Both the position numbers and the translations under genes were made by a program. From Ferrimonas futtsuensis DSM 18154 (GTDB lineage: Bacteria; Pseudomonadota; Gammaproteobacteria; Enterobacterales; Shewanellaceae), in the NCBI RefSeq assembly GCF_000422645.1, contig NZ_AUGL01000001.1, forward strand, positions 248,001 to 312,000: a stretch of DNA of 64,000 bases. Reading direction: 5' to 3'. The notes under the pieces were generated by a model. It worked only from the letters and a program-made list of their open reading frames with translations, ran no database searches and was not told where the DNA came from. Positions 1 through 64,000 of the stretch are shown here, piece by piece (position 1 is the stretch's first letter; each line of letters begins with the position of its first letter).

Positions 1-2501
1 AATACCCCATGAAGCTGGAAGGCGGCAAGTGGAAAAAGCTCTCCTGGGAGCAGGCCATCGAAGAGGTGGGCAGCCAGATGCTGAAGATCCGCGCCGAATC
101 CGGTCCGGACTCCATCTACTTTATGGGCAGTGCCAAGTTCTCCAACGAAGGCTGTTACATGTACCGCAAATTTGCGGCCATGTGGGGCACCAACAACGTT
201 GACCACTCCGCCCGTATCTGTCACTCCACCACAGTAGCCGGTGTTGCCAACACCTGGGGCTACGGTGCGATGACCAACTCCTTCAATGACATCCGTCACG
301 CGAACGCCATCTTCTTTATCGGTGCCAACCCTGCAGAAGCCCACCCGGTTTCCATGCAGCACATCCTCACCGCCAAAGAACGCAACAACGCCAAAATCAT
401 CGTTGTTGACCCACGTTTCTCCCGTACGGCTGCCCATTCTGATCTGCACGTTGGCATCCGCCCCGGTACCGACATCCCCTTCATCTACGGCATGCTGAAC
501 GTCATCTTTGACAACGGCTGGCAGGATCAGACCTTCATCGACCAGCGCGTCTGGGGCATGGAAGACATCCGTAAGGAAGCCGCCAAGTGGCCCCTGGAAG
601 AGGTGGCCCGCGTCTGTGGCATCGACGGTGATCTGGTGTACCAGGCCGCCAAACTGATGGCGGAAAACCGTCCCGGCTCCGTGGTCTGGTGTATGGGTGG
701 TACCCAGCACACCGTGGGTAACGCCAACACCCGTGCCTACTGCCTGCTGCAGCTGGCCCTGGGCAACATGGGCAAAACCGGCGGCGGCACCAACATCTTC
801 CGTGGCCACGACAACGTGCAGGGCGCCACCGATCTGGGCCTGCTGTTCGACACCCTGCCCGGCTACTATGGCCTGTCCACCGGTGCCTGGAAGCACTGGA
901 GCCATGTGTGGGATCTGGAGTTTGACTGGGTGAAAGGCCGCTTCGACCAGGGCGAGTACCTGGGCAAGGTGCCCATGACCACCCCTGGCATGCCCTGCTC
1001 CCGCTGGCACGACGGCGTTCTGGAAGACAAGAACAAGCTGGGCCAGAAAGACAACATCCGCATGGCCTTCTTCTGGGGTCAGTCCGTCAACACCGAAACC
1101 CGTGGCCGCGAAGTGCGTGATGCCCTGGATAAGATGGACACCGTCGTTGTGGTCGACCCCTACCCAACCATGGCCGGTGTGATGCACCGCCGTAAGGATG
1201 GCGTTTACCTGCTGCCCGCCTGCTCTCAGTTCGAGACCGAAGGCTCCCTGTCCAACTCCGGCCGCTCCGTACAGTGGCGTCAGCAGGTGGTCGAGCCCCT
1301 GTTTGAGTCCAAGCCTGACCTGGAGATCATGTACCGTCTGGCCAAGAAACTGGGCTTCGCCGAGCAGTTCACCAAGCGCATGCAGGTGAAGAATGACATG
1401 CCGGTGATCGAGGACGTGACCCGCGAGATCAACCGCGGCATGCTGACCATCGGTATGTCCGGCCAGTCTCCCGAGCGCATCAAGCAGCACACCAACAACT
1501 GGGGCACCTTCTCCCACGAGAACCTGCAAGCCCTGGGTGGCCCAGCCAAGGGTGAAACCTATGGCCTGCCATGGCCTTGCTGGGGTACCCCAGAGCAGAA
1601 GCACCCTGGTACCCACATCCTGTACGACACCTCCAAGCACGTGCTGCAGGGCGGCGGTAACTTCCGTGCCCGTTTCGGCGTCTCCTACGAGGGTGAAAAC
1701 CTGCTGGCCGAAGGCTCCGCCTCCCTGGGCTGTGACCTGGGCGACGGTTACCCCGAGTTCACCGACAAGATGCTCAAGCAACTGGGTTGGTGGGACGAGC
1801 TGACCGCCGAAGAGAAAGCGGAAGCAGAAGGCCGTAACTGGAAGACCGATCTGTCCGGCGGTATCCACCGGGTGGCGATGAAGCACGGCTGCATCCCCTT
1901 CGGTAACGCCAAGGCCCGCTGTAAAGTGTGGACCTTCCCCGACCCGATGCCGGTACACCGTGAGCCCCTGTATACCCCTCGCCGGGACCTGATCGCTCAG
2001 TACCCCACCTACAACGACATGCAGGTGCATCGTCTGCCCACCCTGTACAAGTCCATTCAGGACAAGGTGATCAGCGACAACCTGGATAAGCGTTACCCGC
2101 TGGTGATGACCTCCGGCCGACTGGTGGAATACGAAGGTGGCGGTGAAGAGTCCCGTTCCAACCCGTGGCTGGCCGAGCTGCAGCAGGAGATGTTCATCGA
2201 GATCAACCCTGCCGACGCCGCCGACCGTGGCCTGCAGAACTGGGACGACGTCTGGGTGGAAGGTGCCGAAGGCGCCCGCATCAAGGTGAAGGCGCTGGTG
2301 ACCCCACGAGTCAAGCAGGGCGTAACCTGGATGCCTTACCACTTCGCCGGTGTCATGCACAACGAACAGCTGGTCTACCCAGAGGGCACCAAGCCTTACA
2401 TCGTCGGCGAATCCGCCAACACCGCTCTGACCTATGGCTATGACCCGATCACCCAGATGCAGGAGACCAAGTCCTCCCTGTGTCAGATCGAGAAAGCGTA
2501 A
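1..2501 (+). CDS. fdhA: Formate dehydrogenase catalytic (alpha) subunit, 5'-truncated by the window edge
   Basis: Molybdopterin-bis-MGD oxidoreductase that oxidises formate to CO2, normally a periplasmic respiratory enzyme. The frame is open through base 3, where codons for Tyr-Pro precede the first visible Met at base 9, so the true start, any Tat signal and the N-terminal 4Fe-4S motif lie outside the window. About 830 residues are visible of roughly 950 usual for this family. The Mo-ligand position is visible as SARICHSTTV, with a Cys codon (TGT) at 219–221 where E. coli FdnG has selenocysteine; the following His is conserved. The C-terminal MGD-binding domain is complete. It is followed after 25 bases by fdhB, in the order fdhA-fdhB-fdhC. 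The family call is secure; only the missing N-terminus limits it. Confidence 0.95.
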   Translation, partial: YPMKLEGGKWKKLSWEQAIEEVGSQMLKIRAESGPDSIYFMGSAKFSNEGCYMYRKFAAMWGTNNVDHSARICHSTTVAGVANTWGYGAMTNSFNDIRHANAIFFIGANPAEAHPVSMQHILTAKERNNAKIIVVDPRFSRTAAHSDLHVGIRPGTDIPFIYGMLNVIFDNGWQDQTFIDQRVWGMEDIRKEAAKWPLEEVARVCGIDGDLVYQAAKLMAENRPGSVVWCMGGTQHTVGNANTRAYCLLQLALGNMGKTGGGTNIFRGHDNVQGATDLGLLFDTLPGYYGLSTGAWKHWSHVWDLEFDWVKGRFDQGEYLGKVPMTTPGMPCSRWHDGVLEDKNKLGQKDNIRMAFFWGQSVNTETRGREVRDALDKMDTVVVVDPYPTMAGVMHRRKDGVYLLPACSQFETEGSLSNSGRSVQWRQQVVEPLFESKPDLEIMYRLAKKLGFAEQFTKRMQVKNDMPVIEDVTREINRGMLTIGMSGQSPERIKQHTNNWGTFSHENLQALGGPAKGETYGLPWPCWGTPEQKHPGTHILYDTSKHVLQGGGNFRARFGVSYEGENLLAEGSASLGCDLGDGYPEFTDKMLKQLGWWDELTAEEKAEAEGRNWKTDLSGGIHRVAMKHGCIPFGNAKARCKVWTFPDPMPVHREPLYTPRRDLIAQYPTYNDMQVHRLPTLYKSIQDKVISDNLDKRYPLVMTSGRLVEYEGGGEESRSNPWLAELQQEMFIEINPADAADRGLQNWDDVWVEGAEGARIKVKALVTPRVKQGVTWMPYHFAGVMHNEQLVYPEGTKPYIVGESANTALTYGYDPITQMQETKSSLCQIEKA

Positions 2502-2526
2502 GGTTCAAGGTAGGAGATAAGCCAAA

Positions 2527-3102
2527 ATGGCAACTATGAAATTTATGTGTGACACCCAGCGCTGCATCGAATGCAACGGCTGTGTCACCGCTTGTAAGAA
2601 CGAGAACGACAGTGCCCTGGAGTGGGGTGTCAGCCGTCGTCGCGTGGTCACCATCAACGACGGTGAGCGCAACGAAGCCTCCCTGTCGGTGGCCTGCATG
2701 CACTGTGCCGATGCACCCTGCATGGCGGTCTGCCCGGTGAACGTGTTCACCAAGACCGACGATGGCATCGTCCTGCACGACAAAGAGCGCTGTATCGGCT
2801 GTGGCTACTGCCTGTACGCCTGTCCTTTCGGCGCACCCCAGTTCCCCAAGAAGGCGGTATTTGGCTCCAAGGGCAAGATGGACAAGTGCACCTTCTGCGC
2901 CGGTGGCCCAGACACCGAAGCGGGCAGTGCCAAGGAGCGCGAGCTCTACGGTGCCAACCGCCTGGCGGAAGGCAAACTGCCGATGTGTGCCGAGCTGTGC
3001 TCCACCAAGGCGCTGCTGGGTGGTGACGCCCAGATGGTCTCCGACATCTACCGTGAGCGCGTCGCCCAGCGTGGCATGAAGCGCGGCGTCTGGAACAAGT
3101 AA
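2527..3102 (+). CDS. fdhB: Formate dehydrogenase iron-sulfur (beta) subunit
   Basis: Ferredoxin-like electron-transfer subunit of 191 residues that passes electrons from FdhA to the membrane cytochrome. Sixteen cysteines fall in four cluster sets: C13/16/19/23, C57/60/65/69, C89/92/95/99 and C121/124/154/158, as expected for four 4Fe-4S clusters. There is no C-terminal membrane anchor like that of E. coli FdnH, so membrane attachment must come through FdhC. The start ATG follows an AGGAG-type ribosome site at about 2512. It sits between fdhA (25-base gap) and fdhC (44-base gap) in one transcription unit. Confidence 0.95.
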   Translation: MATMKFMCDTQRCIECNGCVTACKNENDSALEWGVSRRRVVTINDGERNEASLSVACMHCADAPCMAVCPVNVFTKTDDGIVLHDKERCIGCGYCLYACPFGAPQFPKKAVFGSKGKMDKCTFCAGGPDTEAGSAKERELYGANRLAEGKLPMCAELCSTKALLGGDAQMVSDIYRERVAQRGMKRGVWNK

Positions 3103-3146
3103 CCTCGAAGCGGGGAGGCCACTCCCCGCTCCTTAGGAGCATTCAT

Positions 3147-4127
3147 ATGAAGCATATGTTCAAGACGCTGCTGGTCATGGCCGCCCTGCTGCTGCCCGGT
3201 CTGGCCCTGGCGGAAGCGGCGGACGCCTCTGCCCAGGCCGCCAGCCAGTCGGAAGTGGTGTGGCAGGCCCTCAAGGAGGGCGCCACCGGCTACACCACCT
3301 CCCAGAGCGAGTTCCACGGCCAGCCGATCAACAGCTATGATCCGCGCATTCTGCCCCTGCGCAGTGACATCCTGGCCCCCGGCCTGATGCTGGCACTGTT
3401 TGGCATGATCGGCGTGTTCATCCTGTTCATCATGGTCAACGGCATCTCCAAGCTGCACCACGGCTTCTCCGGCAAGATGGTGTTCCGCTGGTCCAAGCGG
3501 GATGTGGCGATCCACTGGCTGGGTGCGGTGCCCTGCCTGATGCTGATCCTCACCGGGCTGATGCTGCTGGCCGGCCGGTTCTTTGTGGAGCCGGTACTGG
3601 GCCAGGGCGCCTTCGCCTCCATGATGGCGCTGGTCAAGCCGGTGCACGACGTGATGGCGTTCCCCTTTATGGCTGGCTGGTTGCTGATGACCCTGTTGTG
3701 GGCCAAAAACCAGATCCCCGCCAAATATGACCTGGACTGGTTCCTGGTGGTGGGCGGCTACATCAACTTCGGTCCCTTCAAGGGCAAACACCCGGACGCT
3801 GGCTTCGCCAACGCCGGTGAAAAACTGTGGTTCTGGACCTTCGCCGCCTTCGGCCTGGTGATCTCCCTGTCCGGCATCGTGCTGCTGTTCCCGCAATATG
3901 TGGAGCCCAGCCGCACCCTGAGCCTGCTGGCGATCATCGCCCACGGCGCGTCCGCCATCATCCTCTGCGCCTTCTCCATCGTCCACATCTTCATGGCGAC
4001 GGTGATGTCCGAGGGTGGCATGGAGTGCATGGTGTCCGGTTACTGTGATGAGAACTGGGCCAAGCAGCACCACAATGTATGGTATGACGAGATACAGGCT
4101 GACGGCACTTTGCAGTACAAGTCTTAA
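3147..4127 (+). CDS. fdhC: Formate dehydrogenase cytochrome b (gamma) subunit
   Basis: Membrane di-haem cytochrome b of 326 residues that links formate oxidation to the quinone pool. It has an N-terminal signal-type segment (residues 1–22, ending LALA), then about four hydrophobic helices in the region 75–285. Candidate haem-ligand histidines lie in or next to them (for example AIHWLG, KPVHDV and SIVHIF). The C-terminal tail SEGGMECM…CDENWAKQHH is characteristic of Shewanella/Ferrimonas FdhC and recurs in the partial gene at the right end of this window. The ATG is preceded by TTAGGAGCATTCAT, a good ribosome site. It is the last gene of the operon and is followed by a strong terminator. Confidence 0.93.
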   Translation: MKHMFKTLLVMAALLLPGLALAEAADASAQAASQSEVVWQALKEGATGYTTSQSEFHGQPINSYDPRILPLRSDILAPGLMLALFGMIGVFILFIMVNGISKLHHGFSGKMVFRWSKRDVAIHWLGAVPCLMLILTGLMLLAGRFFVEPVLGQGAFASMMALVKPVHDVMAFPFMAGWLLMTLLWAKNQIPAKYDLDWFLVVGGYINFGPFKGKHPDAGFANAGEKLWFWTFAAFGLVISLSGIVLLFPQYVEPSRTLSLLAIIAHGASAIILCAFSIVHIFMATVMSEGGMECMVSGYCDENWAKQHHNVWYDEIQADGTLQYKS

Positions 4128-4150
4128 CTCCCAAACCGTCTACCGAAGAA

Positions 4151-4178
4151 AAACCCCGGCATCGCGCCGGGGTTTTTT
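4151..4178 (+). terminator. Rho-independent terminator of fdhABC
   Basis: A 7-bp G/C stem, CCCCGGC/GCCGGGG with a 5-base loop (4154–4172), is followed by TTTTTT. It lies 24 bases after the fdhC stop and also faces the end of the minus-strand regulator gene. Confidence 0.9.
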
Positions 4179-4215
4179 ATCTGCAGCATTTTCACAAGCG
4201 GCGTCCAGTGACTCC

Positions 4216-4776
4216 CTAATAGCGCAGCGGCGGCTGCGTGACCCTGGCCACCGGTTGACACACTGACGCAGGCCCGGCCACCTGACGAGGCTCGCTGAAC
4301 CTGGGCCACCCCTGACGCTCTGCGGCTTCCGCCAGTCCTGCCGCCTCGGTCGGCGACTGCCCCTGCCAGGCCCACAACAGCAGGACGGCAAAGGTGATGC
4401 CGGCAATGCCGGGCAGCAGCACGCTCTCCCTCGGTGCCTGCCCGCCCTCACCTTGAGCCGACAACGGCGTCATCAACCAGAGGTATCCCTGGCTCTGCCG
4501 GGTTTCCAGGTATCTGGGCGCCCTGAAATCATCACCAAACCCCTTGCGGATCTCGGTTACCGCCCGGCGCACGGCACACTCGGTGACCACCCGCCCGCCC
4601 CAGGCCAGCTTCATCAGGGCGGTGTAGCTGAGCAGCTCTCCCGGATGGGCCAGAAACACCTCCAGCACCTGAGCCGCTTTGGGGCTGAGTTGTTCCCAGC
4701 GACCGCTCGGCCCCCTAAGCCTCCTGCCAGAGCTAAGATACAGAAATTCCCCAACAATCCATTGCATCTGTGCCAT
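4216..4776 (-). CDS. ToxR/CadC-like membrane-anchored winged-helix regulator
   Basis: Protein of 186 residues. Residues about 8–100 read as an OmpR/ToxR-type winged-helix DNA-binding domain (LSPKAAQVLEVFLAHPGELLS, then the recognition-helix region AVRRAVTEIRKGFGD and the wing ending QGYLWL). One hydrophobic helix follows at about 119–138, then a short Pro/Gln-rich C-terminal tail of about 48 residues. This is the ToxR/CadC layout, a cytoplasmic DNA-binding domain anchored in the membrane, but the sensor domain is far shorter than in CadC. It is divergent from the radical SAM gene at 5083 and could regulate it or the fdh operon; both are inference. The second half overlaps a long plus-strand open frame that I reject as noncoding. 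Confidence 0.75.
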   Translation of the reverse strand: MAQMQWIVGEFLYLSSGRRLRGPSGRWEQLSPKAAQVLEVFLAHPGELLSYTALMKLAWGGRVVTECAVRRAVTEIRKGFGDDFRAPRYLETRQSQGYLWLMTPLSAQGEGGQAPRESVLLPGIAGITFAVLLLWAWQGQSPTEAAGLAEAAERQGWPRFSEPRQVAGPASVCQPVARVTQPPLRY

Positions 4777-4920
4777 CCATGGCCTCCCAGCGACGTCAGT
4801 GATCCTCCCATAAGGCTAGCTAATGGTGACCTGAAACTGGATGAAAACTCTGTAGGAACCGGCTTACATCAGCGTAATCCTCTGCCCCTTGGGGAAACTG
4901 TCCAAATATCGATCCCCGTG

Positions 4921-4936
4921 TGTGGCCACCATCACA
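4921..4936. promoter_or_regulatory. CRP-like site in the divergent intergenic region
   Basis: TGTGGCCACCATCACA matches TGTGA-N6-TCACA at 9 of 10 fixed positions. It lies 147 bases before the ATG at 5083, inside the 306-base gap (4777–5082) between the winged-helix gene and the radical SAM gene. I see no other clear signal in that gap. Confidence 0.45.
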
Positions 4937-5082
4937 GCTTGGGGAGCAAAGTGAAGTGGAATGGATCACAGTTCTGCACTTTTGGCCGATTAGGTGTACA
5001 AAGTTTCAGTCTTTGCTCACAGACGGCGATTTGCCCCTCTTCTACACTGTGGCCTCATCCAAATGCAGTCCGGGAAGCTAAC

Positions 5083-6417
5083 ATGTCTCTTGCAGAACGC
5101 GCCCTAAACAACGCCGCCATTCGTGAGACGGCCAAGATCACCACACCCAGCTGGATGCTCAACAGCCTGGAGCGGGTGATGGAGTACTACACCGAGCGCC
5201 ACCTCTGTCTGGACACCCAGGCCTGTGACACCATGCCCGGCCCACAGCCCGGCAAGAAGTACATGCTCTATGCCCATGTCCCCTTCTGTCACACCCTGTG
5301 CAGCTTCTGTACCTTCCACCGCTTCCTGTTCAAGGAGGACAAGGCCCGTGCCTACTTCAAGTCTCTGCGCAAAGAGATGGAGATGGCCAAGGCCCTGGGG
5401 TACGACTTCGAAGAGCTCTACATTGGCGGCGGCACCACCACGGTGCTGGTGGATGAGCTGGCGAAAACCATTGAGCACGCCCGCACCCTGTTCCCCTCCA
5501 TCAAACAGGTCTCCTGCGAGTCCGATCCCCTGCACCTGACCTCCATGGAGTTCACCCAACTGCACGGCCTGGTGGACAGACTCTCCGTCGGCGTTCAGAG
5601 CTTTGACCGGGATATCCTGGCCCGCACCGACCGCCTGGAAAAGTTTGGTGAGCCCGAGGTGATCTACGAAAAGCTGGCCCGGGCGAAAGAGAACTTCCCG
5701 ATTCTCAGCGTCGACATGATTTTTGGCTTTGCCGGCCAGAACCAGGAGATCCTGCAGAAAGATATGGACACCCTGGTGCGCCTTGGGCCCACTCAGATCA
5801 CCACCTACCCGCTGATGGTGACCCACCAGACCCGCAAGAGCGCCAAGGGGAACCTGGCCAACCCGACTCAGGACATCGCCCGGGATTATGAGCTGATCCT
5901 CAATGCCCTGAACGGTCATTACGACCAGATGACCGCCTGGTCCTTCGGTAAACGCGCCGACCAGAGCTTCGACGAATATGTGGTCAACTACGACGATTAC
6001 CTGGGTGTGGGCTCCGGCAGCTTCAGCTTCCTTCACGACACCCTGTACGTAAACAGCTTCTCCCTGCGTAAGTATCAGGAGAAGATCGAAGCCGGCCGCA
6101 TGGGTGTGGAGTCCTCCAAGTACTACACCCCCAAGGCGGTGATGCAGTATCGCTTCCTGCTCAACCTGTTTGGCGGGCGCCTCTCCAAGTCCTACTTCAA
6201 GGACAACTTTGGCAAGAGCCTGTGGGGCGGCCTGACCAAGGAGATGGCCTTCATGAAGATGACCGGCGGCCTGATTGAGGACCCGCAGGATCCCGATAAG
6301 CTGCAGGCCACCCCCAACGGCCTGATGATGGGCGTGCTGATGATGAAGAATTTCTACGCCGGCATGGACAATGTCCGGGCCGAGCTGCGCCGCCCCCTGA
6401 GCGCCAGGGATATGTGA
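5083..6417 (+). CDS. HemN/HutW-like radical SAM protein
   Basis: Radical SAM enzyme of 444 residues in the coproporphyrinogen-oxidase-like superfamily. The cluster motif is HVPFCHTLCSFCTF, giving CX3CX2C for the 4Fe-4S/SAM site. The CXC fourth cysteine found in true HemN (and present in the hemN of this window at 29770) is Phe here. That argues against genuine coproporphyrinogen III dehydrogenase and for a HemW/HutW/ChuW-type haem-related enzyme. GGGTTT after the cluster is the usual SAM-binding glycine run. I chose ATG 5083 (MSLAERALNN) because the upstream frame to 4453 has no family-like sequence and overlaps the opposite gene. The ribosome site (GGGAAG) is weak. No haem-uptake genes adjoin it. 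Confidence 0.75.
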   Translation: MSLAERALNNAAIRETAKITTPSWMLNSLERVMEYYTERHLCLDTQACDTMPGPQPGKKYMLYAHVPFCHTLCSFCTFHRFLFKEDKARAYFKSLRKEMEMAKALGYDFEELYIGGGTTTVLVDELAKTIEHARTLFPSIKQVSCESDPLHLTSMEFTQLHGLVDRLSVGVQSFDRDILARTDRLEKFGEPEVIYEKLARAKENFPILSVDMIFGFAGQNQEILQKDMDTLVRLGPTQITTYPLMVTHQTRKSAKGNLANPTQDIARDYELILNALNGHYDQMTAWSFGKRADQSFDEYVVNYDDYLGVGSGSFSFLHDTLYVNSFSLRKYQEKIEAGRMGVESSKYYTPKAVMQYRFLLNLFGGRLSKSYFKDNFGKSLWGGLTKEMAFMKMTGGLIEDPQDPDKLQATPNGLMMGVLMMKNFYAGMDNVRAELRRPLSARDM

Positions 6418-6431
6418 CGGCACAGAGACAG

Positions 6432-6459
6432 AAAGGGGCGGACTTCCGCCCCTTTTTTT
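6432..6459 (+). terminator. Rho-independent terminator
   Basis: Stem GGGGCGG/CCGCCCC with a 4-base loop (6435–6452) is followed by seven T, 15 bases after the radical SAM gene. Confidence 0.9.
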
Positions 6460-6554
6460 GTATCTTTACCACCATTGTTGGCACCAACTCGGTGCAGTAG
6501 CCAACGGGCATTGGTATAGTATTCGGACTGACACAAACCCGAAGCCACATCCTC

Positions 6555-7400
6555 ATGGCCCAAATATCCATCATCGCCAACCTGAATTGTGACCAGATTC
6601 TGCGTCTGAGTCGTCCCCTGAGTACCGGCGCTCGCATCCATTACGAAGACCTGGGTCGCCGCATCGGTGGCGGCGCCGCCAATACCGGCACCGCCCTGGC
6701 CTGGGCCGGACACCGGGTGACGCTGCTCAGCCAGGTGGGTGACGACCCGCTGGGTGAGTGGCTGCTGGATCAGGCCAAGGGACTGGGACTCGAGTGCAAC
6801 CAGGTGCACCGCCACCCAGGCCCGACCCAACCCCTGCAACTGCTGATGGAACCCAATGGCGAGCGCACCATACTGCGACCCAACCGGCCACGGCTGCTGC
6901 TGCCCCCCAGTCTCAACGGCCCCCTGGACGCCCTCTATGTCAACCTCACCGCCGAAGGCCTGCCGCAGCTGATGCACCAGGCCCTGGATCTTGGCCTGGT
7001 GTTCGCCCAGTTGCCCAAGGATCTCAGCCGCCGTCCCTGCCACTATCTGATCACCTCGGTGGACGACCTGGCCCCCCATCAGGTCAACGACCCCTGGGGC
7101 TTTGGCAGAGAGATCGCCGGCCCCAGCCTGAAGGCCTTTATCGTCACCCAGGGCGAACAGGGCGCCATCGCCTATACTGAGGATGGTTGTTTCTCAGTGG
7201 CGGCCTTTCCGACTCAGGTGGTGGACACCACGGGAGCCGGTGACAGCTATGCAGCAGGCTTGATGGACGGCCTGTTGAGAGGTCAGGAGCTGACCAAGGC
7301 GATGGAGCAGGGTGCCCGATGGGCCAGCTTTGCCCTGCAGAGCGCCAGCTCAATCCCCTCTGAGAAATTAAGGAGTTATCTAAAACACTCTCAAGGATGA
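6555..7400 (+). CDS. PfkB-family carbohydrate/nucleoside kinase
   Basis: Ribokinase-superfamily sugar kinase of 281 residues. PfkB signature 1 is present near residues 38–66 (GGGAANTGTALAWAGHRV…GDDPLG), and signature 2 is DTTGAGDSYAAG at 224–235, with the catalytic base Asp230. Length is slightly short for the family (about 300), with a shorter middle section. The substrate cannot be told from the sequence. A TATAGT −10-like element lies at 6515–6520. The gene ends 4 bases before the GGDEF gene start, so the two are probably cotranscribed. Confidence 0.82.
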   Translation: MAQISIIANLNCDQILRLSRPLSTGARIHYEDLGRRIGGGAANTGTALAWAGHRVTLLSQVGDDPLGEWLLDQAKGLGLECNQVHRHPGPTQPLQLLMEPNGERTILRPNRPRLLLPPSLNGPLDALYVNLTAEGLPQLMHQALDLGLVFAQLPKDLSRRPCHYLITSVDDLAPHQVNDPWGFGREIAGPSLKAFIVTQGEQGAIAYTEDGCFSVAAFPTQVVDTTGAGDSYAAGLMDGLLRGQELTKAMEQGARWASFALQSASSIPSEKLRSYLKHSQG

Positions 7401-7404
7401 GCCT

Positions 7405-8457
7405 ATGTCACCCCAACCCAGACAAGTGTTGTTCCACAGCCACCGCCGGTTGCTGCTGGCACTGCTCTTCATTGGATTGGCACAAGGAGCAGTGCAGACC
7501 CTGACCTCCTCCAGCCACTACCTGATATGGCTGGCCCCGTTCGGCATGGGGGTGCTCTGGGCCCTGCAACCGCATCTGCCCCAACGTCCGCTGGCGAAGC
7601 TGTTTCCCCTCTACACCCTGGCCGCAGGCTCGCTGGTCACCCTGCATCTGTGGCAATCCTTCACCAGCGGCAGCCTCTCCTCTCCTTTGCTGGTGGCCAC
7701 CCTACTGCTGTTATTACTGGCCGCCAGCGTGAGCCTGTACCCCAGCCGACTGGCGTTCTGGACCCTCCACCTCCCCCTGCCCATCGCTCTGGTGCCGGCC
7801 CTGGGACAACTGAATACCACCAACCTGGCCCAGGCGATGGTGCTGCTGGGCGCCGGCCTGCTGCTCAGCTTCGCCATCCTGACGGTGCTCAACCGTGGCT
7901 TTGAGGAGAATCGAAAACACCAGCACCGCTGTGCCCAGCTGCAACACCAACTGGATCGCAGCAGCCGGGTGGACCAGCTGACCGGCATCGCCAATCGAAG
8001 CCTGCTGGAGCAGAGACTCAAAGAGCTGGTGGCGGAAAATCGACGCACCCACAATCCCCTTACCCTGGTGATGCTGGACATCGATTACTTCACCGCCTTC
8101 AATCGCCACTACGGTGACGAAGCCGGTGACGAAACCCTGGTCTCCCTGGCCAAGCTGATGCTCCACTGCAGCCGCCGCCAGACCGATGTGATCGCCCGTT
8201 ACCGGGGGGGCGAGTTTGCCATCCTGCTGCCCGCCACCGACAAAACCGGTGGCAAACGTCTGCTGCAACAGGTCCGCAAGGAGCTGATCGAGGCCGATCT
8301 GCCCCACGATCACTCCCCCATCAGCCCCAGGCTGACCTTGAGCGCCGGTGTGGCCCAGTGGAAACCGGGCCAGGATCACCACTCCCTGCTTCAGGAAGCC
8401 AGAGCCGCCCTGAAGCAGGCCAAGGCTCAGGGCAGGAACCGTTACATACTGGCCTGA
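7405..8457 (+). CDS. Membrane GGDEF-domain protein with altered active-site signature
   Basis: 350 residues. Residues about 10–170 hold roughly five to six hydrophobic helices. The GGDEF domain runs from about 185 (SRVDQLTGIANR) to the end. The metal site DIDYFTAFN is kept, and an RXXD inhibitory site is present (RQTD, 258–261). The catalytic loop, five residues downstream, reads RGGEF (267–271) where active diguanylate cyclases have GG(D/E)EF. First-position Gly is Arg and the third-position acidic residue is Gly. The codons sit in a run of seven G (8204–8210). The protein may be a c-di-GMP effector rather than a cyclase. It follows the PfkB gene by 4 bases. Confidence 0.85.
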   Translation: MSPQPRQVLFHSHRRLLLALLFIGLAQGAVQTLTSSSHYLIWLAPFGMGVLWALQPHLPQRPLAKLFPLYTLAAGSLVTLHLWQSFTSGSLSSPLLVATLLLLLLAASVSLYPSRLAFWTLHLPLPIALVPALGQLNTTNLAQAMVLLGAGLLLSFAILTVLNRGFEENRKHQHRCAQLQHQLDRSSRVDQLTGIANRSLLEQRLKELVAENRRTHNPLTLVMLDIDYFTAFNRHYGDEAGDETLVSLAKLMLHCSRRQTDVIARYRGGEFAILLPATDKTGGKRLLQQVRKELIEADLPHDHSPISPRLTLSAGVAQWKPGQDHHSLLQEARAALKQAKAQGRNRYILA

Positions 8458-8484
8458 AAAATGAGGCCCGCAGTTGCGGGCCTT
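8455..8484 (-). terminator. Terminator of the ETF-QO gene (minus strand)
   Basis: A perfect 9-bp stem AGGCCCGCA/TGCGGGCCT lies at 8464–8483. Read on the minus strand it is followed by a T-rich tract, the complement of AAAAAT at 8457–8462. It lies between converging genes and may also slow plus-strand transcription. Confidence 0.75.
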
Positions 8485-8505
8485 GGCGTATCGGTTGTCA
8501 GGGAA

Positions 8506-10137
8506 CTACATGTTGGGGTAGTTGGGCCCTGCCCCCCCCTCTGGCACCACCCAGGTGATGTTCTGACTGGGATCCTTGATGTCACAGGTCTTACAGTGGA
8601 TGCAGTTTTGGCCGTTGATGACGAACCTCTGCTGCCCCTCCTCTTCCACCACCTCATACACACCGGCTGGGCAGTAGCGCTGAGCCGGCTCATCGAACTG
8701 GCTGAGGTTCACCTGAATTGGGATCTCCGCGTCGGTCAGCTTGAGATGACAGGGCTGATCCTCCTCGTGGAAGGTGTTCGACAGATACACCGAACTCAGG
8801 CGGTCGAAGCTGAGCTTCCCATCCGGCTTGGGGTAGTCGATCGCCTTGGCCTGCGCCACCGGCTCCATCCCCTGATGATCCACCTTGGTGTCATGCAGAG
8901 TCAGCGGCAGCTTGCCACCAAACCAGTTCTGATCCAGATAGTTGAACGCACCGCCCATCAGGGAACCGTATTTGTGCAGGGCCGGGCCAAAGTTGCGGGA
9001 CGCATACAGCTCCTCATAGAGCCAGGAGTCCCTGAATTTCTCTCCGTAATCGGCCAGATCGCCTCCGCCGGCGTCGCCACCCGCCAGGGCTTCGGCCACG
9101 GCCTCGGCCGCCAGCATGCCGGACTTCATGGCGGTATGAGTGCCTTTGATCTTGGAGAAGTTGAGGGTACCGGCGTCACAGCCGATCAGCAGCCCGCCGG
9201 GGAAGTGCTGCCTGGGCAGGGCATTGAGGCCACCTTTGGTGATGGCCCGAGCACCGTAACTGGTTCGCTCTCCCCCTTGCAGGTACTGGGCAATTACCGG
9301 GTGGGTCTTGTAGCGCTGAAACTCCTCAAACGGAGAGAGGTTGGGGTTGGTGTAGTTGAGATCAATGATCAGACCAACCCAGATCTCGTTGTTGTCCGCG
9401 TGATAGAGGTAACCGCCTCCACTGCCCTCCCCATCCAAAGGCCAGCCAGCGGTGTGCACCACCTTGCCCGGCTGATGCTGCTCGGCGGGCACCTCCCAGA
9501 TCTCCTTGAAGCCGATGCCATAGTGTTGGGGGTCCACCCCGGCATCCAGCTGATAGCGGGCAATGGCCTGCTTGCCCAGGTGACCACGGCAGCCCTCACT
9601 GAGCAGGGTGTATTTGGCTCGAAGCTCCATGCCAGGCATATAGCTGTCTTTGGGCTCACCGTCGGCACCGACCCCCATGTCTCCGGTGAGGACCCCCTTG
9701 ACGATCCCCTCCTCCTCCAGCATGTCGGCGGCGGCAAAACCTGGGTAGATCTCCACCCCCAGGGCTTCCGCCTGCTCCGCCAGCCAGCGGCACAGGTTGC
9801 CTACGCTGATGATGTAGTTGCCATGGTTGTGCATGGTCTTGGGCACCAGAGAGCCCGGCAGCTGTCGGGCAGAATCGGCGTTGAGCAGGTAGATGTCATC
9901 CCCGATGACTTCTGTGGTCACAGGCGCGCCCTTATCGCGCCAGTCAGGCAGCAGCTCCTCCAGAGCCCTGGGTTCGAATACCGCCCCGGAGAGGATGTGG
10001 GCACCCACTTCTGCCCCCTTCTCCACCACGCAGACGGCCAGATCGGCATTGAGCTGTTTAAGGCGGATCGCGCTGGCCAGCCCGGAGGGTCCGGCGCCAA
10101 CAACGACCACGTCAAATTCCATTGATTCGCGTTCCAT
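8506..10137 (-). CDS. Electron-transfer flavoprotein:ubiquinone oxidoreductase (ETF-QO)
   Basis: Flavin/iron-sulfur membrane protein of 543 residues that moves electrons from ETF (fatty-acid and amino-acid dehydrogenases) to ubiquinone. The FAD-binding GAGPSG is at residues 14–19. The C-terminal ferredoxin-like region has C489 and the set C512/C515/C518 (CIHCKTC) for one 4Fe-4S cluster. Length is normal for bacterial ETF-QO. Two start codons are possible, 10137 and 10122; the first has AAAGGA about 8 bases upstream. The etfAB partner genes are not in the window. It is a single-gene unit with its own terminator. Confidence 0.92.
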   Translation of the reverse strand: MERESMEFDVVVVGAGPSGLASAIRLKQLNADLAVCVVEKGAEVGAHILSGAVFEPRALEELLPDWRDKGAPVTTEVIGDDIYLLNADSARQLPGSLVPKTMHNHGNYIISVGNLCRWLAEQAEALGVEIYPGFAAADMLEEEGIVKGVLTGDMGVGADGEPKDSYMPGMELRAKYTLLSEGCRGHLGKQAIARYQLDAGVDPQHYGIGFKEIWEVPAEQHQPGKVVHTAGWPLDGEGSGGGYLYHADNNEIWVGLIIDLNYTNPNLSPFEEFQRYKTHPVIAQYLQGGERTSYGARAITKGGLNALPRQHFPGGLLIGCDAGTLNFSKIKGTHTAMKSGMLAAEAVAEALAGGDAGGGDLADYGEKFRDSWLYEELYASRNFGPALHKYGSLMGGAFNYLDQNWFGGKLPLTLHDTKVDHQGMEPVAQAKAIDYPKPDGKLSFDRLSSVYLSNTFHEEDQPCHLKLTDAEIPIQVNLSQFDEPAQRYCPAGVYEVVEEEGQQRFVINGQNCIHCKTCDIKDPSQNITWVVPEGGAGPNYPNM

Positions 10138-10360
10138 CCTGTTAGTCCTTTGTCGTTATCTATCTCCCTAACCCGCCTAGCTTACTGCAAAAGACGGCAA
10201 ATTAAACGATTGTTTGACTGAAAAACCGCCAACAGCAAATCCTACCAGTTGATGAAAAACGAGCCAGATTCGAGAAAAACAGTTCCAACTGAACACCGAA
10301 GTGTGATCAATCCACGTTGTTGAATAAGGGGAGCTTGGATTACACTTACAAAAAATTGTG

Positions 10361-10446
10361 ACCGAGCCTGGACGACCTAAGTGACCATATGGTTCCCAGG
10401 CCGTGGCAAATCTGCCACCAGGGTAGCTGCGAGAAATCGAGCTACC
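10361..10446 (+). ncRNA. Probable Moco (molybdenum cofactor) riboswitch in the moaA leader
   Basis: The 332-base gap between ETF-QO and moaA holds a structured leader. GCCTGG (10366–10371) pairs with CCAGGC (10396–10401). GTGGCA/TGCCAC forms a hairpin at 10403–10418. GGTAGCT-CGA-GAAA-TCG-AGCTACC forms a long hairpin capped by a GNRA tetraloop at 10422–10446. It ends 23 bases before the moaA ATG. The Moco RNA motif is known upstream of moaA in gammaproteobacteria and includes a GNRA-tetraloop helix, so position and structure fit. Assignment is from memory of the motif, not a covariance-model search. The first half of the gap (10138–10330) is AT-richer and probably holds the promoter; I see no definite element in it. 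Confidence 0.72.
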
Positions 10447-10469
10447 TCCCGTGTTTGGAAAGGTGACAC

Positions 10470-11450
10470 ATGACACAGCTAAACGACCGCTTTGGGCGGG
10501 AATTTCACTATCTTCGTCTGTCCATTACCGACGCTTGCAACTTCAAGTGTCAGTACTGCCTGCCTGACGGCTACCGTCCCGACGGAAAACCCCGCTTCCT
10601 GACCCTGGATGAGATCCGCCGGGTTGTGACCGCCTTTGCCCAGGTGGGCACCCGCAAGATCCGCATCACCGGTGGCGAGCCCACCATGCGTAAGGACTTC
10701 AACGACGTCATCGAACTGGCGGCCAATACCCCCGGGGTCAATACCGTGGCCACCACCACCAACGGCTACCGCCTTGCCGCCAATGCCCAGCGCTGGTTCG
10801 ATCTCGGTCTGAGCCAGATCAACGTGTCCCTGGACAGCATGGACGAGGGCCTGTTCCGGCAAATCACCGGCGACGGCCGCCAACAGCTGGTGCTCGATGG
10901 CATCGAAGCCGCCCTTGAGACCGGTTATCGGCGGGTGAAGATCAACGTGGTTCTGCTCAAGGACCTCAACGCTCAGCAACTGCCCCAGTTCCTCGAATAT
11001 ATCCGTCACCGCCGGGTGGACATCCGCTTTATCGAACTGATGGAAACCGGGCTGGGACAGGATTACTTCCAGAAACACCATATCTCCGGCCAGGTGATCA
11101 AACAGCAACTGCTGTCCCAGGGGTGGACCGAAGATCCCCGCGGCCCGGACGACGGCCCGGCGCTCAACTTCAGTCACCCGGATTTCGCCGGACGTATCGG
11201 CCTGATCATGCCCTACGCCAAGGATTTCTGTGCCACCTGCAACCGACTGCGGGTCTCCTCCATCGGCAAACTGCACCTGTGTCTTTTCACCGAGTGCGGC
11301 ATCGAACTGAGGGATCTCCTGGGCCACGACGATCACCAGCCCGAACTCATTGCCCGCCTCCATGAGCAACTCAGGCTCAAGGGGGCAACCCATCAACTGC
11401 ACGAAGGCCTGACCGGGGTAACCCAGCACCTGGCCTCCATTGGCGGTTGA
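10470..11450 (+). CDS. moaA: GTP 3',8-cyclase MoaA
   Basis: Radical SAM enzyme of 326 residues that starts molybdenum-cofactor synthesis by converting GTP to the 3',8-cyclised precursor with MoaC. The N-terminal cluster motif is C23-X3-C27-X2-C30, followed by GGEPTMR for SAM. The second, substrate-binding 4Fe-4S cluster is C254-X2-C257-X13-C271. The C-terminus ends Gly-Gly, as needed for MoaA activity. The ribosome site GGAAAGG lies just upstream. It is the first gene of moaABCDE–modABC, all tightly spaced on the plus strand. Confidence 0.97.
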   Translation: MTQLNDRFGREFHYLRLSITDACNFKCQYCLPDGYRPDGKPRFLTLDEIRRVVTAFAQVGTRKIRITGGEPTMRKDFNDVIELAANTPGVNTVATTTNGYRLAANAQRWFDLGLSQINVSLDSMDEGLFRQITGDGRQQLVLDGIEAALETGYRRVKINVVLLKDLNAQQLPQFLEYIRHRRVDIRFIELMETGLGQDYFQKHHISGQVIKQQLLSQGWTEDPRGPDDGPALNFSHPDFAGRIGLIMPYAKDFCATCNRLRVSSIGKLHLCLFTECGIELRDLLGHDDHQPELIARLHEQLRLKGATHQLHEGLTGVTQHLASIGG

Positions 11451-11515
11451 CCCGAATACACCAAGGATTGATGCTCAAGGGCCAAGACCCTGATAATTAA
11501 GCGAGAGACACCATT

Positions 11516-12043
11516 ATGGGACACCTTTCACAAGCCAATTTCGTACCTCTGAATATCGCGGTTCTGACTCTGTCCGACACCCGCAGCTTCGACACTGACA
11601 AGTCCGGGCAATTCCTGGAGGATTCCCTGCTGGCTGCAGGCCACAAGCTGGCAGACCGCCGCATCATCAAGGATGACAAATACCACATTCGTGCCGTCCT
11701 CTCCGAGTGGATCGCGTCTGACAACGTCCAGGTGATCATCACCACCGGCGGCACCGGCTTCACCGAGCGTGACTCCACCCCTGAAGCGGTCTCTCCCCTG
11801 TTTGATAAGCAGATCGAAGGCTTTGGTGAGCTGTTCCGCCACATCACCTTCACCGAACTGGGCACCAGCACTGTGCAGTCCCGTGCCATCGGCGGCATGG
11901 CCAACCGCACCGCCATCTTCTGCCTGCCAGGCTCCACCGGCGCCTGTCGCACCGGTTGGAACAAGATCCTGGTTGAGCAGCTGGACAGCACCCACAAGCC
12001 CTGCAACTTCGTCACCCACCTGAAACCCGTTGAGGCTGAGTGA
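11516..12043 (+). CDS. moaB: Molybdenum cofactor biosynthesis protein B
   Basis: MoaB/MogA-type molybdopterin-binding protein of 175 residues. The family signature [17 protein letters not shown] is present around residues 80–97. Such proteins adenylylate molybdopterin before molybdate insertion; in E. coli the active paralogue is MogA and MoaB's role is uncertain. No separate mogA is visible here, though MoeA is. It is 65 bases after moaA, and its stop overlaps the moaC start as TGATG. Confidence 0.93.
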
Positions 12044-12525
12044 TGAGCGAGTTTACCCACATCAACCCCAAGGGCGAAGCCCACATGGTGGACGTGACCG
12101 AGAAGAGCGTCACCGAGCGGGAAGCCCGGGCAGAAGCGGTGGTGCGTATGGCAGCAGAAACCCTGGCGATGATCGTCGAGGGCCGTCACCACAAGGGTGA
12201 TGTGTTCGCCACCGCCCGGGTGGCTGGCATCATGGCCGCCAAGCAGACCTCCAACCTGATCCCCCTGTGTCACCCCCTGATGCTGACCAAGGTGGAGTTG
12301 GATATCCTGCCGGAGCCTGAAAACGACCTGGTGCGCATCCGCAGCCTGTGCAAACTGGCCGGTCAGACCGGCGTAGAGATGGAAGCCCTGACCGCCGCCT
12401 CCGTGGCGGCCCTGACCATCTACGACATGTGCAAAGCGGTACAGAAAGACATGATCATCGACGGGGTCAAGCTGCTTGAAAAGCGCGGCGGCAAGTCCGG
12501 TCACTTTAAGATTGATGAGGCATAA
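12043..12525 (+). CDS. moaC: Cyclic pyranopterin monophosphate synthase MoaC
   Basis: Completes the MoaA reaction to give cyclic pyranopterin monophosphate. The protein of 160 residues begins [18 protein letters not shown]. The conserved core [20 protein letters not shown] and the LCHPL motif are present. I take ATG 12043, which overlaps the moaB stop, over the GTG one codon earlier. Translational coupling with moaB is likely. Confidence 0.96.
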
Positions 12526-12526
12526 G

Positions 12527-12775
12527 ATGATTAAGGTTTTGTTTTTCGCGCAGGTTCGCGAAGTGATTGGCGTCGACCAGATTGAGCTGGAATATCAACA
12601 CGCCATGACCACCAACAGTCTGCGTACCTTCCTGGCGGCTCAGGGCGACAAGTGGCAGCAGGCTCTGGGGTCCGACAATCTGCTGGTCGCGGTCAACCAG
12701 ACCCTGAGCCAATGGCAGGTAGAGCTCGAAGACGGCGATGAAGTGGCCTTCTTCCCACCGGTAACCGGAGGCTAG
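12527..12775 (+). CDS. moaD: Molybdopterin synthase small subunit MoaD
   Basis: Ubiquitin-like sulfur carrier of 82 residues ending PPVTGG. The terminal Gly-Gly is adenylylated by MoeB and then thiocarboxylated. The start ATG at 12527 lies 1 base after the moaC stop; longer upstream readings in this frame overlap moaC and are not needed. It pairs with MoaE, whose start follows 2 bases after the moaD stop. Confidence 0.95.
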   Translation: MIKVLFFAQVREVIGVDQIELEYQHAMTTNSLRTFLAAQGDKWQQALGSDNLLVAVNQTLSQWQVELEDGDEVAFFPPVTGG

Positions 12776-12777
12776 TG

Positions 12778-13230
12778 ATGAATCGGGTGCAGACCGAAGA
12801 TTTCAACGTGGGCGAAGAGTACGCCAAACTGGCGGACAACCCCGCCTGTGGCGCCGTGGTCACCTTCGTCGGCAAGGTGCGAGATTTTGGTGATCACCAT
12901 GGCGTCACCCGGATGGTACTGGAGCACTATCCGGGCATGACGCAAGCGGTGCTGACCCAGATTGAGCAGGAGGCCCGCGAGCGCTGGCCCCTGGATCAGG
13001 TGACCATCATCCACCGGGTTGGCCCTCTGGATCTCTCCGACCAGATCGTCTTTATCGGCGTCTCCAGCGCCCATCGCAAAGCTGCCTTCGCCGCCTGCGA
13101 ATACCTGATCGATTTCCTGAAAACCCGGGCCCCGTTCTGGAAGAAGGAGGTGACCGAGGACCAAGCCCAGTGGGTGGACGCCAAGGACTCCGATCAACAG
13201 GCCGCCGAGATGTGGCGCGAGGAGCAGTAA
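12778..13230 (+). CDS. moaE: Molybdopterin synthase large subunit MoaE
   Basis: Catalytic subunit of 150 residues that transfers sulfur from MoaD thiocarboxylate to the pyranopterin to make molybdopterin. It shows FVGKVRDF near residue 30, EHYPGM, and the FWKKE lysine region. The ATG at 12778 is preferred over an adjacent GTG at 12775. Its stop codon overlaps the modA start (TAATG). Confidence 0.96.
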   Translation: MNRVQTEDFNVGEEYAKLADNPACGAVVTFVGKVRDFGDHHGVTRMVLEHYPGMTQAVLTQIEQEARERWPLDQVTIIHRVGPLDLSDQIVFIGVSSAHRKAAFAACEYLIDFLKTRAPFWKKEVTEDQAQWVDAKDSDQQAAEMWREEQ

Positions 13231-13976
13231 TGATGACGCGAATCTTGGCGGTTGCCCTGATGATGGCGGCGACCTTTCATGTTGCCGCCGACGAACTCAA
13301 GGTGGCGGTGGCCGCCAACTTCGCCCATACACTGACCCAGGTGGCCGAGCGCTTCGAAGCGGAAACCGGCCACAGGGTGCGCATCTCTTCCGGCGCCACC
13401 GGCGCCCTCTATACCCAGATCCAGCACGGCGCGCCTTTCGATCTGTTCCTGGCCGCCGACAGCCGACGCCCTCAACTTCTGGAGAAGGAGCAGAAGATCC
13501 TTCCCGGCAGCCGGGTTACCTACGCCATCGGTCAGCTGGCCTACTGGCAACGACAAGGTCAACCCAGCGAGCAAAGCCTGACTCAATGGCAAAAGAAGCT
13601 GGCCATCGCCAACCCCAGGCTGGCGCCCTACGGCGCCGCGGCACAACAGGTGCTCAGCCGGCTGGACCTGGTGAAACAGTTCAAGGGCAAACTGGTGACC
13701 GGCAGCAACATCCTGCAAGCCTATCAGTACGTGGACAGCGGCAACGTTCAGGCGGGTCTGGTGGCCCTGTCCCAGCTGCGCAGCGCCGGGGTGGACGCCA
13801 GCCACTACTGGGTGGTCCCCGAACACTACTATGCCCCCCTAAAGCAGCAGGCCGTGGTGCTCAAGCGCACCACCAACCCACAACTGGCCCAGCAGTTGCT
13901 GGACTACCTCAATCAACAGCAGCAACTGCTGACCGAGGCTGGCTATCAGGTAAGCGCCCATGTTGCCAAGCGCTGA
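13230..13976 (+). CDS. modA: Molybdate ABC transporter substrate-binding protein
   Basis: Periplasmic molybdate-binding protein of about 248 residues with a signal peptide (RILAVALMMAATFHVAADE). The mature part starts LKVAVAANF, and SSGATGALYTQI carries the oxyanion-binding serines typical of ModA. The start is either ATG 13230, overlapping the moaE stop, or ATG 13233; the sequence does not decide. Upstream in-frame codons overlap moaE and are rejected. The downstream overlap of 17 bases with modB suggests coupled translation. Placing the uptake genes directly after moaE couples molybdate supply to cofactor synthesis, apparently from the riboswitch-controlled promoter. Confidence 0.94.
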   Translation: MMTRILAVALMMAATFHVAADELKVAVAANFAHTLTQVAERFEAETGHRVRISSGATGALYTQIQHGAPFDLFLAADSRRPQLLEKEQKILPGSRVTYAIGQLAYWQRQGQPSEQSLTQWQKKLAIANPRLAPYGAAAQQVLSRLDLVKQFKGKLVTGSNILQAYQYVDSGNVQAGLVALSQLRSAGVDASHYWVVPEHYYAPLKQQAVVLKRTTNPQLAQQLLDYLNQQQQLLTEAGYQVSAHVAKR

Positions 13977-14646
13977 CCTCGAGGCCCTGTGGGTCACCTT
14001 TAAACTGGCGGCAATCACCACGCTCTGCCTGATTCTGGTGTGCCCGCCGCTGGCCTGGTGGCTGGCTCACAGCCGATCCAGGCTTCGCCCCATGGTGGAA
14101 GCCGTGGTGGCCCTGCCGCTGGTGCTGCCCCCCACGGTGTTGGGGTTCTACCTGTTGCTGGCCTTCTCCCCTCAGTACGCCATGGGATCCATGTTCGAGG
14201 GGGTGTTTGGTCACTCCCTGGCGTTCTCCTTCGCCGGCCTGGTGATAGGCTCGATGATCTATTCCCTGCCCTTCGTGGTTCAGCCTCTGCAGTCGGGGTT
14301 TGTGACCATGGGGACCGGCGAGCTGGAAGCCGCCGCCACCCTGGGGATGGGACGATGGAAGCGATTTCATTATGTGGTGTTCCCCATGACCAAGCGCAGC
14401 TTCCTGCTGGCCGCCATGCTGGGCTTTGCCCATACCCTGGGCGAGTTTGGTGTGGTGCTGATGATTGGCGGCAACATTCCAGGGGAAACCCAGGTGATCT
14501 CCATCGCCCTGTTTGAACACGTAGAAGCCCTGGCCTATGACCAGGCCCATATGCTGGCCGGAGGCCTGCTGGCCCTGTCCATGGCACTGCTGGTGTTTAT
14601 CTATGGCTTCCTGCAACAGAATGAACGCCGTTGGGGGTACTGGTAA
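13960..14646 (+). CDS. modB: Molybdate ABC transporter permease
   Basis: Inner-membrane permease of 228 residues with about five hydrophobic helices. The EAA loop ELEAAATLGMGRWKRFHYVVFP (residues about 123–144) is the contact point for the ATPase. Length and layout match ModB. The start overlaps modA by 17 bases, and modC begins 2 bases after the stop. Confidence 0.95.
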   Translation: MLPSADLEALWVTFKLAAITTLCLILVCPPLAWWLAHSRSRLRPMVEAVVALPLVLPPTVLGFYLLLAFSPQYAMGSMFEGVFGHSLAFSFAGLVIGSMIYSLPFVVQPLQSGFVTMGTGELEAAATLGMGRWKRFHYVVFPMTKRSFLLAAMLGFAHTLGEFGVVLMIGGNIPGETQVISIALFEHVEALAYDQAHMLAGGLLALSMALLVFIYGFLQQNERRWGYW

Positions 14647-14648
14647 CC

Positions 14649-15467
14649 ATGCTTCTCAGTTTTGACCTGCACGGCCAACTCGGCCAATTTCAGTTCAACG
14701 CCAAGTGCGATCTGCAGATGGAGGGGATCACCGGCCTGTTCGGCCCTTCAGGCGTCGGCAAGACCACCCTGCTCAGGGCCATTGCCGGCCTCAACCGGGA
14801 ACTCAGCGGCCGCATCGAACTCGATGGCCGGGTGCTTCAGGACAGTGACCAGGGGATCTTCCTGCCGCCGGAACAGCGCCGCATCGGCATGGTGTTTCAG
14901 GACAGCCGCCTGTTCCCTCACCTGACGGTACGTGGCAACCTGGAACTGGCCAAGAGCCAAGCCAAAGATAAGGTGATTCCCCTGCAGAAGGTGATCGATG
15001 GCTGTGGCATCCGCGATCTGATGGACAAGCCCGCCCCGTCGCTCTCCGCGGGACAAAGGCAGCGGGTAGCCATCGCCCGGGCGCTGATGGCAGCCCCGAA
15101 GATCCTGCTACTGGATGAGCCTTTGGCCGCCCTGGACTTTGCCAGCCGTCAGCACCTGATGGGATTTCTCAATGACAGTGCCACCCCCTTCCCCATGGTC
15201 TACATCAGCCACTCGGTCTCTGAAACCCTGAGCCTGTGCGATCCATTGATCCTGATGGGTCATGGCTGCATCGATGCCGTCGGCCCCACGGACGAAGTGG
15301 GTCAACGGCTGCCCAAGCGTCGAGGCCACGCCGAAGTGGCGCACTATGACCCCGAAACCCGCCAGCTCACCCTGACCCTGGCAGAGCACGCCCCGGAATT
15401 GGAAGCGGGCCAGGTGGTGGGACTGGTGTCTGAGCCCCGCTGGCTGCGCAGCGCCTCGACCAAGTGA
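14649..15467 (+). CDS. modC: Molybdate ABC transporter ATP-binding protein, short form
   Basis: ATPase of 272 residues. Walker A GPSGVGKTT (32–40), the signature LSAGQRQRVAIARAL and Walker B ILLLDEPLAALD are intact. E. coli ModC is about 352 residues and carries a C-terminal Mop (molybdate-binding) domain. Here only about 45 residues follow the ATPase core and the full Mop domain is missing, so the usual molybdate feedback site seems absent. I prefer ATG 14649 to the upstream ATG 14631, which overlaps modB. The stop abuts the convergent GFA gene with no room for a terminator. Confidence 0.92.
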   Translation: MLLSFDLHGQLGQFQFNAKCDLQMEGITGLFGPSGVGKTTLLRAIAGLNRELSGRIELDGRVLQDSDQGIFLPPEQRRIGMVFQDSRLFPHLTVRGNLELAKSQAKDKVIPLQKVIDGCGIRDLMDKPAPSLSAGQRQRVAIARALMAAPKILLLDEPLAALDFASRQHLMGFLNDSATPFPMVYISHSVSETLSLCDPLILMGHGCIDAVGPTDEVGQRLPKRRGHAEVAHYDPETRQLTLTLAEHAPELEAGQVVGLVSEPRWLRSASTK

Positions 15468-15860
15468 TCAATCCAGGTGGGTCAACTCGCCAATGAGGCT
15501 GACCCAGGGATGGATCCTGGCCTCGTAGACACTGACCCCGGGGGCAGGAAACTCACTGTCAGCAAACGCGCCCACGGGCACCACCACCATGTCGTCCAAC
15601 CCTTCCAGCCTGAGGGTTATCGTGGACCCACAGCGGGGACAAAAGCCACAATGCACTCCGTTGCCGCTGTCCCCCTGACGCTCATAGACCGCCGCCTCTC
15701 CATGCTGCACCACCTGGCTCTCTGAAAACCTGGCCTGGGCCCCAAATACACTGCCGGTGCGGCGCTGGCAGGCCCGGCAGTGACACACCGATACCCTGAT
15801 GGGCTCACCGCGAACCTCCAGCCTCAACTGGCCGCAGCTGCAACTGGCTTCTCTATCCAT
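15468..15860 (-). CDS. GFA-family (CENP-V/glutathione-dependent formaldehyde-activating) protein
   Basis: Small zinc-binding protein of 130 residues with the GFA cysteine pattern: CSCGQL at the N-terminus, then VCHCRACQRRTGS, and a later CGFCPRCGS. The family binds two zinc ions; despite its name, formaldehyde activity is not established for most members. I chose ATG 15860, which has GGAGGAGAG upstream, over a GTG one codon earlier. The start overlaps the end of the upstream cupin gene by 8 bases, so the two form an operon. Confidence 0.85.
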   Translation of the reverse strand: MDREASCSCGQLRLEVRGEPIRVSVCHCRACQRRTGSVFGAQARFSESQVVQHGEAAVYERQGDSGNGVHCGFCPRCGSTITLRLEGLDDMVVVPVGAFADSEFPAPGVSVYEARIHPWVSLIGELTHLD

Positions 15861-16206
15861 CACTCTCCTCCACTCTGTCTCCCTGGGCCGGCGGGCTGGA
15901 GATCACCAGAAACCGCACCGGCTCACAGGAGCGGTTTTCAAATCTGTGGTGCACTCCAGGGGCCACCTCATATCCCTGACCCGCAACCAGAATCACCGGC
16001 TCCCCCTCCACCACCAGAGTCGCCTCCCCCGCCAGCAGATAGAAAAACTGGCGGGCCACGCCATGGTGATGACCGACCTCAGCGCCTCCCGGGGGCACCT
16101 CCTCCTCGATGACGCTCAGTTGGTCACTGCGAACCAGATGCCAACCCTGGCAGTCATTGCTCCAGAGGTAGTGCTCCGCATTGTCACGACACATCACCTT
16201 GCTCAT
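15853..16206 (-). CDS. Small cupin-domain protein
   Basis: 117 residues from ATG 16206, which has GGAGG 9 bases upstream; ATGs at 16215 and 16194 are alternatives. Residues about 35–105 form a single cupin: EEEVPPGGAEVGHHHGVARQFFYLLAGEATLVVEG contains the His-rich metal motif, and APGVHHRFEN the second motif. Such proteins bind a metal and may act as isomerases, dioxygenases or sensors; no substrate can be assigned. It is divergent from the pseudouridine synthase at 16256, and the 49-base gap must hold both promoters. Confidence 0.75.
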   Translation of the reverse strand: MSKVMCRDNAEHYLWSNDCQGWHLVRSDQLSVIEEEVPPGGAEVGHHHGVARQFFYLLAGEATLVVEGEPVILVAGQGYEVAPGVHHRFENRSCEPVRFLVISSPPAQGDRVEESDG

Positions 16207-16255
16207 CCCGCACATCCTCCGTACACTGCCGCCATTCCCAGTAAACGCCTCGCCG

Positions 16256-16918
16256 ATGATGATTCCAGTTCTCTGCCAACAGCCACACTTTGTGGTGATC
16301 AACAAGCCCGAAGGGGTGCACTTCCACAGCCAGGATGGTCAGCCCGGACTGGTGGTGCAGCTGGAAGCACAGCTTGGGCAGAAGCTCTACCCGGTCCACC
16401 GGCTGGACACCCCCACGTCCGGGGTATTGCTGCTGGCCCGCTCATCAGAGGCTGCCGCCGAACTCAGCCGCGCCTTTGCCGAACATAGCATGGAAAAGCG
16501 ATACTTGGCCCTGTCGGACAGCAAGCCCAAGAAGAAACAGGGGTGGGTCAAGGGGCATATCGTCAAAGCCAGGCGGGGGGCCTGGAAACTGGCCCGGGAG
16601 GGGGAAGGAGGTCAGGCCAGTACCCAGTTTGTCAGTACCGGCCTCGGCGAGGGAATGCGCCTCTACCTGCTGCGCCCCCTGAGTGGCAAGACCCACCAGA
16701 TTCGCGTCAGCCTCAAGAGCCTGGGTGCACCCATCCTGGGAGACCGGCTCTACGGCGGCAGCGATGCAGATCGCACCTATCTGCACGCCCTGAGCCTGGC
16801 GTTCGAGTTTCGCGGAGAGCAGCATCACTTCTGCGGCCTGCCCGAGCGGGGAGAGCACTACCTGTCGCCCCAGGTTCAGGCAGCCGTTCGCCAGTGGCAG
16901 GCACACTCTCCTCTGTAA
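16256..16918 (+). CDS. RluA-family RNA pseudouridine synthase
   Basis: 220 residues. The catalytic motif HRLDTPTSG contains the active Asp, preceded by the entry motif INKPEGVHFH, and the family KTHQIR motif is present later. There is no S4 RNA-binding domain, which places it with the short RluA/TruC-type enzymes; whether it modifies tRNA or rRNA cannot be said. The start is one of two adjacent ATGs (16256, 16259). The frame extends to 16181, but the extra residues overlap the divergent cupin gene and show no family similarity. Confidence 0.85.
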   Translation: MMIPVLCQQPHFVVINKPEGVHFHSQDGQPGLVVQLEAQLGQKLYPVHRLDTPTSGVLLLARSSEAAAELSRAFAEHSMEKRYLALSDSKPKKKQGWVKGHIVKARRGAWKLAREGEGGQASTQFVSTGLGEGMRLYLLRPLSGKTHQIRVSLKSLGAPILGDRLYGGSDADRTYLHALSLAFEFRGEQHHFCGLPERGEHYLSPQVQAAVRQWQAHSPL

Positions 16919-16960
16919 ATGGCGTTATACTGAGAATAAGAATAACGCTAAGGAAAACTG

Positions 16961-17128
16961 ATGGATAAAGACAAGCTCCTCCTCAGCCTCATCGCCATTC
17001 TGCTGCCGCCTGTGGCGGTATTCCTGCACCGGGGAATGGGTGGCCCGCTGCTGATCAACATCCTGCTGTGCCTGTTGTTCTACCTCCCGGGCATCCTCCA
17101 CGCCCTGTGGGTGGTCAACCGCGGCTAA
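16961..17128 (+). CDS. YqaE/Pmp3-family small membrane protein
   Basis: 55-residue protein, MDKDKLLLSLIAILLPPVAV…, with two hydrophobic helices (about 5–22 and 30–50) joined by a short basic/Gly loop (HRGMGG) and ending NRG. The LPPVAVFL core and overall size match the Pmp3/YqaE stress-linked membrane peptides, whose function is poorly defined. The ribosome site AAGGAA lies 6–10 bases upstream. A 7-bp inverted repeat GCGTTAT/ATAACGC (16922–16948) lies just before it and may be an operator or leader hairpin. Confidence 0.78.
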   Translation: MDKDKLLLSLIAILLPPVAVFLHRGMGGPLLINILLCLLFYLPGILHALWVVNRG

Positions 17129-17145
17129 TCATCGCAGGTAAGAAC

Positions 17146-17169
17146 CAAAAAGAGGGCCCGCTGGCCCTC
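17146..17169 (-). terminator. Terminator of moeA-moeB (minus strand)
   Basis: Stem GAGGGCC/GGCCCTC with a 4-base loop (17152–17169) is followed on the minus strand by five T, the complement of the A run ending at 17151. It lies 20 bases after the moeB stop. Confidence 0.85.
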
Positions 17170-17188
17170 CTCTTCACTGACGTCCCGC

Positions 17189-17935
17189 TTAACCGCAGAC
17201 GCTGCAGCCGGGCATCTTGGGCACTTTCATCTCCCGGAACTGCATGGTCATGGCATCCACCATCAACATGCGGCCATGCAGGGGCTTGCCCATGCCGGAG
17301 ATCTGTTTGATCGCCTCGGTGGCCTGTATGCTGGAGATCAGTCCCACCACGGGGGAGAGAATGCCGCTCTCGACGCAGCTGAGCTGTTGGTCACCGAACA
17401 TGGCTGAGAAGCAGTGGTAACAGGGCTGGTCCTCGGCGTAATTGAGCACGGTCACCAACCCCTCCATGCGGATGGCAGCCCCGGAGACCAGGGGCACCTT
17501 GGCCCCATAGCAGACTCGATTCAGCTGATTGCGGGTATCCAGGTTGTCGGTGCAGTCCAGCACCAGAGTATGATCCGCCACCTGAGCCGTCAGGGCCTCA
17601 TCTTCCAATCGCTCGGTGATCACCGCCACCTCCACATAGTGGTTGAGCTCGGCGATGGCCGCCTTGGCGGACTCCGCCTTGTTCATCCCCACCCGGGCAT
17701 CGGTATGCAGGATCTGTCGCTGCAGGTTGTGGCCCTCCACCTCATCGAAGTCCACCAGGGTCAGGTGGCCGACTCCGGCCGCCGCCAGGTACTGGGCGGC
17801 ACCGCAGCCCAGACCACCAACCCCGATAACCAGCACCCGCGCCTGCTTCAGCGCTTCCTGGCCGTCGATGTCAAACGCCGGAATGACGATCTGGCGGTTG
17901 TAACGCATCAACTCCTTATCGGACAGGATCTCCAT
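17189..17935 (-). CDS. moeB: Molybdopterin-synthase adenylyltransferase MoeB
   Basis: ThiF/E1-like enzyme of 248 residues that adenylylates the MoaD C-terminus. The nucleotide loop GVGGLGCG starts at residue 38; VDFDEVEGHNLQRQILH carries the conserved Arg. The zinc tetracysteine is split between PCYHC and the C-terminal GCSVCG. It overlaps the moeA stop by 1 base (translational coupling) and completes the Moco set opposite moaABCDE. Confidence 0.95.
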   Translation of the reverse strand: MEILSDKELMRYNRQIVIPAFDIDGQEALKQARVLVIGVGGLGCGAAQYLAAAGVGHLTLVDFDEVEGHNLQRQILHTDARVGMNKAESAKAAIAELNHYVEVAVITERLEDEALTAQVADHTLVLDCTDNLDTRNQLNRVCYGAKVPLVSGAAIRMEGLVTVLNYAEDQPCYHCFSAMFGDQQLSCVESGILSPVVGLISSIQATEAIKQISGMGKPLHGRMLMVDAMTMQFREMKVPKMPGCSVCG

Positions 17936-19185
17936 TACAGACCTCCCAGAACCTGGTTGAAGGGTTCCACCGTGACCTGGACACCGGGCTCCTGACCGCC
18001 GGCGTCCCGGGACAGGACGATAAAGCAGTTGGCCCGGCTCATGGAGGTGGTCATGTCTGACCCCTGTGCGCCCGTGGTGGCGACCTCGAGTTGGCCCTGC
18101 TGATTGCGGCTGAGCACGCCACGCTGATACTCCTGACGACCCGGCTTCTTACGGATGGCGTTGGTCAGGGTGGCATTCAGCGTCAGAGGCTGGTGACGAT
18201 GTTCACCGCCCAGATGCTTGAAGAAGGGCTGCACCAGTTGATAGCAGGTCACCATGGAGGAGACCGGGTTACCGGGCAATCCACAGAACCAGGAGTTGGG
18301 CAGCTTACCGAAGGCGAACGGCTTGCCCGGCTTGATCGCCAGCTTCCAGAAGTTGATGCTGCCCATCTCATCCAGCACCACCTTGATGTAATCCGCTTCT
18401 CCCACGGAGACACCGCCGGAGGTGACCACCACGTCGGCCAGTTCATCGCCGCGGCGGAAGGCGTCACGCACCAACTCAAGATCATCGGGGATCACCCCCA
18501 GATCGATCACCTCGGCGCCCATCTCGGTCAGCATGGTCCGCAGGGCGTGGCGGTTGGAGTCGTAGATCTGACCCGCCTCGAGCGGCTGGCCCGGAGGCAC
18601 CAGCTCGTCACCAGTGGAAAACAACGCCACCTTGATGGGCGTCTGCACCCTGACCCGACCATGGCCCGCTGTGGCCAGCACACCGATCTCGGCGGCGCCC
18701 ACCCGGGTACCGGCATCCAGCACCTTCTGCCCCTGGGTCAGTTCACTGCCACGGTGACGGACGAAAAAGCCCGGAGACACCTCCACGTTAAAGCTGACAC
18801 TGTCGCCCTCGGCGTTGGCCTCCTCCTGCATGATGATGGCGTCCATCTGCGCAGGCAGCGGCGCCCCCGTCATGATGCGCACACAGGCACCTGCGGGAAT
18901 CTCGCCGTCGAAGGGGATACCGGCAAAGGCTTTGCCAGCGATGGTCAGGGGTTGGCCCTCCACCACCTCGGCGGCGCGGACGGCGTAGCCGTCCATGGAG
19001 GAGTTATCGAACGCGGGCAGATCGATCAGGGAGCAGATATCCTCCGCCAACACCCGGCCTACCGCCTCTTCCAGAGCCACCTCCTCCACCCGGTTCAGGG
19101 GAGCGCAGGCGGCGTACATCTTTTCCAGTGCCTCGGCCGGAAGCATCAGCCCCGGCTGGCTGCAACAGTCCTGCTGTGCCATCAT
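17935..19185 (-). CDS. moeA: Molybdopterin molybdenumtransferase MoeA
   Basis: Inserts molybdate into adenylylated molybdopterin. The 416 residues match the four-domain MoeA: the N-terminal ALEEAVGRVLAEDI and DNSSMDGYAVRA, then the MoCF-binding core FSTGDELVPPGQPLEAGQIYDSN and TSGGVSVGEADY, then FGLPGNPVSSMVT-like sequence. Two ATGs (19185, 19182) follow an AGAGG ribosome site; the first is taken. It is the promoter-proximal gene of moeA-moeB on the minus strand. Confidence 0.95.
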   Translation of the reverse strand: MMAQQDCCSQPGLMLPAEALEKMYAACAPLNRVEEVALEEAVGRVLAEDICSLIDLPAFDNSSMDGYAVRAAEVVEGQPLTIAGKAFAGIPFDGEIPAGACVRIMTGAPLPAQMDAIIMQEEANAEGDSVSFNVEVSPGFFVRHRGSELTQGQKVLDAGTRVGAAEIGVLATAGHGRVRVQTPIKVALFSTGDELVPPGQPLEAGQIYDSNRHALRTMLTEMGAEVIDLGVIPDDLELVRDAFRRGDELADVVVTSGGVSVGEADYIKVVLDEMGSINFWKLAIKPGKPFAFGKLPNSWFCGLPGNPVSSMVTCYQLVQPFFKHLGGEHRHQPLTLNATLTNAIRKKPGRQEYQRGVLSRNQQGQLEVATTGAQGSDMTTSMSRANCFIVLSRDAGGQEPGVQVTVEPFNQVLGGL

Positions 19186-19318
19186 CTTGCCTCTTGAGCC
19201 ATAGTGGCGACCATTATGCCACCGGGCCCCAGATAAACCTATTGATCCAGTCGGGTATATTCACCTGCGCTGATGCAAAAATGTGCGGACATCGGCGTCA
19301 AAACCCTCAGCCATGGCC

Positions 19319-19371
19319 TTGTATTTTGCCCCCGCCCAGATATAATCTGCGCCCCCCGGTCAACGACCGGG
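19319..19371 (+). promoter_or_regulatory. Promoter and leader hairpin of yhhQ
   Basis: TTGTAT (19319–19324), a 16-base spacer and a perfect TATAAT (19341–19346) form a strong sigma-70 promoter. The early transcript would contain a hairpin CCCGGT/ACCGGG with a 5-base loop (19355–19371). The distance to the ATG at 19425 leaves a leader of about 70 bases. The hairpin does not match the preQ1 riboswitch patterns I know. Confidence 0.7.
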
Positions 19372-19424
19372 CATTTCACAATTTCCCGGGTTCCCTCACC
19401 CCGCTTACCAAAAAGGTACACTCG

Positions 19425-20090
19425 ATGTTGCAACTGACCCCTGCGCAGGTTAAACGCGCCCTGATCATTCTGATCAGCTTTCATATTGTGGTGATCACTG
19501 CCAGTAACTACCTGGTTCAGCTCCCCTTTCAAATCTTTGGCCAACACACCACCTGGGGTGCCTTCAGCTTTCCCTTTGTCTACCTGGCCACGGATCTGAC
19601 CGTACGCATCTTTGGTGCAGCCCCGGCACGGCGCATCATCTTTGGCGCCATGATGCCGGCTCTGCTGGCCTCCTACCTGGTGTCGGTGCTGTTCTTCGAG
19701 GGCCAGTTCCAGGGCGCCAAAGGGCTGCACGAATTCAACACCTTCGTCGGCCGCATCGCCTTCGCCAGTTTTGCTGCCTATCTTTTGGGGCAGCTGATGG
19801 ACATCAAGGTGTTTGCCCGGCTGCGTCAGATGAACGCCTGGTGGGTGGCCCCGGCAGCTTCCACTATTTTTGGGAACCTGATCGATACCCTGGTGTTCTT
19901 TTCAGTGGCATTCTATGCCAGCTCCAACCCCTTTATGGCAGAACACTGGCCGGAGATCGCCAGCGTGGATTATGGCTTCAAGCTGCTGATCAGCCTTGGG
20001 CTCTTCCTGCCCGCCTATGGCGTTCTGCTGAGATTCCTGTCGGACCGCATCCTGATGTCGTCCGCCACCACTGAGAGACACTTTGCCTGA
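19425..20090 (+). CDS. yhhQ: Queuosine precursor transporter YhhQ (VUT family)
   Basis: 221-residue membrane protein of the vitamin-uptake-like COG1738 family with about six hydrophobic helices. YhhQ imports 7-cyano-7-deazaguanine/preQ1, precursors of tRNA queuosine. The family signatures FPFVYLATDLTVRIFG and NLIDTLVFF are present. The start MLQLTPAQVKRAL matches the family N-terminus, and the frame upstream to 19128 overlaps moeA and is rejected. The stop overlaps the next ATG (TGATG), so it is coupled with the HD gene. Confidence 0.9.
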   Translation: MLQLTPAQVKRALIILISFHIVVITASNYLVQLPFQIFGQHTTWGAFSFPFVYLATDLTVRIFGAAPARRIIFGAMMPALLASYLVSVLFFEGQFQGAKGLHEFNTFVGRIAFASFAAYLLGQLMDIKVFARLRQMNAWWVAPAASTIFGNLIDTLVFFSVAFYASSNPFMAEHWPEIASVDYGFKLLISLGLFLPAYGVLLRFLSDRILMSSATTERHFA

Positions 20091-20734
20091 TGACACCGCG
20101 GCATTTCACTGAATCACTGAAGCAGCTGGGCCTGGACTGGCTCACCACCCATCAGAGCGATGCCGCTCATGATCTGGACCATATCCTCCGGGTCTACACC
20201 ACGGCCGGACGCCTGGGCCAGCAGGAGGGCGCCAATCCGGACATCCTGCTGCCGGCGGCCCTGCTGCACGATTGCGTCAGTATCGACAAGCGCGATCCCC
20301 GTCGCAGCCAGGCTTCGACCCTGAGCGCCGATGCGGCGGTCGCCTGGCTGGCACAGCACGACTACCCCGCCGAGTTGCTGGACGCCATCCACCATGCCAT
20401 CGCCAGCCACAGCTGGAGTGCCGGGCTAGAGACCAACACCCTGGAAGCCCGGGTACTGCAGGATGCGGATCGCCTGGATGCCCTGGGCGCCATCGGCACC
20501 GCCCGCTGTCTGATGCTGGGTGGCCAGTGGCAGAGTACCCTGTATCACGGCGGCGATCCCTTCGCCGACGCCAGAGAGTATGACGACAAAACCTACTGCC
20601 TGGACCACTTCTACGTTAAGCTTCAGCACCTGGCTGGCCAGCTGAAAACCGATGCGGGACGCCAAGAAGGCGAACGTCGCTGGCGCTGGATGGAAGGTTT
20701 TATCCAACAACTGCAATCTGAATTACCTGAGTGA
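20090..20734 (+). CDS. HD-domain phosphohydrolase (YedJ-like)
   Basis: 214 residues. The HD metal site is complete: HDLDHILRVY gives the first histidines (27 and 31), LLHD the H60–D61 doublet, and DADRLDALGAIG the distal Asp. This resembles YedJ/YpgQ-type nucleotide pyrophosphohydrolases, but the substrate is unknown. Its start overlaps the yhhQ stop, and the GNAT gene follows 8 bases after its end. Confidence 0.83.
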   Translation: MTPRHFTESLKQLGLDWLTTHQSDAAHDLDHILRVYTTAGRLGQQEGANPDILLPAALLHDCVSIDKRDPRRSQASTLSADAAVAWLAQHDYPAELLDAIHHAIASHSWSAGLETNTLEARVLQDADRLDALGAIGTARCLMLGGQWQSTLYHGGDPFADAREYDDKTYCLDHFYVKLQHLAGQLKTDAGRQEGERRWRWMEGFIQQLQSELPE

Positions 20735-20742
20735 GAGACCCT

Positions 20743-21174
20743 ATGAACTGGCGTGAAGGCACAATTGATGAAGTGATGGCTCTGGTGGAGCAGGTCCCCG
20801 AGCTGGATACTCCCTACCCCAGAGAGGAGTACGATCAGCGTCTGGGCGAGGTTCCCCACCTCATTCAGATCGCCGAGGTGGAAGGCCAGGCCGCTGGCTT
20901 CAAGGTGGGCTATGCCCTGGATGAGCAGCAGTTCTACTCCTGGCTGGGCGCGGTGCTTCCCCAATTCCGGGGACAGGGTGTGGCCAAAACTCTGCTGCGG
21001 GCACAGGAAAGCTGGGCAAAGGAACAGGGTTATAAACTGATCACGGTGAAGAGTCGCAACCGCTACCCAGAGATGCTGCGGATGCTGCTGGGCAAGGGCT
21101 ATCACCTGGTGGATATGCAGAAAGCCAGCAACACCCCCCTGGACTACCGCATCCTGCTGGAAAAAAGTTTATAA
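20743..21174 (+). CDS. GNAT-family N-acetyltransferase
   Basis: 143 residues from ATG 20743; a GTG at 20731 is an in-frame alternative. The acetyl-CoA loop is VLPQFRGQGVAKTLLRAQESWA (Q/RxxGxG/A pattern, about residues 70–91), followed by the usual SRNRYPEMLRMLLGKGY. Substrate unknown. It is the third gene of yhhQ–HD–GNAT, with no terminator before the small RNA that follows. Confidence 0.82.
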   Translation: MNWREGTIDEVMALVEQVPELDTPYPREEYDQRLGEVPHLIQIAEVEGQAAGFKVGYALDEQQFYSWLGAVLPQFRGQGVAKTLLRAQESWAKEQGYKLITVKSRNRYPEMLRMLLGKGYHLVDMQKASNTPLDYRILLEKSL

Positions 21175-21190
21175 AAAGTGTCCAAGGCAC

Positions 21191-21220
21191 TTGCAATGCA
21201 AATGAGAATAGTTGTTATTT
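21191..21220 (+). promoter_or_regulatory. Fur-box-like site overlapping a promoter
   Basis: GCAAATGAGAATAGTTGTT (21198–21216) matches the 19-bp Fur consensus at about 12 positions by eye. It overlaps a possible promoter, TTGCAA (21191–21196) with a −10 in GTTATTT (21214–21220). Iron-replete Fur would be expected to block the RNA that starts just downstream. Confidence 0.6.
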
Positions 21221-21225
21221 AACTG

Positions 21226-21325
21226 CGTTCCAACTTTAGCCCCCTGATAGTTAAGGTGGTTGTTTTAGCTCACAGCATTGCTCACACGGTTTTAGGCCGG
21301 CAACTCAGTTGCCGGCCCATTTTTT
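21226..21325 (+). ncRNA. ryhB: RyhB-like iron-responsive small RNA
   Basis: A short transcript of about 100 bases is predicted between the Fur-box promoter and a strong terminator. Its centre holds GCATTGCTCACAC (21275–21287), which shares ATTGCTCACA with the conserved seed of enterobacterial RyhB. The end is a 9-bp stem GGCCGGCAA/TTGCCGGCC (21295–21317) followed by a T tract (21320–21325), as in Hfq-bound RNAs. RyhB represses iron-using proteins when Fur is inactive. No protein frame explains the region. The precise 5' end is inferred from the promoter and could be off by several bases. Confidence 0.75.
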
Positions 21326-21343
21326 ATGTGGGCCCACATTGGC

Positions 21344-22000
21344 CTAATCACAGAGCGCTATCACCTGAGAAACCAGGGCTCGTATCCCCGCCGCGGCCTC
21401 AGGCAGGCTTTTGGCCAGCATGTAAGCCGGTGTGGTCACCACCTTGTGGCGCTCATCCACATGGATCTCCTCCACCGCACACTCCCTGTGCTCACCGCCC
21501 ATGGCGTTGAACGCGACCGCGGTCTCATGGTCGTTCCCTATGGTGCCCTGCACCCCCTCGCCATAGATGCGGGGCAACATCATCGGCGCAATGCAAAGAT
21601 AACCACAGGGCTTACCCGCCTGGGCAAACGCCAGGGCCACCGCCATCACATCATCACTGACCTGACACTCACTGCCTGACAGGGCAAAATCACACAGATT
21701 CTTGGCGGCACCGAAGCCTCCAGGCACCACCAGGGCATCGTAATCCGCTGCATGGAGATCGCTGAGGGGCAACACCTCCCCCCGGGCAATGCGGGCGGCC
21801 TCAACCAGGCAGTTGCGACTCTCCTGTTCTGCCACCTCGCCGGTGAGGTGGTTCACCACATGCAGTTGAGGCCTGTCGGGAGCAAAGCACTGATAAGACG
21901 CTCCCTTCTCCTGAATGGCCAGCAAGGCCAGGACAGATTCGTGTATCTCCGAGCCATCAAACACACCAGAGCCACTGAGCAGTACCGCAATCCTCTTCAT
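21344..22000 (-). CDS. elbB: ElbB, glyoxalase/DJ-1-PfpI-like protein
   Basis: 218 residues of the DJ-1/PfpI superfamily, matching ElbB (isoprenoid biosynthesis protein with amidotransferase-like domain). Features are VLLSGSGVFDGSEIHES at the N-terminus, VVPGGFGAAKNL, and the nucleophile-elbow Cys136 in GYLCIAP. E. coli ElbB shows glyoxalase activity in vitro; its physiological role is unclear. It converges on the RyhB-like RNA, with 18 bases between its stop and the end of that RNA. Confidence 0.9.
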   Translation of the reverse strand: MKRIAVLLSGSGVFDGSEIHESVLALLAIQEKGASYQCFAPDRPQLHVVNHLTGEVAEQESRNCLVEAARIARGEVLPLSDLHAADYDALVVPGGFGAAKNLCDFALSGSECQVSDDVMAVALAFAQAGKPCGYLCIAPMMLPRIYGEGVQGTIGNDHETAVAFNAMGGEHRECAVEEIHVDERHKVVTTPAYMLAKSLPEAAAGIRALVSQVIALCD

Positions 22001-22188
22001 GGTTTCTTTCCTTATTACTCATGAGACTAAAAATTTAATTTTATATAGCCAAATATTGCAAAGTTGTTAACGACGATCTCTATACACGGCGATTTTTTGT
22101 GCTAACTTAATCAGCCAGATGTCGGATGGCATTGCCGCTGTTACTTACGCCCTCCAGTGTATCCTCCGCTAAACCTGTTTCGAATAGC

Positions 22189-22388
22189 AATATCCACAAT
22201 ACGGGTTTTGTGGGATCTTTGGCCAGGATCGCCAAAGATCATTCAGATAACCAATTGATTTTATTGATCTATCACCAAGTCTTTGATCTCGATCGAATTT
22301 TAATGCGATCCCGCGCATTCTGCAGAAACACACAGAGTTATCCACATCTCTGTGCGTCCTTATATCCTGTGGACAACTCTGTGGAAAA
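22189..22388. other. oriC-like cluster: four DnaA boxes and seven GATC sites upstream of polA
   Basis: The 460-base gap between elbB and polA has one perfect DnaA box, TTATCCACA (22338–22346), and three one-mismatch boxes: ATATCCACA (22190–22198), and on the minus strand TTGTCCACA (22368–22376) and TTTTCCACA (22380–22388). Seven GATC (Dam/SeqA) sites lie within 97 bases (starting 22214, 22227, 22237, 22266, 22285, 22291, 22307); fewer than one is expected by chance. The GATC segment is AT-rich with TTGATTTTATTGATC and GATCGAATTTTAATGCGATC. This is the layout of a gammaproteobacterial oriC, or of a DnaA/SeqA-controlled polA promoter. The rest of the gap (22001–22188) is AT-rich with no clear element. 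Confidence 0.55.
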
Positions 22389-22460
22389 TCACCTTCACCC
22401 TAGCGAATTCCGGGCACTCGTGGCATGCTTAGCCATCACTTTCAACAGTAAAACATCCAC

Positions 22461-25202
22461 ATGGCCCAGCTTCCCGAAAATCCCCTGATCCTCGTCGACG
22501 GCTCCTCCTACCTTTACCGCGCCTATCATGCGCCACCACACCTGACCAACTCCAAGGGAGAGCCCACAGGCGCGGTCTACGGCGTAGTCAACATGCTGCG
22601 CAGCCTGATCCGTCAATTCAACCCCAGCCACATGGTGGTGGTGTTCGATGCCAAAGGTAGAACCTTCCGGGATGACCTCTACCCCGACTATAAGGCACAC
22701 CGCCCCCCCATGCCCGATGACCTGCGCAGTCAGATTCAGCCCGTGCATGAGATCATCCGCGCCATGGGGCTGCCGCTGCTGGTGGTGGAAGGGGTGGAAG
22801 CCGACGACGTCATCGGCACTCTGGCCAAGCAGGCGGAAGAGGCGGGTCATAAAGTGGTGATCAGCACCGGTGACAAGGATATGGCTCAGCTTGTTACCGA
22901 CAACATTACCCTGATCAACACCATGACCGACACCGTGATGGATCCGGAAGGGGTGGTGAATAAGTTCGGTGTGGGGCCTGAGCTGATCATCGACCTGCTG
23001 GCGATGATGGGGGATAAGGTCGACAACATCCCGGGGCTGCCCGGCGTGGGTGAGAAGACCGCCCTGGCCATGCTCCAGGGGATCGGCGGACTGGACGCCA
23101 TCTATGGTGATCCGGATGCGGTGGCGACGCTGGGCTTCCGCGGTGCCAAAACCATGCCTAAGAAGCTGCGCGACAACGAGAAGGAAGCCTTCCTCAGTTA
23201 TCAGCTGGCAACCATCAAGCTGGACGTTCCCCTGAACCAGGCGATGGCCGATCTCAAGGTCATCGCCCCGGACCGCGATGCCCTGATAAAGCTCTACGGA
23301 GAGATGGAGTTCCGTCGCTGGCTGGGTGAGGTGCTGGATGGGGACAAGTCCGACACTGCCGAAGAGGCGGATGGCGGCACCGCCAAAGCCTGCGAGTTCG
23401 AACACGAAACCATTCTGACCCAGGGCCAGTTGGATCAGTGGCTGGACAAACTGCAACAGGCGGAGCTGTTTGCCCTGGATACCGAGACCACCTCCCTCAA
23501 CTACATGGAGGCGGAACTGGTGGGCCTGAGCTTTGCTGTGGACACCAAGCTGGGCGCCTATCTGCCTCTGGCCCATGACTACGAAGGTGCCCCGCAGCAG
23601 CTGGACAGAGACGCGGTACTGACCAGATTCAAGCCTCTGCTGGAAGACGCCTCCCGCAAGAAGGTCGGCCAGAACCTTAAGTACGACATGTCGGTCCTGG
23701 CTCGTTATGGCATCAGGCTGCAGGGGGTCGAGTTTGACACCATGCTGGAGTCCTACTGCTTCAACTCCACCGCGGGTAAGCACAATATGGATGACCTGGC
23801 TCTCAAATACCTGAGCCACAAGACGGTTCACTTCGAGGATATCGCTGGCAAAGGGGCCAAGCAGAAAACCTTCAACCAGATCCCTCTGGAGGAAGCCGCC
23901 CCCTACGCCGCCGAGGACGCGGTCATCACCCTGCAACTGCACCAGCATCTGCTGCCGAGGCTTCAGGAGCTGGAGGGCTGCCACAAGGTGTTCCGCGACA
24001 TCGAGATGCCCCTGGTGCCTATCCTTTCCAGTATCGAGCGCCAGGGTGTGCTGCTGGACACGGATCTGCTGCACCAGCAATCCACCGAAATCGCCAATGT
24101 GCTCGATGCCCTGGAGCAGCAGGCTCACGATCTGGCCGGCGAGAGTTTCAACCTCTCCTCCACCAAGCAGCTGCAACATATTCTGTTTGAGAAGCTGGGC
24201 TATCCCGTGCTGAAGAAAACCCCCAAGGGCGCCCCCTCCACCGCCGAAGAGGTGCTTCAGGACCTGGCCCTGGACTATGAGCTGCCCAAACTGATTCTGG
24301 AGCATCGAAGCCTGGCCAAGCTGAAGAGCACCTATACCGACAAGCTGCCCCTGCTGGTGCAGCCCAGTGGCCGGGTGCACACCTCCTACCATCAGGCAGT
24401 GACCGCCACCGGACGTCTCTCCAGCTCCGATCCCAACCTGCAGAACATCCCCATCCGCAGCGAACAGGGGCGGCGCATTCGTCAGGCCTTTATCGCCCCG
24501 GACGGCTACAAGCTGCTGGCCATCGACTACTCCCAGATTGAACTGAGGATCATGGCTCACCTCTCTCAGGACAAGGGGCTGCTGGAGGCTTTTGCCCAGG
24601 GTAAGGATGTCCACCGGGCCACCGCCGCCGAGGTGTTTGGAGTGAGCTTCGATGAGGTCACCACCGAGCAGCGTCGCCGGGCCAAGGCGGTCAACTTCGG
24701 CCTGATCTATGGCATGTCCGCTTTCGGACTGGCCAAACAGCTGCACATTCCCAGAGGGGAAGCCCAGCACTACATCGACATCTACTTCGAGCGTTACCCC
24801 GGTGTGAAGCGCTACATGGAGGACACCCGCAAACAGGCCCATGACGATCAGTATGTGGAAACCCTGTTTGGCCGCCGTCTGCACCTGCCGGACATCAACG
24901 CCCGTAATAAGATGCGCCAGCAGGCCGCAGAACGTACCGCCATCAACGCCCCCATGCAGGGCAGTGCCGCCGACATCATCAAGCGGGCGATGATCAAAGT
25001 GTCCGACTACCTGTCCAAACAGGAGAAGGATGAGATTCGCATGCTGATGCAGGTGCACGATGAACTGGTGTTTGAAGTGAAACAGGAGCAGGCCGAGACC
25101 CACAGCCAGGCTCTGCGTGACCTGATGGCCGACGCAGCACAACTGGATGTGCCGCTGATCGCCGAAGCCGGCATCGGCGACAACTGGGACCAGGCCCACT
25201 AG
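22461..25202 (+). CDS. polA: DNA polymerase I
   Basis: Full-length PolA of 913 residues. The 5'-nuclease domain fills about residues 1–290 ([38 protein letters not shown]). The 3'–5' exonuclease domain has an intact acidic motif, ALDTETTSL, near 340, so proofreading is likely functional. The polymerase domain has motif [13 protein letters not shown], motif [14 protein letters not shown] and motif [11 protein letters not shown]. It acts in Okazaki fragment maturation and repair. The leader upstream carries DnaA boxes and clustered GATC sites; DnaA-responsive polA expression is known in E. coli. Confidence 0.98.
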
Positions 25203-25256
25203 GGCTCAGCAATCCTGGCGGGCTGATTTTAACCCGGGCGCCATGACCCCACCTGA

Positions 25257-25283
25257 GGGGAGCGATTCGCTCCCCTTTTCTTT
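25257..25283 (+). terminator. Rho-independent terminator of polA
   Basis: Stem GGGGAGCG/CGCTCCCC with a 3-base loop (25257–25275) is followed by TTTTCTTT, 54 bases after the polA stop. Confidence 0.9.
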
Positions 25284-25472
25284 GCCCCTGGGTTGTAAGT
25301 GAACTTTCACCCGGGCAGACCGACCGAACCACAAAGAACACCGCCGTTCGATCTGTTGGATCCACTCCAAAGATCTCCAGGTGGATCGCAGATCACAGTT
25401 TGATGACTTATTGCGGTAAGGAACCAAGCAGGTAAATAGAGGGATAATGAGACTTTATGTAGTTATTGGATC

Positions 25473-25498
25473 AAAAAGCGCAGAACGCGTAGCTTTTT
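25473..25498. other. A/T-flanked hairpin between polA and Spot 42
   Basis: AAAAAGC (25473–25479) and GCTTTTT (25492–25498) form a 7-bp stem that reads as a weak terminator on both strands. The remaining sequence from 25284 to 25577 is AT-rich and has GATCACA half-sites resembling CRP sites (about 25391 and 25508). These fit cAMP-CRP control of spf, but no full site is clear. Confidence 0.4.
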
Positions 25499-25577
25499 GG
25501 CGATCAAGATCACAAAATTTCTCATCTAGGACCGAATTCGCTTTTATAAAGCAACCTGGTTGGCTATGCTTTCGTCT

Positions 25578-25687
25578 GTAGGGTACAGAGGTAAGATGTT
25601 CTATCTTAACAAACCTTATTCGATCGCTCTCAGCGATCAGCCAAAATTTATGGCGCCCCGGTGACACTTGTCACCGGGGTTTTTTCT
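25578..25687 (+). ncRNA. spf: Spot 42 RNA
   Basis: The 5' end GTAGGGTACAGAGGTAAGAT, followed by GTTCTATCTT, is essentially identical to E. coli Spot 42. The 3' end is a 10-bp terminator stem CCCCGGTGAC/GTCACCGGGG (25656–25679) with six T. Predicted length of about 108 bases matches the known 109. The locus lies between polA and engB, as in E. coli. Spot 42 is an Hfq-dependent RNA that represses many catabolic genes and is itself repressed by CRP. A TATGCT −10 lies at 25564–25569. Confidence 0.95.
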
Positions 25688-25787
25688 TTTCTATGTCTGA
25701 AAACTTTCATCAAGTTACGAAATTCACCGAACACTTTTCGCACAATCCGGATTAGAGCAAATGCTTTAGTTTTTGTTGCCGAAGAGT

Positions 25788-25793
25788 TATGAT
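25788..25793 (+). promoter_or_regulatory. Putative −10 of the unassigned transcript
   Basis: TATGAT at 25788–25793 with a weak TTTAGT −35 (25765–25770) at 17-base spacing. It would start RNA near 25800. Confidence 0.4.
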
Positions 25794-25799
25794 GCGTTC

Positions 25800-25916
25800 A
25801 TAGGGTCGTCCCCCGGAATCCGAGTCCGGGCGACTCTCGTCTTGTTATCGTTGAAAAAGCTTCTCCCCAATTAAGCTTTTTACACGCCGGTGATGATCAT
25901 TCGTCACCGGCTTTTT
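25800..25916 (+). ncRNA. Unassigned small RNA between Spot 42 and engB
   Basis: A second terminated transcript of about 115 bases with no reading frame. Three hairpins are predicted: GTCG..CCCGGA/TCCGGG.CGAC near 25805–25834; a perfect 9-bp AAAAAGCTT/AAGCTTTTT with the loop CTCCCCAATT (25854–25881); and a terminator GCCGGTGA/TCACCGGC (25886–25911) with TTTTT. The preceding transcript (Spot 42) already has its own terminator, so this terminator implies a separate RNA. The C-rich loop could pair with Shine-Dalgarno sequences. I do not recognise the family; it is not CsrB-like. Confidence 0.55.
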
Positions 25917-25936
25917 CTTTTCCGGGTGCCTGAACG

Positions 25937-25958
25937 AAAAAGGCGCCCCCTGGGCGCC
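25937..25958 (-). terminator. Terminator of engB (minus strand)
   Basis: Stem GGCGCCC/GGGCGCC with a 3-base loop (25942–25958) is followed on the minus strand by five T. It lies 20 bases after the engB stop. Confidence 0.8.
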
Positions 25959-25978
25959 CTTCGTGCAACTGGTCTGCC

Positions 25979-26605
25979 TTACTCGGCCACCACCTCATCC
26001 TGGGGATCCAGCCAACGACCGATGTGGGCGATGGCTTCGCCGCGACCGGTTCCCTTCAGAGAAGAGAACAGCTGTACCTTGATCTCGCCACCGAACTCTT
26101 CCAGGGCGGACTTTACGTCTCTCAGGGTTTTCTGTTTAACCGCCTGCTTTAATTTATCCGCCTTGGTCAGCAACACCAGAACCGGCAGCTCCGCCGCCAC
26201 GGACCAACGGATCATGTTGGCGTCCAGATCCTTCAGAGGGTGACGACAATCCATCATCACCACCACCCCGCGCAGACAGCGGCGCTTCTCCAGGTACTCA
26301 GCCAGAGCCTTCTGCCACTTCTTCTTCATCTCCAGGGGAACCTGGGCAAAGCCATAACCGGGCAGGTCCACGAGACGACGATCGTCCCCCACCTCAAACA
26401 GGTTGATCATCTGGGTACGACCCGGGGTCTTGGAGGTCTTAGCCAAACCTTTCTGGTCGGTCATCGTATTGAGGGCAGAGGATTTTCCCGCATTGGAGCG
26501 GCCCGCAAACGCAACCTCGATCCCGGTATCTGGCGGCAGAAAACTGATGTCAGGGGCGCTGAGCATGTACTTGGCGCGGCGAAAATCGATGGCGGTATCG
26601 CTCAC
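25979..26605 (-). CDS. engB: Ribosome biogenesis GTP-binding protein EngB/YsxC
   Basis: 208-residue Era-like GTPase needed for 50S subunit maturation and division. G1 is GRSNAGKS (35–42), G3 lies in VDLPGYG, and G4 is LTKADK. It has the minimal EngB layout without extra domains. The order polA–spf–engB is conserved from Enterobacteria to Vibrio and supports the call. The start ATG 26605 gives [17 protein letters not shown], the usual N-terminus. Confidence 0.95.
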
Positions 26606-26700
26606 TTAGGATCTCCATTGATGATTTACATGGGTGCTCTGGGTCACATTACGCCAATTTTTTAGATCTAACGACAAATTAGTGTAAAATGCGTTCTGCG

Positions 26701-26733
26701 AGCCTCCCCAATAGTCTATCACGGGGCGAGGCT
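26701..26733 (+). other. Hairpin in the cytochrome c4 leader
   Basis: AGCCTC-CCC (26701–26709) pairs with GGGG-C-GAGGCT (26723–26733), 44 bases before the ATG. There is no T tract, so it is more likely a leader stability or regulatory element than a terminator. A TAAAAT −10-like element lies just upstream, near 26685. Confidence 0.45.
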
Positions 26734-26776
26734 GGACAGGGAAAGAACGAGCCACGCAAATAAAAGTTGGAACACC

Positions 26777-27406
26777 ATGAAAAAATTAGCACTAACACTT
26801 TCTGTGCTCGCCGCTTTCAGCGGTACTGTTCAGGCCCAGGGAGATGAAGCCAAAGGGCAGCAAGTTGCCACCACCACCTGTCTTGCCTGCCACGGCATGG
26901 ACGGGAACAGCATGGTCCCCATGTACCCCAAACTGGCTGGCCAGCATCAGGGCTACCTGCTCAAGCAGTTGAAAGAATTCAAGCAGGGTGCCATGAGCGG
27001 CGGCAAAGAGGGCCGAAACGATCCCATTATGGCCGGAATGGTCATGACCCTGAATGACGAGCAGATGGCGGATGTCTCCGCTTTCTATGCCTCCCAGGCG
27101 ATCTCCGCCGGCACTCAGGTGGACGCAGATACCCAGGCCAAAGGCGAAAAGCTGTATATGGGGGGTGACGCACAGCGTCAGATTACCGCCTGTGCGGCCT
27201 GCCACGGTCCCAATGGGGAAGGGATGAACCTGGCCGGTTACCCCAGCCTGGCGGGTCAACACCCGGACTACATCAAGGCCCAACTGGAGAAGTTCCGCAG
27301 CGGTGCCCGTGCCAACGATCTCAACGGCATGATGACCGGCGTAGCCAAGAACCTGCGTGACGAGGACATCAGCCTGCTGAGCCAGTACATCTCCAGCCTG
27401 AAATAG
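26777..27406 (+). CDS. Di-haem cytochrome c4
   Basis: 209-residue periplasmic protein with a signal peptide (residues 1–20, ending VQA) and two tandem class I c-type domains, each with one CXXCH: C35-C38-H39 and C139-C142-H143. Conserved methionines in each half are the likely axial ligands. Cytochrome c4 passes electrons from bc1 or other donors to terminal oxidases. It stands alone between engB (divergent) and csrB, with its own leader and terminator. Confidence 0.93.
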   Translation: MKKLALTLSVLAAFSGTVQAQGDEAKGQQVATTTCLACHGMDGNSMVPMYPKLAGQHQGYLLKQLKEFKQGAMSGGKEGRNDPIMAGMVMTLNDEQMADVSAFYASQAISAGTQVDADTQAKGEKLYMGGDAQRQITACAACHGPNGEGMNLAGYPSLAGQHPDYIKAQLEKFRSGARANDLNGMMTGVAKNLRDEDISLLSQYISSLK

Positions 27407-27432
27407 GCCGGGATAGCTTCACCAGAGTAAGA

Positions 27433-27456
27433 GGCGAGCCAGTGGCTCGCCTTTTT
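27433..27456 (+). terminator. Rho-independent terminator of the cytochrome c4 gene
   Basis: Stem GGCGAGCC/GGCTCGCC (27433–27451) followed by TTTTT. Confidence 0.9.
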
Positions 27457-27516
27457 AACATCTGCGGTTTGAGGATCTCGATCACAGAAGGCGCATCCCC
27501 CCTGCACGATTCTTCT

Positions 27517-27528
27517 TGTAAGAGATTT
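27517..27528 (+). promoter_or_regulatory. UvrY/GacA-like upstream site of csrB
   Basis: TGTAAGAGATTT resembles the first two thirds of the UvrY-binding repeat upstream of E. coli csrB (TGTGAGAGATCTCTTACA). It lies about 165 bases before the predicted csrB start, a similar distance to E. coli. The second half of the repeat is degenerate. Confidence 0.4.
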
Positions 27529-27648
27529 GCCATTGCGACATTGAGAGATTTAAGTCTTTTTCACTGCAAAATCCTCCTCAAACCTTTTGTCATCAAGCAA
27601 TTGCACTGTTAACAATCGCGAGCGACGGTAACAAAACTGCAAAAAAAG

Positions 27649-27676
27649 TTGCGATCCAGCTCAAATTAAGTAGAGT
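27649..27676 (+). promoter_or_regulatory. csrB core promoter
   Basis: TTGCGA (27649–27654) and TAGAGT (27671–27676) with 16-base spacing, placed 5–7 bases before the first GGA-rich sequence. Confidence 0.5.
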
Positions 27677-27681
27677 ATGGG

Positions 27682-28085
27682 GCATCCAAAGGAGAGGAAC
27701 TCGGCGGCCGGAGCGTCACCGAAAAAAAAGGGACAGCACCCAAGGAGATGGGTGATGGAACGGAAACTCTTCAGGAGGAAACGAGCCGGAGAGCTCGAGC
27801 AGAAGGACCAGCATCTCAGTTCAACACGGATGGTTGTATTACGTCAGGAAGATGCTTGTCATCAGGACGATGACATTAGCCTTGTTAAGGAAAACCTTCA
27901 GGAAGAATAATAAAGCGCCAGGATAGGCCGAAAACGAAAAAAGCCGCACGGAAGCAGTAAAAAGAAGACGGATCTAGACCGGGAAAGTCACATCGCAGGT
28001 AAGGATTGCCTGAATACCCGAATGAGTGAGTGTCTTAAGACACCCCATTACCTGGCAGCAGAGGAGACTCTGCTGCCTTTTTTAT
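27682..28085 (+). ncRNA. csrB: CsrB-family CsrA-sequestering RNA
   Basis: About 404 bases of plus-strand sequence hold 22 GGA triplets, roughly three to four times the chance number and almost all in A/C-GGA context. Several lie in hairpin loops (for example GTCATC-AGGA-CGATGAC at 27858–27873 and CCC-AAGGAGAT-GGG near 27740). The transcript ends at a 10-bp stem GGCAGCAGAG/CTCTGCTGCC (28054–28077) with six T. Length is close to E. coli CsrB (369 bases). The RNA would titrate CsrA and be made under BarA/UvrY control. A 77-codon open frame inside it is a by-product of the AGGA repeats. Confidence 0.88.
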
Positions 28086-28224
28086 TTCCCGCGCCCCCAG
28101 GTTCCCAGCAACAAACGTTCCTTTTATAATGGGCCGGTGGACTCGGCGCGGTTGCTTCTTCGCCGAGGTTCGTCACAAAAAAAATCAACACGCCCCAGTG
28201 GCTCCTTCGAGGTTTCGGGACCCT

Positions 28225-28860
28225 ATGCACTGCCCCCTCTGTCAGCACCATCAGACTCAGCACTATCATCAGGACAAGAAACGTCACTACTTCCAATGCA
28301 CCAGGTGTGAGCTGGTGTTTGCCGACCCCAACGCCCTGCTGCCCCCCTCGGCGGAGAAGCATCAGTACGATCAACATCAGAATGACCCATTAGACCAGGG
28401 ATACCGCCGCTTCCTCTCCCGATTGGCACAGCCGCTGATGCAGAGGCTGGCGCCCGGCAGCCAGGGGCTGGATTTTGGTTGCGGCCCGGGACCGACCCTG
28501 TCACTGATGCTGGAGGAGGCGGGACACGCCATGGCCATCTACGACCCCTATTTCCACCCGGACAGGGCGCCGCTGAGAAGCAATTATGACTTTGTCACCT
28601 GCACCGAAGCCATCGAGCACTTCTACCGCCCCGGACGGGAGTGGCAGCTGCTGCTGGAGCTGGTGCGTCCCGGCGGCATCCTGGCGCTGATGACCAAGCT
28701 GGTGAAGGACAGGCAGGCGTTTGCCAACTGGCACTACAAGAACGACCCCACCCATGTCAGCTTTTTCAGCCGCACCACCTTCGAGTTTCTGGCCCAGAGG
28801 GACAGCCTGACGGTGGAATTTATCGGTAATGACGTCGTACTGCTGCAAAAAGCGGCATAA
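28225..28860 (+). CDS. Class I SAM-dependent methyltransferase with N-terminal zinc motif
   Basis: 211 residues from ATG 28225 (MHCPLCQHH). A zinc-ribbon-like start has C3/C6 and C25/C28. The SAM-binding motif I is LDFGCGPGP (82–90), with the later motif VTCTEAIEHF. This matches small methyltransferases in the Methyltransf_23 group; the substrate is unknown. Upstream codons to 28129 precede the natural MHCP start and overlap the region just after csrB. It is followed by yihI at 36 bases. Confidence 0.82.
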   Translation: MHCPLCQHHQTQHYHQDKKRHYFQCTRCELVFADPNALLPPSAEKHQYDQHQNDPLDQGYRRFLSRLAQPLMQRLAPGSQGLDFGCGPGPTLSLMLEEAGHAMAIYDPYFHPDRAPLRSNYDFVTCTEAIEHFYRPGREWQLLLELVRPGGILALMTKLVKDRQAFANWHYKNDPTHVSFFSRTTFEFLAQRDSLTVEFIGNDVVLLQKAA

Positions 28861-28896
28861 TCTGGTATAACCTGCCGCCCACTCTGGAGGCAAACG

Positions 28897-29415
28897 ATGA
28901 CGAGACAGAAGAAATCCCGCAAGATTAATGTTCACGGACCCCGGCAACAGACCCGCACCGAAAAAGGGGCAGGTCACGAAGGCAAACGCCGGAACGCCAA
29001 GGGTAAAGCCGCTGGCTCTCGCCAGAACGAAGGCTCTGCCAAGTCCAGACAGCGGGCAGATCAGCCTCAGGATCCCATGGACCCGCGCCTGGGCAGCAAG
29101 AAGCCCATCTCCCTGACCCCCCCTGCACAGGAGGCGCCAGCGGCCAAGCCCCTCTCTCCGGAGCAGGAGCTGGAGAAACTGGAGAACCTGCCCCGGCTTA
29201 ACGCCCTGCTGGATCGCCTGGACCAGGAGGAGGTGCTCAGTGCCGAGGACCAACAGTGGCTGGACGCCAAGCTGGACAGAATCGAACAGTTGATGACCCA
29301 GCTGGGCATCGAACTGGAGGAGGCGCCTGAAGAGCAGCCCGCTCCCCAGCCGGAGCAGGACCTGATGAGCCGCTTCGAATCCGGCAGTGATCTGCTGGAC
29401 GACTACAAAGAGTAA
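28897..29415 (+). CDS. yihI: Der GTPase-activating protein YihI
   Basis: 172 residues. The first 70 are basic and low-complexity (RQKKSRKINVHG…KRRNAKGK). The acidic helical C-terminal part contains LENLPRLNALLDRLDQEE, AEDQQWLDAKLDRIEQLM and a final DDYKE. This is the YihI layout; YihI stimulates the Der (EngA) GTPase and so modulates ribosome assembly. The position next to hemN is the same as in E. coli, which supports the call. Confidence 0.9.
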   Translation: MTRQKKSRKINVHGPRQQTRTEKGAGHEGKRRNAKGKAAGSRQNEGSAKSRQRADQPQDPMDPRLGSKKPISLTPPAQEAPAAKPLSPEQELEKLENLPRLNALLDRLDQEEVLSAEDQQWLDAKLDRIEQLMTQLGIELEEAPEEQPAPQPEQDLMSRFESGSDLLDDYKE

Positions 29416-29439
29416 TCTCCCCAAGAGTACTCCCCAGGG

Positions 29440-29457
29440 GCCCGGCCTGCGCCGGGC
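29440..29457 (+). terminator. Possible terminator hairpin after yihI
   Basis: Stem GCCCGGC/GCCGGGC with a 4-base loop, 24 bases after the yihI stop. There is no T tract, so intrinsic termination is doubtful. Confidence 0.4.
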
Positions 29458-29662
29458 GCTCCCCCTGTCGCCCCACCAATTACTGCCCTACCCTTAGGGA
29501 CTGTGCTCCACTCTGTGGACCAGCTCACGTTCCTGAGTTCCGGCCGGGAACCATTGGCCCGGTCCGTTGTTTATAAAACATCACGCCCAGCACAGCCTTA
29601 TAGGCCAGACCAGCCCCCCGGGGTGAATTTGGGTCACGGATCAAAGGCAAGGCGCTTAAAAG

Positions 29663-29677
29663 TGTGCATAATGCACA
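29663..29677. promoter_or_regulatory. Perfect palindrome upstream of hemN
   Basis: TGTGCATAATGCACA is a 15-bp perfect palindrome 92 bases before the hemN start, in the otherwise featureless 354-base gap 29416–29769. It may be an operator overlapping the promoter (CATAAT inside it resembles a −10). It is one base short of CRP spacing and is not a standard FNR site; the regulator is unknown. Confidence 0.5.
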
Positions 29678-29769
29678 TTAAATAATGCTCCCGTTGAGTC
29701 ACAGGAACGCAACCAGACCTCGGGATGCCGCAATATCATCGGCTCACCCATGCCGCAGGAGAGAATGCA

Positions 29770-31140
29770 GTGCAGGATAAGATTAGCTGGAACCAGGCCC
29801 TGATTGAGAAGTATAACTACAGCGGCCCCCGTTACACCTCATACCCCACCGCAGTGGAGTTCCACAAGGACTACACCGACCAGCACCTGCGGGAAGCGAT
29901 TCAGGATTCGGACAAGCGCAACCTGTCCCTCTACATCCACGTCCCCTTCTGCCACAAGCTCTGCTACTACTGCGGCTGCAACAAGATCATCACCCGTCAT
30001 GCCCATAAGGCGGACCAGTATCTGGACTACCTGGAGCGTGAAATCAACGCCCGTGCGCCTCTGTTCAAGGAGTACAGCGTTACCCAGATGCACTGGGGTG
30101 GCGGCACGCCAACCTTCCTCAACCACGAGCAGATCCGCCGTCTGGTCAAGCTGCTGAAGGAGAAGTTCAACTTCGCCGACGAGGGTGAGTTCGCCATCGA
30201 GGTGGATCCCCGCGAGATTGAACTGGATACTCTGGAAGTGCTGAAAGAGGTGGGCTTCAACCGCATCTCCGTTGGGGTTCAGGATTTCAACAAAGAGGTG
30301 CAGGTGGCGGTCAACCGCGAGCAGGATGAACAGTTCATCTTCGACCTCCTCGAGCACGCCCGCAAGCTGGGCTTCACCTCCACCAACATCGACCTGATCT
30401 ACGGCCTGCCCCATCAGACCCCAGAGAGCTTCGCCAAGACGCTGGAGCGGGTAAAGGATCTGGACCCGGATCGCCTCAGTGTCTTCAACTATGCCCACCT
30501 GCCTCATCGCTTCGCCGCCCAGCGCAAGCTGAAAGAGGAGGATATGCCGACGCCGCATCAGAAGCTGAAGCTGCTGGAAAACACCATCAACACCCTGATG
30601 GGCTACGGCTACCAGTTCATCGGCATGGATCACTTCGCCAAGCCTGAAGATGAACTGGCCCGCCTGCAGAACGCCGGCCAACTGCACCGCAACTTCCAGG
30701 GCTACACCACCCAGCCCGACGCCGACCTGCTGGGTCTGGGCGCGTCCGCCATCTCCAACATCGGTAAGGCCTACGCCCAGAACGCCGTGGACCTGAAAGA
30801 CTACTACGAAGCGATGGATGCCAACGAGCACGCCATGATCAAGGGCTGTGGTCTGGAGACCGATGACTTCATCCGCCGCGAAGTGATCAAGCAGCTAATC
30901 TGCCACTTCCAGCTGGATAAGAGCGCCATCGAGAAGCAGTGGAACATCGACTTCAACCAGTACTTCGAAGAAGACCAGAAGCTGCTCAAGCCCTTCATCG
31001 AAGATGATCTGGTGCGCATGAGCGAGGACCGCATCGAGGTGACCGGCCAGGGCCGCCTGCTGATCCGCAACATCTGCATGTGCTTCGACCGCTACCTGCG
31101 CGACAAGGCCCGCCAGCAACAGTTCTCCCGGGTGATCTGA
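29770..31140 (+). CDS. hemN: Oxygen-independent coproporphyrinogen III dehydrogenase
   Basis: 456 residues from a GTG start at 29770, which has CAGGAGAG upstream and makes the N-terminus match E. coli HemN (457 residues). The ATG at 29725 has no such support. The radical SAM motif is C61-X3-C65-X2-C68-X-C70, including the fourth cysteine diagnostic of true HemN, and YNYSGPRYTSYPTA is the family N-terminal motif. It makes protoporphyrinogen IX without oxygen and so supports haem supply for the respiratory cytochromes here. Confidence 0.95.
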   Translation: MQDKISWNQALIEKYNYSGPRYTSYPTAVEFHKDYTDQHLREAIQDSDKRNLSLYIHVPFCHKLCYYCGCNKIITRHAHKADQYLDYLEREINARAPLFKEYSVTQMHWGGGTPTFLNHEQIRRLVKLLKEKFNFADEGEFAIEVDPREIELDTLEVLKEVGFNRISVGVQDFNKEVQVAVNREQDEQFIFDLLEHARKLGFTSTNIDLIYGLPHQTPESFAKTLERVKDLDPDRLSVFNYAHLPHRFAAQRKLKEEDMPTPHQKLKLLENTINTLMGYGYQFIGMDHFAKPEDELARLQNAGQLHRNFQGYTTQPDADLLGLGASAISNIGKAYAQNAVDLKDYYEAMDANEHAMIKGCGLETDDFIRREVIKQLICHFQLDKSAIEKQWNIDFNQYFEEDQKLLKPFIEDDLVRMSEDRIEVTGQGRLLIRNICMCFDRYLRDKARQQQFSRVI

Positions 31141-31152
31141 TCATCCAGGCAT

Positions 31153-31183
31153 AAAAAAGGGTCGCCGCGGCGACCTTTTTTTT
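31153..31183. terminator. Bidirectional terminator between hemN and add
   Basis: Stem GGTCGCC/GGCGACC (31160–31175) has an A run before it and eight T after it, so it can end transcription in both directions between the convergent genes. Confidence 0.9.
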
Positions 31184-31192
31184 GGCTGTCTG

Positions 31193-32194
31193 TCAGCGAC
31201 CCTGCTTCTTCTGCAGCAGCGCCTTGCGGTCGCTGTCGGAGATAAACGCCAGCTCGGCGCCGTGCTGCTGAATGGTGCGCAGCTGGGCTTCACTCAGGCC
31301 AATGCGCTCTCTGGCCATCTGATACTCGAAGGGGATGGAGTTGGCGGAAACGCCGGGGTCGTCAGTATTCAGGCACACCTTCAGCCCCTGCTCCACAAAG
31401 GTGCGGATGGGGTGCACCTCATAATCCGCCACCGAGTTGGCGTGGACATTGGAGGTGGGACAGGACTCGATGCCGATCCCTCTCTCCCTGAGAAACGCCA
31501 GCAGACGCGGATCCTCCGGCGCCGTGGTGGCATGCCCCAGGCGGGTGGCCCCCAGCTCGGTCACCGCCTGCCAGATGGAGGACGGCGGACCGGGCTCACC
31601 GGCGTGAATGGTGACATTGAGGTAGGCATCCCGCACCCGTTTGAAGTGATCCACAAACAGGTCCCCGGGGAACCCCTCCTCATCACCCGCCAGGTCGCAG
31701 GCAACGAAGTGCTGTTTCTGACTGAGGATGGCATCCAGCTCACGATGGCAGGCCTCGGCACCGTCGCCGCGACAGAGGATGCCGATGAGGTTGATCATGA
31801 TGCCACTGTCCCGGGCACCGCGGGCAACGCCATCGATCACCGCTTCCACCACCCCCTCCTGGGGCAAACCGTGGGGTCCGGCCATGTAAGCGGGAGAGAA
31901 CCTCAGCTCACCGTAGTCCACTCCATTGGCCGCAAGATCCAGGGCATTTTCATAGGCCACCCGGTTCACCGCATCCAGATCCCCCAGCACCGCCACCTGA
32001 TAATCCAGCTTGGCCAGCAACGCCTCCACCGAGGGACAACGGTCGATCACCTGCAGGTAGGGGCGCAGCGCCTCCATCTCGTAGGCGGGCAGGGTCACAT
32101 TGAATTGACGGGCCAGGTCCAGCACGGTCTCGGGGCGCACCGAGCCATCGAGATGGCGGTGAAGGTCGGTCAGGAGTATGCCTTGATCAAACAT
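31193..32194 (-). CDS. add: Adenosine deaminase
   Basis: 333-residue zinc amidohydrolase that converts adenosine to inosine. The metal and catalytic residues are present in TDLHRHLDGSVR (HxH), TIHAGEPG (His-Ala-Gly-Glu), LGHAT and LNTDDPGVS. Length is as in E. coli Add. It is divergent from the DUF885 lipoprotein gene across a 156-base gap that contains a perfect palindrome at 32247. Confidence 0.94.
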   Translation of the reverse strand: MFDQGILLTDLHRHLDGSVRPETVLDLARQFNVTLPAYEMEALRPYLQVIDRCPSVEALLAKLDYQVAVLGDLDAVNRVAYENALDLAANGVDYGELRFSPAYMAGPHGLPQEGVVEAVIDGVARGARDSGIMINLIGILCRGDGAEACHRELDAILSQKQHFVACDLAGDEEGFPGDLFVDHFKRVRDAYLNVTIHAGEPGPPSSIWQAVTELGATRLGHATTAPEDPRLLAFLRERGIGIESCPTSNVHANSVADYEVHPIRTFVEQGLKVCLNTDDPGVSANSIPFEYQMARERIGLSEAQLRTIQQHGAELAFISDSDRKALLQKKQGR

Positions 32195-32246
32195 GGGTCT
32201 CTCTTTTTGGTAAAGGGATGTTATTTGCCAACAACAAACCCGGGGG

Positions 32247-32260
32247 AATTGTATACAATT
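32247..32260. promoter_or_regulatory. Operator-like palindrome between add and the DUF885 gene
   Basis: AATTGTATACAATT is a perfect 14-bp palindrome 53 bases upstream of the add start. Its core fits TTGTNNACAA, the form of the three sites upstream of the GntR/propionate operon in this window. An FCD-type GntR regulator is therefore a plausible binder. Confidence 0.5.
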
Positions 32261-32350
32261 GTGGCGCCGTTTATGACGCCCTAAGCCGGCGCACAGGTCA
32301 ACACGGCCTCAGAATAATTAAAAAGTAGAATTCAACAAAGGGACAGGATC

Positions 32351-34093
32351 ATGAAAAACTGGCTTATCGGTGCCCTGCTGGTGCTGACCGGCTGTGCCAC
32401 CACCCAGCCTCCCAGTGCCGACGACACCGTCATCGACCTGATGGAGCAAGCCTGGCAGCAGCGGCTGGCACGCTCTCCGCAGATGGCCGCTCACTTTGGC
32501 GACATCGATGCCCAGGCCAGACTGGACGATCACAGTCCCCAGGCACTGCAGGGCGCCTTTGACGCCAACCTGGCCCTGCTGGATCAGGCCAGAAACATCG
32601 ATGCCGGCGCCCTCAGCGATGAGGGCAGGATCAACCTGTCGATTCTGGTGGGGATCCTGGAGAACCGCACCGACAGCTATCGCTTCCACGAATACCTGAT
32701 GCCACTGACCGCCGAGGGCGGCTTTCACAATGAGGTGGCTGGCATCGCCGCCGGCCTGACGTTGGCCACCACCCAACAGGCCCAGGCCTACCTGTCCCGG
32801 TTGGCCGCCCTGCCTGAACTGTTTCAGCAGCAGATCCACTGGATGCGCGAAGGGGTACGCCTGGGCTACACCCAGCCTCAGGTGGTACTTGAGGGATTTG
32901 AGAGCTCCATCCAGGCCTACCTGCCCGACGACGCCAAAGAAAGTCTCTACTACCAGCCCTTCACCACCCTGCCCCAAGATCGAGCGGACACCCAGGCCCT
33001 GACGCGCGCCGGTCTCAAAGCGGTCAGGGAGCAGGTGCTGCCCGCCTACCGTGATTACCTGAGCTTCTTTGTTGAGGAGTATCGGCCTGCCGCCCGCACC
33101 AGCATCGCCGCCGGCGAGCTGCCCGACGGGGAGGCCTACTACGCCAACCGGGTGAATCACTTCATCACCCTGCCCATGACCCCGGACGAGGTTCACCAGC
33201 TGGGGCTGGAGGAGGTGGCCCGCATCCGCGCCGAGATGGAGACGATCATCGAAGCGCTGGCGTTCGAGGGGGACTTTGCCGAGTTCCTGGCCTTCCTGCG
33301 CACCGATGCGCGCTTCTATGCCAACACACCTGAGCAGCTTCTGCGGGAAGCGGCCTGGCTGGCCAAGAGGGCGGACGCCATGCTGCCACAGTTCTTTGGC
33401 AAGTTGCCGCGCACTCCCTACGGGGTGATGGCGGTACCGGTGGAGATCGCCCCCAAATACACCACAGGTCGCTACTCCGGTCCCAGCGGCGATCATCAGC
33501 CGGGCTACTACTGGGTCAACACCTACGCCCTGGACAAGCGCCCCCTCTATGCCCTGCCCGCCCTCACCCTGCATGAAGCAGTGCCTGGCCATCACCTGCA
33601 GATCTCCCTGACCCGGGAACTGGGCGAGGTGCACCCGCTGCGCCGCTACCACTACATCAGTGCCTTCGGCGAAGGCTGGGGGCTGTACTCGGAAAAGCTG
33701 GGGGTGGAAGCGGGTTACTATGAGGACGCCTATGCCGACTTTGGCCGTCTCAGTTATGAGATGTGGCGTGCCAGCCGCCTGGTGGTGGACACCGGCATCC
33801 ACGCCAAGGGCTGGAGCCGCCAGCAGGCCATCGACTTTATGGCCGGTAACACCGCCCTCTCCCTGCACAACGTCACCACAGAGGTGGACCGATACATCTC
33901 CTGGCCGGGGCAGGCCCTCTCCTACAAGATGGGCGAGCTGACCCTGTGGCGTCTGCGGCATGAGGCGGAGCAGACCCTGGGAGACCGCTTCGATATCCGA
34001 GGTTTCCACGATGCGGTACTGGCCAACGGCTCGGTGCCCCTGGCTGAGCTGGAGCGACTGGTGCGCCAGTGGATTGCCAGCCAGCAAGGTTAA
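32351..34093 (+). CDS. DUF885-family lipoprotein, putative metallopeptidase
   Basis: 580 residues with a lipoprotein signal: the lipobox LTGC puts the lipidated Cys at residue 15. The DUF885 zinc motif HEAVPGHH is at 408–415, with a downstream conserved Glu in SAFGEGWGLYSEKLG. Members resemble zinc carboxy/oligopeptidases, but natural substrates are unknown. It is likely anchored in the outer or inner membrane facing the periplasm. ATG 32351 has GGACAGGATC upstream. It is a single gene, divergent from add. Confidence 0.87.
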   Translation: MKNWLIGALLVLTGCATTQPPSADDTVIDLMEQAWQQRLARSPQMAAHFGDIDAQARLDDHSPQALQGAFDANLALLDQARNIDAGALSDEGRINLSILVGILENRTDSYRFHEYLMPLTAEGGFHNEVAGIAAGLTLATTQQAQAYLSRLAALPELFQQQIHWMREGVRLGYTQPQVVLEGFESSIQAYLPDDAKESLYYQPFTTLPQDRADTQALTRAGLKAVREQVLPAYRDYLSFFVEEYRPAARTSIAAGELPDGEAYYANRVNHFITLPMTPDEVHQLGLEEVARIRAEMETIIEALAFEGDFAEFLAFLRTDARFYANTPEQLLREAAWLAKRADAMLPQFFGKLPRTPYGVMAVPVEIAPKYTTGRYSGPSGDHQPGYYWVNTYALDKRPLYALPALTLHEAVPGHHLQISLTRELGEVHPLRRYHYISAFGEGWGLYSEKLGVEAGYYEDAYADFGRLSYEMWRASRLVVDTGIHAKGWSRQQAIDFMAGNTALSLHNVTTEVDRYISWPGQALSYKMGELTLWRLRHEAEQTLGDRFDIRGFHDAVLANGSVPLAELERLVRQWIASQQG

Positions 34094-34144
34094 AGCACCT
34101 TGACCTTCGCCGAGTGTTTATGGAGCGGCACGGACTAAAAGCCC

Positions 34145-34168
34145 AAGAGGTGCCCTGGGGCACCTCTT
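34145..34168. terminator. Terminator hairpin between convergent genes
   Basis: A perfect 10-bp stem AAGAGGTGCC/GGCACCTCTT with a 4-base loop. The T tract is short, so termination strength is uncertain. Confidence 0.6.
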
Positions 34169-34183
34169 CTGTTGTCACACTCG

Positions 34184-34990
34184 CTACGCCAGGGTATCCA
34201 GCCACTGACGAATGGCCGCCGCCACCGCCTCCGGCCGCTCCATGGGCAGCAGGTGACCACACTCCGGCAGTTCGATGCGGCTGGCGTCGGGACAGAGGCG
34301 GCCGATGCGCGCCCAACTGCCCGGGGTCACCGTATCGCTGTTGGCCCCACGGATGATCAGGGTCGGTACCTTAAGCCTGCCCAGCCTGGGCCATATCCAG
34401 GGCGCCGTCTGGTAGATGTGCGCTTCCCACTCCCGGCTGTACCTCAGCGCCACCCCCTGGTCATTGGGCTCGAACGCCGCATGGATGTAATCGGTGAGCG
34501 CCTCATCATTCATGCCGGAAAACACCCGCTTGCCCCGGTGAAACTGAAAGGCCCCAAGGTGATCATCGAACTGATGGGGGCGACGCAGGGTCTTGGCCAC
34601 CAGAGGCTGCTTTACCTTGAAGCGTTTGGGCATCAGCCGCATGGGCGCCACCCAGCGGGTTGGCAGGAACACAGGATCCAGCATCACCAGTCCCGCCACC
34701 TTGTGCGGGCAACGCATCGCCGCCAGGCAGCTGACCACCGCCCCCATGGAGTGGCCCGCCAGCAGTCTGGGCTCGGGCTGACCCTCCAACCAATCGGCCA
34801 GCTCCTCGGCCATGTGCCACCAGATGTCACTGGCCGCCTCATCCACCGGGCTGGTCAGGGGCTTGAGCAGGGGGGCTTCCACTGCCGCGTCCCAGGCCTG
34901 AAACAGCTGACGATAGGTTGCCGGGGGGAAGCCATTGGCATGGCTGAAGACCAGGGCGGGGCTACCCTGACCAAAGTGTTCAAACTTCAA
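34184..34990 (-). CDS. Alpha/beta-fold hydrolase
   Basis: 268 residues. The nucleophile elbow is GHSMGA with Ser81; the oxyanion HG-like motif is SHANGFPP near residue 16; the catalytic His is in PECGHLLPMERPE near the C-terminus, and an Asp lies in LIIRGANSDTVTP. No signal peptide is seen, so it is cytoplasmic. This is a generic esterase/lipase-type hydrolase; no substrate can be given. Confidence 0.83.
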   Translation of the reverse strand: MKFEHFGQGSPALVFSHANGFPPATYRQLFQAWDAAVEAPLLKPLTSPVDEAASDIWWHMAEELADWLEGQPEPRLLAGHSMGAVVSCLAAMRCPHKVAGLVMLDPVFLPTRWVAPMRLMPKRFKVKQPLVAKTLRRPHQFDDHLGAFQFHRGKRVFSGMNDEALTDYIHAAFEPNDQGVALRYSREWEAHIYQTAPWIWPRLGRLKVPTLIIRGANSDTVTPGSWARIGRLCPDASRIELPECGHLLPMERPEAVAAAIRQWLDTLA

Positions 34991-35118
34991 GAGATCTCTC
35001 CGTGAGATACCCAGTGTAATGGGCGGTCCTACCAGAGTATCAACATGCCTTGTTGGATACTATAGTGACTCAGATGGGGGTACACTGGCGTTTACCCCAC
35101 AAGGAGATGCAAGAGATT

Positions 35119-35424
35119 ATGGATAAACACACCCAGACCGAGATTGAAGCCGCCACCTTCCGCCGCCTGCTCAGCCACCTGGACAACCACAAGGAGGTGC
35201 AGAACATCGACCTGATGATCCTGGCGGATTTCTGCCGCAATTGCCTGGCCAAATGGTACATGGCGGAAGCCAAGGCGCGCGGTGAAGAGGTGGATTACGA
35301 TCAGGCCAGAGAAGTGGTCTATGGCGAGTCCTACGACAGCTGGAAGACCAAGTATCAGAAACCCGCCACTGCCGAGCAGATGGCCGCCTTTGAAGCCAGG
35401 CAGAAGGCCAAGGCTTCCCAATAA
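35119..35424 (+). CDS. DUF1244 family protein
   Basis: 101 residues from ATG 35119. The family core LADFCRNCLAKWY, with two cysteines, then EVVYGESYDSWKTKYQ, is clear. DUF1244 proteins are small, helical and of unknown function, widespread in proteobacteria. Start choice is uncertain: ATG 35107 and further upstream codons are in frame, but an AAGGAG at 35101–35106 is too close to 35107. The next gene begins 14 bases after the stop, so they may be cotranscribed. Confidence 0.78.
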   Translation: MDKHTQTEIEAATFRRLLSHLDNHKEVQNIDLMILADFCRNCLAKWYMAEAKARGEEVDYDQAREVVYGESYDSWKTKYQKPATAEQMAAFEARQKAKASQ

Positions 35425-35438
35425 CCATTGATCTCACT

Positions 35439-36404
35439 ATGCTACGCAGCCTTCTGTTTCTTTTGGGACTCGTTATGACTCAAGCCGCTGTGGCCATCCC
35501 CTCTCTCTGGCAACAGGCAGTTCAGGGGGAGTTTACCGGTGTCGATGGGGTAACCCTGAGGTATGCCCACCTGCCCAACCCGTTTGCTCGTGGCACGGTT
35601 GTGATCGCCAGCGGGCGCTCGGAAGGCTATTTGAAATACGATGGCTTGGCCGAAGACTTGCACAAAAGTGGTCTCGAGGTCTTTATCTGGGATCACCGCG
35701 GCCAGGGACTGTCCGATCGACTCAGCAGCAATCGCTTCCTCGGCCATGTTCAGCGCTTTGAACACTACGTGGAGGATATGCACACCTTTATGACTCAGGT
35801 GGTGCAGCCCAGCAACCCGAAGAAACTCTATCTGGTGGGTCACTCCATGGGCGGCGCCATCGGCACCCTCTATATCCTGGCGCATCCAGGGGTCTTTGAC
35901 GCCGCGGTGTTCTCTGCCCCCATGTACGGCATCCAGCTTCCCGGGCCCAGGTGGGTTCTGCAGCCGGTGTTGTCGATGCTGGCAAGCTGGAATCGTTGGC
36001 AGGGCAAGCCTGGCTACATCCCCGGAGGGACGGACTACCAGCCCATCCCCTTCGAAGAGAATGCCCTGACTCAGGATCCTGAGCGATACCAGGCATTCCA
36101 GGCGCTCTACCAGCAGGTCCCTCAGTTGCAGCTGGGCTCCCCCTCCAATCACTGGATGATGGAATCCTTCGACGCCATGGACAGGATCAAGCAGCAGGCG
36201 CACAAACTGAGCACGCCTACCCTGGTGATGCAGGCCGGCCAGGATGTCATCGTCGACAATCAGGCGATGGAGCAGGTGGTCGCCCTGGGCAAAAACATGC
36301 AGCTGATCGCCCTGAGTGACGCGCGACATGAGTTGTTGGTGGAGATCCCCAGCATCCGAGACCGGGTGTTGAGCGCCATCACCCAGTGGCTCGACAAGCA
36401 CTGA
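35439..36404 (+). CDS. Lysophospholipase-like alpha/beta hydrolase (PldB-like)
   Basis: 321 residues with an N-terminal signal or anchor (residues 1–20). The serine-hydrolase elbow is GHSMGG with Ser136. WDHRGQGLSDR is typical of monoglyceride lipase/lysophospholipase L2 (PldB), and the later VMQAGQDVIVDN and LSDARHELLVE supply the likely Asp and His. It is probably membrane-associated and acts on lysophospholipids, but the substrate is inferred from family. It is followed by a strong terminator. Confidence 0.85.
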   Translation: MLRSLLFLLGLVMTQAAVAIPSLWQQAVQGEFTGVDGVTLRYAHLPNPFARGTVVIASGRSEGYLKYDGLAEDLHKSGLEVFIWDHRGQGLSDRLSSNRFLGHVQRFEHYVEDMHTFMTQVVQPSNPKKLYLVGHSMGGAIGTLYILAHPGVFDAAVFSAPMYGIQLPGPRWVLQPVLSMLASWNRWQGKPGYIPGGTDYQPIPFEENALTQDPERYQAFQALYQQVPQLQLGSPSNHWMMESFDAMDRIKQQAHKLSTPTLVMQAGQDVIVDNQAMEQVVALGKNMQLIALSDARHELLVEIPSIRDRVLSAITQWLDKH

Positions 36405-36406
36405 TC

Positions 36407-36432
36407 AAAAAAGGCGCCGATGGCGCCTTTTT
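36407..36432. terminator. Bidirectional terminator
   Basis: AAAAAAGGCGCC-GAT-GGCGCCTTTTT forms an 11-bp A/T-flanked stem between the convergent hydrolase and aminotransferase genes. Confidence 0.9.
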
Positions 36433-36449
36433 GTTGCTCTCCCAGAGCC

Positions 36450-37568
36450 CTAGCTCAGCACCTCTTCCAGGGCGCCGAGGCACAGGGTGACGTTCTCCTC
36501 CCGGGCGGCGTAACCCATCAGGCCGATGCGCCACGCCTTGCCCGCCAGATCCCCCAGGCCGGCGCCGATCTCCAGGTTGAAGCGGTTGAGCAGCTGGCTG
36601 CGCACCTCGGCATCGTTCACCCCTTGCGGGATGTAGACGGCATTCAGCTGCGGCAGGCGATGGGCCTCCTCCACCACAAAGCTCAGGCCCAGCTTCTCCA
36701 GACCGGCCTTCAGTTTCTGGTGCATGCTGGCGTGGCGGGCCCAGGCGTTCTCCAACCCCTCTTCGTGCAGCAGGCGCAGGGACTCATGCAGGGCATAGAG
36801 GCTGTTCACCGGGGCGGTGTGGTGGTAGCTGCGCTTGCCGGTGCCGCTCCAATACCCCATCACCAGGGTCTGGTCCAGGAACCAGCTGGGCACCGGAGTC
36901 TTGCGGGCCTCCAGCTTGGCCACCGCCCTGGGCGAGAAGGAGACCGGTGAGATGCCGGGGACACAGGAGAGGCACTTCTGGCTGCCTGAGTAGATGGCGT
37001 CGATGCCCCACTCGTCCACGCGCAGCTCCACCCCTCCCAGGGAGGTCACCGCATCGACGATGGAGAGGCAATCGTGCGCCTGGGCCAGGGCACACAGCGC
37101 CTTGGCGTCGGAGAGGGCGCCGGTGGAGGTCTCGGCATGGACGAAGGCGAGGAACCTGGCGTCGGGGTGGGCCTTGAGGGCCGCCTCCACCTTGTCGAGG
37201 CTCACCGGGGTGCCCCAGGCATCGTCCACCACCACCGCTTCGCCGCCCAGGCGCTCAACGTTCTGACGCATCCGCTCACCAAACACCCCGTTGCGGCAGA
37301 CGATCACCTTCTCACCGGGCTCCATCAGGTTGACGAAGCAGGTCTCCATACCGGCACTGCCTGGCGCCGACACGGCGATGGTGAAGGGATTCTCGGTCTG
37401 GAAGGCGTACTGCAGCAGCGCCTTGACCTCGTCCATCATGGCGATGAAGCTGGGATCCAGGTGGCCCACGGTGGGCTTACCCAGGGCCTGCAGCACCTGA
37501 GGATGAACATCGGAGGGGCCGGGGCCCATCAGGGTCCGGGATGGCGGGTTGAACGGCTTGAACGACAT
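36450..37568 (-). CDS. Class V aminotransferase (alanine-/serine-glyoxylate type)
   Basis: 372 residues from ATG 37568, preceded by AGGAAGG; longer upstream readings lack family sequence. The PLP lysine is K198 in YSGSQKCLS; the phosphate-binding SAPGSAGMET and the VDAVTSLGG Asp motif are present. This matches the AGXT/serine–glyoxylate/pyruvate aminotransferase group of small dimers. The exact amino donor is not decided by sequence. It is a single minus-strand gene. Confidence 0.87.
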   Translation of the reverse strand: MSFKPFNPPSRTLMGPGPSDVHPQVLQALGKPTVGHLDPSFIAMMDEVKALLQYAFQTENPFTIAVSAPGSAGMETCFVNLMEPGEKVIVCRNGVFGERMRQNVERLGGEAVVVDDAWGTPVSLDKVEAALKAHPDARFLAFVHAETSTGALSDAKALCALAQAHDCLSIVDAVTSLGGVELRVDEWGIDAIYSGSQKCLSCVPGISPVSFSPRAVAKLEARKTPVPSWFLDQTLVMGYWSGTGKRSYHHTAPVNSLYALHESLRLLHEEGLENAWARHASMHQKLKAGLEKLGLSFVVEEAHRLPQLNAVYIPQGVNDAEVRSQLLNRFNLEIGAGLGDLAGKAWRIGLMGYAAREENVTLCLGALEEVLS

Positions 37569-37680
37569 GGCGACCTTCCTGCAAATTGGCCTGAGTAACA
37601 TAGAATATCCCAAGTTAGCACGGTTTAACTCGGCCTGGGTATAGGACGAAAGTAATTGACCGTTTTAAACGCTTATCCAT

Positions 37681-37704
37681 AAAAAAGGCTGCCCGGAGGC
37701 AGCC
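37681..37704 (-). terminator. Terminator of the receptor remnant (minus strand)
   Basis: Stem GGCTGCC/GGCAGCC with a 4-base loop (37687–37704) is followed on the minus strand by six T. It still marks the end of the decayed receptor gene. Confidence 0.8.
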
Positions 37705-37727
37705 CATTGCGTCGGGAGGGGGGGCGA

Positions 37728-38029
37728 TTAGAAACTGTCGGTGGCGTTGATCCCCACTTGGGTACCGGGCTGGGTAAACCTGTCCATATTGGTTCAGCCA
37801 TCCTCGATGCCGGACACGTCGTCCCAGCGGACATACCTGTTGTCCAACAGGTTGAACACCCCTCCACGAATCACCAATGCTTCACCAACTCGGCGATGTC
37901 GTTCATCTGGCGATCGTCGATCTGCTGGGAATCCACCACCACCCTGGCCGCCGGCACCTCCTCGGCCAGGGCATGGGGAGCCGCGAGGGTGACCAGGATG
38001 GCCACTGCTGTGGGTGACGGCGTGAACAT
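37728..38029 (-). pseudogene. Remnant of a TonB-dependent haem/haemoglobin-type receptor
   Basis: On the minus strand, ATG at 38029 opens a signal peptide and the start of a plug domain: …ALAEEVPAARVVVDS, then DDRQMNDIAELVKHW and a stop. In another frame the sequence then runs at once into a C-terminal barrel end: IRGGVFNLLDNRYVRWDDVS, an internal TGA, then MDRFTQPGTQVGINATDSF and TAA at 37728. The middle (about 600 residues in intact receptors) is missing, so this is an internal deletion with a frame change and a nonsense codon. DIAELVK and the final MDRFTQPG resemble haem/haemoglobin receptors. The flanks of the 632-base gap hold the terminator at 37681 and AT-rich DNA at 38030–38130. Confidence 0.8.
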
Positions 38030-38131
38030 GCTATCCGGTCCCAATAATTGAGCTCACCCATTTATTTGAGTGCGGATGATGATAGTTTGGATTTGACCAG
38101 GTCTTCTGCAAATTTATTTGGCGCCCTTTAC

Positions 38132-38156
38132 AAAACGGCCACCCCGAAGGGTGGCC
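38132..38156 (-). terminator. Terminator of the RND operon (minus strand)
   Basis: Stem GGCCACCC/GGGTGGCC with a CGAA loop (38137–38156) is followed on the minus strand by GTTTTG, 45 bases after the pump gene stop. Confidence 0.75.
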
Positions 38157-38200
38157 TGGACTCGTCAAAGTCAGGTTCGTTTCTTTCTGGACACCAGGAC

Positions 38201-41200
38201 CTAAGCGCGGGTCTCCTGGAGCATTGCCTGCTCCTCCTCCACGCTGATGGTCTTGGCCAACAGGGTGTACATCACCGGCACCACAAACAGGGTGAACAGG
38301 GTGCCCACCGACAGCCCCACGGTGATCACCAGACCGATGTTGTATCGGGAGACTGCACCGGCACCGGAGGCCAGCACCAGAGGCATCACCCCGAGCACCA
38401 TGGCCGCAGTGGTCATCAGGATGGGGCGAAGACGCAGGGCCGCCGCCTCAATCACCGCTTCCGCCTTGTCCTTACCAGTGCGCTGCAGTTGGTTGGCAAA
38501 CTCCACGATCAGGATGCCGTGCTTGGAGATCAGTCCCACCAGGGTGATCAGGCCCACCTGGGTGTAGATGTTCAGGGTGGCCGCGCCCAGGAACAGGGGA
38601 ATCATCGCCCCGAAAATGGACAGGGGGACGGTCACCAGCACCACCACGGGATCCCGCCAGCTTTCAAACTGGGCCGCCAGCACCAGGAAGATCACCACCA
38701 GGGCCAGGGCAAAGGTAACGTACAGGGCGCCACCCTCGGTCTCAAACTGCCGGCTCTGGCCACCGAAGTCGTAGGCGTACCCTTTGGGCGCAATCTCCTG
38801 CAGCTTGGCCTTGAGGAAGGTGTGAGCATCGGCAATGGTGGCGGCACCGGGCATGGGCATCGCCTCCAGGGTGGCCGAGTTCAGCTGCTGGAACTGGGTC
38901 AGGGCGTTGGGGATCACCTCCTCTTTCACCGTCACCACGGTGGAGAGGGGAATGGAGGCGCCGGTGTCACTGCTGACATAGAGGTCGGCGATGCGATCCG
39001 CGGTGGAGCGGAACGGCGCATCCGCCTGAGGAATCACCTCATAGCTGCGTCCCTGGATGTCGAAGTAGTTGGTGCGGAAGTCCCCCAGTTGGGTGGAGAG
39101 CACGCTGCCGATGGTCTGCATGGAGATCCCCAGCTGACCCGCCTTCTCCCGGTCGATCTCGATGTGAACCTGGGGCTTGTTCATCTTCAGGGTGCTGTTC
39201 ACCACCATAAACAGGCCGCTCTGCAGCGCTTCGCGCTTGAGTTTGGTCATCACCTCGTTGAGGGTGGCGTGATCCGCGGTGGTGGTCACCACGAAGTTCA
39301 CCGGCAAACCGGAGGCCACCCCGGGCAGGGCGGGCGGGTTCACACTGAAGATCTCCAGGCCGGCGATCCCTTTGGCATCGCGCTGCACCTGGGGCTGAAT
39401 CTCCATCTGGCTGCGCTCCCGCTGGCTCCAGGGCTTAAGACCCAGTACCGAGAAGAAGCCACTCTCACTGGGATAACCGGCAAACACCAGGGCCATGTTG
39501 TACTCGGGGTACTGGGAGGCCATGTTGATGAACTCGTGGCCATAGGCCACGGCGTAATTGACGTTGGCGTTGTCCGGGCCGCTGGCGATGTTGAACAGGT
39601 AACCCTGATCCTCGTCCGGGGCCAGCTCAGACTGGGTCATCATGAACATGGCGCCGATGGCGGCAAACAGCAGTATGGCCGCGGTCACCATGGCCGCCTT
39701 GTAGTAGCCCACTACCTGCTCCAGAATGCGCTGATAGCCATCCTTCACCCGGTCAAACAAGCGATCCAGGAACTGGGGGAAAGGCTTGTGCAGATCTTCC
39801 TTGTTCAACAGCTTGCTGGCCATCATCGGCGACAGAGTCAGGGCGATGAAGCCGGAGATCAGCACCGCGCCGGCCAGGGTAAAGGCAAACTCGGTAAACA
39901 GGGAGCCGGTCAGGCCGCCCATAAAGCCGATGGGCGCGTACACCGCCGCCAGGGTGATGGTCATGGCGATCACCGGCATGGCGATCTCACGGGCGCCGAC
40001 GACGGCGGCCCGTACCGGGGAGAGCCCCTCCTCAATGTGACGGTGAACGTTCTCCACGACTACGATGGCGTCATCCACCACCAGGGAGATGGCCATGACC
40101 AGCGCTAGCAAAGTCAGCAGATTAATGGAGAAGTCCAGACCCAGCATCACCAGACCCACACCCACCAGGGAGAGGGGTACGGTGACGATGGGGATCATCA
40201 CACTGCGGAGGGAGCCCAGGAACAGGAACACCACGATCACCACGATCACCACGGCTTCGCCCAGGGTACTGAGTACCTCGTCGATGGACTCCTGGATGAA
40301 CTCGGTGGAGTCGTGGTTCATCACCTGATTCAGGCCATCAGGCAGGTTACGCTCGATCTCCGGCAGCACCTCATACACGCCCTTGGCCACATCCAGGGGG
40401 TTGGCTTCCGGGGTGGTGGTGATGCCCACGAAGATGGCGGGCGTGCCCTTAAACAGGCCCTGCACCTTCTCAGACTTGGCTGCCAGCTCGATACGAGCCA
40501 CGTCGCGCAGCCGCACCACGGTGTTGCCGTCGCTCTTGACGCTGATGTTGCCGAAGGAGGCCTCATCCTGCAAAGAGGTAGACGCCCGCACCGAGGTCAC
40601 GGTGTAGCTGTCTCGTACCTCACCGGCGGCAGACTGGAAGTTGTTCTGGGTCAGCACCTGATTGATCTGATCGGCGGTCACCCCATTGGCCTGCATCCGC
40701 ACCGGATCCAGCCAGATGCGCATGGAGAACTCCTTCTCACCATAGAGCTGGGCTTCCGCCACCCCCTCGACCTCGGTGAACTTGGGCTGCACCACCCGTT
40801 TCAGGTAGTCGGTGATCTCCACCCCACTCATGGTGTCACTGAAGTAGGCCAGGTACATGATGGCTCCGCCACCGGCCACACTCTTGGCGATCACCGGATC
40901 GTCGATGCTCTGGGGCAAACGACCCTGAACCTCATTGAGCTTGGTCAGCATCTCCGCCATGGCGGTGTTGGCGTCATAGCCCAGGTTGAGGAACACCGAG
41001 ATGGTGGACACGCCGGCCTTGGAGCTGGCGGTCACATAGTCGATCCCCTCGGCTGAGGAGATCGCCTCCTGGATGGGCTGGGTCACGAACCCCTGCACCA
41101 GCTCGGCGTTGGCGCCGGGGTAAACAGTGGTGACGTCGATCTGGCCAATCTCCATGTCCGGATACTGGCGCACCTGCATGTCCATCAGGGCCCGGGCACC

Positions 41201-41272
41201 AAACACCAGCAGCAGCAGGTTGAGAACAATGGCCAGGACCGGACGGCGAATAAAGATATCGGTAAACTTCAT
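38201..41272 (-). CDS. RND multidrug efflux pump inner-membrane subunit (HAE1 family)
   Basis: 1023 residues with the AcrB-type layout: an N-terminal helix (FIRRPVLAIVLNLLLLVFG), two large periplasmic loops and eleven further helices in two repeats. The proton-relay aspartates are in ISLVVDDAIVVVENVH in the fourth helix. It is a proton-driven trimeric transporter that needs the adaptor encoded just upstream (9-base gap) and an outer-membrane channel not encoded here. It resembles the VexF/MexK-type subgroup more than AcrB itself; the substrate range is unknown. Confidence 0.92.
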   Translation of the reverse strand: MKFTDIFIRRPVLAIVLNLLLLVFGARALMDMQVRQYPDMEIGQIDVTTVYPGANAELVQGFVTQPIQEAISSAEGIDYVTASSKAGVSTISVFLNLGYDANTAMAEMLTKLNEVQGRLPQSIDDPVIAKSVAGGGAIMYLAYFSDTMSGVEITDYLKRVVQPKFTEVEGVAEAQLYGEKEFSMRIWLDPVRMQANGVTADQINQVLTQNNFQSAAGEVRDSYTVTSVRASTSLQDEASFGNISVKSDGNTVVRLRDVARIELAAKSEKVQGLFKGTPAIFVGITTTPEANPLDVAKGVYEVLPEIERNLPDGLNQVMNHDSTEFIQESIDEVLSTLGEAVVIVVIVVFLFLGSLRSVMIPIVTVPLSLVGVGLVMLGLDFSINLLTLLALVMAISLVVDDAIVVVENVHRHIEEGLSPVRAAVVGAREIAMPVIAMTITLAAVYAPIGFMGGLTGSLFTEFAFTLAGAVLISGFIALTLSPMMASKLLNKEDLHKPFPQFLDRLFDRVKDGYQRILEQVVGYYKAAMVTAAILLFAAIGAMFMMTQSELAPDEDQGYLFNIASGPDNANVNYAVAYGHEFINMASQYPEYNMALVFAGYPSESGFFSVLGLKPWSQRERSQMEIQPQVQRDAKGIAGLEIFSVNPPALPGVASGLPVNFVVTTTADHATLNEVMTKLKREALQSGLFMVVNSTLKMNKPQVHIEIDREKAGQLGISMQTIGSVLSTQLGDFRTNYFDIQGRSYEVIPQADAPFRSTADRIADLYVSSDTGASIPLSTVVTVKEEVIPNALTQFQQLNSATLEAMPMPGAATIADAHTFLKAKLQEIAPKGYAYDFGGQSRQFETEGGALYVTFALALVVIFLVLAAQFESWRDPVVVLVTVPLSIFGAMIPLFLGAATLNIYTQVGLITLVGLISKHGILIVEFANQLQRTGKDKAEAVIEAAALRLRPILMTTAAMVLGVMPLVLASGAGAVSRYNIGLVITVGLSVGTLFTLFVVPVMYTLLAKTISVEEEQAMLQETRA

Positions 41273-41281
41273 GGGTACCCC

Positions 41282-42364
41282 TTAGAGTTCCACGGCGTTG
41301 GAGATGGTCACCGGGGTGCCGTTCTCCAGCTTGGAGGTACCTGCATTGACCACCTGCATCCCGGGCTCCAGGCCACTGAGGATGGAGACCAGATCGCCCC
41401 GCTGTTCGCCTACCTGAACGTAGATGCGACGCGCCACCTGTTGGCCCTTGTCGTCTTTCTCCACCACGAACACCGCATCGCCGAAGGGACTGTAGGCCAC
41501 GGCGGTGCTGGGGACCACAATGGGGGTCAGGGTGTCGCGCATCAGCAACCGGATGTCGGCGTACATGCCCGGGTGCAGCTCACCGGTCTGGTTGGGCACC
41601 TTGGCACGGATGGCGATGTTACGGGTCTTCTCGTCCACCTTGGCTTCCACGGCGATCACCTGGCCACGGAACTCCTTCTCGGGGGCGGCACTGACGTGGA
41701 ACACCACCTCCTGGCCGGTGTAGAGGCTGGGCAGGTACTGCTCGGGCACGGAGAAGTCGGCGTAGAGAGAGCGGATATCCTGCAGGGTCACCAGGGCGTC
41801 GCCATTTTTGATGTACTCACCCATGGAAAACTTGCGAATACCCAGTACCCCGGTAAAGGGGGCACGAATGTTTTTCTTGGCGATGGTGGCCCGGGTCTGC
41901 TCCACATTGGCGTTGGCCACCTTGAGGTCGGCGCTGGACTGATCGAAGTCGGTTTCGGAGATGTTGTTCTTACGGAACAGGCCTTCGTTACGCTTGAACT
42001 TGATCGCCGCCAGTTCTGCCTGGGCCTGATAGCTCAGCAGGTTAGCCTGCTCCACATCGTCGTTGAGGGTGATCAGCAGCTGACCCGCTTCCACCTGCTG
42101 GCCACTCTTGAACAGGATACCGTCGACGGTACCGGAGACCTCAGCCGCCAGTTCGATCCCCTCGATGGCGTTCAGGGTGCCCACGCTGGCCACCTGGGGG
42201 CGCCAGCTTTCGGTCCTGGCTTCCACCACGGAGATGGTCTCGGGGGGCGGGGCATAGGCCGCAAACTTGGCCATGCCCTCTTGAATCTGTTTGAACTTGA
42301 TGCCGCCGATGATCGCCAGAATCACCAGCAGACCACCCACAACCAAGGCAAAACGCTTGAACAT
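41282..42364 (-). CDS. RND efflux periplasmic adaptor (membrane fusion protein)
   Basis: 360 residues with an N-terminal membrane anchor (FALVVGGLLVILAIIGGI) and no lipobox. The biotinyl-lipoyl half-motifs ELAAEVSGTVDGILFKSGQQVEAGQLL and IRAPFTGVLGIRKFSMGEYIKNGDALV flank a short coiled hairpin, followed by beta-barrel and membrane-proximal domains. It is the first gene of a two-gene operon with the pump. A TetR-type operator about 100 bases upstream suggests regulated expression. Confidence 0.92.
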   Translation of the reverse strand: MFKRFALVVGGLLVILAIIGGIKFKQIQEGMAKFAAYAPPPETISVVEARTESWRPQVASVGTLNAIEGIELAAEVSGTVDGILFKSGQQVEAGQLLITLNDDVEQANLLSYQAQAELAAIKFKRNEGLFRKNNISETDFDQSSADLKVANANVEQTRATIAKKNIRAPFTGVLGIRKFSMGEYIKNGDALVTLQDIRSLYADFSVPEQYLPSLYTGQEVVFHVSAAPEKEFRGQVIAVEAKVDEKTRNIAIRAKVPNQTGELHPGMYADIRLLMRDTLTPIVVPSTAVAYSPFGDAVFVVEKDDKGQQVARRIYVQVGEQRGDLVSILSGLEPGMQVVNAGTSKLENGTPVTISNAVEL

Positions 42365-42465
42365 TACCGAACTCCTTGTGACCGGTAACTCAATCCGGCC
42401 CGAGATACTGAGAGGGATTCAGGGATCGGATCCCACTGCCCCAAATTTGACTGAGCGCAGTTTAC

Positions 42466-42487
42466 AGACATGCACGTATGTATGTCT
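42466..42487. promoter_or_regulatory. TetR/AcrR-like operator of the efflux operon
   Basis: AGACAT-N10-ATGTCT, with the inner sequence GCACGTATGT, forms a 22-bp inverted repeat that resembles AcrR-type operators (TACATACAT…ATGTATGTA). It lies 102–123 bases upstream of the adaptor start. No tetR gene is nearby in the window. Confidence 0.5.
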
Positions 42488-42534
42488 AATGGGCCAATGT
42501 AACTAAGTGTAATAAAGGTGATCTGGATCACACC

Positions 42535-42568
42535 AAAAAACAATCAGGCCCCATGAGTATGGGGCCTG
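42535..42568 (-). terminator. Terminator of the ilv operon (minus strand)
   Basis: A perfect 10-bp stem CAGGCCCCAT/ATGGGGCCTG (42545–42568) is followed on the minus strand by ATTG and then six T, 35 bases after the ilvA stop. Confidence 0.9.
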
Positions 42569-42603
42569 TTGATCAACAAAGTATGGACAATCGGTTTGGC
42601 GGG

Positions 42604-44142
42604 TCAGCGCAGGAAATAACGGTAGGCGGCAGACCCGGTCACTTCCCGGCACTCCAGAGGCAGGGTCGCCAGGAAGCTGCTCAGCTCCTCATCCCCTTCC
42701 TCAGCGCACTCCAGTCCCATCAGCACCCGGCCGTAGGCGGCACCGTGATTGCGATAGTGGAACAGGGAGATGTTCCAGCGCTGCCCCAGGCGCAGCAGGA
42801 ACTGCAACAGCGCCCCGGGATGTTCGGGAAACGTCACATGGAACAGGCGCTCGCGCACCGGCTGCGGGGGCTGGCCGCCCACCATGTAGCGCACGTGCAG
42901 CTTGGCGGTCTCATCCTGTGACAGGTCCTCATGAGGGTAGCCCTCCCGGGACAGTTTCTCACTGATTCTGGCCAGCTCCAGAGCGTCGGCGATGCGCAGG
43001 CCGACAAAGATGTTGGCACTGTCCCTGCCTGCCAGCCGGTAGTTGAACTCGGTGATGGAGCGCTGTCCCAGCAGCTGGCAGAAGCGCAGGAAACTGCCCT
43101 TCTTCTCCGGGATGGTCACCGCCAGAACCGCTTCCTTGCCCTCACCCAGCTCACAACGCTCGGAGACATAGCGCAGGCTGTGGAAGTTGACATTGGCCCC
43201 AGACAGGATCGCCGCCAGTCTCTCATCGCCTTCCCGGCCTTCGCGATAGCGTTTCAGTCCGGCCAGAGCCAGGGCACCGGCAGGCTCGGCGATGGCACGG
43301 GTATCCTCGAAGATGTCCTTCACCGCCGCACAGATCTCATCGGTGCTGACGGTGATCACCTGGTCCACGCACTGTTGGGCCACCCGAAACGGCTCCTCTC
43401 CGATGCGCTTCACCGCCACCCCGTCGGCGAACAGGCCCACCCGATCCAGGGTCACCGGAAATCCGGCCTCCAGGGCAGCCTTGAGACAGGCCGCGTCTTC
43501 GGGTTCGACGCCAATCACCTTGATGTGGGGGGCCAGTGCCTTGATGTAGGCGGCCACGCCCGCCACCAGGCCACCGCCGCCTACGGGCACAAACACCGCA
43601 TCCAGCTGACGCTGCTGCTGCAACAGCTCCTGGCCTATGGTGCCCTGGCCGGCGATCACCGCCGGATCGTCGAAGGGGGGGATCAGGGTCAGCCCCTGAT
43701 TCTCCGCCAGCTCACGGGCATGGCCATAGGCGGCGTCGAAGTTATCGCCGAACAGCACCACCTCGCCACCATGGCCCCGCACCGCATCCACCTTAATGTC
43801 TGGGGTGGTGGCCGGCATCACGATCACCGCCCGGATCCCCAGGCGACTGGCGGAGAGGGCCACTCCCTGGGCGTGGTTGCCGGCGGACGCCGCCACCACA
43901 CCACAGGCACGCTTGGGCTCCGACAACTGATGAATGCAATTGTAGGCGCCTCGAAGCTTGAAGGAGTGAACCGGCTGCTGATCCTCCCGCTTCAGCCACA
44001 CCTGCGCCCCCAGACGGGCGCTGAGTTTGGCCATGGGATCCAGGCTGGTCAGCCTGGCCACGTCATACACCGGTGCCATCAGGATACGGCGCAGATACTC
44101 CTGGGCCAGATCCTGGCTCTGCGACTTGGCCAGGGCCACCAT
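42604..44142 (-). CDS. ilvA: Threonine deaminase (biosynthetic)
   Basis: 512-residue PLP enzyme that makes 2-oxobutyrate for isoleucine synthesis. The PLP lysine is K62 in PVHSFKLRGAYN, and GGGGLVAG binds the phosphate. The C-terminal third (from about 330) has two ACT-like regulatory domains, as in the isoleucine-inhibited biosynthetic form. It is the last gene of the ilv operon; its ATG overlaps the ilvD stop by 1 base (TGATG). Confidence 0.96.
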   Translation of the reverse strand: MVALAKSQSQDLAQEYLRRILMAPVYDVARLTSLDPMAKLSARLGAQVWLKREDQQPVHSFKLRGAYNCIHQLSEPKRACGVVAASAGNHAQGVALSASRLGIRAVIVMPATTPDIKVDAVRGHGGEVVLFGDNFDAAYGHARELAENQGLTLIPPFDDPAVIAGQGTIGQELLQQQRQLDAVFVPVGGGGLVAGVAAYIKALAPHIKVIGVEPEDAACLKAALEAGFPVTLDRVGLFADGVAVKRIGEEPFRVAQQCVDQVITVSTDEICAAVKDIFEDTRAIAEPAGALALAGLKRYREGREGDERLAAILSGANVNFHSLRYVSERCELGEGKEAVLAVTIPEKKGSFLRFCQLLGQRSITEFNYRLAGRDSANIFVGLRIADALELARISEKLSREGYPHEDLSQDETAKLHVRYMVGGQPPQPVRERLFHVTFPEHPGALLQFLLRLGQRWNISLFHYRNHGAAYGRVLMGLECAEEGDEELSSFLATLPLECREVTGSAAYRYFLR

Positions 44143-45977
44143 CAGGACTCCTCCAGCTTGGTCAGATCCCGCACGGCGCCCTTGTCGGCGCTGGTGGCCA
44201 GCATGGCGTACGCCTTCAGCGCCGGGCTCACCTGACGCTGACGGCTCTGCGGCTTGAAGCTGCAGTTGGCGGCACGCTGTGTCAGGGTTTGCTCATCCAC
44301 CTGAAGGGCGATGGTGCGCTGAGGAATGTTGATGCTGATGGTGTCGCCGTTCTCCACCAGGGCAATCACCCCGCCACTGGCCGCCTCGGGAGAGACGTGG
44401 CCTATGGAGAGACCTGAGGTGCCACCGGAGAATCGGCCATCGGTGATCAGGGCACACTTCTGCCCCAGCCCCATGGATTTCAGATAGCTGGTGGGATAGA
44501 GCATCTCCTGCATGCCTGGGCCCCCTTTGGGTCCCTCATAACGGATCACCACCACTTCTCCGGCCTGGACCTCGCCGTCGAGGATGCCGGCCACCGCCGC
44601 CTCCTGGCTTTCATAGACCCGGGCAGGCCCGATGAAGGTGAGGCAATCGTCCGGCACCCCGGCGGTCTTCACTATGCTGCCATTGGGTGCCAGATTGCCG
44701 GAGAGCACCGCCAATCCCCCCTCTGAGGAGTAGGCATGCTCAAAGCTGCGGATGCAACCGTTCTCACGATCGTCGTCCAGCTCAGGCCAGCGGCAGGACT
44801 GGGAAAAGGCCTGGGTGGTGCGCACCCCGGCGGGACCGGCGCGATAAAACTCCAGCACGCTCTCCTCTGAGGTCCCTTTAATGTCGTAACGCTCCAGCAC
44901 CTGTCCCAGGGTACCGCCAGCCACGTGAGGCACACTGGTGTCCAGCAGGCCGCCACGGGCCAGCTCCGCCAGCAGGCCGATGACGCCACCGGCACGGTGC
45001 ACATCTTCCATATGGTAATCCGGGGTAGAGGGGGCCACCTTGCACAATTGGGGCACCTTACGGGACAGGGCATCCATGTCCGCCATGGTGAACGCCACCT
45101 CCGCCTCCTGAGCGGCGGCCAGCAGGTGCAGCACCGTATTGGTGGAGCCGCCCATGGCGATGTCCAACGCCATGGCGTTGCCGAAGGCGGCGCGGGTGGC
45201 GATGCCCCGAGGCAGGGCGGTCTCGTCCTCCTCCTGGTACCAGCGGCGACACAGGTCGACGATGCGTTTGCCCGCCTCCAGAAACAGCTGCTGGCGATCG
45301 CTGTGGGTGGCCAGCATGGAGCCGTTGCCCGGCAACGACAGTCCCAGGGCTTCGGTCAGACAGTTCATGGAGTTGGCGGTAAACATCCCGGAGCAGGAGC
45401 CGCAGGTGGGGCAGGCACTGCGCTCCACCTGTTCCGCCTGTTCATCGGAGACATTGGGATCGGCGGCCTGGACCATGGCATCCACCAGGTCCAGTTTGAT
45501 CAACTGCTCAGAGAGTCGGGTCTTGCCCGCCTCCATGGGACCGCCGGAGACGAAGATCACCGGAATATTGAGACGCAGAGACGCCATCAGCATGCCGGGG
45601 GTGATCTTATCGCAGTTGGAGATGCACACCAGGGCATCGGCGCAGTGGGCGTTGACCATATACTCTACCGAGTCAGCAATCAGTTCCCTGCTGGGCAGGG
45701 AGTAGAGCATACCGCCATGGCCCATGGCGATGCCGTCATCCACGGCGATGGTGTTGAACTCCTTGGCAACCCCACCGGCTTCCTCAATGGCACCGGCCAC
45801 CAGCTGGCCCATATCCTTGAGATGCACATGGCCGGGGACAAACTGGGTAAAGGAGTTGGCCACCGCAATAATGGGTTTGCCGAAGTCCTGATCCGTCATA
45901 CCTGTGGCACGCCAGAGGGCTCGGGCCCCCGCCATATTCCGACCCGATGTGGAGGTCGCTGATCTCAGTTTCGGCAT
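44142..45977 (-). CDS. ilvD: Dihydroxy-acid dehydratase
   Basis: 611-residue iron-sulfur dehydratase for valine, leucine and isoleucine synthesis. The cluster cysteines are in [11 protein letters not shown] and [17 protein letters not shown], and the C-terminal [20 protein letters not shown] is conserved. The start [21 protein letters not shown] is the usual N-terminus. It lies 15 bases after ilvE and overlaps ilvA by 1 base. Confidence 0.97.
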
Positions 45978-45992
45978 TGTTCTACCCTTTTA

Positions 45993-46967
45993 TTACAACA
46001 CTTTTGCCGTGGTACAGGCGGCAAACTCCTGCTTGTTTTCCTGCTCTTCGCTGACGTAATCCAGCCAGCCCCACTTGTCTTCTGTGACGCCACTGAACAA
46101 GCCAAAGAAGGCCGCCTGCATGTCGGCGGTAACGGGGCCGCGCTCACCTTCACCAACCTGGATGCCGTCCACCGAGCGGACAGGCACGATCTCGGCGGCG
46201 GTGCCGGTCATGAAGATCTCGTCGGCCAGATAGAGCGCCTCACGAGCCAGCGCCTCCTCCTTCACCTCATACCCCGCATCGCGGGCCAGGGTGATGATGG
46301 TGTCCCGGGTGATGCCGGGCAGAATGGCGGCGGTCACCGGCGGGGTGATCAGCACGCCGTTTTTCACCAGGAACAGGTTCTCACCTGCGCCTTCGGAGAT
46401 CTGGCCATTGGTGTCCAGGGCGATCCCCTCGGTGTACCCGTGGCGCTTGGCTTCACCGGAGATCAGCTGGGAGGAGAGGTAGTTACCCCCGGCCTTGGCG
46501 CCGGTGGGCATGGTATTGGCCGCCAAACGGTTCCAGGAGGAGACGCAGACATCCACTCCCTGCTTGGTGCTCTCTTCACCCAGGTAGGAATGCCAGGGGA
46601 AGGAGGCCACAATCACCTCGGCCTGACTGCCTGGAGGCACGTTCAGCCCCAGGCCGACGTTACCGTAGAACGCCAGAGGACGGATGTAAGCGCTGTCCAG
46701 GCCGTTGTCGACAATGGTGTCACGGCAGGCCTGTTCCAGCTCCGCCGGGGTATAGGGGATAGGCATCCGGTAGATCTTGGCGGAGTCGTACAGGCGCTGA
46801 ATGTGCTCCTGCAAGCGGAATACCGCCGGTCCCCTGGGAGTATGGTAAGCACGGATCCCCTCGAACACCGAGGAGCCGTAATGCAGGGCATGGCTAAGAA
46901 CATGCACCTGGGCATCCTGCCAGGGCATCATCTTGCCGTTAAACCAGATAAAATCCGCTTGGCTCAC
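45993..46967 (-). CDS. ilvE: Branched-chain amino acid aminotransferase
   Basis: 324 residues from a GTG start at 46967, which has AAGGAG six bases upstream and begins SQADFIWFNGK as in the family. A longer reading from 47024 overlaps ilvM and is rejected. The fold-IV PLP lysine lies in TGAKAGGNYLSSQL; EGAGENLFLVKNG and the FMTGTAAEIVPV motif are present. It is a little longer than E. coli IlvE (309), with an extra C-terminal tail. It performs the last step of the pathway. Confidence 0.94.
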   Translation of the reverse strand: MSQADFIWFNGKMMPWQDAQVHVLSHALHYGSSVFEGIRAYHTPRGPAVFRLQEHIQRLYDSAKIYRMPIPYTPAELEQACRDTIVDNGLDSAYIRPLAFYGNVGLGLNVPPGSQAEVIVASFPWHSYLGEESTKQGVDVCVSSWNRLAANTMPTGAKAGGNYLSSQLISGEAKRHGYTEGIALDTNGQISEGAGENLFLVKNGVLITPPVTAAILPGITRDTIITLARDAGYEVKEEALAREALYLADEIFMTGTAAEIVPVRSVDGIQVGEGERGPVTADMQAAFFGLFSGVTEDKWGWLDYVSEEQENKQEFAACTTAKVL

Positions 46968-46981
46968 AATGTGCTCCTTAA

Positions 46982-47233
46982 TTAGCCGTTGGCGATGCGC
47001 GCCTGGGAGATCTCCAGGCGACAATTCTTTACGTCGTACAGCTTGTCCAGCTGACGGGTCAGGTGCTCAATGGGGCGTTCGCTGGCCACGGTCACCGCAA
47101 TGTTGGCCTTACGATCCATGCTGCTCATGTGCATATGGCACACGGTAAAGCCACGGTGGCGGGTCACCCGCAGGACACGCTCCAAAACCTCTGGCGCCGG
47201 ATTCATCTCGATATACAAAGTGTGCTGACTCAT
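46982..47233 (-). CDS. ilvM: Acetolactate synthase II regulatory subunit
   Basis: 83-residue ACT-domain small subunit. It starts [23 protein letters not shown] and has the [14 protein letters not shown] strand pattern of IlvM. It pairs with IlvG, whose stop overlaps its start by four bases (ATGA). Confidence 0.92.
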
Positions 47234-48882
47234 GACTGCTTCTCCATCATATCGCTATTGGATGCCCCGGGTGGTACCAGAGGCCAGACGTTTTCTTTCT
47301 CGGAGATGGACACGTGTAACAGGAAGGGTCCATCGCTGTTTATCAGTTGTTCCAGAGCCTCCTCCACCTGGTCTTCACGCCAGATGTGGGCCCCGGGGAT
47401 GTCGAAGGCCGCCGCCATGGCCACGAACTCCGGGTTGTCGGACAGGTTGGTTTCGCTGTAGCGCTCCTCGAAGAACAGCTCCTGCCACTGCTTCACCATG
47501 CCCAGGCGCTGGTTGTCCAGCAGCAGAATCTTCACCGGCAGCTTGGCCCGCTTGATGGTGGTCAACTCCTGACAGTTCATCATGAAAGAGCCGTCTCCGG
47601 AGACCACCAGCACCGGCTTATCCGGGTGGGCAAACTGGGCGCCGATGCCAACCGGCAGGCCGAAACCCATGGTGCCCAGGCCGGCGCTGGAGAGATGAGT
47701 CTCCGGGCCATCAAACTCCATATGCTGGGCCACCCACATTTGATGCTGGCCCACATCACAGGCCACGGTGCTGCCCTTGGGCAGGCGGTCAGAGATGGTC
47801 TTGAGCAGCCTGGGGGCAAAGATCCCCTCGAAGGGCGCGTCGTAGCTGAAGGCCCACTCTCGGGAACGCTGGTCACAGAGGTCACGCCACTGACCACACT
47901 CCAGCGCCATCGCCATCGCCGGCAGCACCTGCTTGAGGTCGGCGCTGTGGCTCAGGTGGGCCGCCTTTCTCTTGGAGAACTCCGCCGGGTCGATGTCCAG
48001 GTGAATCACCTGGGCGTCCGGGGCGAAGGTGTCCAGTCGACCGGTCACCCGGTCGTCGAAGCGGGCACCGACGGCGATCAGCAGGTCACACTCCTGAACC
48101 GCCATGTTGGCCGCCTTGGTGCCGTGCATCCCCAGCATCCCCATGTAGCCTGGGGTGCCGGGTGCCACGGCGCCGATCCCCTTGAGGGTGGCCACCGACG
48201 GCATGCCGGTGGTGGCGATAAACTGACGCAGCTCGGCAACGGCGTCCGCCATGCCAACACCACCGCCCACATAGAGGACCGGGCGCTTGGCCGATTTCAA
48301 CATCTGGTGAGCCTGCTCCAGAGGGAAGTCACCGATGCCGGCGGTGCCATTGGTGTGGGCCGTCAGGGGCGGGTGGTACTCCACCATCCCCTGCTGAATG
48401 TCCTTGGGAATGTCCACCAGTACCGGACCAGGACGCCCCTCTGCCGCCAGGGCAAACGCCTGCTGCAGGGTGTCACACAGCTCATCGGCGGTACGCACCA
48501 GGAAGCTGTGCTTGGTGCAGGCCAGAGACAGCCCCAGCACGTCGATCTCCTGGAAGGCGTCGGTGCCTATGGCCGCATTGGGCACCTGGCCGGTGATGGC
48601 GACCAGCGGAATGGAATCCATGTAGGCGTCCGCCAGAGCCGTCAACAGGTTGGTGGCGCCCGGACCCGAGGTGGCAATGCACACCCCGGTCTTGCCTGAG
48701 GCACGGGCGTAACCAATGGCGGCGAAGGCCGCCCCCTGCTCATGGCGAGTCAGGGTGTGGTTGACGGACGAGTCGAGCATGGCATCGTAAACGGGCATGA
48801 TGGCACCGCCGGGATAGCCAAACACGGTATCCACCCCGAATCCTTCCAATGTACGAATGACTGCTTCCGCTCCGCTGATCAT
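47230..48882 (-). CDS. ilvG: Acetolactate synthase II catalytic subunit
   Basis: 550-residue thiamine-diphosphate enzyme that makes acetolactate and acetohydroxybutyrate. The catalytic Glu is E48 in TRHEQGAA; the ThDP/Mg motif is [16 protein letters not shown] and active-site regions are complete. Unlike E. coli K-12, where ilvG carries a frameshift, this gene is intact. It begins 4 bases after the ilvC stop. Confidence 0.96.
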
Positions 48883-48886
48883 CGGC

Positions 48887-49885
48887 TTACTCCCCTCGGT
48901 TCAACCAGCTCATGCGGCTGCGCAGTTCGGCACCAACCTTTTCGATTGGGTGCTCACACTCCGCCTTTTGGGCGGCTCGGTAGTTGGTGCTGCCGGCTTT
49001 GTACTCTTCAACCCACTGACGGGTGAATTCACCGGACTGAATCTCCGCCAACACCTGCTTCATGGTCTCCTTGGCGCGATCATCGACGATGCGATCACCA
49101 CGAGTCAGGGCACCGTAAGCGGCCGTGTCGGAAACGAACTCGTGCATGCGGGAGATGCCGCCCTCGTACAGCAGGTCGACAATCAGCTTCAGCTCGTGCA
49201 GACATTCGAAGTAGGCCAGCTCAGGCTGATAGCCCGCCTCAACCAGGGTCTCCCACCCCTTACGCACCATGGCCACCGCGCCACCACACAGTACCGCCTG
49301 CTCACCGAAGAGATCGGTCTCGGTCTCCTCCTTGAAGTTGGTGGTCAGTACGCCGCCTCGAGTGCCACCGATGGCATCGGCGTAGGCCAGGGCCCTGGCG
49401 TGGGCATAACCGGTCGCGTCCTGGTGAACCGCCATCAGGCAGGGAACACCGGCGCCCTTCTCATACTCGGTACGCACCAGGTAACCCGGTCCCTTGGGGG
49501 CCACCATGGTCACATCGATGTTGGCGGCGGGCTCGATCATGCCGTAATGAACGTTCAGGCCGTGGCTGAACATCAGCATGGCGCCCTCTTTGATGTTGGG
49601 CTCGATGTGCTCCTTGTAGCAGTCTGCCTGGGCCATGTCGGGAATCAGCACCATCACTACGTCGGCGTCACGTACCGCTTCGGCGAAGGGAACCGGCTGC
49701 CAGCCCTCCTCCTCCGCCTGCTTCCAGCTGGCACCGCCGGGGCGCAGGCCGATGACTACATTCACTCCGCTGTCGCGCAGGTTCAGGGACTGGCCTCGGC
49801 CCTGGCTGCCATAGCCGAGGACGGCGACGGTCTTGCCTTGTAACAGACTCGGGTTGGCGTCAGCTTGGTGATACATCTGGGTCAT
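48887..49885 (-). CDS. ilvC: Ketol-acid reductoisomerase, short class I form
   Basis: 332-residue enzyme converting acetolactate to dihydroxyisovalerate with NADPH and Mg. The Rossmann loop is [17 protein letters not shown]; the PKGPG motif, and the acidic metal residues in [13 protein letters not shown] and the C-terminal ECLHE segment, are present. Length is that of class I (about 330–340), whereas E. coli IlvC is class II (491). It is the first structural gene after the ilvL attenuator and so is attenuated with ilvGMEDA. In E. coli, ilvC is instead a separate, IlvY-controlled gene. Confidence 0.95.
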
Positions 49886-49913
49886 GGTTGCTTCTCTCCG
49901 TGGACTTCAGGGT

Positions 49914-49947
49914 AAAAAAAACCCCCCGGACCTTTCGGTGCGGGGGG
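49914..49947 (-). terminator. Attenuator terminator of the ilv operon
   Basis: On the minus strand, a stem of six C·G pairs plus an inner ACC/GGT stem and a GAAA-type loop (49922–49947) is followed by eight T. It lies between ilvL and ilvC, so it is a conditional terminator formed when the leader peptide is translated freely. Confidence 0.9.
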
Positions 49948-49965
49948 TGGCTGTTTGGTTGACGT

Positions 49966-50067
49966 CTAGGCTGATTGTGCCTGAACCAAACGCGTTCCCC
50001 CGCCGGTGATAATAATCACCACGGTCAGGACCACGACTAGGACTAGGTTCAGGGTTACAGGCATCAT
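49966..50067 (-). CDS. ilvL: ilv operon leader peptide
   Basis: 33-codon frame starting ATG-ATG at 50067. The peptide contains LVLVVVLTVVIIIT, a run rich in leucine, valine and isoleucine codons, like E. coli IlvL. Its stop lies 18 bases before the attenuator hairpin (minus-strand order). Ribosome stalling at these codons when any of the three amino acids is scarce would favour the antiterminator and expression of ilvCGMEDA. The frame is too short for routine gene calling. Confidence 0.92.
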   Translation of the reverse strand: MMPVTLNLVLVVVLTVVIIITGGGTRLVQAQSA

Positions 50068-50149
50068 CGGTTCGATTCCTACGTCTTTTCTCTTGTTGGT
50101 GACCCCCGCAAAGGCGTTTTGCGGAGAGGTCGAAATTTAAGCTTATTTA

Positions 50150-50178
50150 GAATTAGCACACCCAAATTAACGATGCAA
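50150..50178 (-). promoter_or_regulatory. Probable ilv operon promoter (minus strand)
   Basis: On the minus strand, TTGCAT (50178–50173), a 17-base spacer and TAATTC (50155–50150). The leader RNA would begin near 50143, about 75 bases before ilvL, and contains a hairpin CCGCAAA/TTTTGCGG near 50105–50123. Confidence 0.45.
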
Positions 50179-50292
50179 AGAAAATTTTCCATTTGTGAGA
50201 AAAAGAGAAATGTAACCAAATATTACAAACACAGTGTTCTCTGAGAAGGCGCTAAAATAGGGGATAACCACGCAGTTGCAGGGAGGCAATTT

Positions 50293-51813
50293 ATGGCGTT
50301 GGCTCAAGTTTTTACCCGTGCCGAGTTGGGGATGGACGCCCCGCTGATCCGGGTGGAGGTTCACATCAGCGGCGGCCTGCCCAGCGTCACCCTGGTGGGG
50401 TTACCTGAGGCTTCGGTAAGGGAATCCAGAGAGCGGGTGCGTGCGGCCCTCAACAGTTGCGGCTTTCAGTTTCCCGCCCGGCGGGTCACCGTCAACCTGG
50501 CCCCGGCGGAGCTGCCCAAGCAGGGGGGGCGCTTCGATCTGGCCATCGCCCTGGGGATCCTGTGCGCCACAGACCAACTTCCGAAATCATGTGTCAAAAA
50601 TCGGGAATTTTTCGGCGAACTGTCTCTATCTGGCGAGATAAGGCGCTGCTCCGGGCTGCTGCCCGCGGCCCTGGCGGCCAAAACACAGCGGCGGCAGATG
50701 GTGGTCCCCGCCGAAGGCAGCGACGAGCTGTCACTGGTGCCGGAGCTGGATGCCCTGAAAGCGCCCAGCCTGCCGCTATTGGTTGCCGCCCTGACCGGCC
50801 AGGGACCGCTGACTCCCATAGAACAGGATCCGTCCCAGACAGACGCCCCACCCCGGGGGCGGGATCTCAGTGAAGTGATCGGCCAGCAACAGGGGAAACT
50901 GGCGCTGATGATCGCCGCCAGCGGGGGTCACAATCTTCTGCTGATGGGGCCTCCCGGCACCGGCAAGACCATGCTGGCCAGCCGACTGTGCGATCTGCTT
51001 CCCTCTCTGCAGGTGGGCGGGGCCCTGGAGGTGGCGGCCATCCACTCGGTGGCCGGGCTGCCCCGATCACCGGCACAGTTGCTGCAAAGGCCGTTTCGCA
51101 CCCCCCACCACTCCAGCTCGGCAGTCTCCCTGGTGGGAGGCGGCAGCCTGCCCAAGCCCGGAGAGATCTCCCTGGCTCATCACGGGGTGCTGTTTCTCGA
51201 TGAACTGCCCGAATTTCCCCGCACCGTACTGGACAGCCTCAGGGAACCCCTGGAATCCGGCGAGGTGGTGATCTCCCGAGCCGCCGCCAAACTGCGCTAC
51301 CCAGCCCAGTTTCAACTGGTGGCGGCGATGAACCCCAGCCCCTGCGGCGAAACCGGCCATCAAAGCCGCTCCACCCCTGAACAGATCCGCCGCTACCTGG
51401 GGCGACTCTCCGGTCCCTTCCTGGACCGATTCGATCTGACGGTGGAGGTAGCCAGGCTCGCACCGGGGGAGTTAACCCGCCAACACCAGCCTCAGGGGCT
51501 GACCACAGAGCAGGCCAGAGCCCAGGTCATGGCCGCCCGGGAGCAGGCGCTGAATCGACAGGGGACCCTCAACGCCCGGCTTTCCCCGTCGGCATTGGGC
51601 AGCGAGGCGAAGATAGAGCCGGATGCCGCCGCCTTCGCCGAGCAGGGGCTCAATCGGCTGGGGCTTTCCGTCCGCGCATTCCACCGTATTTTGCGGGTCA
51701 GCCGTACCCTGGCGGATCTTCAGCAGCAGGAGTGGGTCAACCGATCCCACGTGGCCAAAGCCTTCGGCTTCAGGGCCATGGACAAGCTGATGGCGCAACT
51801 GAGGCTGGAGTAG
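50293..51813 (+). CDS. comM: ComM/YifB, Mg-chelatase-like AAA+ protein
   Basis: 506 residues. The N-terminal domain (1–180) has GGLPSVTLVGLPEASVRESRERV. The AAA+ core follows with Walker A GPPGTGKT in LLMGPPGTGKTMLASRL and Walker B VLFLDELPEF. The C-terminal part is Mg_chelatase_C. ComM is a hexameric branch-migration helicase that helps integrate transformed DNA in Vibrio. It is divergent from the ilv operon; a TAAAAT −10-like element is at 50253–50258. The ribosome site GGGAGG is well placed. Confidence 0.94.
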   Translation: MALAQVFTRAELGMDAPLIRVEVHISGGLPSVTLVGLPEASVRESRERVRAALNSCGFQFPARRVTVNLAPAELPKQGGRFDLAIALGILCATDQLPKSCVKNREFFGELSLSGEIRRCSGLLPAALAAKTQRRQMVVPAEGSDELSLVPELDALKAPSLPLLVAALTGQGPLTPIEQDPSQTDAPPRGRDLSEVIGQQQGKLALMIAASGGHNLLLMGPPGTGKTMLASRLCDLLPSLQVGGALEVAAIHSVAGLPRSPAQLLQRPFRTPHHSSSAVSLVGGGSLPKPGEISLAHHGVLFLDELPEFPRTVLDSLREPLESGEVVISRAAAKLRYPAQFQLVAAMNPSPCGETGHQSRSTPEQIRRYLGRLSGPFLDRFDLTVEVARLAPGELTRQHQPQGLTTEQARAQVMAAREQALNRQGTLNARLSPSALGSEAKIEPDAAAFAEQGLNRLGLSVRAFHRILRVSRTLADLQQQEWVNRSHVAKAFGFRAMDKLMAQLRLE

Positions 51814-51892
51814 CATAAAGACAAAGGCAGATCCGCCTTGAGACACTGGTCAGAGCTGTTTAACATGTCCTCAAGTTTAGCCTGCGTCACGG

Positions 51893-52780
51893 ATGGATCT
51901 GTTGAACACTTTTCGCGGCCTGTTGGCCTTCTCCGGCTACGTCATCAATACCCTGTTCTGGTTTCCCGTGGTCTTTGGTCTCGGGCTGCTCAAACTGCTG
52001 CCCATAGACCCGCTGAAACGCGCCTGCAGCTGGGCCGCCGATCAATGCGCTACCGCCTGGATCAGCATCAATAACCTGAATCAGGCGGTTCTCAGCGGCA
52101 GTCGCATGGTGGTGGACTCCCTGCCGGAGCTCTCCCCCAGGCAGTGGTATATGGTGATCTCCAATCATCAGTCCTGGGTAGACATCCTGATACTTCAGCG
52201 ATTGTTCAATCGCCGCATCCCCTTTATCAAATTTTTCCTCAAATGGGAGCTGATCTTCGTGCCGGTCATCGGCCTGTGCTGGTGGGCATTGGATTTTCCC
52301 TTTATGCGCAGGTTCTCTGCCCAGTACCTGAAGAAGAACCCGCATATGAAGGGAAAAGACATTGAAACGACAAAAAAAGCCTGCGAAAAGTACAAAACCT
52401 CACCGGTCACCATCATGAACTTCGTCGAGGGAACCCGCTTTACAGAGGACAAGCGCGACCGGCAGAATTCCCCGTTTTCGCAACTGCTCAGACCAAAGGC
52501 CGGGGGTTTAGCCTTTACCCTAGACGCCATGGGACCCAAATTACAGCGGATGCTGGATGTCACCATCTACTACCCGGATGGCGCCCCCAGTTTCTGGGAT
52601 TACCTCTGTGGCCGGGTACCGGAGATCCGGATCACCGTGGATCAGCGCTCTCTGGAGGAGCTGCACGCCATCGGCTACGACTCCCCGGAACAGAAGGCCG
52701 AGTTCCAACAGTGGCTCAATGGCCTGTGGCATGAGAAGCAGCGGCAACTGTCCGACTGCAGCAACGATGAACACCGATAG
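51893..52780 (+). CDS. Lysophospholipid acyltransferase-like protein (YihG-type), copy 1
   Basis: 295 residues with one or two N-terminal hydrophobic helices (10–40). The acyltransferase motif is NHQSWVD (H92–D97) and the second motif FVEGTR. YihG-type enzymes acylate lysophosphatidic acid or related lysophospholipids at the inner membrane. It is adjacent to a clear paralogue, 3 bases downstream, with the same KGKDIETT and RPKAGG segments. The ribosome site for ATG 51893 is weak. Confidence 0.87.
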   Translation: MDLLNTFRGLLAFSGYVINTLFWFPVVFGLGLLKLLPIDPLKRACSWAADQCATAWISINNLNQAVLSGSRMVVDSLPELSPRQWYMVISNHQSWVDILILQRLFNRRIPFIKFFLKWELIFVPVIGLCWWALDFPFMRRFSAQYLKKNPHMKGKDIETTKKACEKYKTSPVTIMNFVEGTRFTEDKRDRQNSPFSQLLRPKAGGLAFTLDAMGPKLQRMLDVTIYYPDGAPSFWDYLCGRVPEIRITVDQRSLEELHAIGYDSPEQKAEFQQWLNGLWHEKQRQLSDCSNDEHR

Positions 52781-52783
52781 ACT

Positions 52784-53722
52784 ATGTTGAATTTTCTTCC
52801 CAGCCCCGTGCTGTTTCTGATCAACGCCACCCTTGCGGCGTTGAATATAGCGCTCTGGAGCAGCCTGATCCTGATGCTGGCCCTGCTCAAGCTGGTGCTG
52901 CCCATCCCGGCGGTGCGCCTCAAACTGACCGCCATGGCCAATGGTTGCATGAGATACTGGGTGATCCTCAACCACGCCACCTTCGGCTTGACCACCCGCA
53001 CTCGCTGGAATATCACCGGCCTGGACGATCGACTCAGCACCCGGGGCTGGTACCTGGTGCTCTCAAACCACATGAGTTGGGCCGACATCTTTGTGGTCTC
53101 CATTGTACTGCGGGACAAGATCCCCATGCTGAAGTTCTTCCTCAAGCATCAGTTGGTCTACATTCCCCTGATGGGGATGGCCTGCTGGGCCCTGGACATG
53201 CCGTTTATGCGGCGCTACTCCAAGTCCCAGGTGGCCAAGAACCCCAAGCTCAAGGGAAAGGATATCGAGACCACCCGCAAGGCGTGTGCCAAATTCCGGG
53301 ACACACCCACATCGGTGATCAACTTCATCGAAGGCTCCCGACTGACCCCGGAAAAACACAAACGCCAGCGCAGCCCCTACCGCTATCTGCTAAAGCCCAA
53401 GGCGGGAGGCATCGCCTTCGCCATGGCCACATTGGGTGACCAGTTCCGCCATGTGGTGGACCTGACCATCGTCTACCCTGGCGCCCGGAATAAGATCATG
53501 GCTTCGCTGCTCGGTGGTGAGCTGGAGACCATCGCCGTCGATGTTCGGGTGCTGCCCATGTCCGAGGTGCCTCAAGGCGACTACGACCGGGATAAGGAGT
53601 ACCGGGTGGAGTTTCAACGATGGCTGAATGTTCTGTGGCAGGAGAAAGACCACAAGATAGAACAGTTGCTGCAGGAACATTCTTCTGCCCCGGGTTTCTA
53701 CCGGACACTTGCGTCAAAGTGA
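52784..53722 (+). CDS. Lysophospholipid acyltransferase-like protein, copy 2
   Basis: 312 residues; a paralogue of the gene just upstream. Motifs are NHMSWAD (H96–D101) and FIEGSR; the shared segment KGKDIETTRKAC is nearly identical. The pair is probably a local duplication that diverged. The two may acylate different positions or chain lengths; the substrates are not visible in sequence. It is followed by a terminator. Confidence 0.87.
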   Translation: MLNFLPSPVLFLINATLAALNIALWSSLILMLALLKLVLPIPAVRLKLTAMANGCMRYWVILNHATFGLTTRTRWNITGLDDRLSTRGWYLVLSNHMSWADIFVVSIVLRDKIPMLKFFLKHQLVYIPLMGMACWALDMPFMRRYSKSQVAKNPKLKGKDIETTRKACAKFRDTPTSVINFIEGSRLTPEKHKRQRSPYRYLLKPKAGGIAFAMATLGDQFRHVVDLTIVYPGARNKIMASLLGGELETIAVDVRVLPMSEVPQGDYDRDKEYRVEFQRWLNVLWQEKDHKIEQLLQEHSSAPGFYRTLASK

Positions 53723-53736
53723 CTCTAAACCAACAG

Positions 53737-53764
53737 AAAAAAGGCTCCCCAGGGGGCTTTTTTT
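53737..53764 (+). terminator. Rho-independent terminator
   Basis: An A-run/T-run flanked stem, AAAAAAGGCTCCCC/GGGGGCTTTTTTT, with one bulge, 14 bases after the second acyltransferase. Confidence 0.7.
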
Positions 53765-53776
53765 GATCCTGGGCCA

Positions 53777-53805
53777 TTGTCGACAACACCACGGGTTGTC
53801 GACAA
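53777..53805. promoter_or_regulatory. Two GntR-type operators upstream of the propionate operon
   Basis: Two copies of TTGTCGACAA lie at 53777–53786 and 53796–53805, 19 bases apart (about two helical turns). They are perfect palindromes of a form used by FCD-type GntR repressors, and lie in the 284-base gap before the gntR gene. Confidence 0.7.
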
Positions 53806-53941
53806 TAAAGCGCAAATAAATATTTCTCAGCTTGATTCTCACCTTGATTCACATGATCACAAAGTCATTTCAAATCAATCATTTAGATCATTAATACACC
53901 CTGAACCCCACTCAGATTACACTAACGTCTAAGTTAACACA

Positions 53942-53951
53942 TTGTTGACAA
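53942..53951. promoter_or_regulatory. Third GntR-type operator near the gntR start
   Basis: TTGTTGACAA, within the larger palindrome-like ATTGTTGACAAT, lies 55 bases before the gntR ATG. It fits the same TTGTNNACAA pattern and is placed where it could block the promoter. Confidence 0.65.
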
Positions 53952-54006
53952 TCGATCGAAATGCACCCAAGCTGTGACCCATGTCTCACTTGGTGCTTTT
54001 TTGATC

Positions 54007-54681
54007 ATGAGCGAATCCCAACGTCAACTGACCCTGGCAGACCAGCTGGCTCACAAGCTGCAAGTGGCCATTGTCCAGGGCGAGATCTCCGCCGGCAGCA
54101 AGATCAATGAACAGGAACTGGCCGCCCGCTATGGCGTCAGCCGGGGCCCGCTGCGGGAAGCCCTGCAGAAGCTGGAACGACGCCGCCTGGTGGTTAAGGC
54201 CCCCCACATTGGCGCCCGGGTTGCCCAGTTGACCCCAGAGGAGCTGGGGGATCTCTACCAGGTCCGGGCCGAACTGGAAGCGATGGCCTGTCGACTGGCC
54301 GCCAGCCGCATCAGCGCCAGCCAACTGGCCCAGTTACAACTGCTGCTCAAACGCCAGGAGAAGGTGTTCGCCGGCCAGAGCGGCGACTACGCCCTGTTCG
54401 ACGACATCGATTTTCACCTGGGCATCATTCACGCCAGTGGCAATCAGACCCTGATCCACACCCTGACCGACGACCTCTATCATCTGTTGCAGATGTACCG
54501 AAACCAGTGCAGCAGCGGTCGCCGTCCCATGGAGGCCCTGGCCCAACACCGACGAATTCTGGACGCCATCGCCGACGGCGATGGTGAGCTTGCCGCCCTG
54601 CTGATGCGCCGCCACATTGAGTCTGGCCGTGCCAACACCGAGCGGGTACTGAGAAACCAAATGGAGGAGATTTCAGGATGA
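54007..54681 (+). CDS. GntR-family (FCD) regulator of the methylcitrate operon
   Basis: 224 residues from ATG 54007 (MSESQRQLT); a GTG at 53974 is an alternative start. The N-terminal winged helix has [25 protein letters not shown] (about 30–55). The C-terminal FCD domain includes [31 protein letters not shown] and the late metal-ligand histidine in [10 protein letters not shown]. Its stop overlaps the prpB start (ATGA), so it is the first gene of the propionate operon and probably its own repressor through the three upstream sites. Confidence 0.88.
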
Positions 54682-55562
54682 CCATCCCAACACCGGGCCA
54701 GCGTTTTCGCGACGCCGTAGCCAACGCCAAGCCGCTGCAGATCGTCGGCACCATCAACGCCTACATGGCCCTGATGGCCGAACAGAGCGGCCACCAGGCC
54801 CTTTACCTCTCCGGTGCCGGGGTCGCCAACGCCTCCTTCGGCCTGCCGGATCTGGGCATGACCTCAATGAACGACGTGGTCATCGATGCCAGCCGCATCA
54901 CCGCCGCCACCGACCTGCCCCTGCTGGTGGACATCGATACCGGCTGGGGCGGTGCCTTCAACATCGCCCGCACCATCCGCGAGTTCGAGCGTGCCGGCGT
55001 GGCCGCAGTACACATGGAGGATCAGGTGGCCCAGAAGCGCTGTGGGCACCGGCCCAACAAGGCGGTAGTGAGCGTGGAGGAGATGTGCGATCGCATCAAG
55101 GCCGCCGTCGACGCCCGCCGTGACGACAGCTTCGTCATCATGGCCCGCACCGACGCGGTGGCGGTCGAAGGACTGGAGAGCGGCATCGAGCGCGCCCAGG
55201 CCTACCTGGAAGCCGGCGCCGACATGATCTTCGCCGAAGCCCTGACCGAACTGGACCACTACCGTCAATTCAAGGCTCAGGTGAAGGCGCCGATCCTGGC
55301 CAACATGACCGAGTTTGGTAAGACCGAACTGTTCGGCAAGGAGGAGCTGTTTGAGGCGGGAGCCGACATGGTGCTCTACCCCCTGTCTGCCTTCCGCGCC
55401 GCCAACGCCGCCGCCCTCAACGTCTATGAGGCCCTCAAAACTGACGGCCATCAGCGCAGTCAGGTGGAGAAGATGCAGACCCGCATGGATCTGTACAAAT
55501 TCCTCGGCTATCACGACTACGAACAGAAACTGGATCAGCTGTTCGCCGACAGCAAGGCGTAA
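54678..55562 (+). CDS. prpB: Methylisocitrate lyase
   Basis: 294 residues. Cleaves 2-methylisocitrate to pyruvate and succinate. The catalytic Cys122 is in [13 protein letters not shown] (85–92) binds Mg and substrate; [11 protein letters not shown] follows. Length matches PrpB (about 296). It is translationally coupled to gntR and followed 44 bases later by prpC. Confidence 0.95.
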
Positions 55563-55606
55563 TCCATCCAGTCCAAAGAGCAACTTCAGGAGAGAAGGAA
55601 AGAATC

Positions 55607-56731
55607 ATGGTAGATAAAGCACTTGGAGGCGCCGGCCTCCGCGGCCAAAGCGCCGGTGAAACCGCCCTCTGTACCGTTGGCAAGTCCGGCACCGGACTCA
55701 CCTACCGCGGCTACGACATCGCCGAGCTGGCAGACAAGGTCAGCTTCGAAGAGGTGGCCCACCTGCTGCTCAAGGGGCACCTGCCCAACGCAGAGGAACT
55801 CACCGCATACCGCCAGAAGCTGAAGAACCTGCGTGGTCTGCCCCAGCCCCTGAAGACGGTGCTGGAGCAGATCCCCGCCGACGCCCACCCGATGGACGTG
55901 ATGCGCACCGGCTGCTCCATGCTGGGCAACCTGGAAACCGAGGAGAGTTTCGAGCAGCAGGGCGAGATGGCCGACCGTCTGCTGGCGGCCTTCCCCTCCA
56001 TCATCTGCTACTGGTACCGCTACAGTCACGACGGCGTGCGCATCATCACCGAGACCGAGGATGAGCAGATCGGCGCCCACTTCCTGCGGCTGCTGCACGG
56101 CAAGGCCCCCAGCGAGCTGCACGCCAAGGTGATGGACGTCTCGCTGATCCTCTACGCCGAGCACGAGTTCAACGCCTCCACCTTCACCGCCCGGGTGTGC
56201 GCCTCAACCCTGTCCGACATGCACTCCTGCGTCACCGGAGCCATCGGCTCCCTGCGTGGCCCCCTGCATGGCGGTGCCAACGAGGCGGCCATGGAGCTGA
56301 TTCAGGATATGAAGGATGAACAGGACGCCATCGCTATCCTCAAGCAGAAGCTGGTCAATAAAGAGAAGATCATGGGCTTCGGCCACGCCATCTACCGCGA
56401 GTCTGACCCCCGCAACGCCATCATCAAGGGCTGGTCTGCCAAACTGGCGGAAGAGTTCGGCGACGACCGTCTCTACCGGGTCTCCGTGGCCTGTGAAGAT
56501 CTGATGTGGCAGGAGAAGAAGCTGTTCTGCAACGCCGACTTCTTCCACGCCTCCGCCTATTACTTCATGGGGATCCCCACCAAGCTGTTCACCCCGATCT
56601 TCGTCTGCTCCCGCCTGACCGGCTGGGCCGCCCACGTGATGGAGCAACGGGCCAACAACCGCATCATCCGCCCAAGCGCGGACTACACAGGTGAAGAGCC
56701 TCGCAGTGTCCCCGAGCTGAGCCAGCGCTAA
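55607..56731 (+). CDS. prpC: 2-methylcitrate synthase
   Basis: 374-residue citrate-synthase-family enzyme that condenses propionyl-CoA with oxaloacetate. The start GLRGQSAGETALCTVGKSGTGLTYRGYDI is typical of PrpC, and LRGPLHGGANEAAME and MGFGHAIYRESDPR hold the active-site histidines. It is shorter than citrate synthase of the TCA cycle (about 430). The context with prpB, acnD and prpF decides methylcitrate over citrate synthase. Confidence 0.94.
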   Translation: MVDKALGGAGLRGQSAGETALCTVGKSGTGLTYRGYDIAELADKVSFEEVAHLLLKGHLPNAEELTAYRQKLKNLRGLPQPLKTVLEQIPADAHPMDVMRTGCSMLGNLETEESFEQQGEMADRLLAAFPSIICYWYRYSHDGVRIITETEDEQIGAHFLRLLHGKAPSELHAKVMDVSLILYAEHEFNASTFTARVCASTLSDMHSCVTGAIGSLRGPLHGGANEAAMELIQDMKDEQDAIAILKQKLVNKEKIMGFGHAIYRESDPRNAIIKGWSAKLAEEFGDDRLYRVSVACEDLMWQEKKLFCNADFFHASAYYFMGIPTKLFTPIFVCSRLTGWAAHVMEQRANNRIIRPSADYTGEEPRSVPELSQR

Positions 56732-56752
56732 GCCGCTCCAAGCCAGCCCGAT

Positions 56753-56772
56753 GGGCCGCCACTCGGCGGCCC
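56753..56772 (+). other. Intercistronic hairpin between prpC and acnD
   Basis: A perfect 8-bp stem GGGCCGCC/GGCGGCCC with a 4-base loop. There is no T tract, so it more likely affects mRNA processing or stability than termination. Confidence 0.55.
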
Positions 56773-56798
56773 GGATTTCACTCTTTGGGTTAGAAACT

Positions 56799-59411
56799 AT
56801 GAACACAGAATTCCGTAAACCCCTGCCCGGCACCGGCCTCGATTACTTCGACACCAAAGCCGCGGTGGAGGCGATCACTCCGGGCAGTTATGCCACCCTG
56901 CCCTACACCTCCAGGGTGCTGGCCGAGCAATTGGTTCGCCGCTGTGACCCCACCGCCCTGAATGACGCCCTGGGTCAGATCATCAACCGTAAGCGCGATC
57001 TGGACTTCCCCTGGTACCCGGCCCGGGTCGTGTGCCACGACATTCTCGGCCAGACCGCCCTGGTGGACCTGGCCGGCCTGCGCGACGCCATTGCCGATCA
57101 GGGGGGCGACCCCGCCAAGGTCAACCCTGTGGTGCCCACCCAGTTGATCGTCGACCACTCACTGGCGGTGGAGCACGCCGGCTTCGATCCGGACGCATTT
57201 GAGAAGAACCGCGCCATCGAGGATCGCCGCAACGAGGACAGATTCCACTTCATCGAGTGGACCAAGACCGCCTTCAAGAACGTGGACGTGATCCCCGCAG
57301 GCAACGGCATCATGCACCAGATCAACCTGGAAAAGATGTCCCCGGTGATTCAGTCCAGAGAAGGGGTCGCCTTCCCGGACACCTGTGTCGGCACCGACAG
57401 CCACACCCCCCACGTGGACGCCCTTGGGGTGATCGCCATCGGCGTCGGCGGCTTGGAAGCGGAAAACGTCATGCTGGGCCGCGCCTCCATGATGCGCCTG
57501 CCGGAGATCGTCGGCGTGCGCCTGACCGGCAAACGCCAACCGGGGATCACCGCCACCGACATCGTGCTGGCGATCACCGAGTTCCTGCGCCAGCAGCGGG
57601 TGGTCTCCGCCTATCTGGAGTTCTTCGGCGACGGCGCCGCGGATCTCACCATCGGCGACCGCGCCACCATCTCCAACATGACGCCAGAGTTCGGTGCCAC
57701 CGCCGGCATGTTCTACATCGACCAGCAGACCCTGGACTACCTGACCCTCACCGGCCGGGAACCCGAGCAGGTGAAGCTGGTGGAGCAGTACGCCAAGACC
57801 ACCGGGCTGTGGGCCGACGACCTGCGCGACGCAGAATATGAACGGGTGCTGGAGTTCGATCTCTCCAGCGTCTGCCGCAACATGGCCGGCCCCTCCAACC
57901 CCCATCGCCGCCTGCCCACCGCCGACCTGGCCGAGCGCGGCATCGCCGCCGACCTGGCTGCGGCCCAGGCCCAGGAGGCCGAAGGCAAGATGCCCGACGG
58001 CGCGGTGATCATCGCCGCCATCACCAGTTGCACCAACACCTCCAACCCCAGGAACGTGGTGGCCGCCGGCCTGCTGGCCAAGAAGGCCAACGAACTGGGC
58101 CTGGTACGCAAACCCTGGGTGAAATCCTCCTTCGCTCCGGGCTCCAAGGTGGCTCAGCTCTACCTGGAGGAGGCGGGGCTGCTGCCTGAGCTGGAGAAGC
58201 TGGGTTTTGGTATCGTCGCCTTCGCCTGCACCACCTGCAACGGCATGAGCGGCGCCCTGGACCCGGCGATCCAGCAGGAAATTATCGACCGCGACCTGTA
58301 TTCCACCGCGGTGCTCTCCGGCAACCGCAACTTCGATGGCCGCATCCACCCCTATGCCAAGCAGGCGTTCCTGGCGTCGCCTCCGCTGGTGGTGGCCTAC
58401 GCCATCGCCGGCACGGTGCGCTTCGACATCGAGCAGGATGTACTGGGCCACGACGCCCAGGGCAACCCGGTGACCCTCAAGGATCTCTGGCCCTCGGACC
58501 AGGAGATCGACGCCATCGTCGGTGAGCATGTGAAACCGGAACAGTTCCGCAGCGTGTACGAGCCGATGTTCGACTTGAGCGTCGATTACGGCGAGGACAA
58601 CGATCCCCTGTACGACTGGCGCCCCATGAGCACCTACATCCGCCGTCCCCCATACTGGGAGGGTGCCCTGGCGGGCGAGCGCAGCCTGAAAGGGATGCGC
58701 CCCCTGGCGGTGCTGGGTGACAACATCACCACCGACCACCTCTCCCCCTCCAACGCCATCCTGGCCAGCTCCGCCGCCGGCGAGTACCTGGCGAAGATGG
58801 GCCTGCCGGAGGAGGACTTCAACTCTTACGCCACCCACAGGGGCGATCACCTCACCGCCCAGCGGGCCACCTTTGCCAACCCCAAACTGCTCAACGAAAT
58901 GGTGCGGGATGAGCAGGGTGAGATTCGACAGGGTTCTCTGGCACGCATCGAGCCCGAGGGCAAGGTCACCCGCATGTGGGAGGCGATAGAGACCTACATG
59001 GATCGCAAGCAGCCGCTGATCATCGTTGCCGGCGCCGACTACGGTCAGGGCTCCAGCCGTGACTGGGCCGCCAAGGGAGTGCGGCTGGCAGGGGTCGAGG
59101 CGATCGTCGCCGAAGGGTTCGAGCGCATCCATCGCACCAATCTGGTGGGGATGGGCGTGCTGCCCCTGGAGTTCAAGCCGGGCACCACCCGACTGACCCT
59201 GGGGCTGGATGGCAGCGAGACCTATGACGTCATCGGCCAGCGCACCCCGGGCACCACCCTGGCCCTGCTGATCCACCGCGCAAACGGCGACACCCTGGAG
59301 GTGCCGGTGACCTGTCGTCTGGACACCGCCGAAGAGGTCTCCGTCTATGAGGCCGGCGGCGTACTGCAGCGTTTCGCCAAGGACTTCCTGGCTTCGGAAG
59401 TGGCTGGCTAG
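56799..59411 (+). CDS. acnD: Fe/S-dependent 2-methylisocitrate dehydratase AcnD
   Basis: 870-residue aconitase-superfamily enzyme that dehydrates 2-methylcitrate. ATG 56799 (MNTEFRKPLPGTGLDYFD) matches the AcnD N-terminus; the longer reading from 56751 covers an intergenic hairpin. The cluster cysteines are in ITSCTNTSNP (C411) and ACTTCNG, and the C-terminal swivel domain has YGQGSSRDWAAKG. AcnD with PrpF replaces PrpD of enterobacteria. It is followed by prpF at 59 bases. Confidence 0.95.
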   Translation: MNTEFRKPLPGTGLDYFDTKAAVEAITPGSYATLPYTSRVLAEQLVRRCDPTALNDALGQIINRKRDLDFPWYPARVVCHDILGQTALVDLAGLRDAIADQGGDPAKVNPVVPTQLIVDHSLAVEHAGFDPDAFEKNRAIEDRRNEDRFHFIEWTKTAFKNVDVIPAGNGIMHQINLEKMSPVIQSREGVAFPDTCVGTDSHTPHVDALGVIAIGVGGLEAENVMLGRASMMRLPEIVGVRLTGKRQPGITATDIVLAITEFLRQQRVVSAYLEFFGDGAADLTIGDRATISNMTPEFGATAGMFYIDQQTLDYLTLTGREPEQVKLVEQYAKTTGLWADDLRDAEYERVLEFDLSSVCRNMAGPSNPHRRLPTADLAERGIAADLAAAQAQEAEGKMPDGAVIIAAITSCTNTSNPRNVVAAGLLAKKANELGLVRKPWVKSSFAPGSKVAQLYLEEAGLLPELEKLGFGIVAFACTTCNGMSGALDPAIQQEIIDRDLYSTAVLSGNRNFDGRIHPYAKQAFLASPPLVVAYAIAGTVRFDIEQDVLGHDAQGNPVTLKDLWPSDQEIDAIVGEHVKPEQFRSVYEPMFDLSVDYGEDNDPLYDWRPMSTYIRRPPYWEGALAGERSLKGMRPLAVLGDNITTDHLSPSNAILASSAAGEYLAKMGLPEEDFNSYATHRGDHLTAQRATFANPKLLNEMVRDEQGEIRQGSLARIEPEGKVTRMWEAIETYMDRKQPLIIVAGADYGQGSSRDWAAKGVRLAGVEAIVAEGFERIHRTNLVGMGVLPLEFKPGTTRLTLGLDGSETYDVIGQRTPGTTLALLIHRANGDTLEVPVTCRLDTAEEVSVYEAGGVLQRFAKDFLASEVAG

Positions 59412-59470
59412 ACCCAACCAGAGCAAACTAGGGGGTGTGGCAGGCCCACGCCCCGGTTAAAGGAGAAACC

Positions 59471-60661
59471 ATGGCGTTTCCACCGCAAATCAGAATCCCC
59501 GCCACCTACATGCGCGGCGGCACCAGCAAGGGGGTGTTCTTCAGCCTCACCGACCTGCCGGAAGCCGCCCAGCAGCCGGGACCGGCCCGGGACGCCCTGC
59601 TGCTGAGGGTAATCGGCAGCCCGGACCCCTACGGCAAGCACACCGACGGCATGGGCGGCGCCACCTCCAGCACCAGTAAGACGGTGATCCTGGCCAGGAG
59701 CAGCCAGGCGAACCATGACGTGGACTACCTGTTTGGCCAGGTGGCCATCGACAAGGCCTTCATCGACTGGAGCGGCAACTGCGGCAACCTCACCGCCGCC
59801 GTGGGCGCCTTCGCCATCAGCAATGGTCTGGTAGACCCAGGCCGCATCCCTAACAACGGCATCGCCACGGTACGGATATGGCAGGCCAACATCCACAAGA
59901 CCATCGTCGCCAAGGTGCCCATCACCGACGGTCAGGTGCAGGAAACCGGTGACTTCGAGCTGGACGGGGTCACCTTCCCTGCCGCCGAAGTGGAGGTCAG
60001 CTTCCTGGATCCCGCCGACGGCGACGGGGCGATGTTCCCCACCGGCAACCTGGTGGATACCCTGGAGGTGCCCGAGGCCCTGGTCACCGGGGGCAAGTTG
60101 GAAGCCACCCTGATCAACGCCGGCATCCCCACCCTGTTCCTCAATGCCGAGGCCCTGGGTTACGACGGCAGCGAACTGCAGGAGGCGATCAACACCGATC
60201 CCGCTGCCCTGGAACGATTCGAGGCGCTGCGGGCCATCGGCGCGGTGAAGATGGGACTGATCAAGGAGGTGAGCGAAGCGGCCGGCCGCCAGCACACCCC
60301 GAAAATTGCCTTCGTTGCCCCGCCGAAAAGCTACACCGCCTCCAGCGGCAAGGGGGTCGACGCCGACAGCATCGACCTCAATGTGCGGGCGCTGTCCATG
60401 GGCAAGCTGCACCACGCCATGATGGGGACTGCCGCCGTGGCCATTGGCACCGCCGCCGCCATCCCTGGCACCCTGGTGAATCTGGCCGCAGGCGGGGGTG
60501 AACGCAGCTCTGTTCGCTTCGGCCACCCCTCAGGCACCCTCAAGGTGGGCGCCCAGGCCAGCCAGCAGAACGGTCAGTGGCGGGTGGACTCCGCCATCAT
60601 GAGCCGCAGCGCCCGGGTGCTGATGGAGGGCTGGGTCAGAGTTCCCGGCGACGCCCTGTAA
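59471..60661 (+). CDS. prpF: 2-methylaconitate cis-trans isomerase PrpF
   Basis: 396 residues from ATG 59471, preceded by AGGAGA. It starts FPPQIRIPATYMRGGTSKGVFF, the PrpF signature, and has SGNCGNLTAAVGAFAI near residue 105. PrpF isomerises the AcnD product so that aconitase can finish the reaction. It is the last gene of the operon and is followed by a strong terminator. Confidence 0.95.
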   Translation: MAFPPQIRIPATYMRGGTSKGVFFSLTDLPEAAQQPGPARDALLLRVIGSPDPYGKHTDGMGGATSSTSKTVILARSSQANHDVDYLFGQVAIDKAFIDWSGNCGNLTAAVGAFAISNGLVDPGRIPNNGIATVRIWQANIHKTIVAKVPITDGQVQETGDFELDGVTFPAAEVEVSFLDPADGDGAMFPTGNLVDTLEVPEALVTGGKLEATLINAGIPTLFLNAEALGYDGSELQEAINTDPAALERFEALRAIGAVKMGLIKEVSEAAGRQHTPKIAFVAPPKSYTASSGKGVDADSIDLNVRALSMGKLHHAMMGTAAVAIGTAAAIPGTLVNLAAGGGERSSVRFGHPSGTLKVGAQASQQNGQWRVDSAIMSRSARVLMEGWVRVPGDAL

Positions 60662-60681
60662 CCTTTTCCTTCCCAACTTCA

Positions 60682-60707
60682 GCCCGGCAACCGCCGGGCC
60701 TTTTTTT
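60682..60707 (+). terminator. Rho-independent terminator of the propionate operon
   Basis: Stem GCCCGGC/GCCGGGC with a 4-base loop (60682–60699) followed by seven T. Confidence 0.92.
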
Positions 60708-60716
60708 GGAGCCTCA

Positions 60717-61409
60717 ATGACCTTTCTCGATATGGCCGGTGGCCTCAACAGCCTGATGATCGTCGCCAGCCTTTACGGCATCTGGGCCCAGCTGCGTACC
60801 GTACTGCAACGCCGGGCCAGGGGCGAAACCGCCACCGACCTGCTCTCTTTGAATCAGTTCAGCGTCAGCTACTTCGCCTATTGGTCTTTCTTCCTCTACG
60901 GCCTGTCAGTCACCCCCATCAACCACTACCTGGTGTGGCCCAGGCTGGCAGCCGCCCTGCTGGTACTGGGAATACTGCTGCAGATGGCCAGGGAGCGGGG
61001 GCGGGCGGCCAAAGGGGTCTGTACCCTGGCACTGCTGTCTCTGGGACTCGGCCTGGCTGTGGCCACCCTGGGCCCCCAGCTTCAGGACAGCGGCCGCTGG
61101 CTGGCCACAGTATTGATCCTGGGAATCAGCCTGATGCTGGCCCAAGGGTACGGCCATCAGATCCTGTTGATGTGGCGGAAAAAGAGAACCGGTGCCATCA
61201 ATGTACGCATGAGCCAGTGGATCCTGGCCATGGACCTCTCCACCCTGCTGCTGGTGACCGCCATGGGCTGGCAAAACGGTTGGCCACTGGCGGTGCTGGC
61301 CTTCACCAGTGCACTGACCAAGGTGATCTTGCTCTGTGTGTATCGATACCTGGCCGCCGATGAACCCACGGGCCGATCTGGATCTCAGGCTGACGAGGCA
61401 CACCCTTGA
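60717..61409 (+). CDS. Multi-helix membrane protein, possibly PQ-loop-like
   Basis: 230 residues with about six to seven hydrophobic helices. The start (SLYGIWAQLRTVLQRRARGE) resembles the PQ-loop pattern of SemiSWEET-like proteins, but the match is loose and the protein is longer than SemiSWEETs. No function can be assigned. It begins 10 bases after the terminator of prpF, so its promoter must lie within prpF or read-through is used. Confidence 0.6.
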   Translation: MTFLDMAGGLNSLMIVASLYGIWAQLRTVLQRRARGETATDLLSLNQFSVSYFAYWSFFLYGLSVTPINHYLVWPRLAAALLVLGILLQMARERGRAAKGVCTLALLSLGLGLAVATLGPQLQDSGRWLATVLILGISLMLAQGYGHQILLMWRKKRTGAINVRMSQWILAMDLSTLLLVTAMGWQNGWPLAVLAFTSALTKVILLCVYRYLAADEPTGRSGSQADEAHP

Positions 61410-61469
61410 AGCCATTCGCGGACCGACTCAAAACAAACAACTAATTCAATTATTTACGAAGTCAAACCG

Positions 61470-61750
61470 GTGACCTCCAGCCCCTTACCTCAGGGCTTTA
61501 CCCTGATGGAACTGACCTTGGTGCTTCTGGCTGTGCTGGCGGCTGCGGCGGTTCCCCGCTTCATCGACCTGAGCAGTGACGCCAAAGCGACGGCGCTGGC
61601 TCAGTTTCAGTCCGCGGTTCGCGGGGCCAACTCTCAAGCCACCTGCTCTCCAGATTGCCCAGCTATCGGGTTCGTGCCGTGTCCGGCCGTGGCGACCTCA
61701 CCGATGTGGAGGGTGACGGCAGCGATGAGCCGGGCCTGAGGCGGCATTGA
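61470..61750 (+). pseudogene. Truncated/frameshifted type IV (MSHA-like) pilin gene
   Basis: From GTG 61470 the frame opens with a prepilin site, QG-FTLMELTLVLLAVLAAAAVPRF, then IDLSSDAKATALAQFQSAVRGANSQA, close to MSHA-type pilins. After about residue 60 the frame becomes un-pilin-like and stops at 61739. Another frame in the same DNA reads LPSYRVRAVSGRGDLTDVEGDGSDEP and stops at 61750, which looks more like a pilin C-terminus. The product would be under 95 residues against about 150–170 for intact pilins. A frameshift or internal deletion is likely. No other pilus genes are nearby. Confidence 0.55.
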
Positions 61751-61815
61751 CTCATCTATCTAATTTAACTAGATTTTACACATGGATGACTAGGATCGAA
61801 GTGAAGGGAAAACGC

Positions 61816-61887
61816 ATGAAAAACACCAAGACAATGATGTTCATTGCCGGCACCCTGTTTGGTGCCTTGGTGTATCTGTTCATCTGA
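61816..61887 (+). CDS. Possible 23-residue membrane peptide
   Basis: ATG 61816 with AAGGGA upstream opens MKNTKTMMFIAGTLFGALVYLF-I and stops at 61887. It has a basic start and one hydrophobic helix, the pattern of small regulatory membrane proteins. It is too short for statistical support, and I recognise no homologue. It lies between the pilin remnant and the convergent cupin gene. Confidence 0.35.
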   Translation: MKNTKTMMFIAGTLFGALVYLFI

Positions 61888-61921
61888 ACTTTCAAGCCGG
61901 CGGATCTTGCAAGGACCGCAA

Positions 61922-62542
61922 CTAGAAGTGCCCCGCCTTCAGCCACACCAGGCTGGGTTGTTCGGCGCGCAGGGGCGGACACAACCCGGCGGGGAAGCGG
62001 CACCAGTGGCCGCTGGAAAGACGATGGCCTGGTGCCTCCAGCAGACCCTCCACCAGGAAAAATTCACAAGAGAACGGCTGGGCCGGAAGCCCTTCACCGG
62101 GATTCAACCTGAACCAGCTGACCCTTTCTGAACCATGGCGGTGAAGCTCACGTGACGGCGCCCCCAACAGGCCGGGAATCACCAGGGACTGACCGTCATC
62201 TTCGGCAAACTGGCAGAGTTTTACCAGCAGCACACAGCCTGGCTCACTGGCCGGGGCATGACCGCTGCCCGGGGGATTCCTCAGGTAACTGCCAGCGCCG
62301 AAATGGCCGCTTTCATCACTGAACACCCCTTCCAGCACCAGCAGCTCCTCGCCCGCCGGATGAGCATGGTTGGGAAAGGCACTGCCCGGATCATAACGCA
62401 CCAGGCTGGTGACATGGCCCCGCTCTTCCGCTACACACTCCAGGCGTTTTCGCCACACACCGGGGGCAGGGGAGGCCTGCCAGGCCAGGGTATGGGTATC
62501 GATCACCAGAGGCTTGTCGAAGGCCATGTTCAACGGCTGCAT
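61922..62542 (-). CDS. ChrR-type cupin protein
   Basis: 206 residues from ATG 62542, which has AAGGAG five bases upstream; codons further up are rejected as they overlap a terminator. The N-terminal half has the ChrR-like cupin VRYDPGSAFPNHAHPAGEELLVLEGVFSDESG followed by YLRNPPGSGHAP, with the zinc-binding His/Glu set. The C-terminal half looks like a second, degenerate cupin. No N-terminal zinc anti-sigma domain is present, so it is not a complete ChrR. Function unknown. Confidence 0.72.
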   Translation of the reverse strand: MQPLNMAFDKPLVIDTHTLAWQASPAPGVWRKRLECVAEERGHVTSLVRYDPGSAFPNHAHPAGEELLVLEGVFSDESGHFGAGSYLRNPPGSGHAPASEPGCVLLVKLCQFAEDDGQSLVIPGLLGAPSRELHRHGSERVSWFRLNPGEGLPAQPFSCEFFLVEGLLEAPGHRLSSGHWCRFPAGLCPPLRAEQPSLVWLKAGHF

Positions 62543-62600
62543 CCCTCTCTCCTTAGCAAAGGCCGATCCCCTAAGTATCGTCCCGAGTCGCCCAGGGATC

Positions 62601-62624
62601 AAAAAAGGCAGCCCAAGGGCTGCC
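62601..62624 (-). terminator. Terminator of the porin gene (minus strand)
   Basis: Stem GGCAGCCC/GGGCTGCC (62607–62624) is followed on the minus strand by six T. It lies 72 bases after the porin stop and before the cupin gene. Confidence 0.88.
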
Positions 62625-62696
62625 TGAAACGCAAGGATGTTAAAAAGGGGAGAGCCAGCAGGGGCAGCAGGCCCTCCCAAGGGTGAGCTGATGGGC

Positions 62697-63755
62697 TCAG
62701 AAATTCCAACCGAGGTCGAAGTCGTAACGCATGCCGACGGCGACGGAGGTGTCCTTGTCGGCGTTGTCGAAGTCCTTCACCAGGTACTCGACATGCAGAC
62801 GCAGGTTGCCGGCAGGCTGCCACTCCAGGGTGGTGTTGTAGCCATCGTAGTCGCCGCTGGCCACTGTCTTGCCGTCTTCAAACTTGAAGTAGCCCAGCTT
62901 CACCTTGTAATCGTCGGCAAAGGGGTAGGCCAGGGCCGTATCGATGGTGCTGCCACTGCGGTCGGCACCGCCGTCCAGGTTGTACTCCTTGTCCTGGTAA
63001 GCGGCCGCCAGGTAGAGGCCGTTGTCGAAGCTGTACGCCACCACACCGCCCAGAGTCTTGTCGTCACCGATCACCTGGTTGCTGTCATCCAGACGGTCTG
63101 CGGCAACGTAGCCCAGGCCCAGGTGCAGGCCATCCAGGTCATAACCCAGACCCAGGTTCACCAGATCGGCGTTGTCGTCACCCTTGTCACCGCTGATCTG
63201 AGCGCCAGCCATCAGGGTGAAACCCTGATGCTGCAGCTTGTAGGTCACGAAGTTATCGACGAAGAAGGGGCTCTCCGCGTCGTAGGCGTAGGGGCTGTTG
63301 GCGTGGTTGAAGATGTCCACGTACTCAGCCACCAGGGTGTACTGGGCAGGACGCTGCTTACCCACGCCCAGCTGACCGTAGGGAGTCGCCAGAGCCACGT
63401 AGGCCTGGCGCGCCTTGCCAAAGTCACCGTTGTTGGAGATGTCGACGCTCCACTCACCCTGGGCGATGGCCACCCAGCCATTGCTCAGTTCGGTGGTGGC
63501 CTTGATGCCAACACGGGAGAGGGCGTCACGCACGTCCCACTTGGAGTCATCACCGGAGTCCAGGTAGTTGAAGGTGGGGCGCAGGCTGCCGTACAGGTTG
63601 AAGGTGGTGCCTTCGGCGACCTGGGGGCCCTGCTGCTCCAGCTGCTGGACACGCTCGGACAGGACGCGCACCTGCTCTTCCAGGGAATCGGCGGCCAGGG
63701 CATTGAAGGACAGGGCGGCAACGGCGCCGGCAATCAGAGTCATCTTGGTGTTCAT
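62697..63755 (-). CDS. Outer-membrane general porin
   Basis: 352 residues from ATG 63755 (an in-frame ATG at 63770 is possible). Signal peptide MTLIAGAVAALSFNALAA, then a short heptad-like coiled segment (SLEEQVRVLSERVQQLEQQ) before the barrel. The barrel has many alternating strands and acidic, Asn/Asp-rich turns, ending in Phe (DFDLGWNF), as required for outer-membrane assembly. It resembles trimeric Porin_4-type porins of Alteromonadales. It is a single gene between the second fdh operon and the cupin. Confidence 0.9.
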   Translation of the reverse strand: MNTKMTLIAGAVAALSFNALAADSLEEQVRVLSERVQQLEQQGPQVAEGTTFNLYGSLRPTFNYLDSGDDSKWDVRDALSRVGIKATTELSNGWVAIAQGEWSVDISNNGDFGKARQAYVALATPYGQLGVGKQRPAQYTLVAEYVDIFNHANSPYAYDAESPFFVDNFVTYKLQHQGFTLMAGAQISGDKGDDNADLVNLGLGYDLDGLHLGLGYVAADRLDDSNQVIGDDKTLGGVVAYSFDNGLYLAAAYQDKEYNLDGGADRSGSTIDTALAYPFADDYKVKLGYFKFEDGKTVASGDYDGYNTTLEWQPAGNLRLHVEYLVKDFDNADKDTSVAVGMRYDFDLGWNF

Positions 63756-63860
63756 TGTCGTAATTCTCATTCCGTTAGGTACTACGGGGCCGCACCTGCT
63801 CGCGGGGAGAGGTGAACGGCTCGGATTCAATGAATCGGCCCCGGGTGGGGCCGGGAGAGA

Positions 63861-63882
63861 CCGGGGACGCTGGCGTCCCCGG
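63861..63882 (-). other. Perfect hairpin after the second fdhC
   Basis: CCGGGGACGC/GCGTCCCCGG, a perfect 10-bp stem with a 2-base loop, 7 bases after the fdhC stop (minus-strand order). No T tract follows, so it may protect the mRNA 3' end or terminate only weakly. Confidence 0.55.
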
Positions 63883-63889
63883 CTTCAAG

Positions 63890-64000
63890 TTAGGACTTGC
63901 TTACCTGCTTGAACCACAGGTTGTGGTGTTGCTTGGCCCAGTTCTCATCACACTTACCGGTAACCATGCACTCCATACCACCTTCGGACATAACGGTGGC
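63890..64000 (-). CDS. fdhC: Second formate dehydrogenase cytochrome b subunit, 3' end only
   Basis: The minus strand reads ATVMSEGGMECMV-TGKCDENWAKQHHN… and ends KSK-type with TAA at 63890; 36 residues are visible and the rest lies outside the window. It is nearly the same as the FdhC tail at 3990–4127 (ATVMSEGGMECMVSG…CDENWAKQHHN), so it belongs to a second fdh operon reading towards the window from the right. Confidence 0.88.
   Translation of the reverse strand, partial: ATVMSEGGMECMVTGKCDENWAKQHHNLWFKQVSKS

Follow-up and report, generated by a model that had tools for sequence, protein, structure and literature searches.

Does the short gap between a GNAT acetyltransferase gene and a convergent elbB-like gene in Ferrimonas futtsuensis DSM 18154 encode a RyhB, and if so, is it the same RyhB that is found in Shewanella? 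The window analysed here is the whole 64,000-nt stretch of DNA, taken from a genome of 4.3 Mb, and the 14 Ferrimonas genomes compared are this one (G000) and 13 congeners. An earlier note on the window had placed a Fur-like box, a promoter, a transcript unit bearing the RyhB seed and a terminator together between the two genes, and all of these can be read at 21191-21326 (Table 1). The name elbB is that of the note; the gene product scores 21.1 bits against Pfam DJ-1_PfpI, under the cut-off of 26.6. Our comparisons uphold the RyhB-like reading and take it further: on the evidence of family models, including one that contains no Ferrimonas sequence, and of a shared upstream neighbour, the RNA is very probably an orthologue of Shewanella RyhB, and as such a predicted iron-responsive small RNA that acts in trans.

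Table 1. Features of the ryhB locus and of the proposed cytochrome c4 target (positions in the window)
Feature	Position	Strand	Basis or remark
GNAT acetyltransferase gene	20731..21174	+	PF00583; upstream neighbour
-35-like TTGCAA	21191-21196	+	read from sequence
-10-like TGTTAT	21213-21218	+	16-nt spacer after TTGCAA
Sigma-70-like promoter	21191..21218	+	kept in the family alignment with flanks
Putative Fur-box-like 19-mer	21198..21216	+	12/19 against the Fur consensus, best 19-mer there
Predicted RyhB small RNA, ~101 nt	21225..21325	+	homology
5' nonamer GCGUUCCAA, proposed second seed	21225..21233	+	complementary to cytochrome c4 leader
First GCUCACA seed copy	21268..21274	+	alignment of Ferrimonas copies
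RyhB core AUUGCUCACA	21277..21286	+	contains second seed copy 21280-21286
Intrinsic terminator, 10-pair stem and U-tract	21295..21325	+	stem 21295-21317, T-run 21320-21325
elbB-like gene (DJ-1/PfpI)	21344..22000	-	convergent downstream neighbour
Proposed RyhB target site AAAGUUGGAAC, c4 leader	26763..26773	+	11 contiguous pairs with RyhB 5' end
Diheme cytochrome c gene (c4-like), proposed target	26777..27406	+	PF00034, two CXXCH motifs

Taken singly, the parts are weak, since the Fur match is 12/19, the promoter is absent from the list returned by a strict sigma-70 scan of the window, and the seed is 10 nt long. The window holds 42 19-mers with at least 12/19 Fur matches, both strands counted, and we therefore rejected the count of Fur boxes as stand-alone evidence; searching the window with a symmetric 19-mer Fur pattern, as many as three mismatches being tolerated, found no match. 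The seed sequence ATTGCTCACA at 21277-21286 is the sole exact copy in the window, and one mismatch raises this to three matches, against 3.97 expected by chance; CAUUGCUCACA, complementary to RyhB targets, is present at 21276-21286. What lifts these parts above chance is that 12 of the 14 Ferrimonas genomes, and across the family 61 loci with 66 copies, have them together in the same order. In a 30-sequence alignment, four of the seven consensus pairs of the terminator are changed at both positions in one sequence or more.

To find the 61 loci, the genome collection was searched with a pattern in which GCGTTCCAA precedes CATTGCTCACA, and 75 loci came back. Those in Shewanella, Ferrimonas, Parashewanella or Paraferrimonas, one locus labelled Marinobacter being counted with them, make up the 61, and all 66 of their copies have a T-run and match the Fur consensus at 12 to 16 of 19 positions. 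The 14 loci outside the family have Fur scores of at most 10/19 and a single T-run within 90 nt (at 69 nt), and were dropped as chance matches. Because the scan required both motifs, we built models. Model R1 (30 sequences, all from the family and the window sequence among them, promoter included) matches 150 of 152 family genomes at E <=0.01, S. oneidensis RyhB included; some of these matches, weak ones such as those in G015, G018 and G019, may reflect no more than a Fur box. A genome of the same family (G107, genus g2) holds twelve R1 matches, an unusual number of ryhB-like loci. All 14 Ferrimonas genomes have an R1 match at E <=1, yet we put the number with true ryhB copies at 12, because the best matches in G001 (E 0.139) and G009 (E 0.647) show no RyhB, the GNAT-elbB gap of these two genomes contains neither the nonamer nor GCTCACA, and a search of both loci with a second model, R3, gave nothing at E <=10.

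Model R3 was built from the transcript only, with 20 sequences and Ferrimonas excluded. Its single match at E <=10 in 458,764 bases of the window genome is the RNA itself (21225-21322, 33.2 bits, E 0.0017), a result not wholly independent of the nonamer and the core since the Shewanella rows of the model were picked by a pattern with both motifs. The best R3 matches in the other 11 ryhB-bearing Ferrimonas genomes range from E 3.1e-6 to 0.64, with six at <=0.01; the weakest five are short forms (G010, G006, G004, G013 and G007; E 0.05 to 0.64). The core, by whose conservation in relatives the earlier note had been ready to be judged, is kept as CATTGCTCAC in 11 of the 12 ryhB-bearing Ferrimonas genomes. 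The exception is G002, both copies of which keep the first GCUCACA alone; among the 11, G010 has another base just after CATTGCTCAC.

The reference for these comparisons is the RyhB of S. oneidensis, a transcript demonstrated by RACE whose level goes up 20-fold when fur is mutated (PMC2964681). All three published primers for this gene map to G116 C1:4920174-4920345, inside the published coordinates, and on that basis we treat G116 as S. oneidensis MR-1. This RNA, encoded between SO_4716 and SO_4717, shares with the Ferrimonas RNA the 5' nonamer, the core, the terminator, the promoter with its putative Fur box and the GNAT gene upstream, and R3 gives it 109.1 bits. The Ferrimonas RNA differs in its length (101 as against 127 nt), in its middle, in the duplication of GCUCACA, in having elbB and polA downstream, and in the context of the core, which is AGCAUUGCUCACACGG and not GCACGACAUUGCUCACACAC. 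Its predicted 5' end at about 21225 was placed to correspond to the one implied by the estimated size, 127 nt, of the S. oneidensis RNA.

Could the resemblance have arisen twice? An unrelated Fur-controlled small RNA with an independently acquired RyhB seed would fit the poor alignment of the middle of the RNA with Shewanella RyhB, and would also fit the Rfam scores, which bear out the earlier note's warning that homology searches may miss this RNA: 15.8 bits for RyhB against a cut-off of 55, and 34 for PrrF against 90. A sub-threshold RyhB score nevertheless says little on function, because the verified S. oneidensis RyhB has no Rfam RyhB or PrrF match at E <=1 either, and its discoverers likewise report that the Rfam model failed to find it (PMC2964681); the miss is thus a limit of the models. 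Given that GNAT neighbour, 5' nonamer, core, terminator and promoter layout are all common to the Shewanella RNA, and that a model without Ferrimonas RNAs matches the Ferrimonas one, we regard an independent origin as very unlikely. Still more improbable, to the point of being negligible, is a short protein-coding or dual-function transcript, for which a GTG-started frame of 84 codons from 21256 might be invoked: the frame crosses the terminator and runs to 21510, antisense to elbB, and the stretch between the conserved blocks varies in length across species. Orthology with Shewanella RyhB is the reading that we follow below.

The earlier note also held that the place of the gene was unfamiliar for RyhB, which has to be corrected as to the upstream side, as the GNAT neighbour is common to many Shewanella ryhB loci. 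This GNAT gene lies on the same strand within 1.2 kb upstream of ryhB at 40 of the 61 loci (7/7 in Ferrimonas, 33/54 elsewhere); it was not found at 19, and two more have too little DNA. The GNAT gene upstream of S. oneidensis ryhB has 40% identity. An elbB gene downstream of ryhB is seen, among the loci examined, in Ferrimonas only. Both genomes without ryhB, G001 and G009, keep the order HD, GNAT, elbB, polA with no ryhB between GNAT and elbB. A record labelled Marinobacter nauticus (NZ_JAHVJZ010000005.1) has the Ferrimonas order HD-GNAT-ryhB-elbB-polA, with 81% identity in the N-terminal part of PolA and 68% in ElbB, and is probably a mislabelled genome.

Among other known RNAs of this type, enterobacterial RyhB (Rfam RF00057), which is under Fur control (PMC2964681), has the CAUUGCUCACA core and a terminator in common with the Ferrimonas RNA, which nonetheless stays below the gathering score. 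Pseudomonas PrrF (RF00444) aligns over the promoter with its Fur box and over the terminator, again below the gathering score. The window genome has one copy; Ferrimonas G002 and G008 have tandem copies, an arrangement that is mentioned in PMC2964681 for P. aeruginosa. The best Rfam RyhB score in the window genome falls elsewhere, at C1:185222-185286 (20.2 bits, E 0.57), and this candidate for a second RyhB was rejected, the RyhB core being absent; a third match lies at C10:19277-19327 (15.4 bits). The only above-threshold Rfam match in the window is a molybdenum/tungsten cofactor riboswitch (RF01055) at 10348-10481, with 82.2 bits. In another family of the order, G036:C1 carries two tandem RyhB-like copies upstream of polA, which score 36.1 and 32.6 bits against the threshold of 55.

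How might such an RNA work in Ferrimonas? With iron sufficient, Fur would occupy the box over the promoter and keep ryhB off; we infer this repression from that box and from the orthologous gene of S. oneidensis. When iron runs short, an RNA of about 100 nt would be made and, probably with Hfq, would pair with the start regions of mRNAs for iron proteins, blocking translation and leading to mRNA decay. The parts predicted to pair are the core, the duplicate GCUCACA 12 nt upstream of it and, by our proposal, the 5' nonamer, whose partner would be the start region of the c4 mRNA. What the comparisons show is conservation, orthology, synteny, a duplicated seed and complementarity; that the Ferrimonas RNA is expressed, is controlled by Fur, depends on Hfq and acts on any of the targets is predicted.

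The duplicated seed is itself a feature of the genus. GCUCACA is repeated in 10 of the 14 Ferrimonas copies, as against exactly one occurrence in all 58 of the pattern-chosen copies from elsewhere. Four copies have it three times (G003, G004, G007 and G013), six have it twice (the window, G011, G005, both copies of G008, and G006) and four once (G012, both copies of G002, and G010). An extra GCTCACA arose on shuffling the flanks (20,000 trials) in 0.3% of cases for the window, 0.7% for G004 and 0.8% for G006. In the folds predicted for G004 and G013, a GGTGAG/CTCACC hairpin displays one seed copy in its loop, and another copy sits at the tip of the terminator hairpin. We found no description of seed repetition in Ferrimonas in the literature searched. 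The gene itself is also duplicated in places, in tandem in G002 and G008, and in G005 the intact gene has beside it a second, decayed ryhB (G005:C29:143696-143787), in which the Fur box, the 5' end and the core are all altered.

The earlier note had suggested target prediction against sdh, fdh, cytochrome and Fe-S genes. In the prediction run here, the c4 cytochrome start is best for the 5' block of the RNA; sdhC comes top for the seed block yet is not claimed, and sodB pairs no better than shuffles in the window species. The window RyhB was scored as a duplex against the starts of 383 predicted genes, drawn from the window and from 20 further stretches of the same genome; these stretches are not random, several having been placed to take in sdhC, sodB or other matches. 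Scores were computed over 22-nt windows with no accessibility term and with gene starts taken from the longest frame, and three blocks of the RNA were tried.

Both seed copies find a partner in the sdhC start, at -26.8 kcal/mol. This start ranks 1/383 with the seed block as query (runner-up -23.2) and likewise with nt 1-69, falling to 8/383 when the terminator is free to pair; the pattern GTGAGCAN{0,4}CTGTGA occurs at two places in the window genome, ryhB itself and sdhC. We do not claim sdhC as a target, because its GTGAGCA is kept where there is no ryhB (14/14 Ferrimonas, including the two genomes without it, and 8/8 other family genomes read), because this motif belongs to an inverted repeat around the start, and because the crude duplex score in S. 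oneidensis is -20.6 even though sdhA of that species is reported not to respond to RyhB (PMC2964681). The repeat, TGCTCA..TGAGCA, is conserved in Ferrimonas with or without ryhB and partly in the eight other family genomes read. Of the 12 ryhB-bearing genomes, 11 have the CTGTGA extension at sdhC, and neither of the two that lack ryhB has it; this association may be a lineage effect, since G010 has ryhB and a short sdhC leader like that of the two genomes that lack it. At sodB, GAGCAAUG in the start region faces the core at about -20 kcal/mol in G003, G004, G007, G013 and G006, where 3 to 6 of 60 shuffles score as well in a test that favours the real leaders, as shuffles were placed on a coarser grid (step 6) than they were (step 4). 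In the window species 22/60 shuffles are as good, and sodB was rejected there; the range across the window species, G011, G012, G005, G008 and G010 is 22 to 58 of 60, with 14/60 in G002.

The 5' nonamer is present in all 14 intact Ferrimonas copies, absent from the decayed G005 copy, and present in 8 of 9 further ryhB copies read, at least three of which (G106, G087 and G027) lie on contigs of the pattern-chosen set. Against a place for the nonamer in the RNA, the 5' end of S. oneidensis RyhB found by RACE is 15 nt downstream of the first base of the nonamer (PMC2964681), though a later size estimate based on a mapped start site is about 127 nt (PMC5826389). Counted from GCG through the last T of the T-run, this RNA likewise has 127 nt, which suits the nonamer as its very 5' end. 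With RyhB nt 1-14 as query, the start of the c4 gene, 5.5 kb from ryhB in the window, ranks 1/383 at -15.8 kcal/mol (mean -7.7, sd 2.2; runners-up -14.2 and -14.1); the best 15 of the 383 starts for the whole RNA and the best 8 for nt 1-69 do not include it.

The best S. oneidensis match of the c4 protein is G116 C1:4863329-4863949 (57%, other matches in that genome being weaker), and the two genes share a divergent neighbour (64%), which we take to be engB. From family and best-match status we infer that this counterpart is SO_4666, the diheme cytochrome c4 CytcB. SO_4666 is one of ten cytochromes affected by RyhB and belongs to group IIa, group II comprising genes that are probably under some other iron-dependent control as well (PMC5826389). 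Its values are -1.30, +0.91, -0.39 and -1.36, which as we read the text of PMC5826389 refer to the fur mutant, the effect of ryhB deletion therein, the remainder and RyhB overproduction; it is listed there as RyhB-repressed and drops on overproduction. The same paper predicts RyhB pairing for cctA and scyA, and in the text consulted there is no mention of pairing between the RyhB 5' end and SO_4666. Nor did we find the complementarity of nonamer and c4 leader described in the literature searched.

The complementary leader is widespread. TTGGAAC stands just 5' of the start in 25 of 26 c4 leaders read; the full TTGGAACGC is found in 11 of 12 hand-picked non-Ferrimonas genomes and in none of the 14 Ferrimonas, and the c4 leader of the 12 Ferrimonas with ryhB keeps 7 to 11 contiguous pairs with its own RyhB. 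Of 148 family genomes, 137 contain the pattern GTTGGAACN{1,5}ATGAAAAA, as against three with the reversed pattern; two of the 137 (G024 and G082) match outside the c4 gene, and c4 was checked at the protein level for 26 leaders and 11 genes only. The misses are of several kinds: one or two bases differ or there is an insertion (G020, G027, G106, G133 and G021), the leader reads TTGGAATGTC (G015), the c4 match is at 45-49% and such a leader is absent (G104, G174, G069 and G087), or there is no c4 match in a genome that is 62% complete (G019).

We tentatively suggest, giving it somewhat less than an even chance, that RyhB is two-headed in Shewanella and Ferrimonas, with a 5' seed GCGUUCCAA directed at the c4 start region and a core seed that in Ferrimonas is multiplied to two or three copies, which in some species are displayed in predicted hairpin loops, one of these at the terminator tip. 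The 5' part of this has a competitor, to which we give slightly less than an even chance: the nonamer may owe its conservation to a role in the promoter, in the initial transcribed sequence or in RNA folding, and its complementarity to the c4 leader may be non-regulatory. Shewanella G174, G087, G082, G069 and G104 have c4 matches of 45-49% and lack such a leader, and in the four of them in which ryhB was read (G174, G069, G087 and G082), with no close c4 gene, GCGTTCCAA is kept all the same; Ferrimonas G001 and G009 have no ryhB and still have the leader AAGTTGGAACG, and the outgroup G036, whose RyhB has a different 5' end, has a similar c4 leader, AAGTGGAATGCT, which scores -13.5 kcal/mol against the window 5' block, close to within-family values. 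A role in folding would agree with the predicted pairing of the first five bases of the nonamer with an internal AACGC in G004, and a non-regulatory match with the close runners-up for the 5' block and the absence of c4 from the top starts listed for the longer queries. Against this stand the 11 contiguous pairs in the window with their first rank, the excess of the leader motif before ATGAAAAA over its reversed form, and the fall of SO_4666 on RyhB overproduction (PMC5826389).

These results add RyhB to the genus Ferrimonas, for which we found no paper on RyhB or on small RNAs in the open-licence literature. They also indicate that the Rfam models miss a group of orthologues, one that the family model R1 matches in 150 of 152 genomes. 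The part most worth following is the proposed second seed together with the multiplied core seed: a second seed would offer a testable explanation for the strongly conserved 5' end of Shewanella RyhB.
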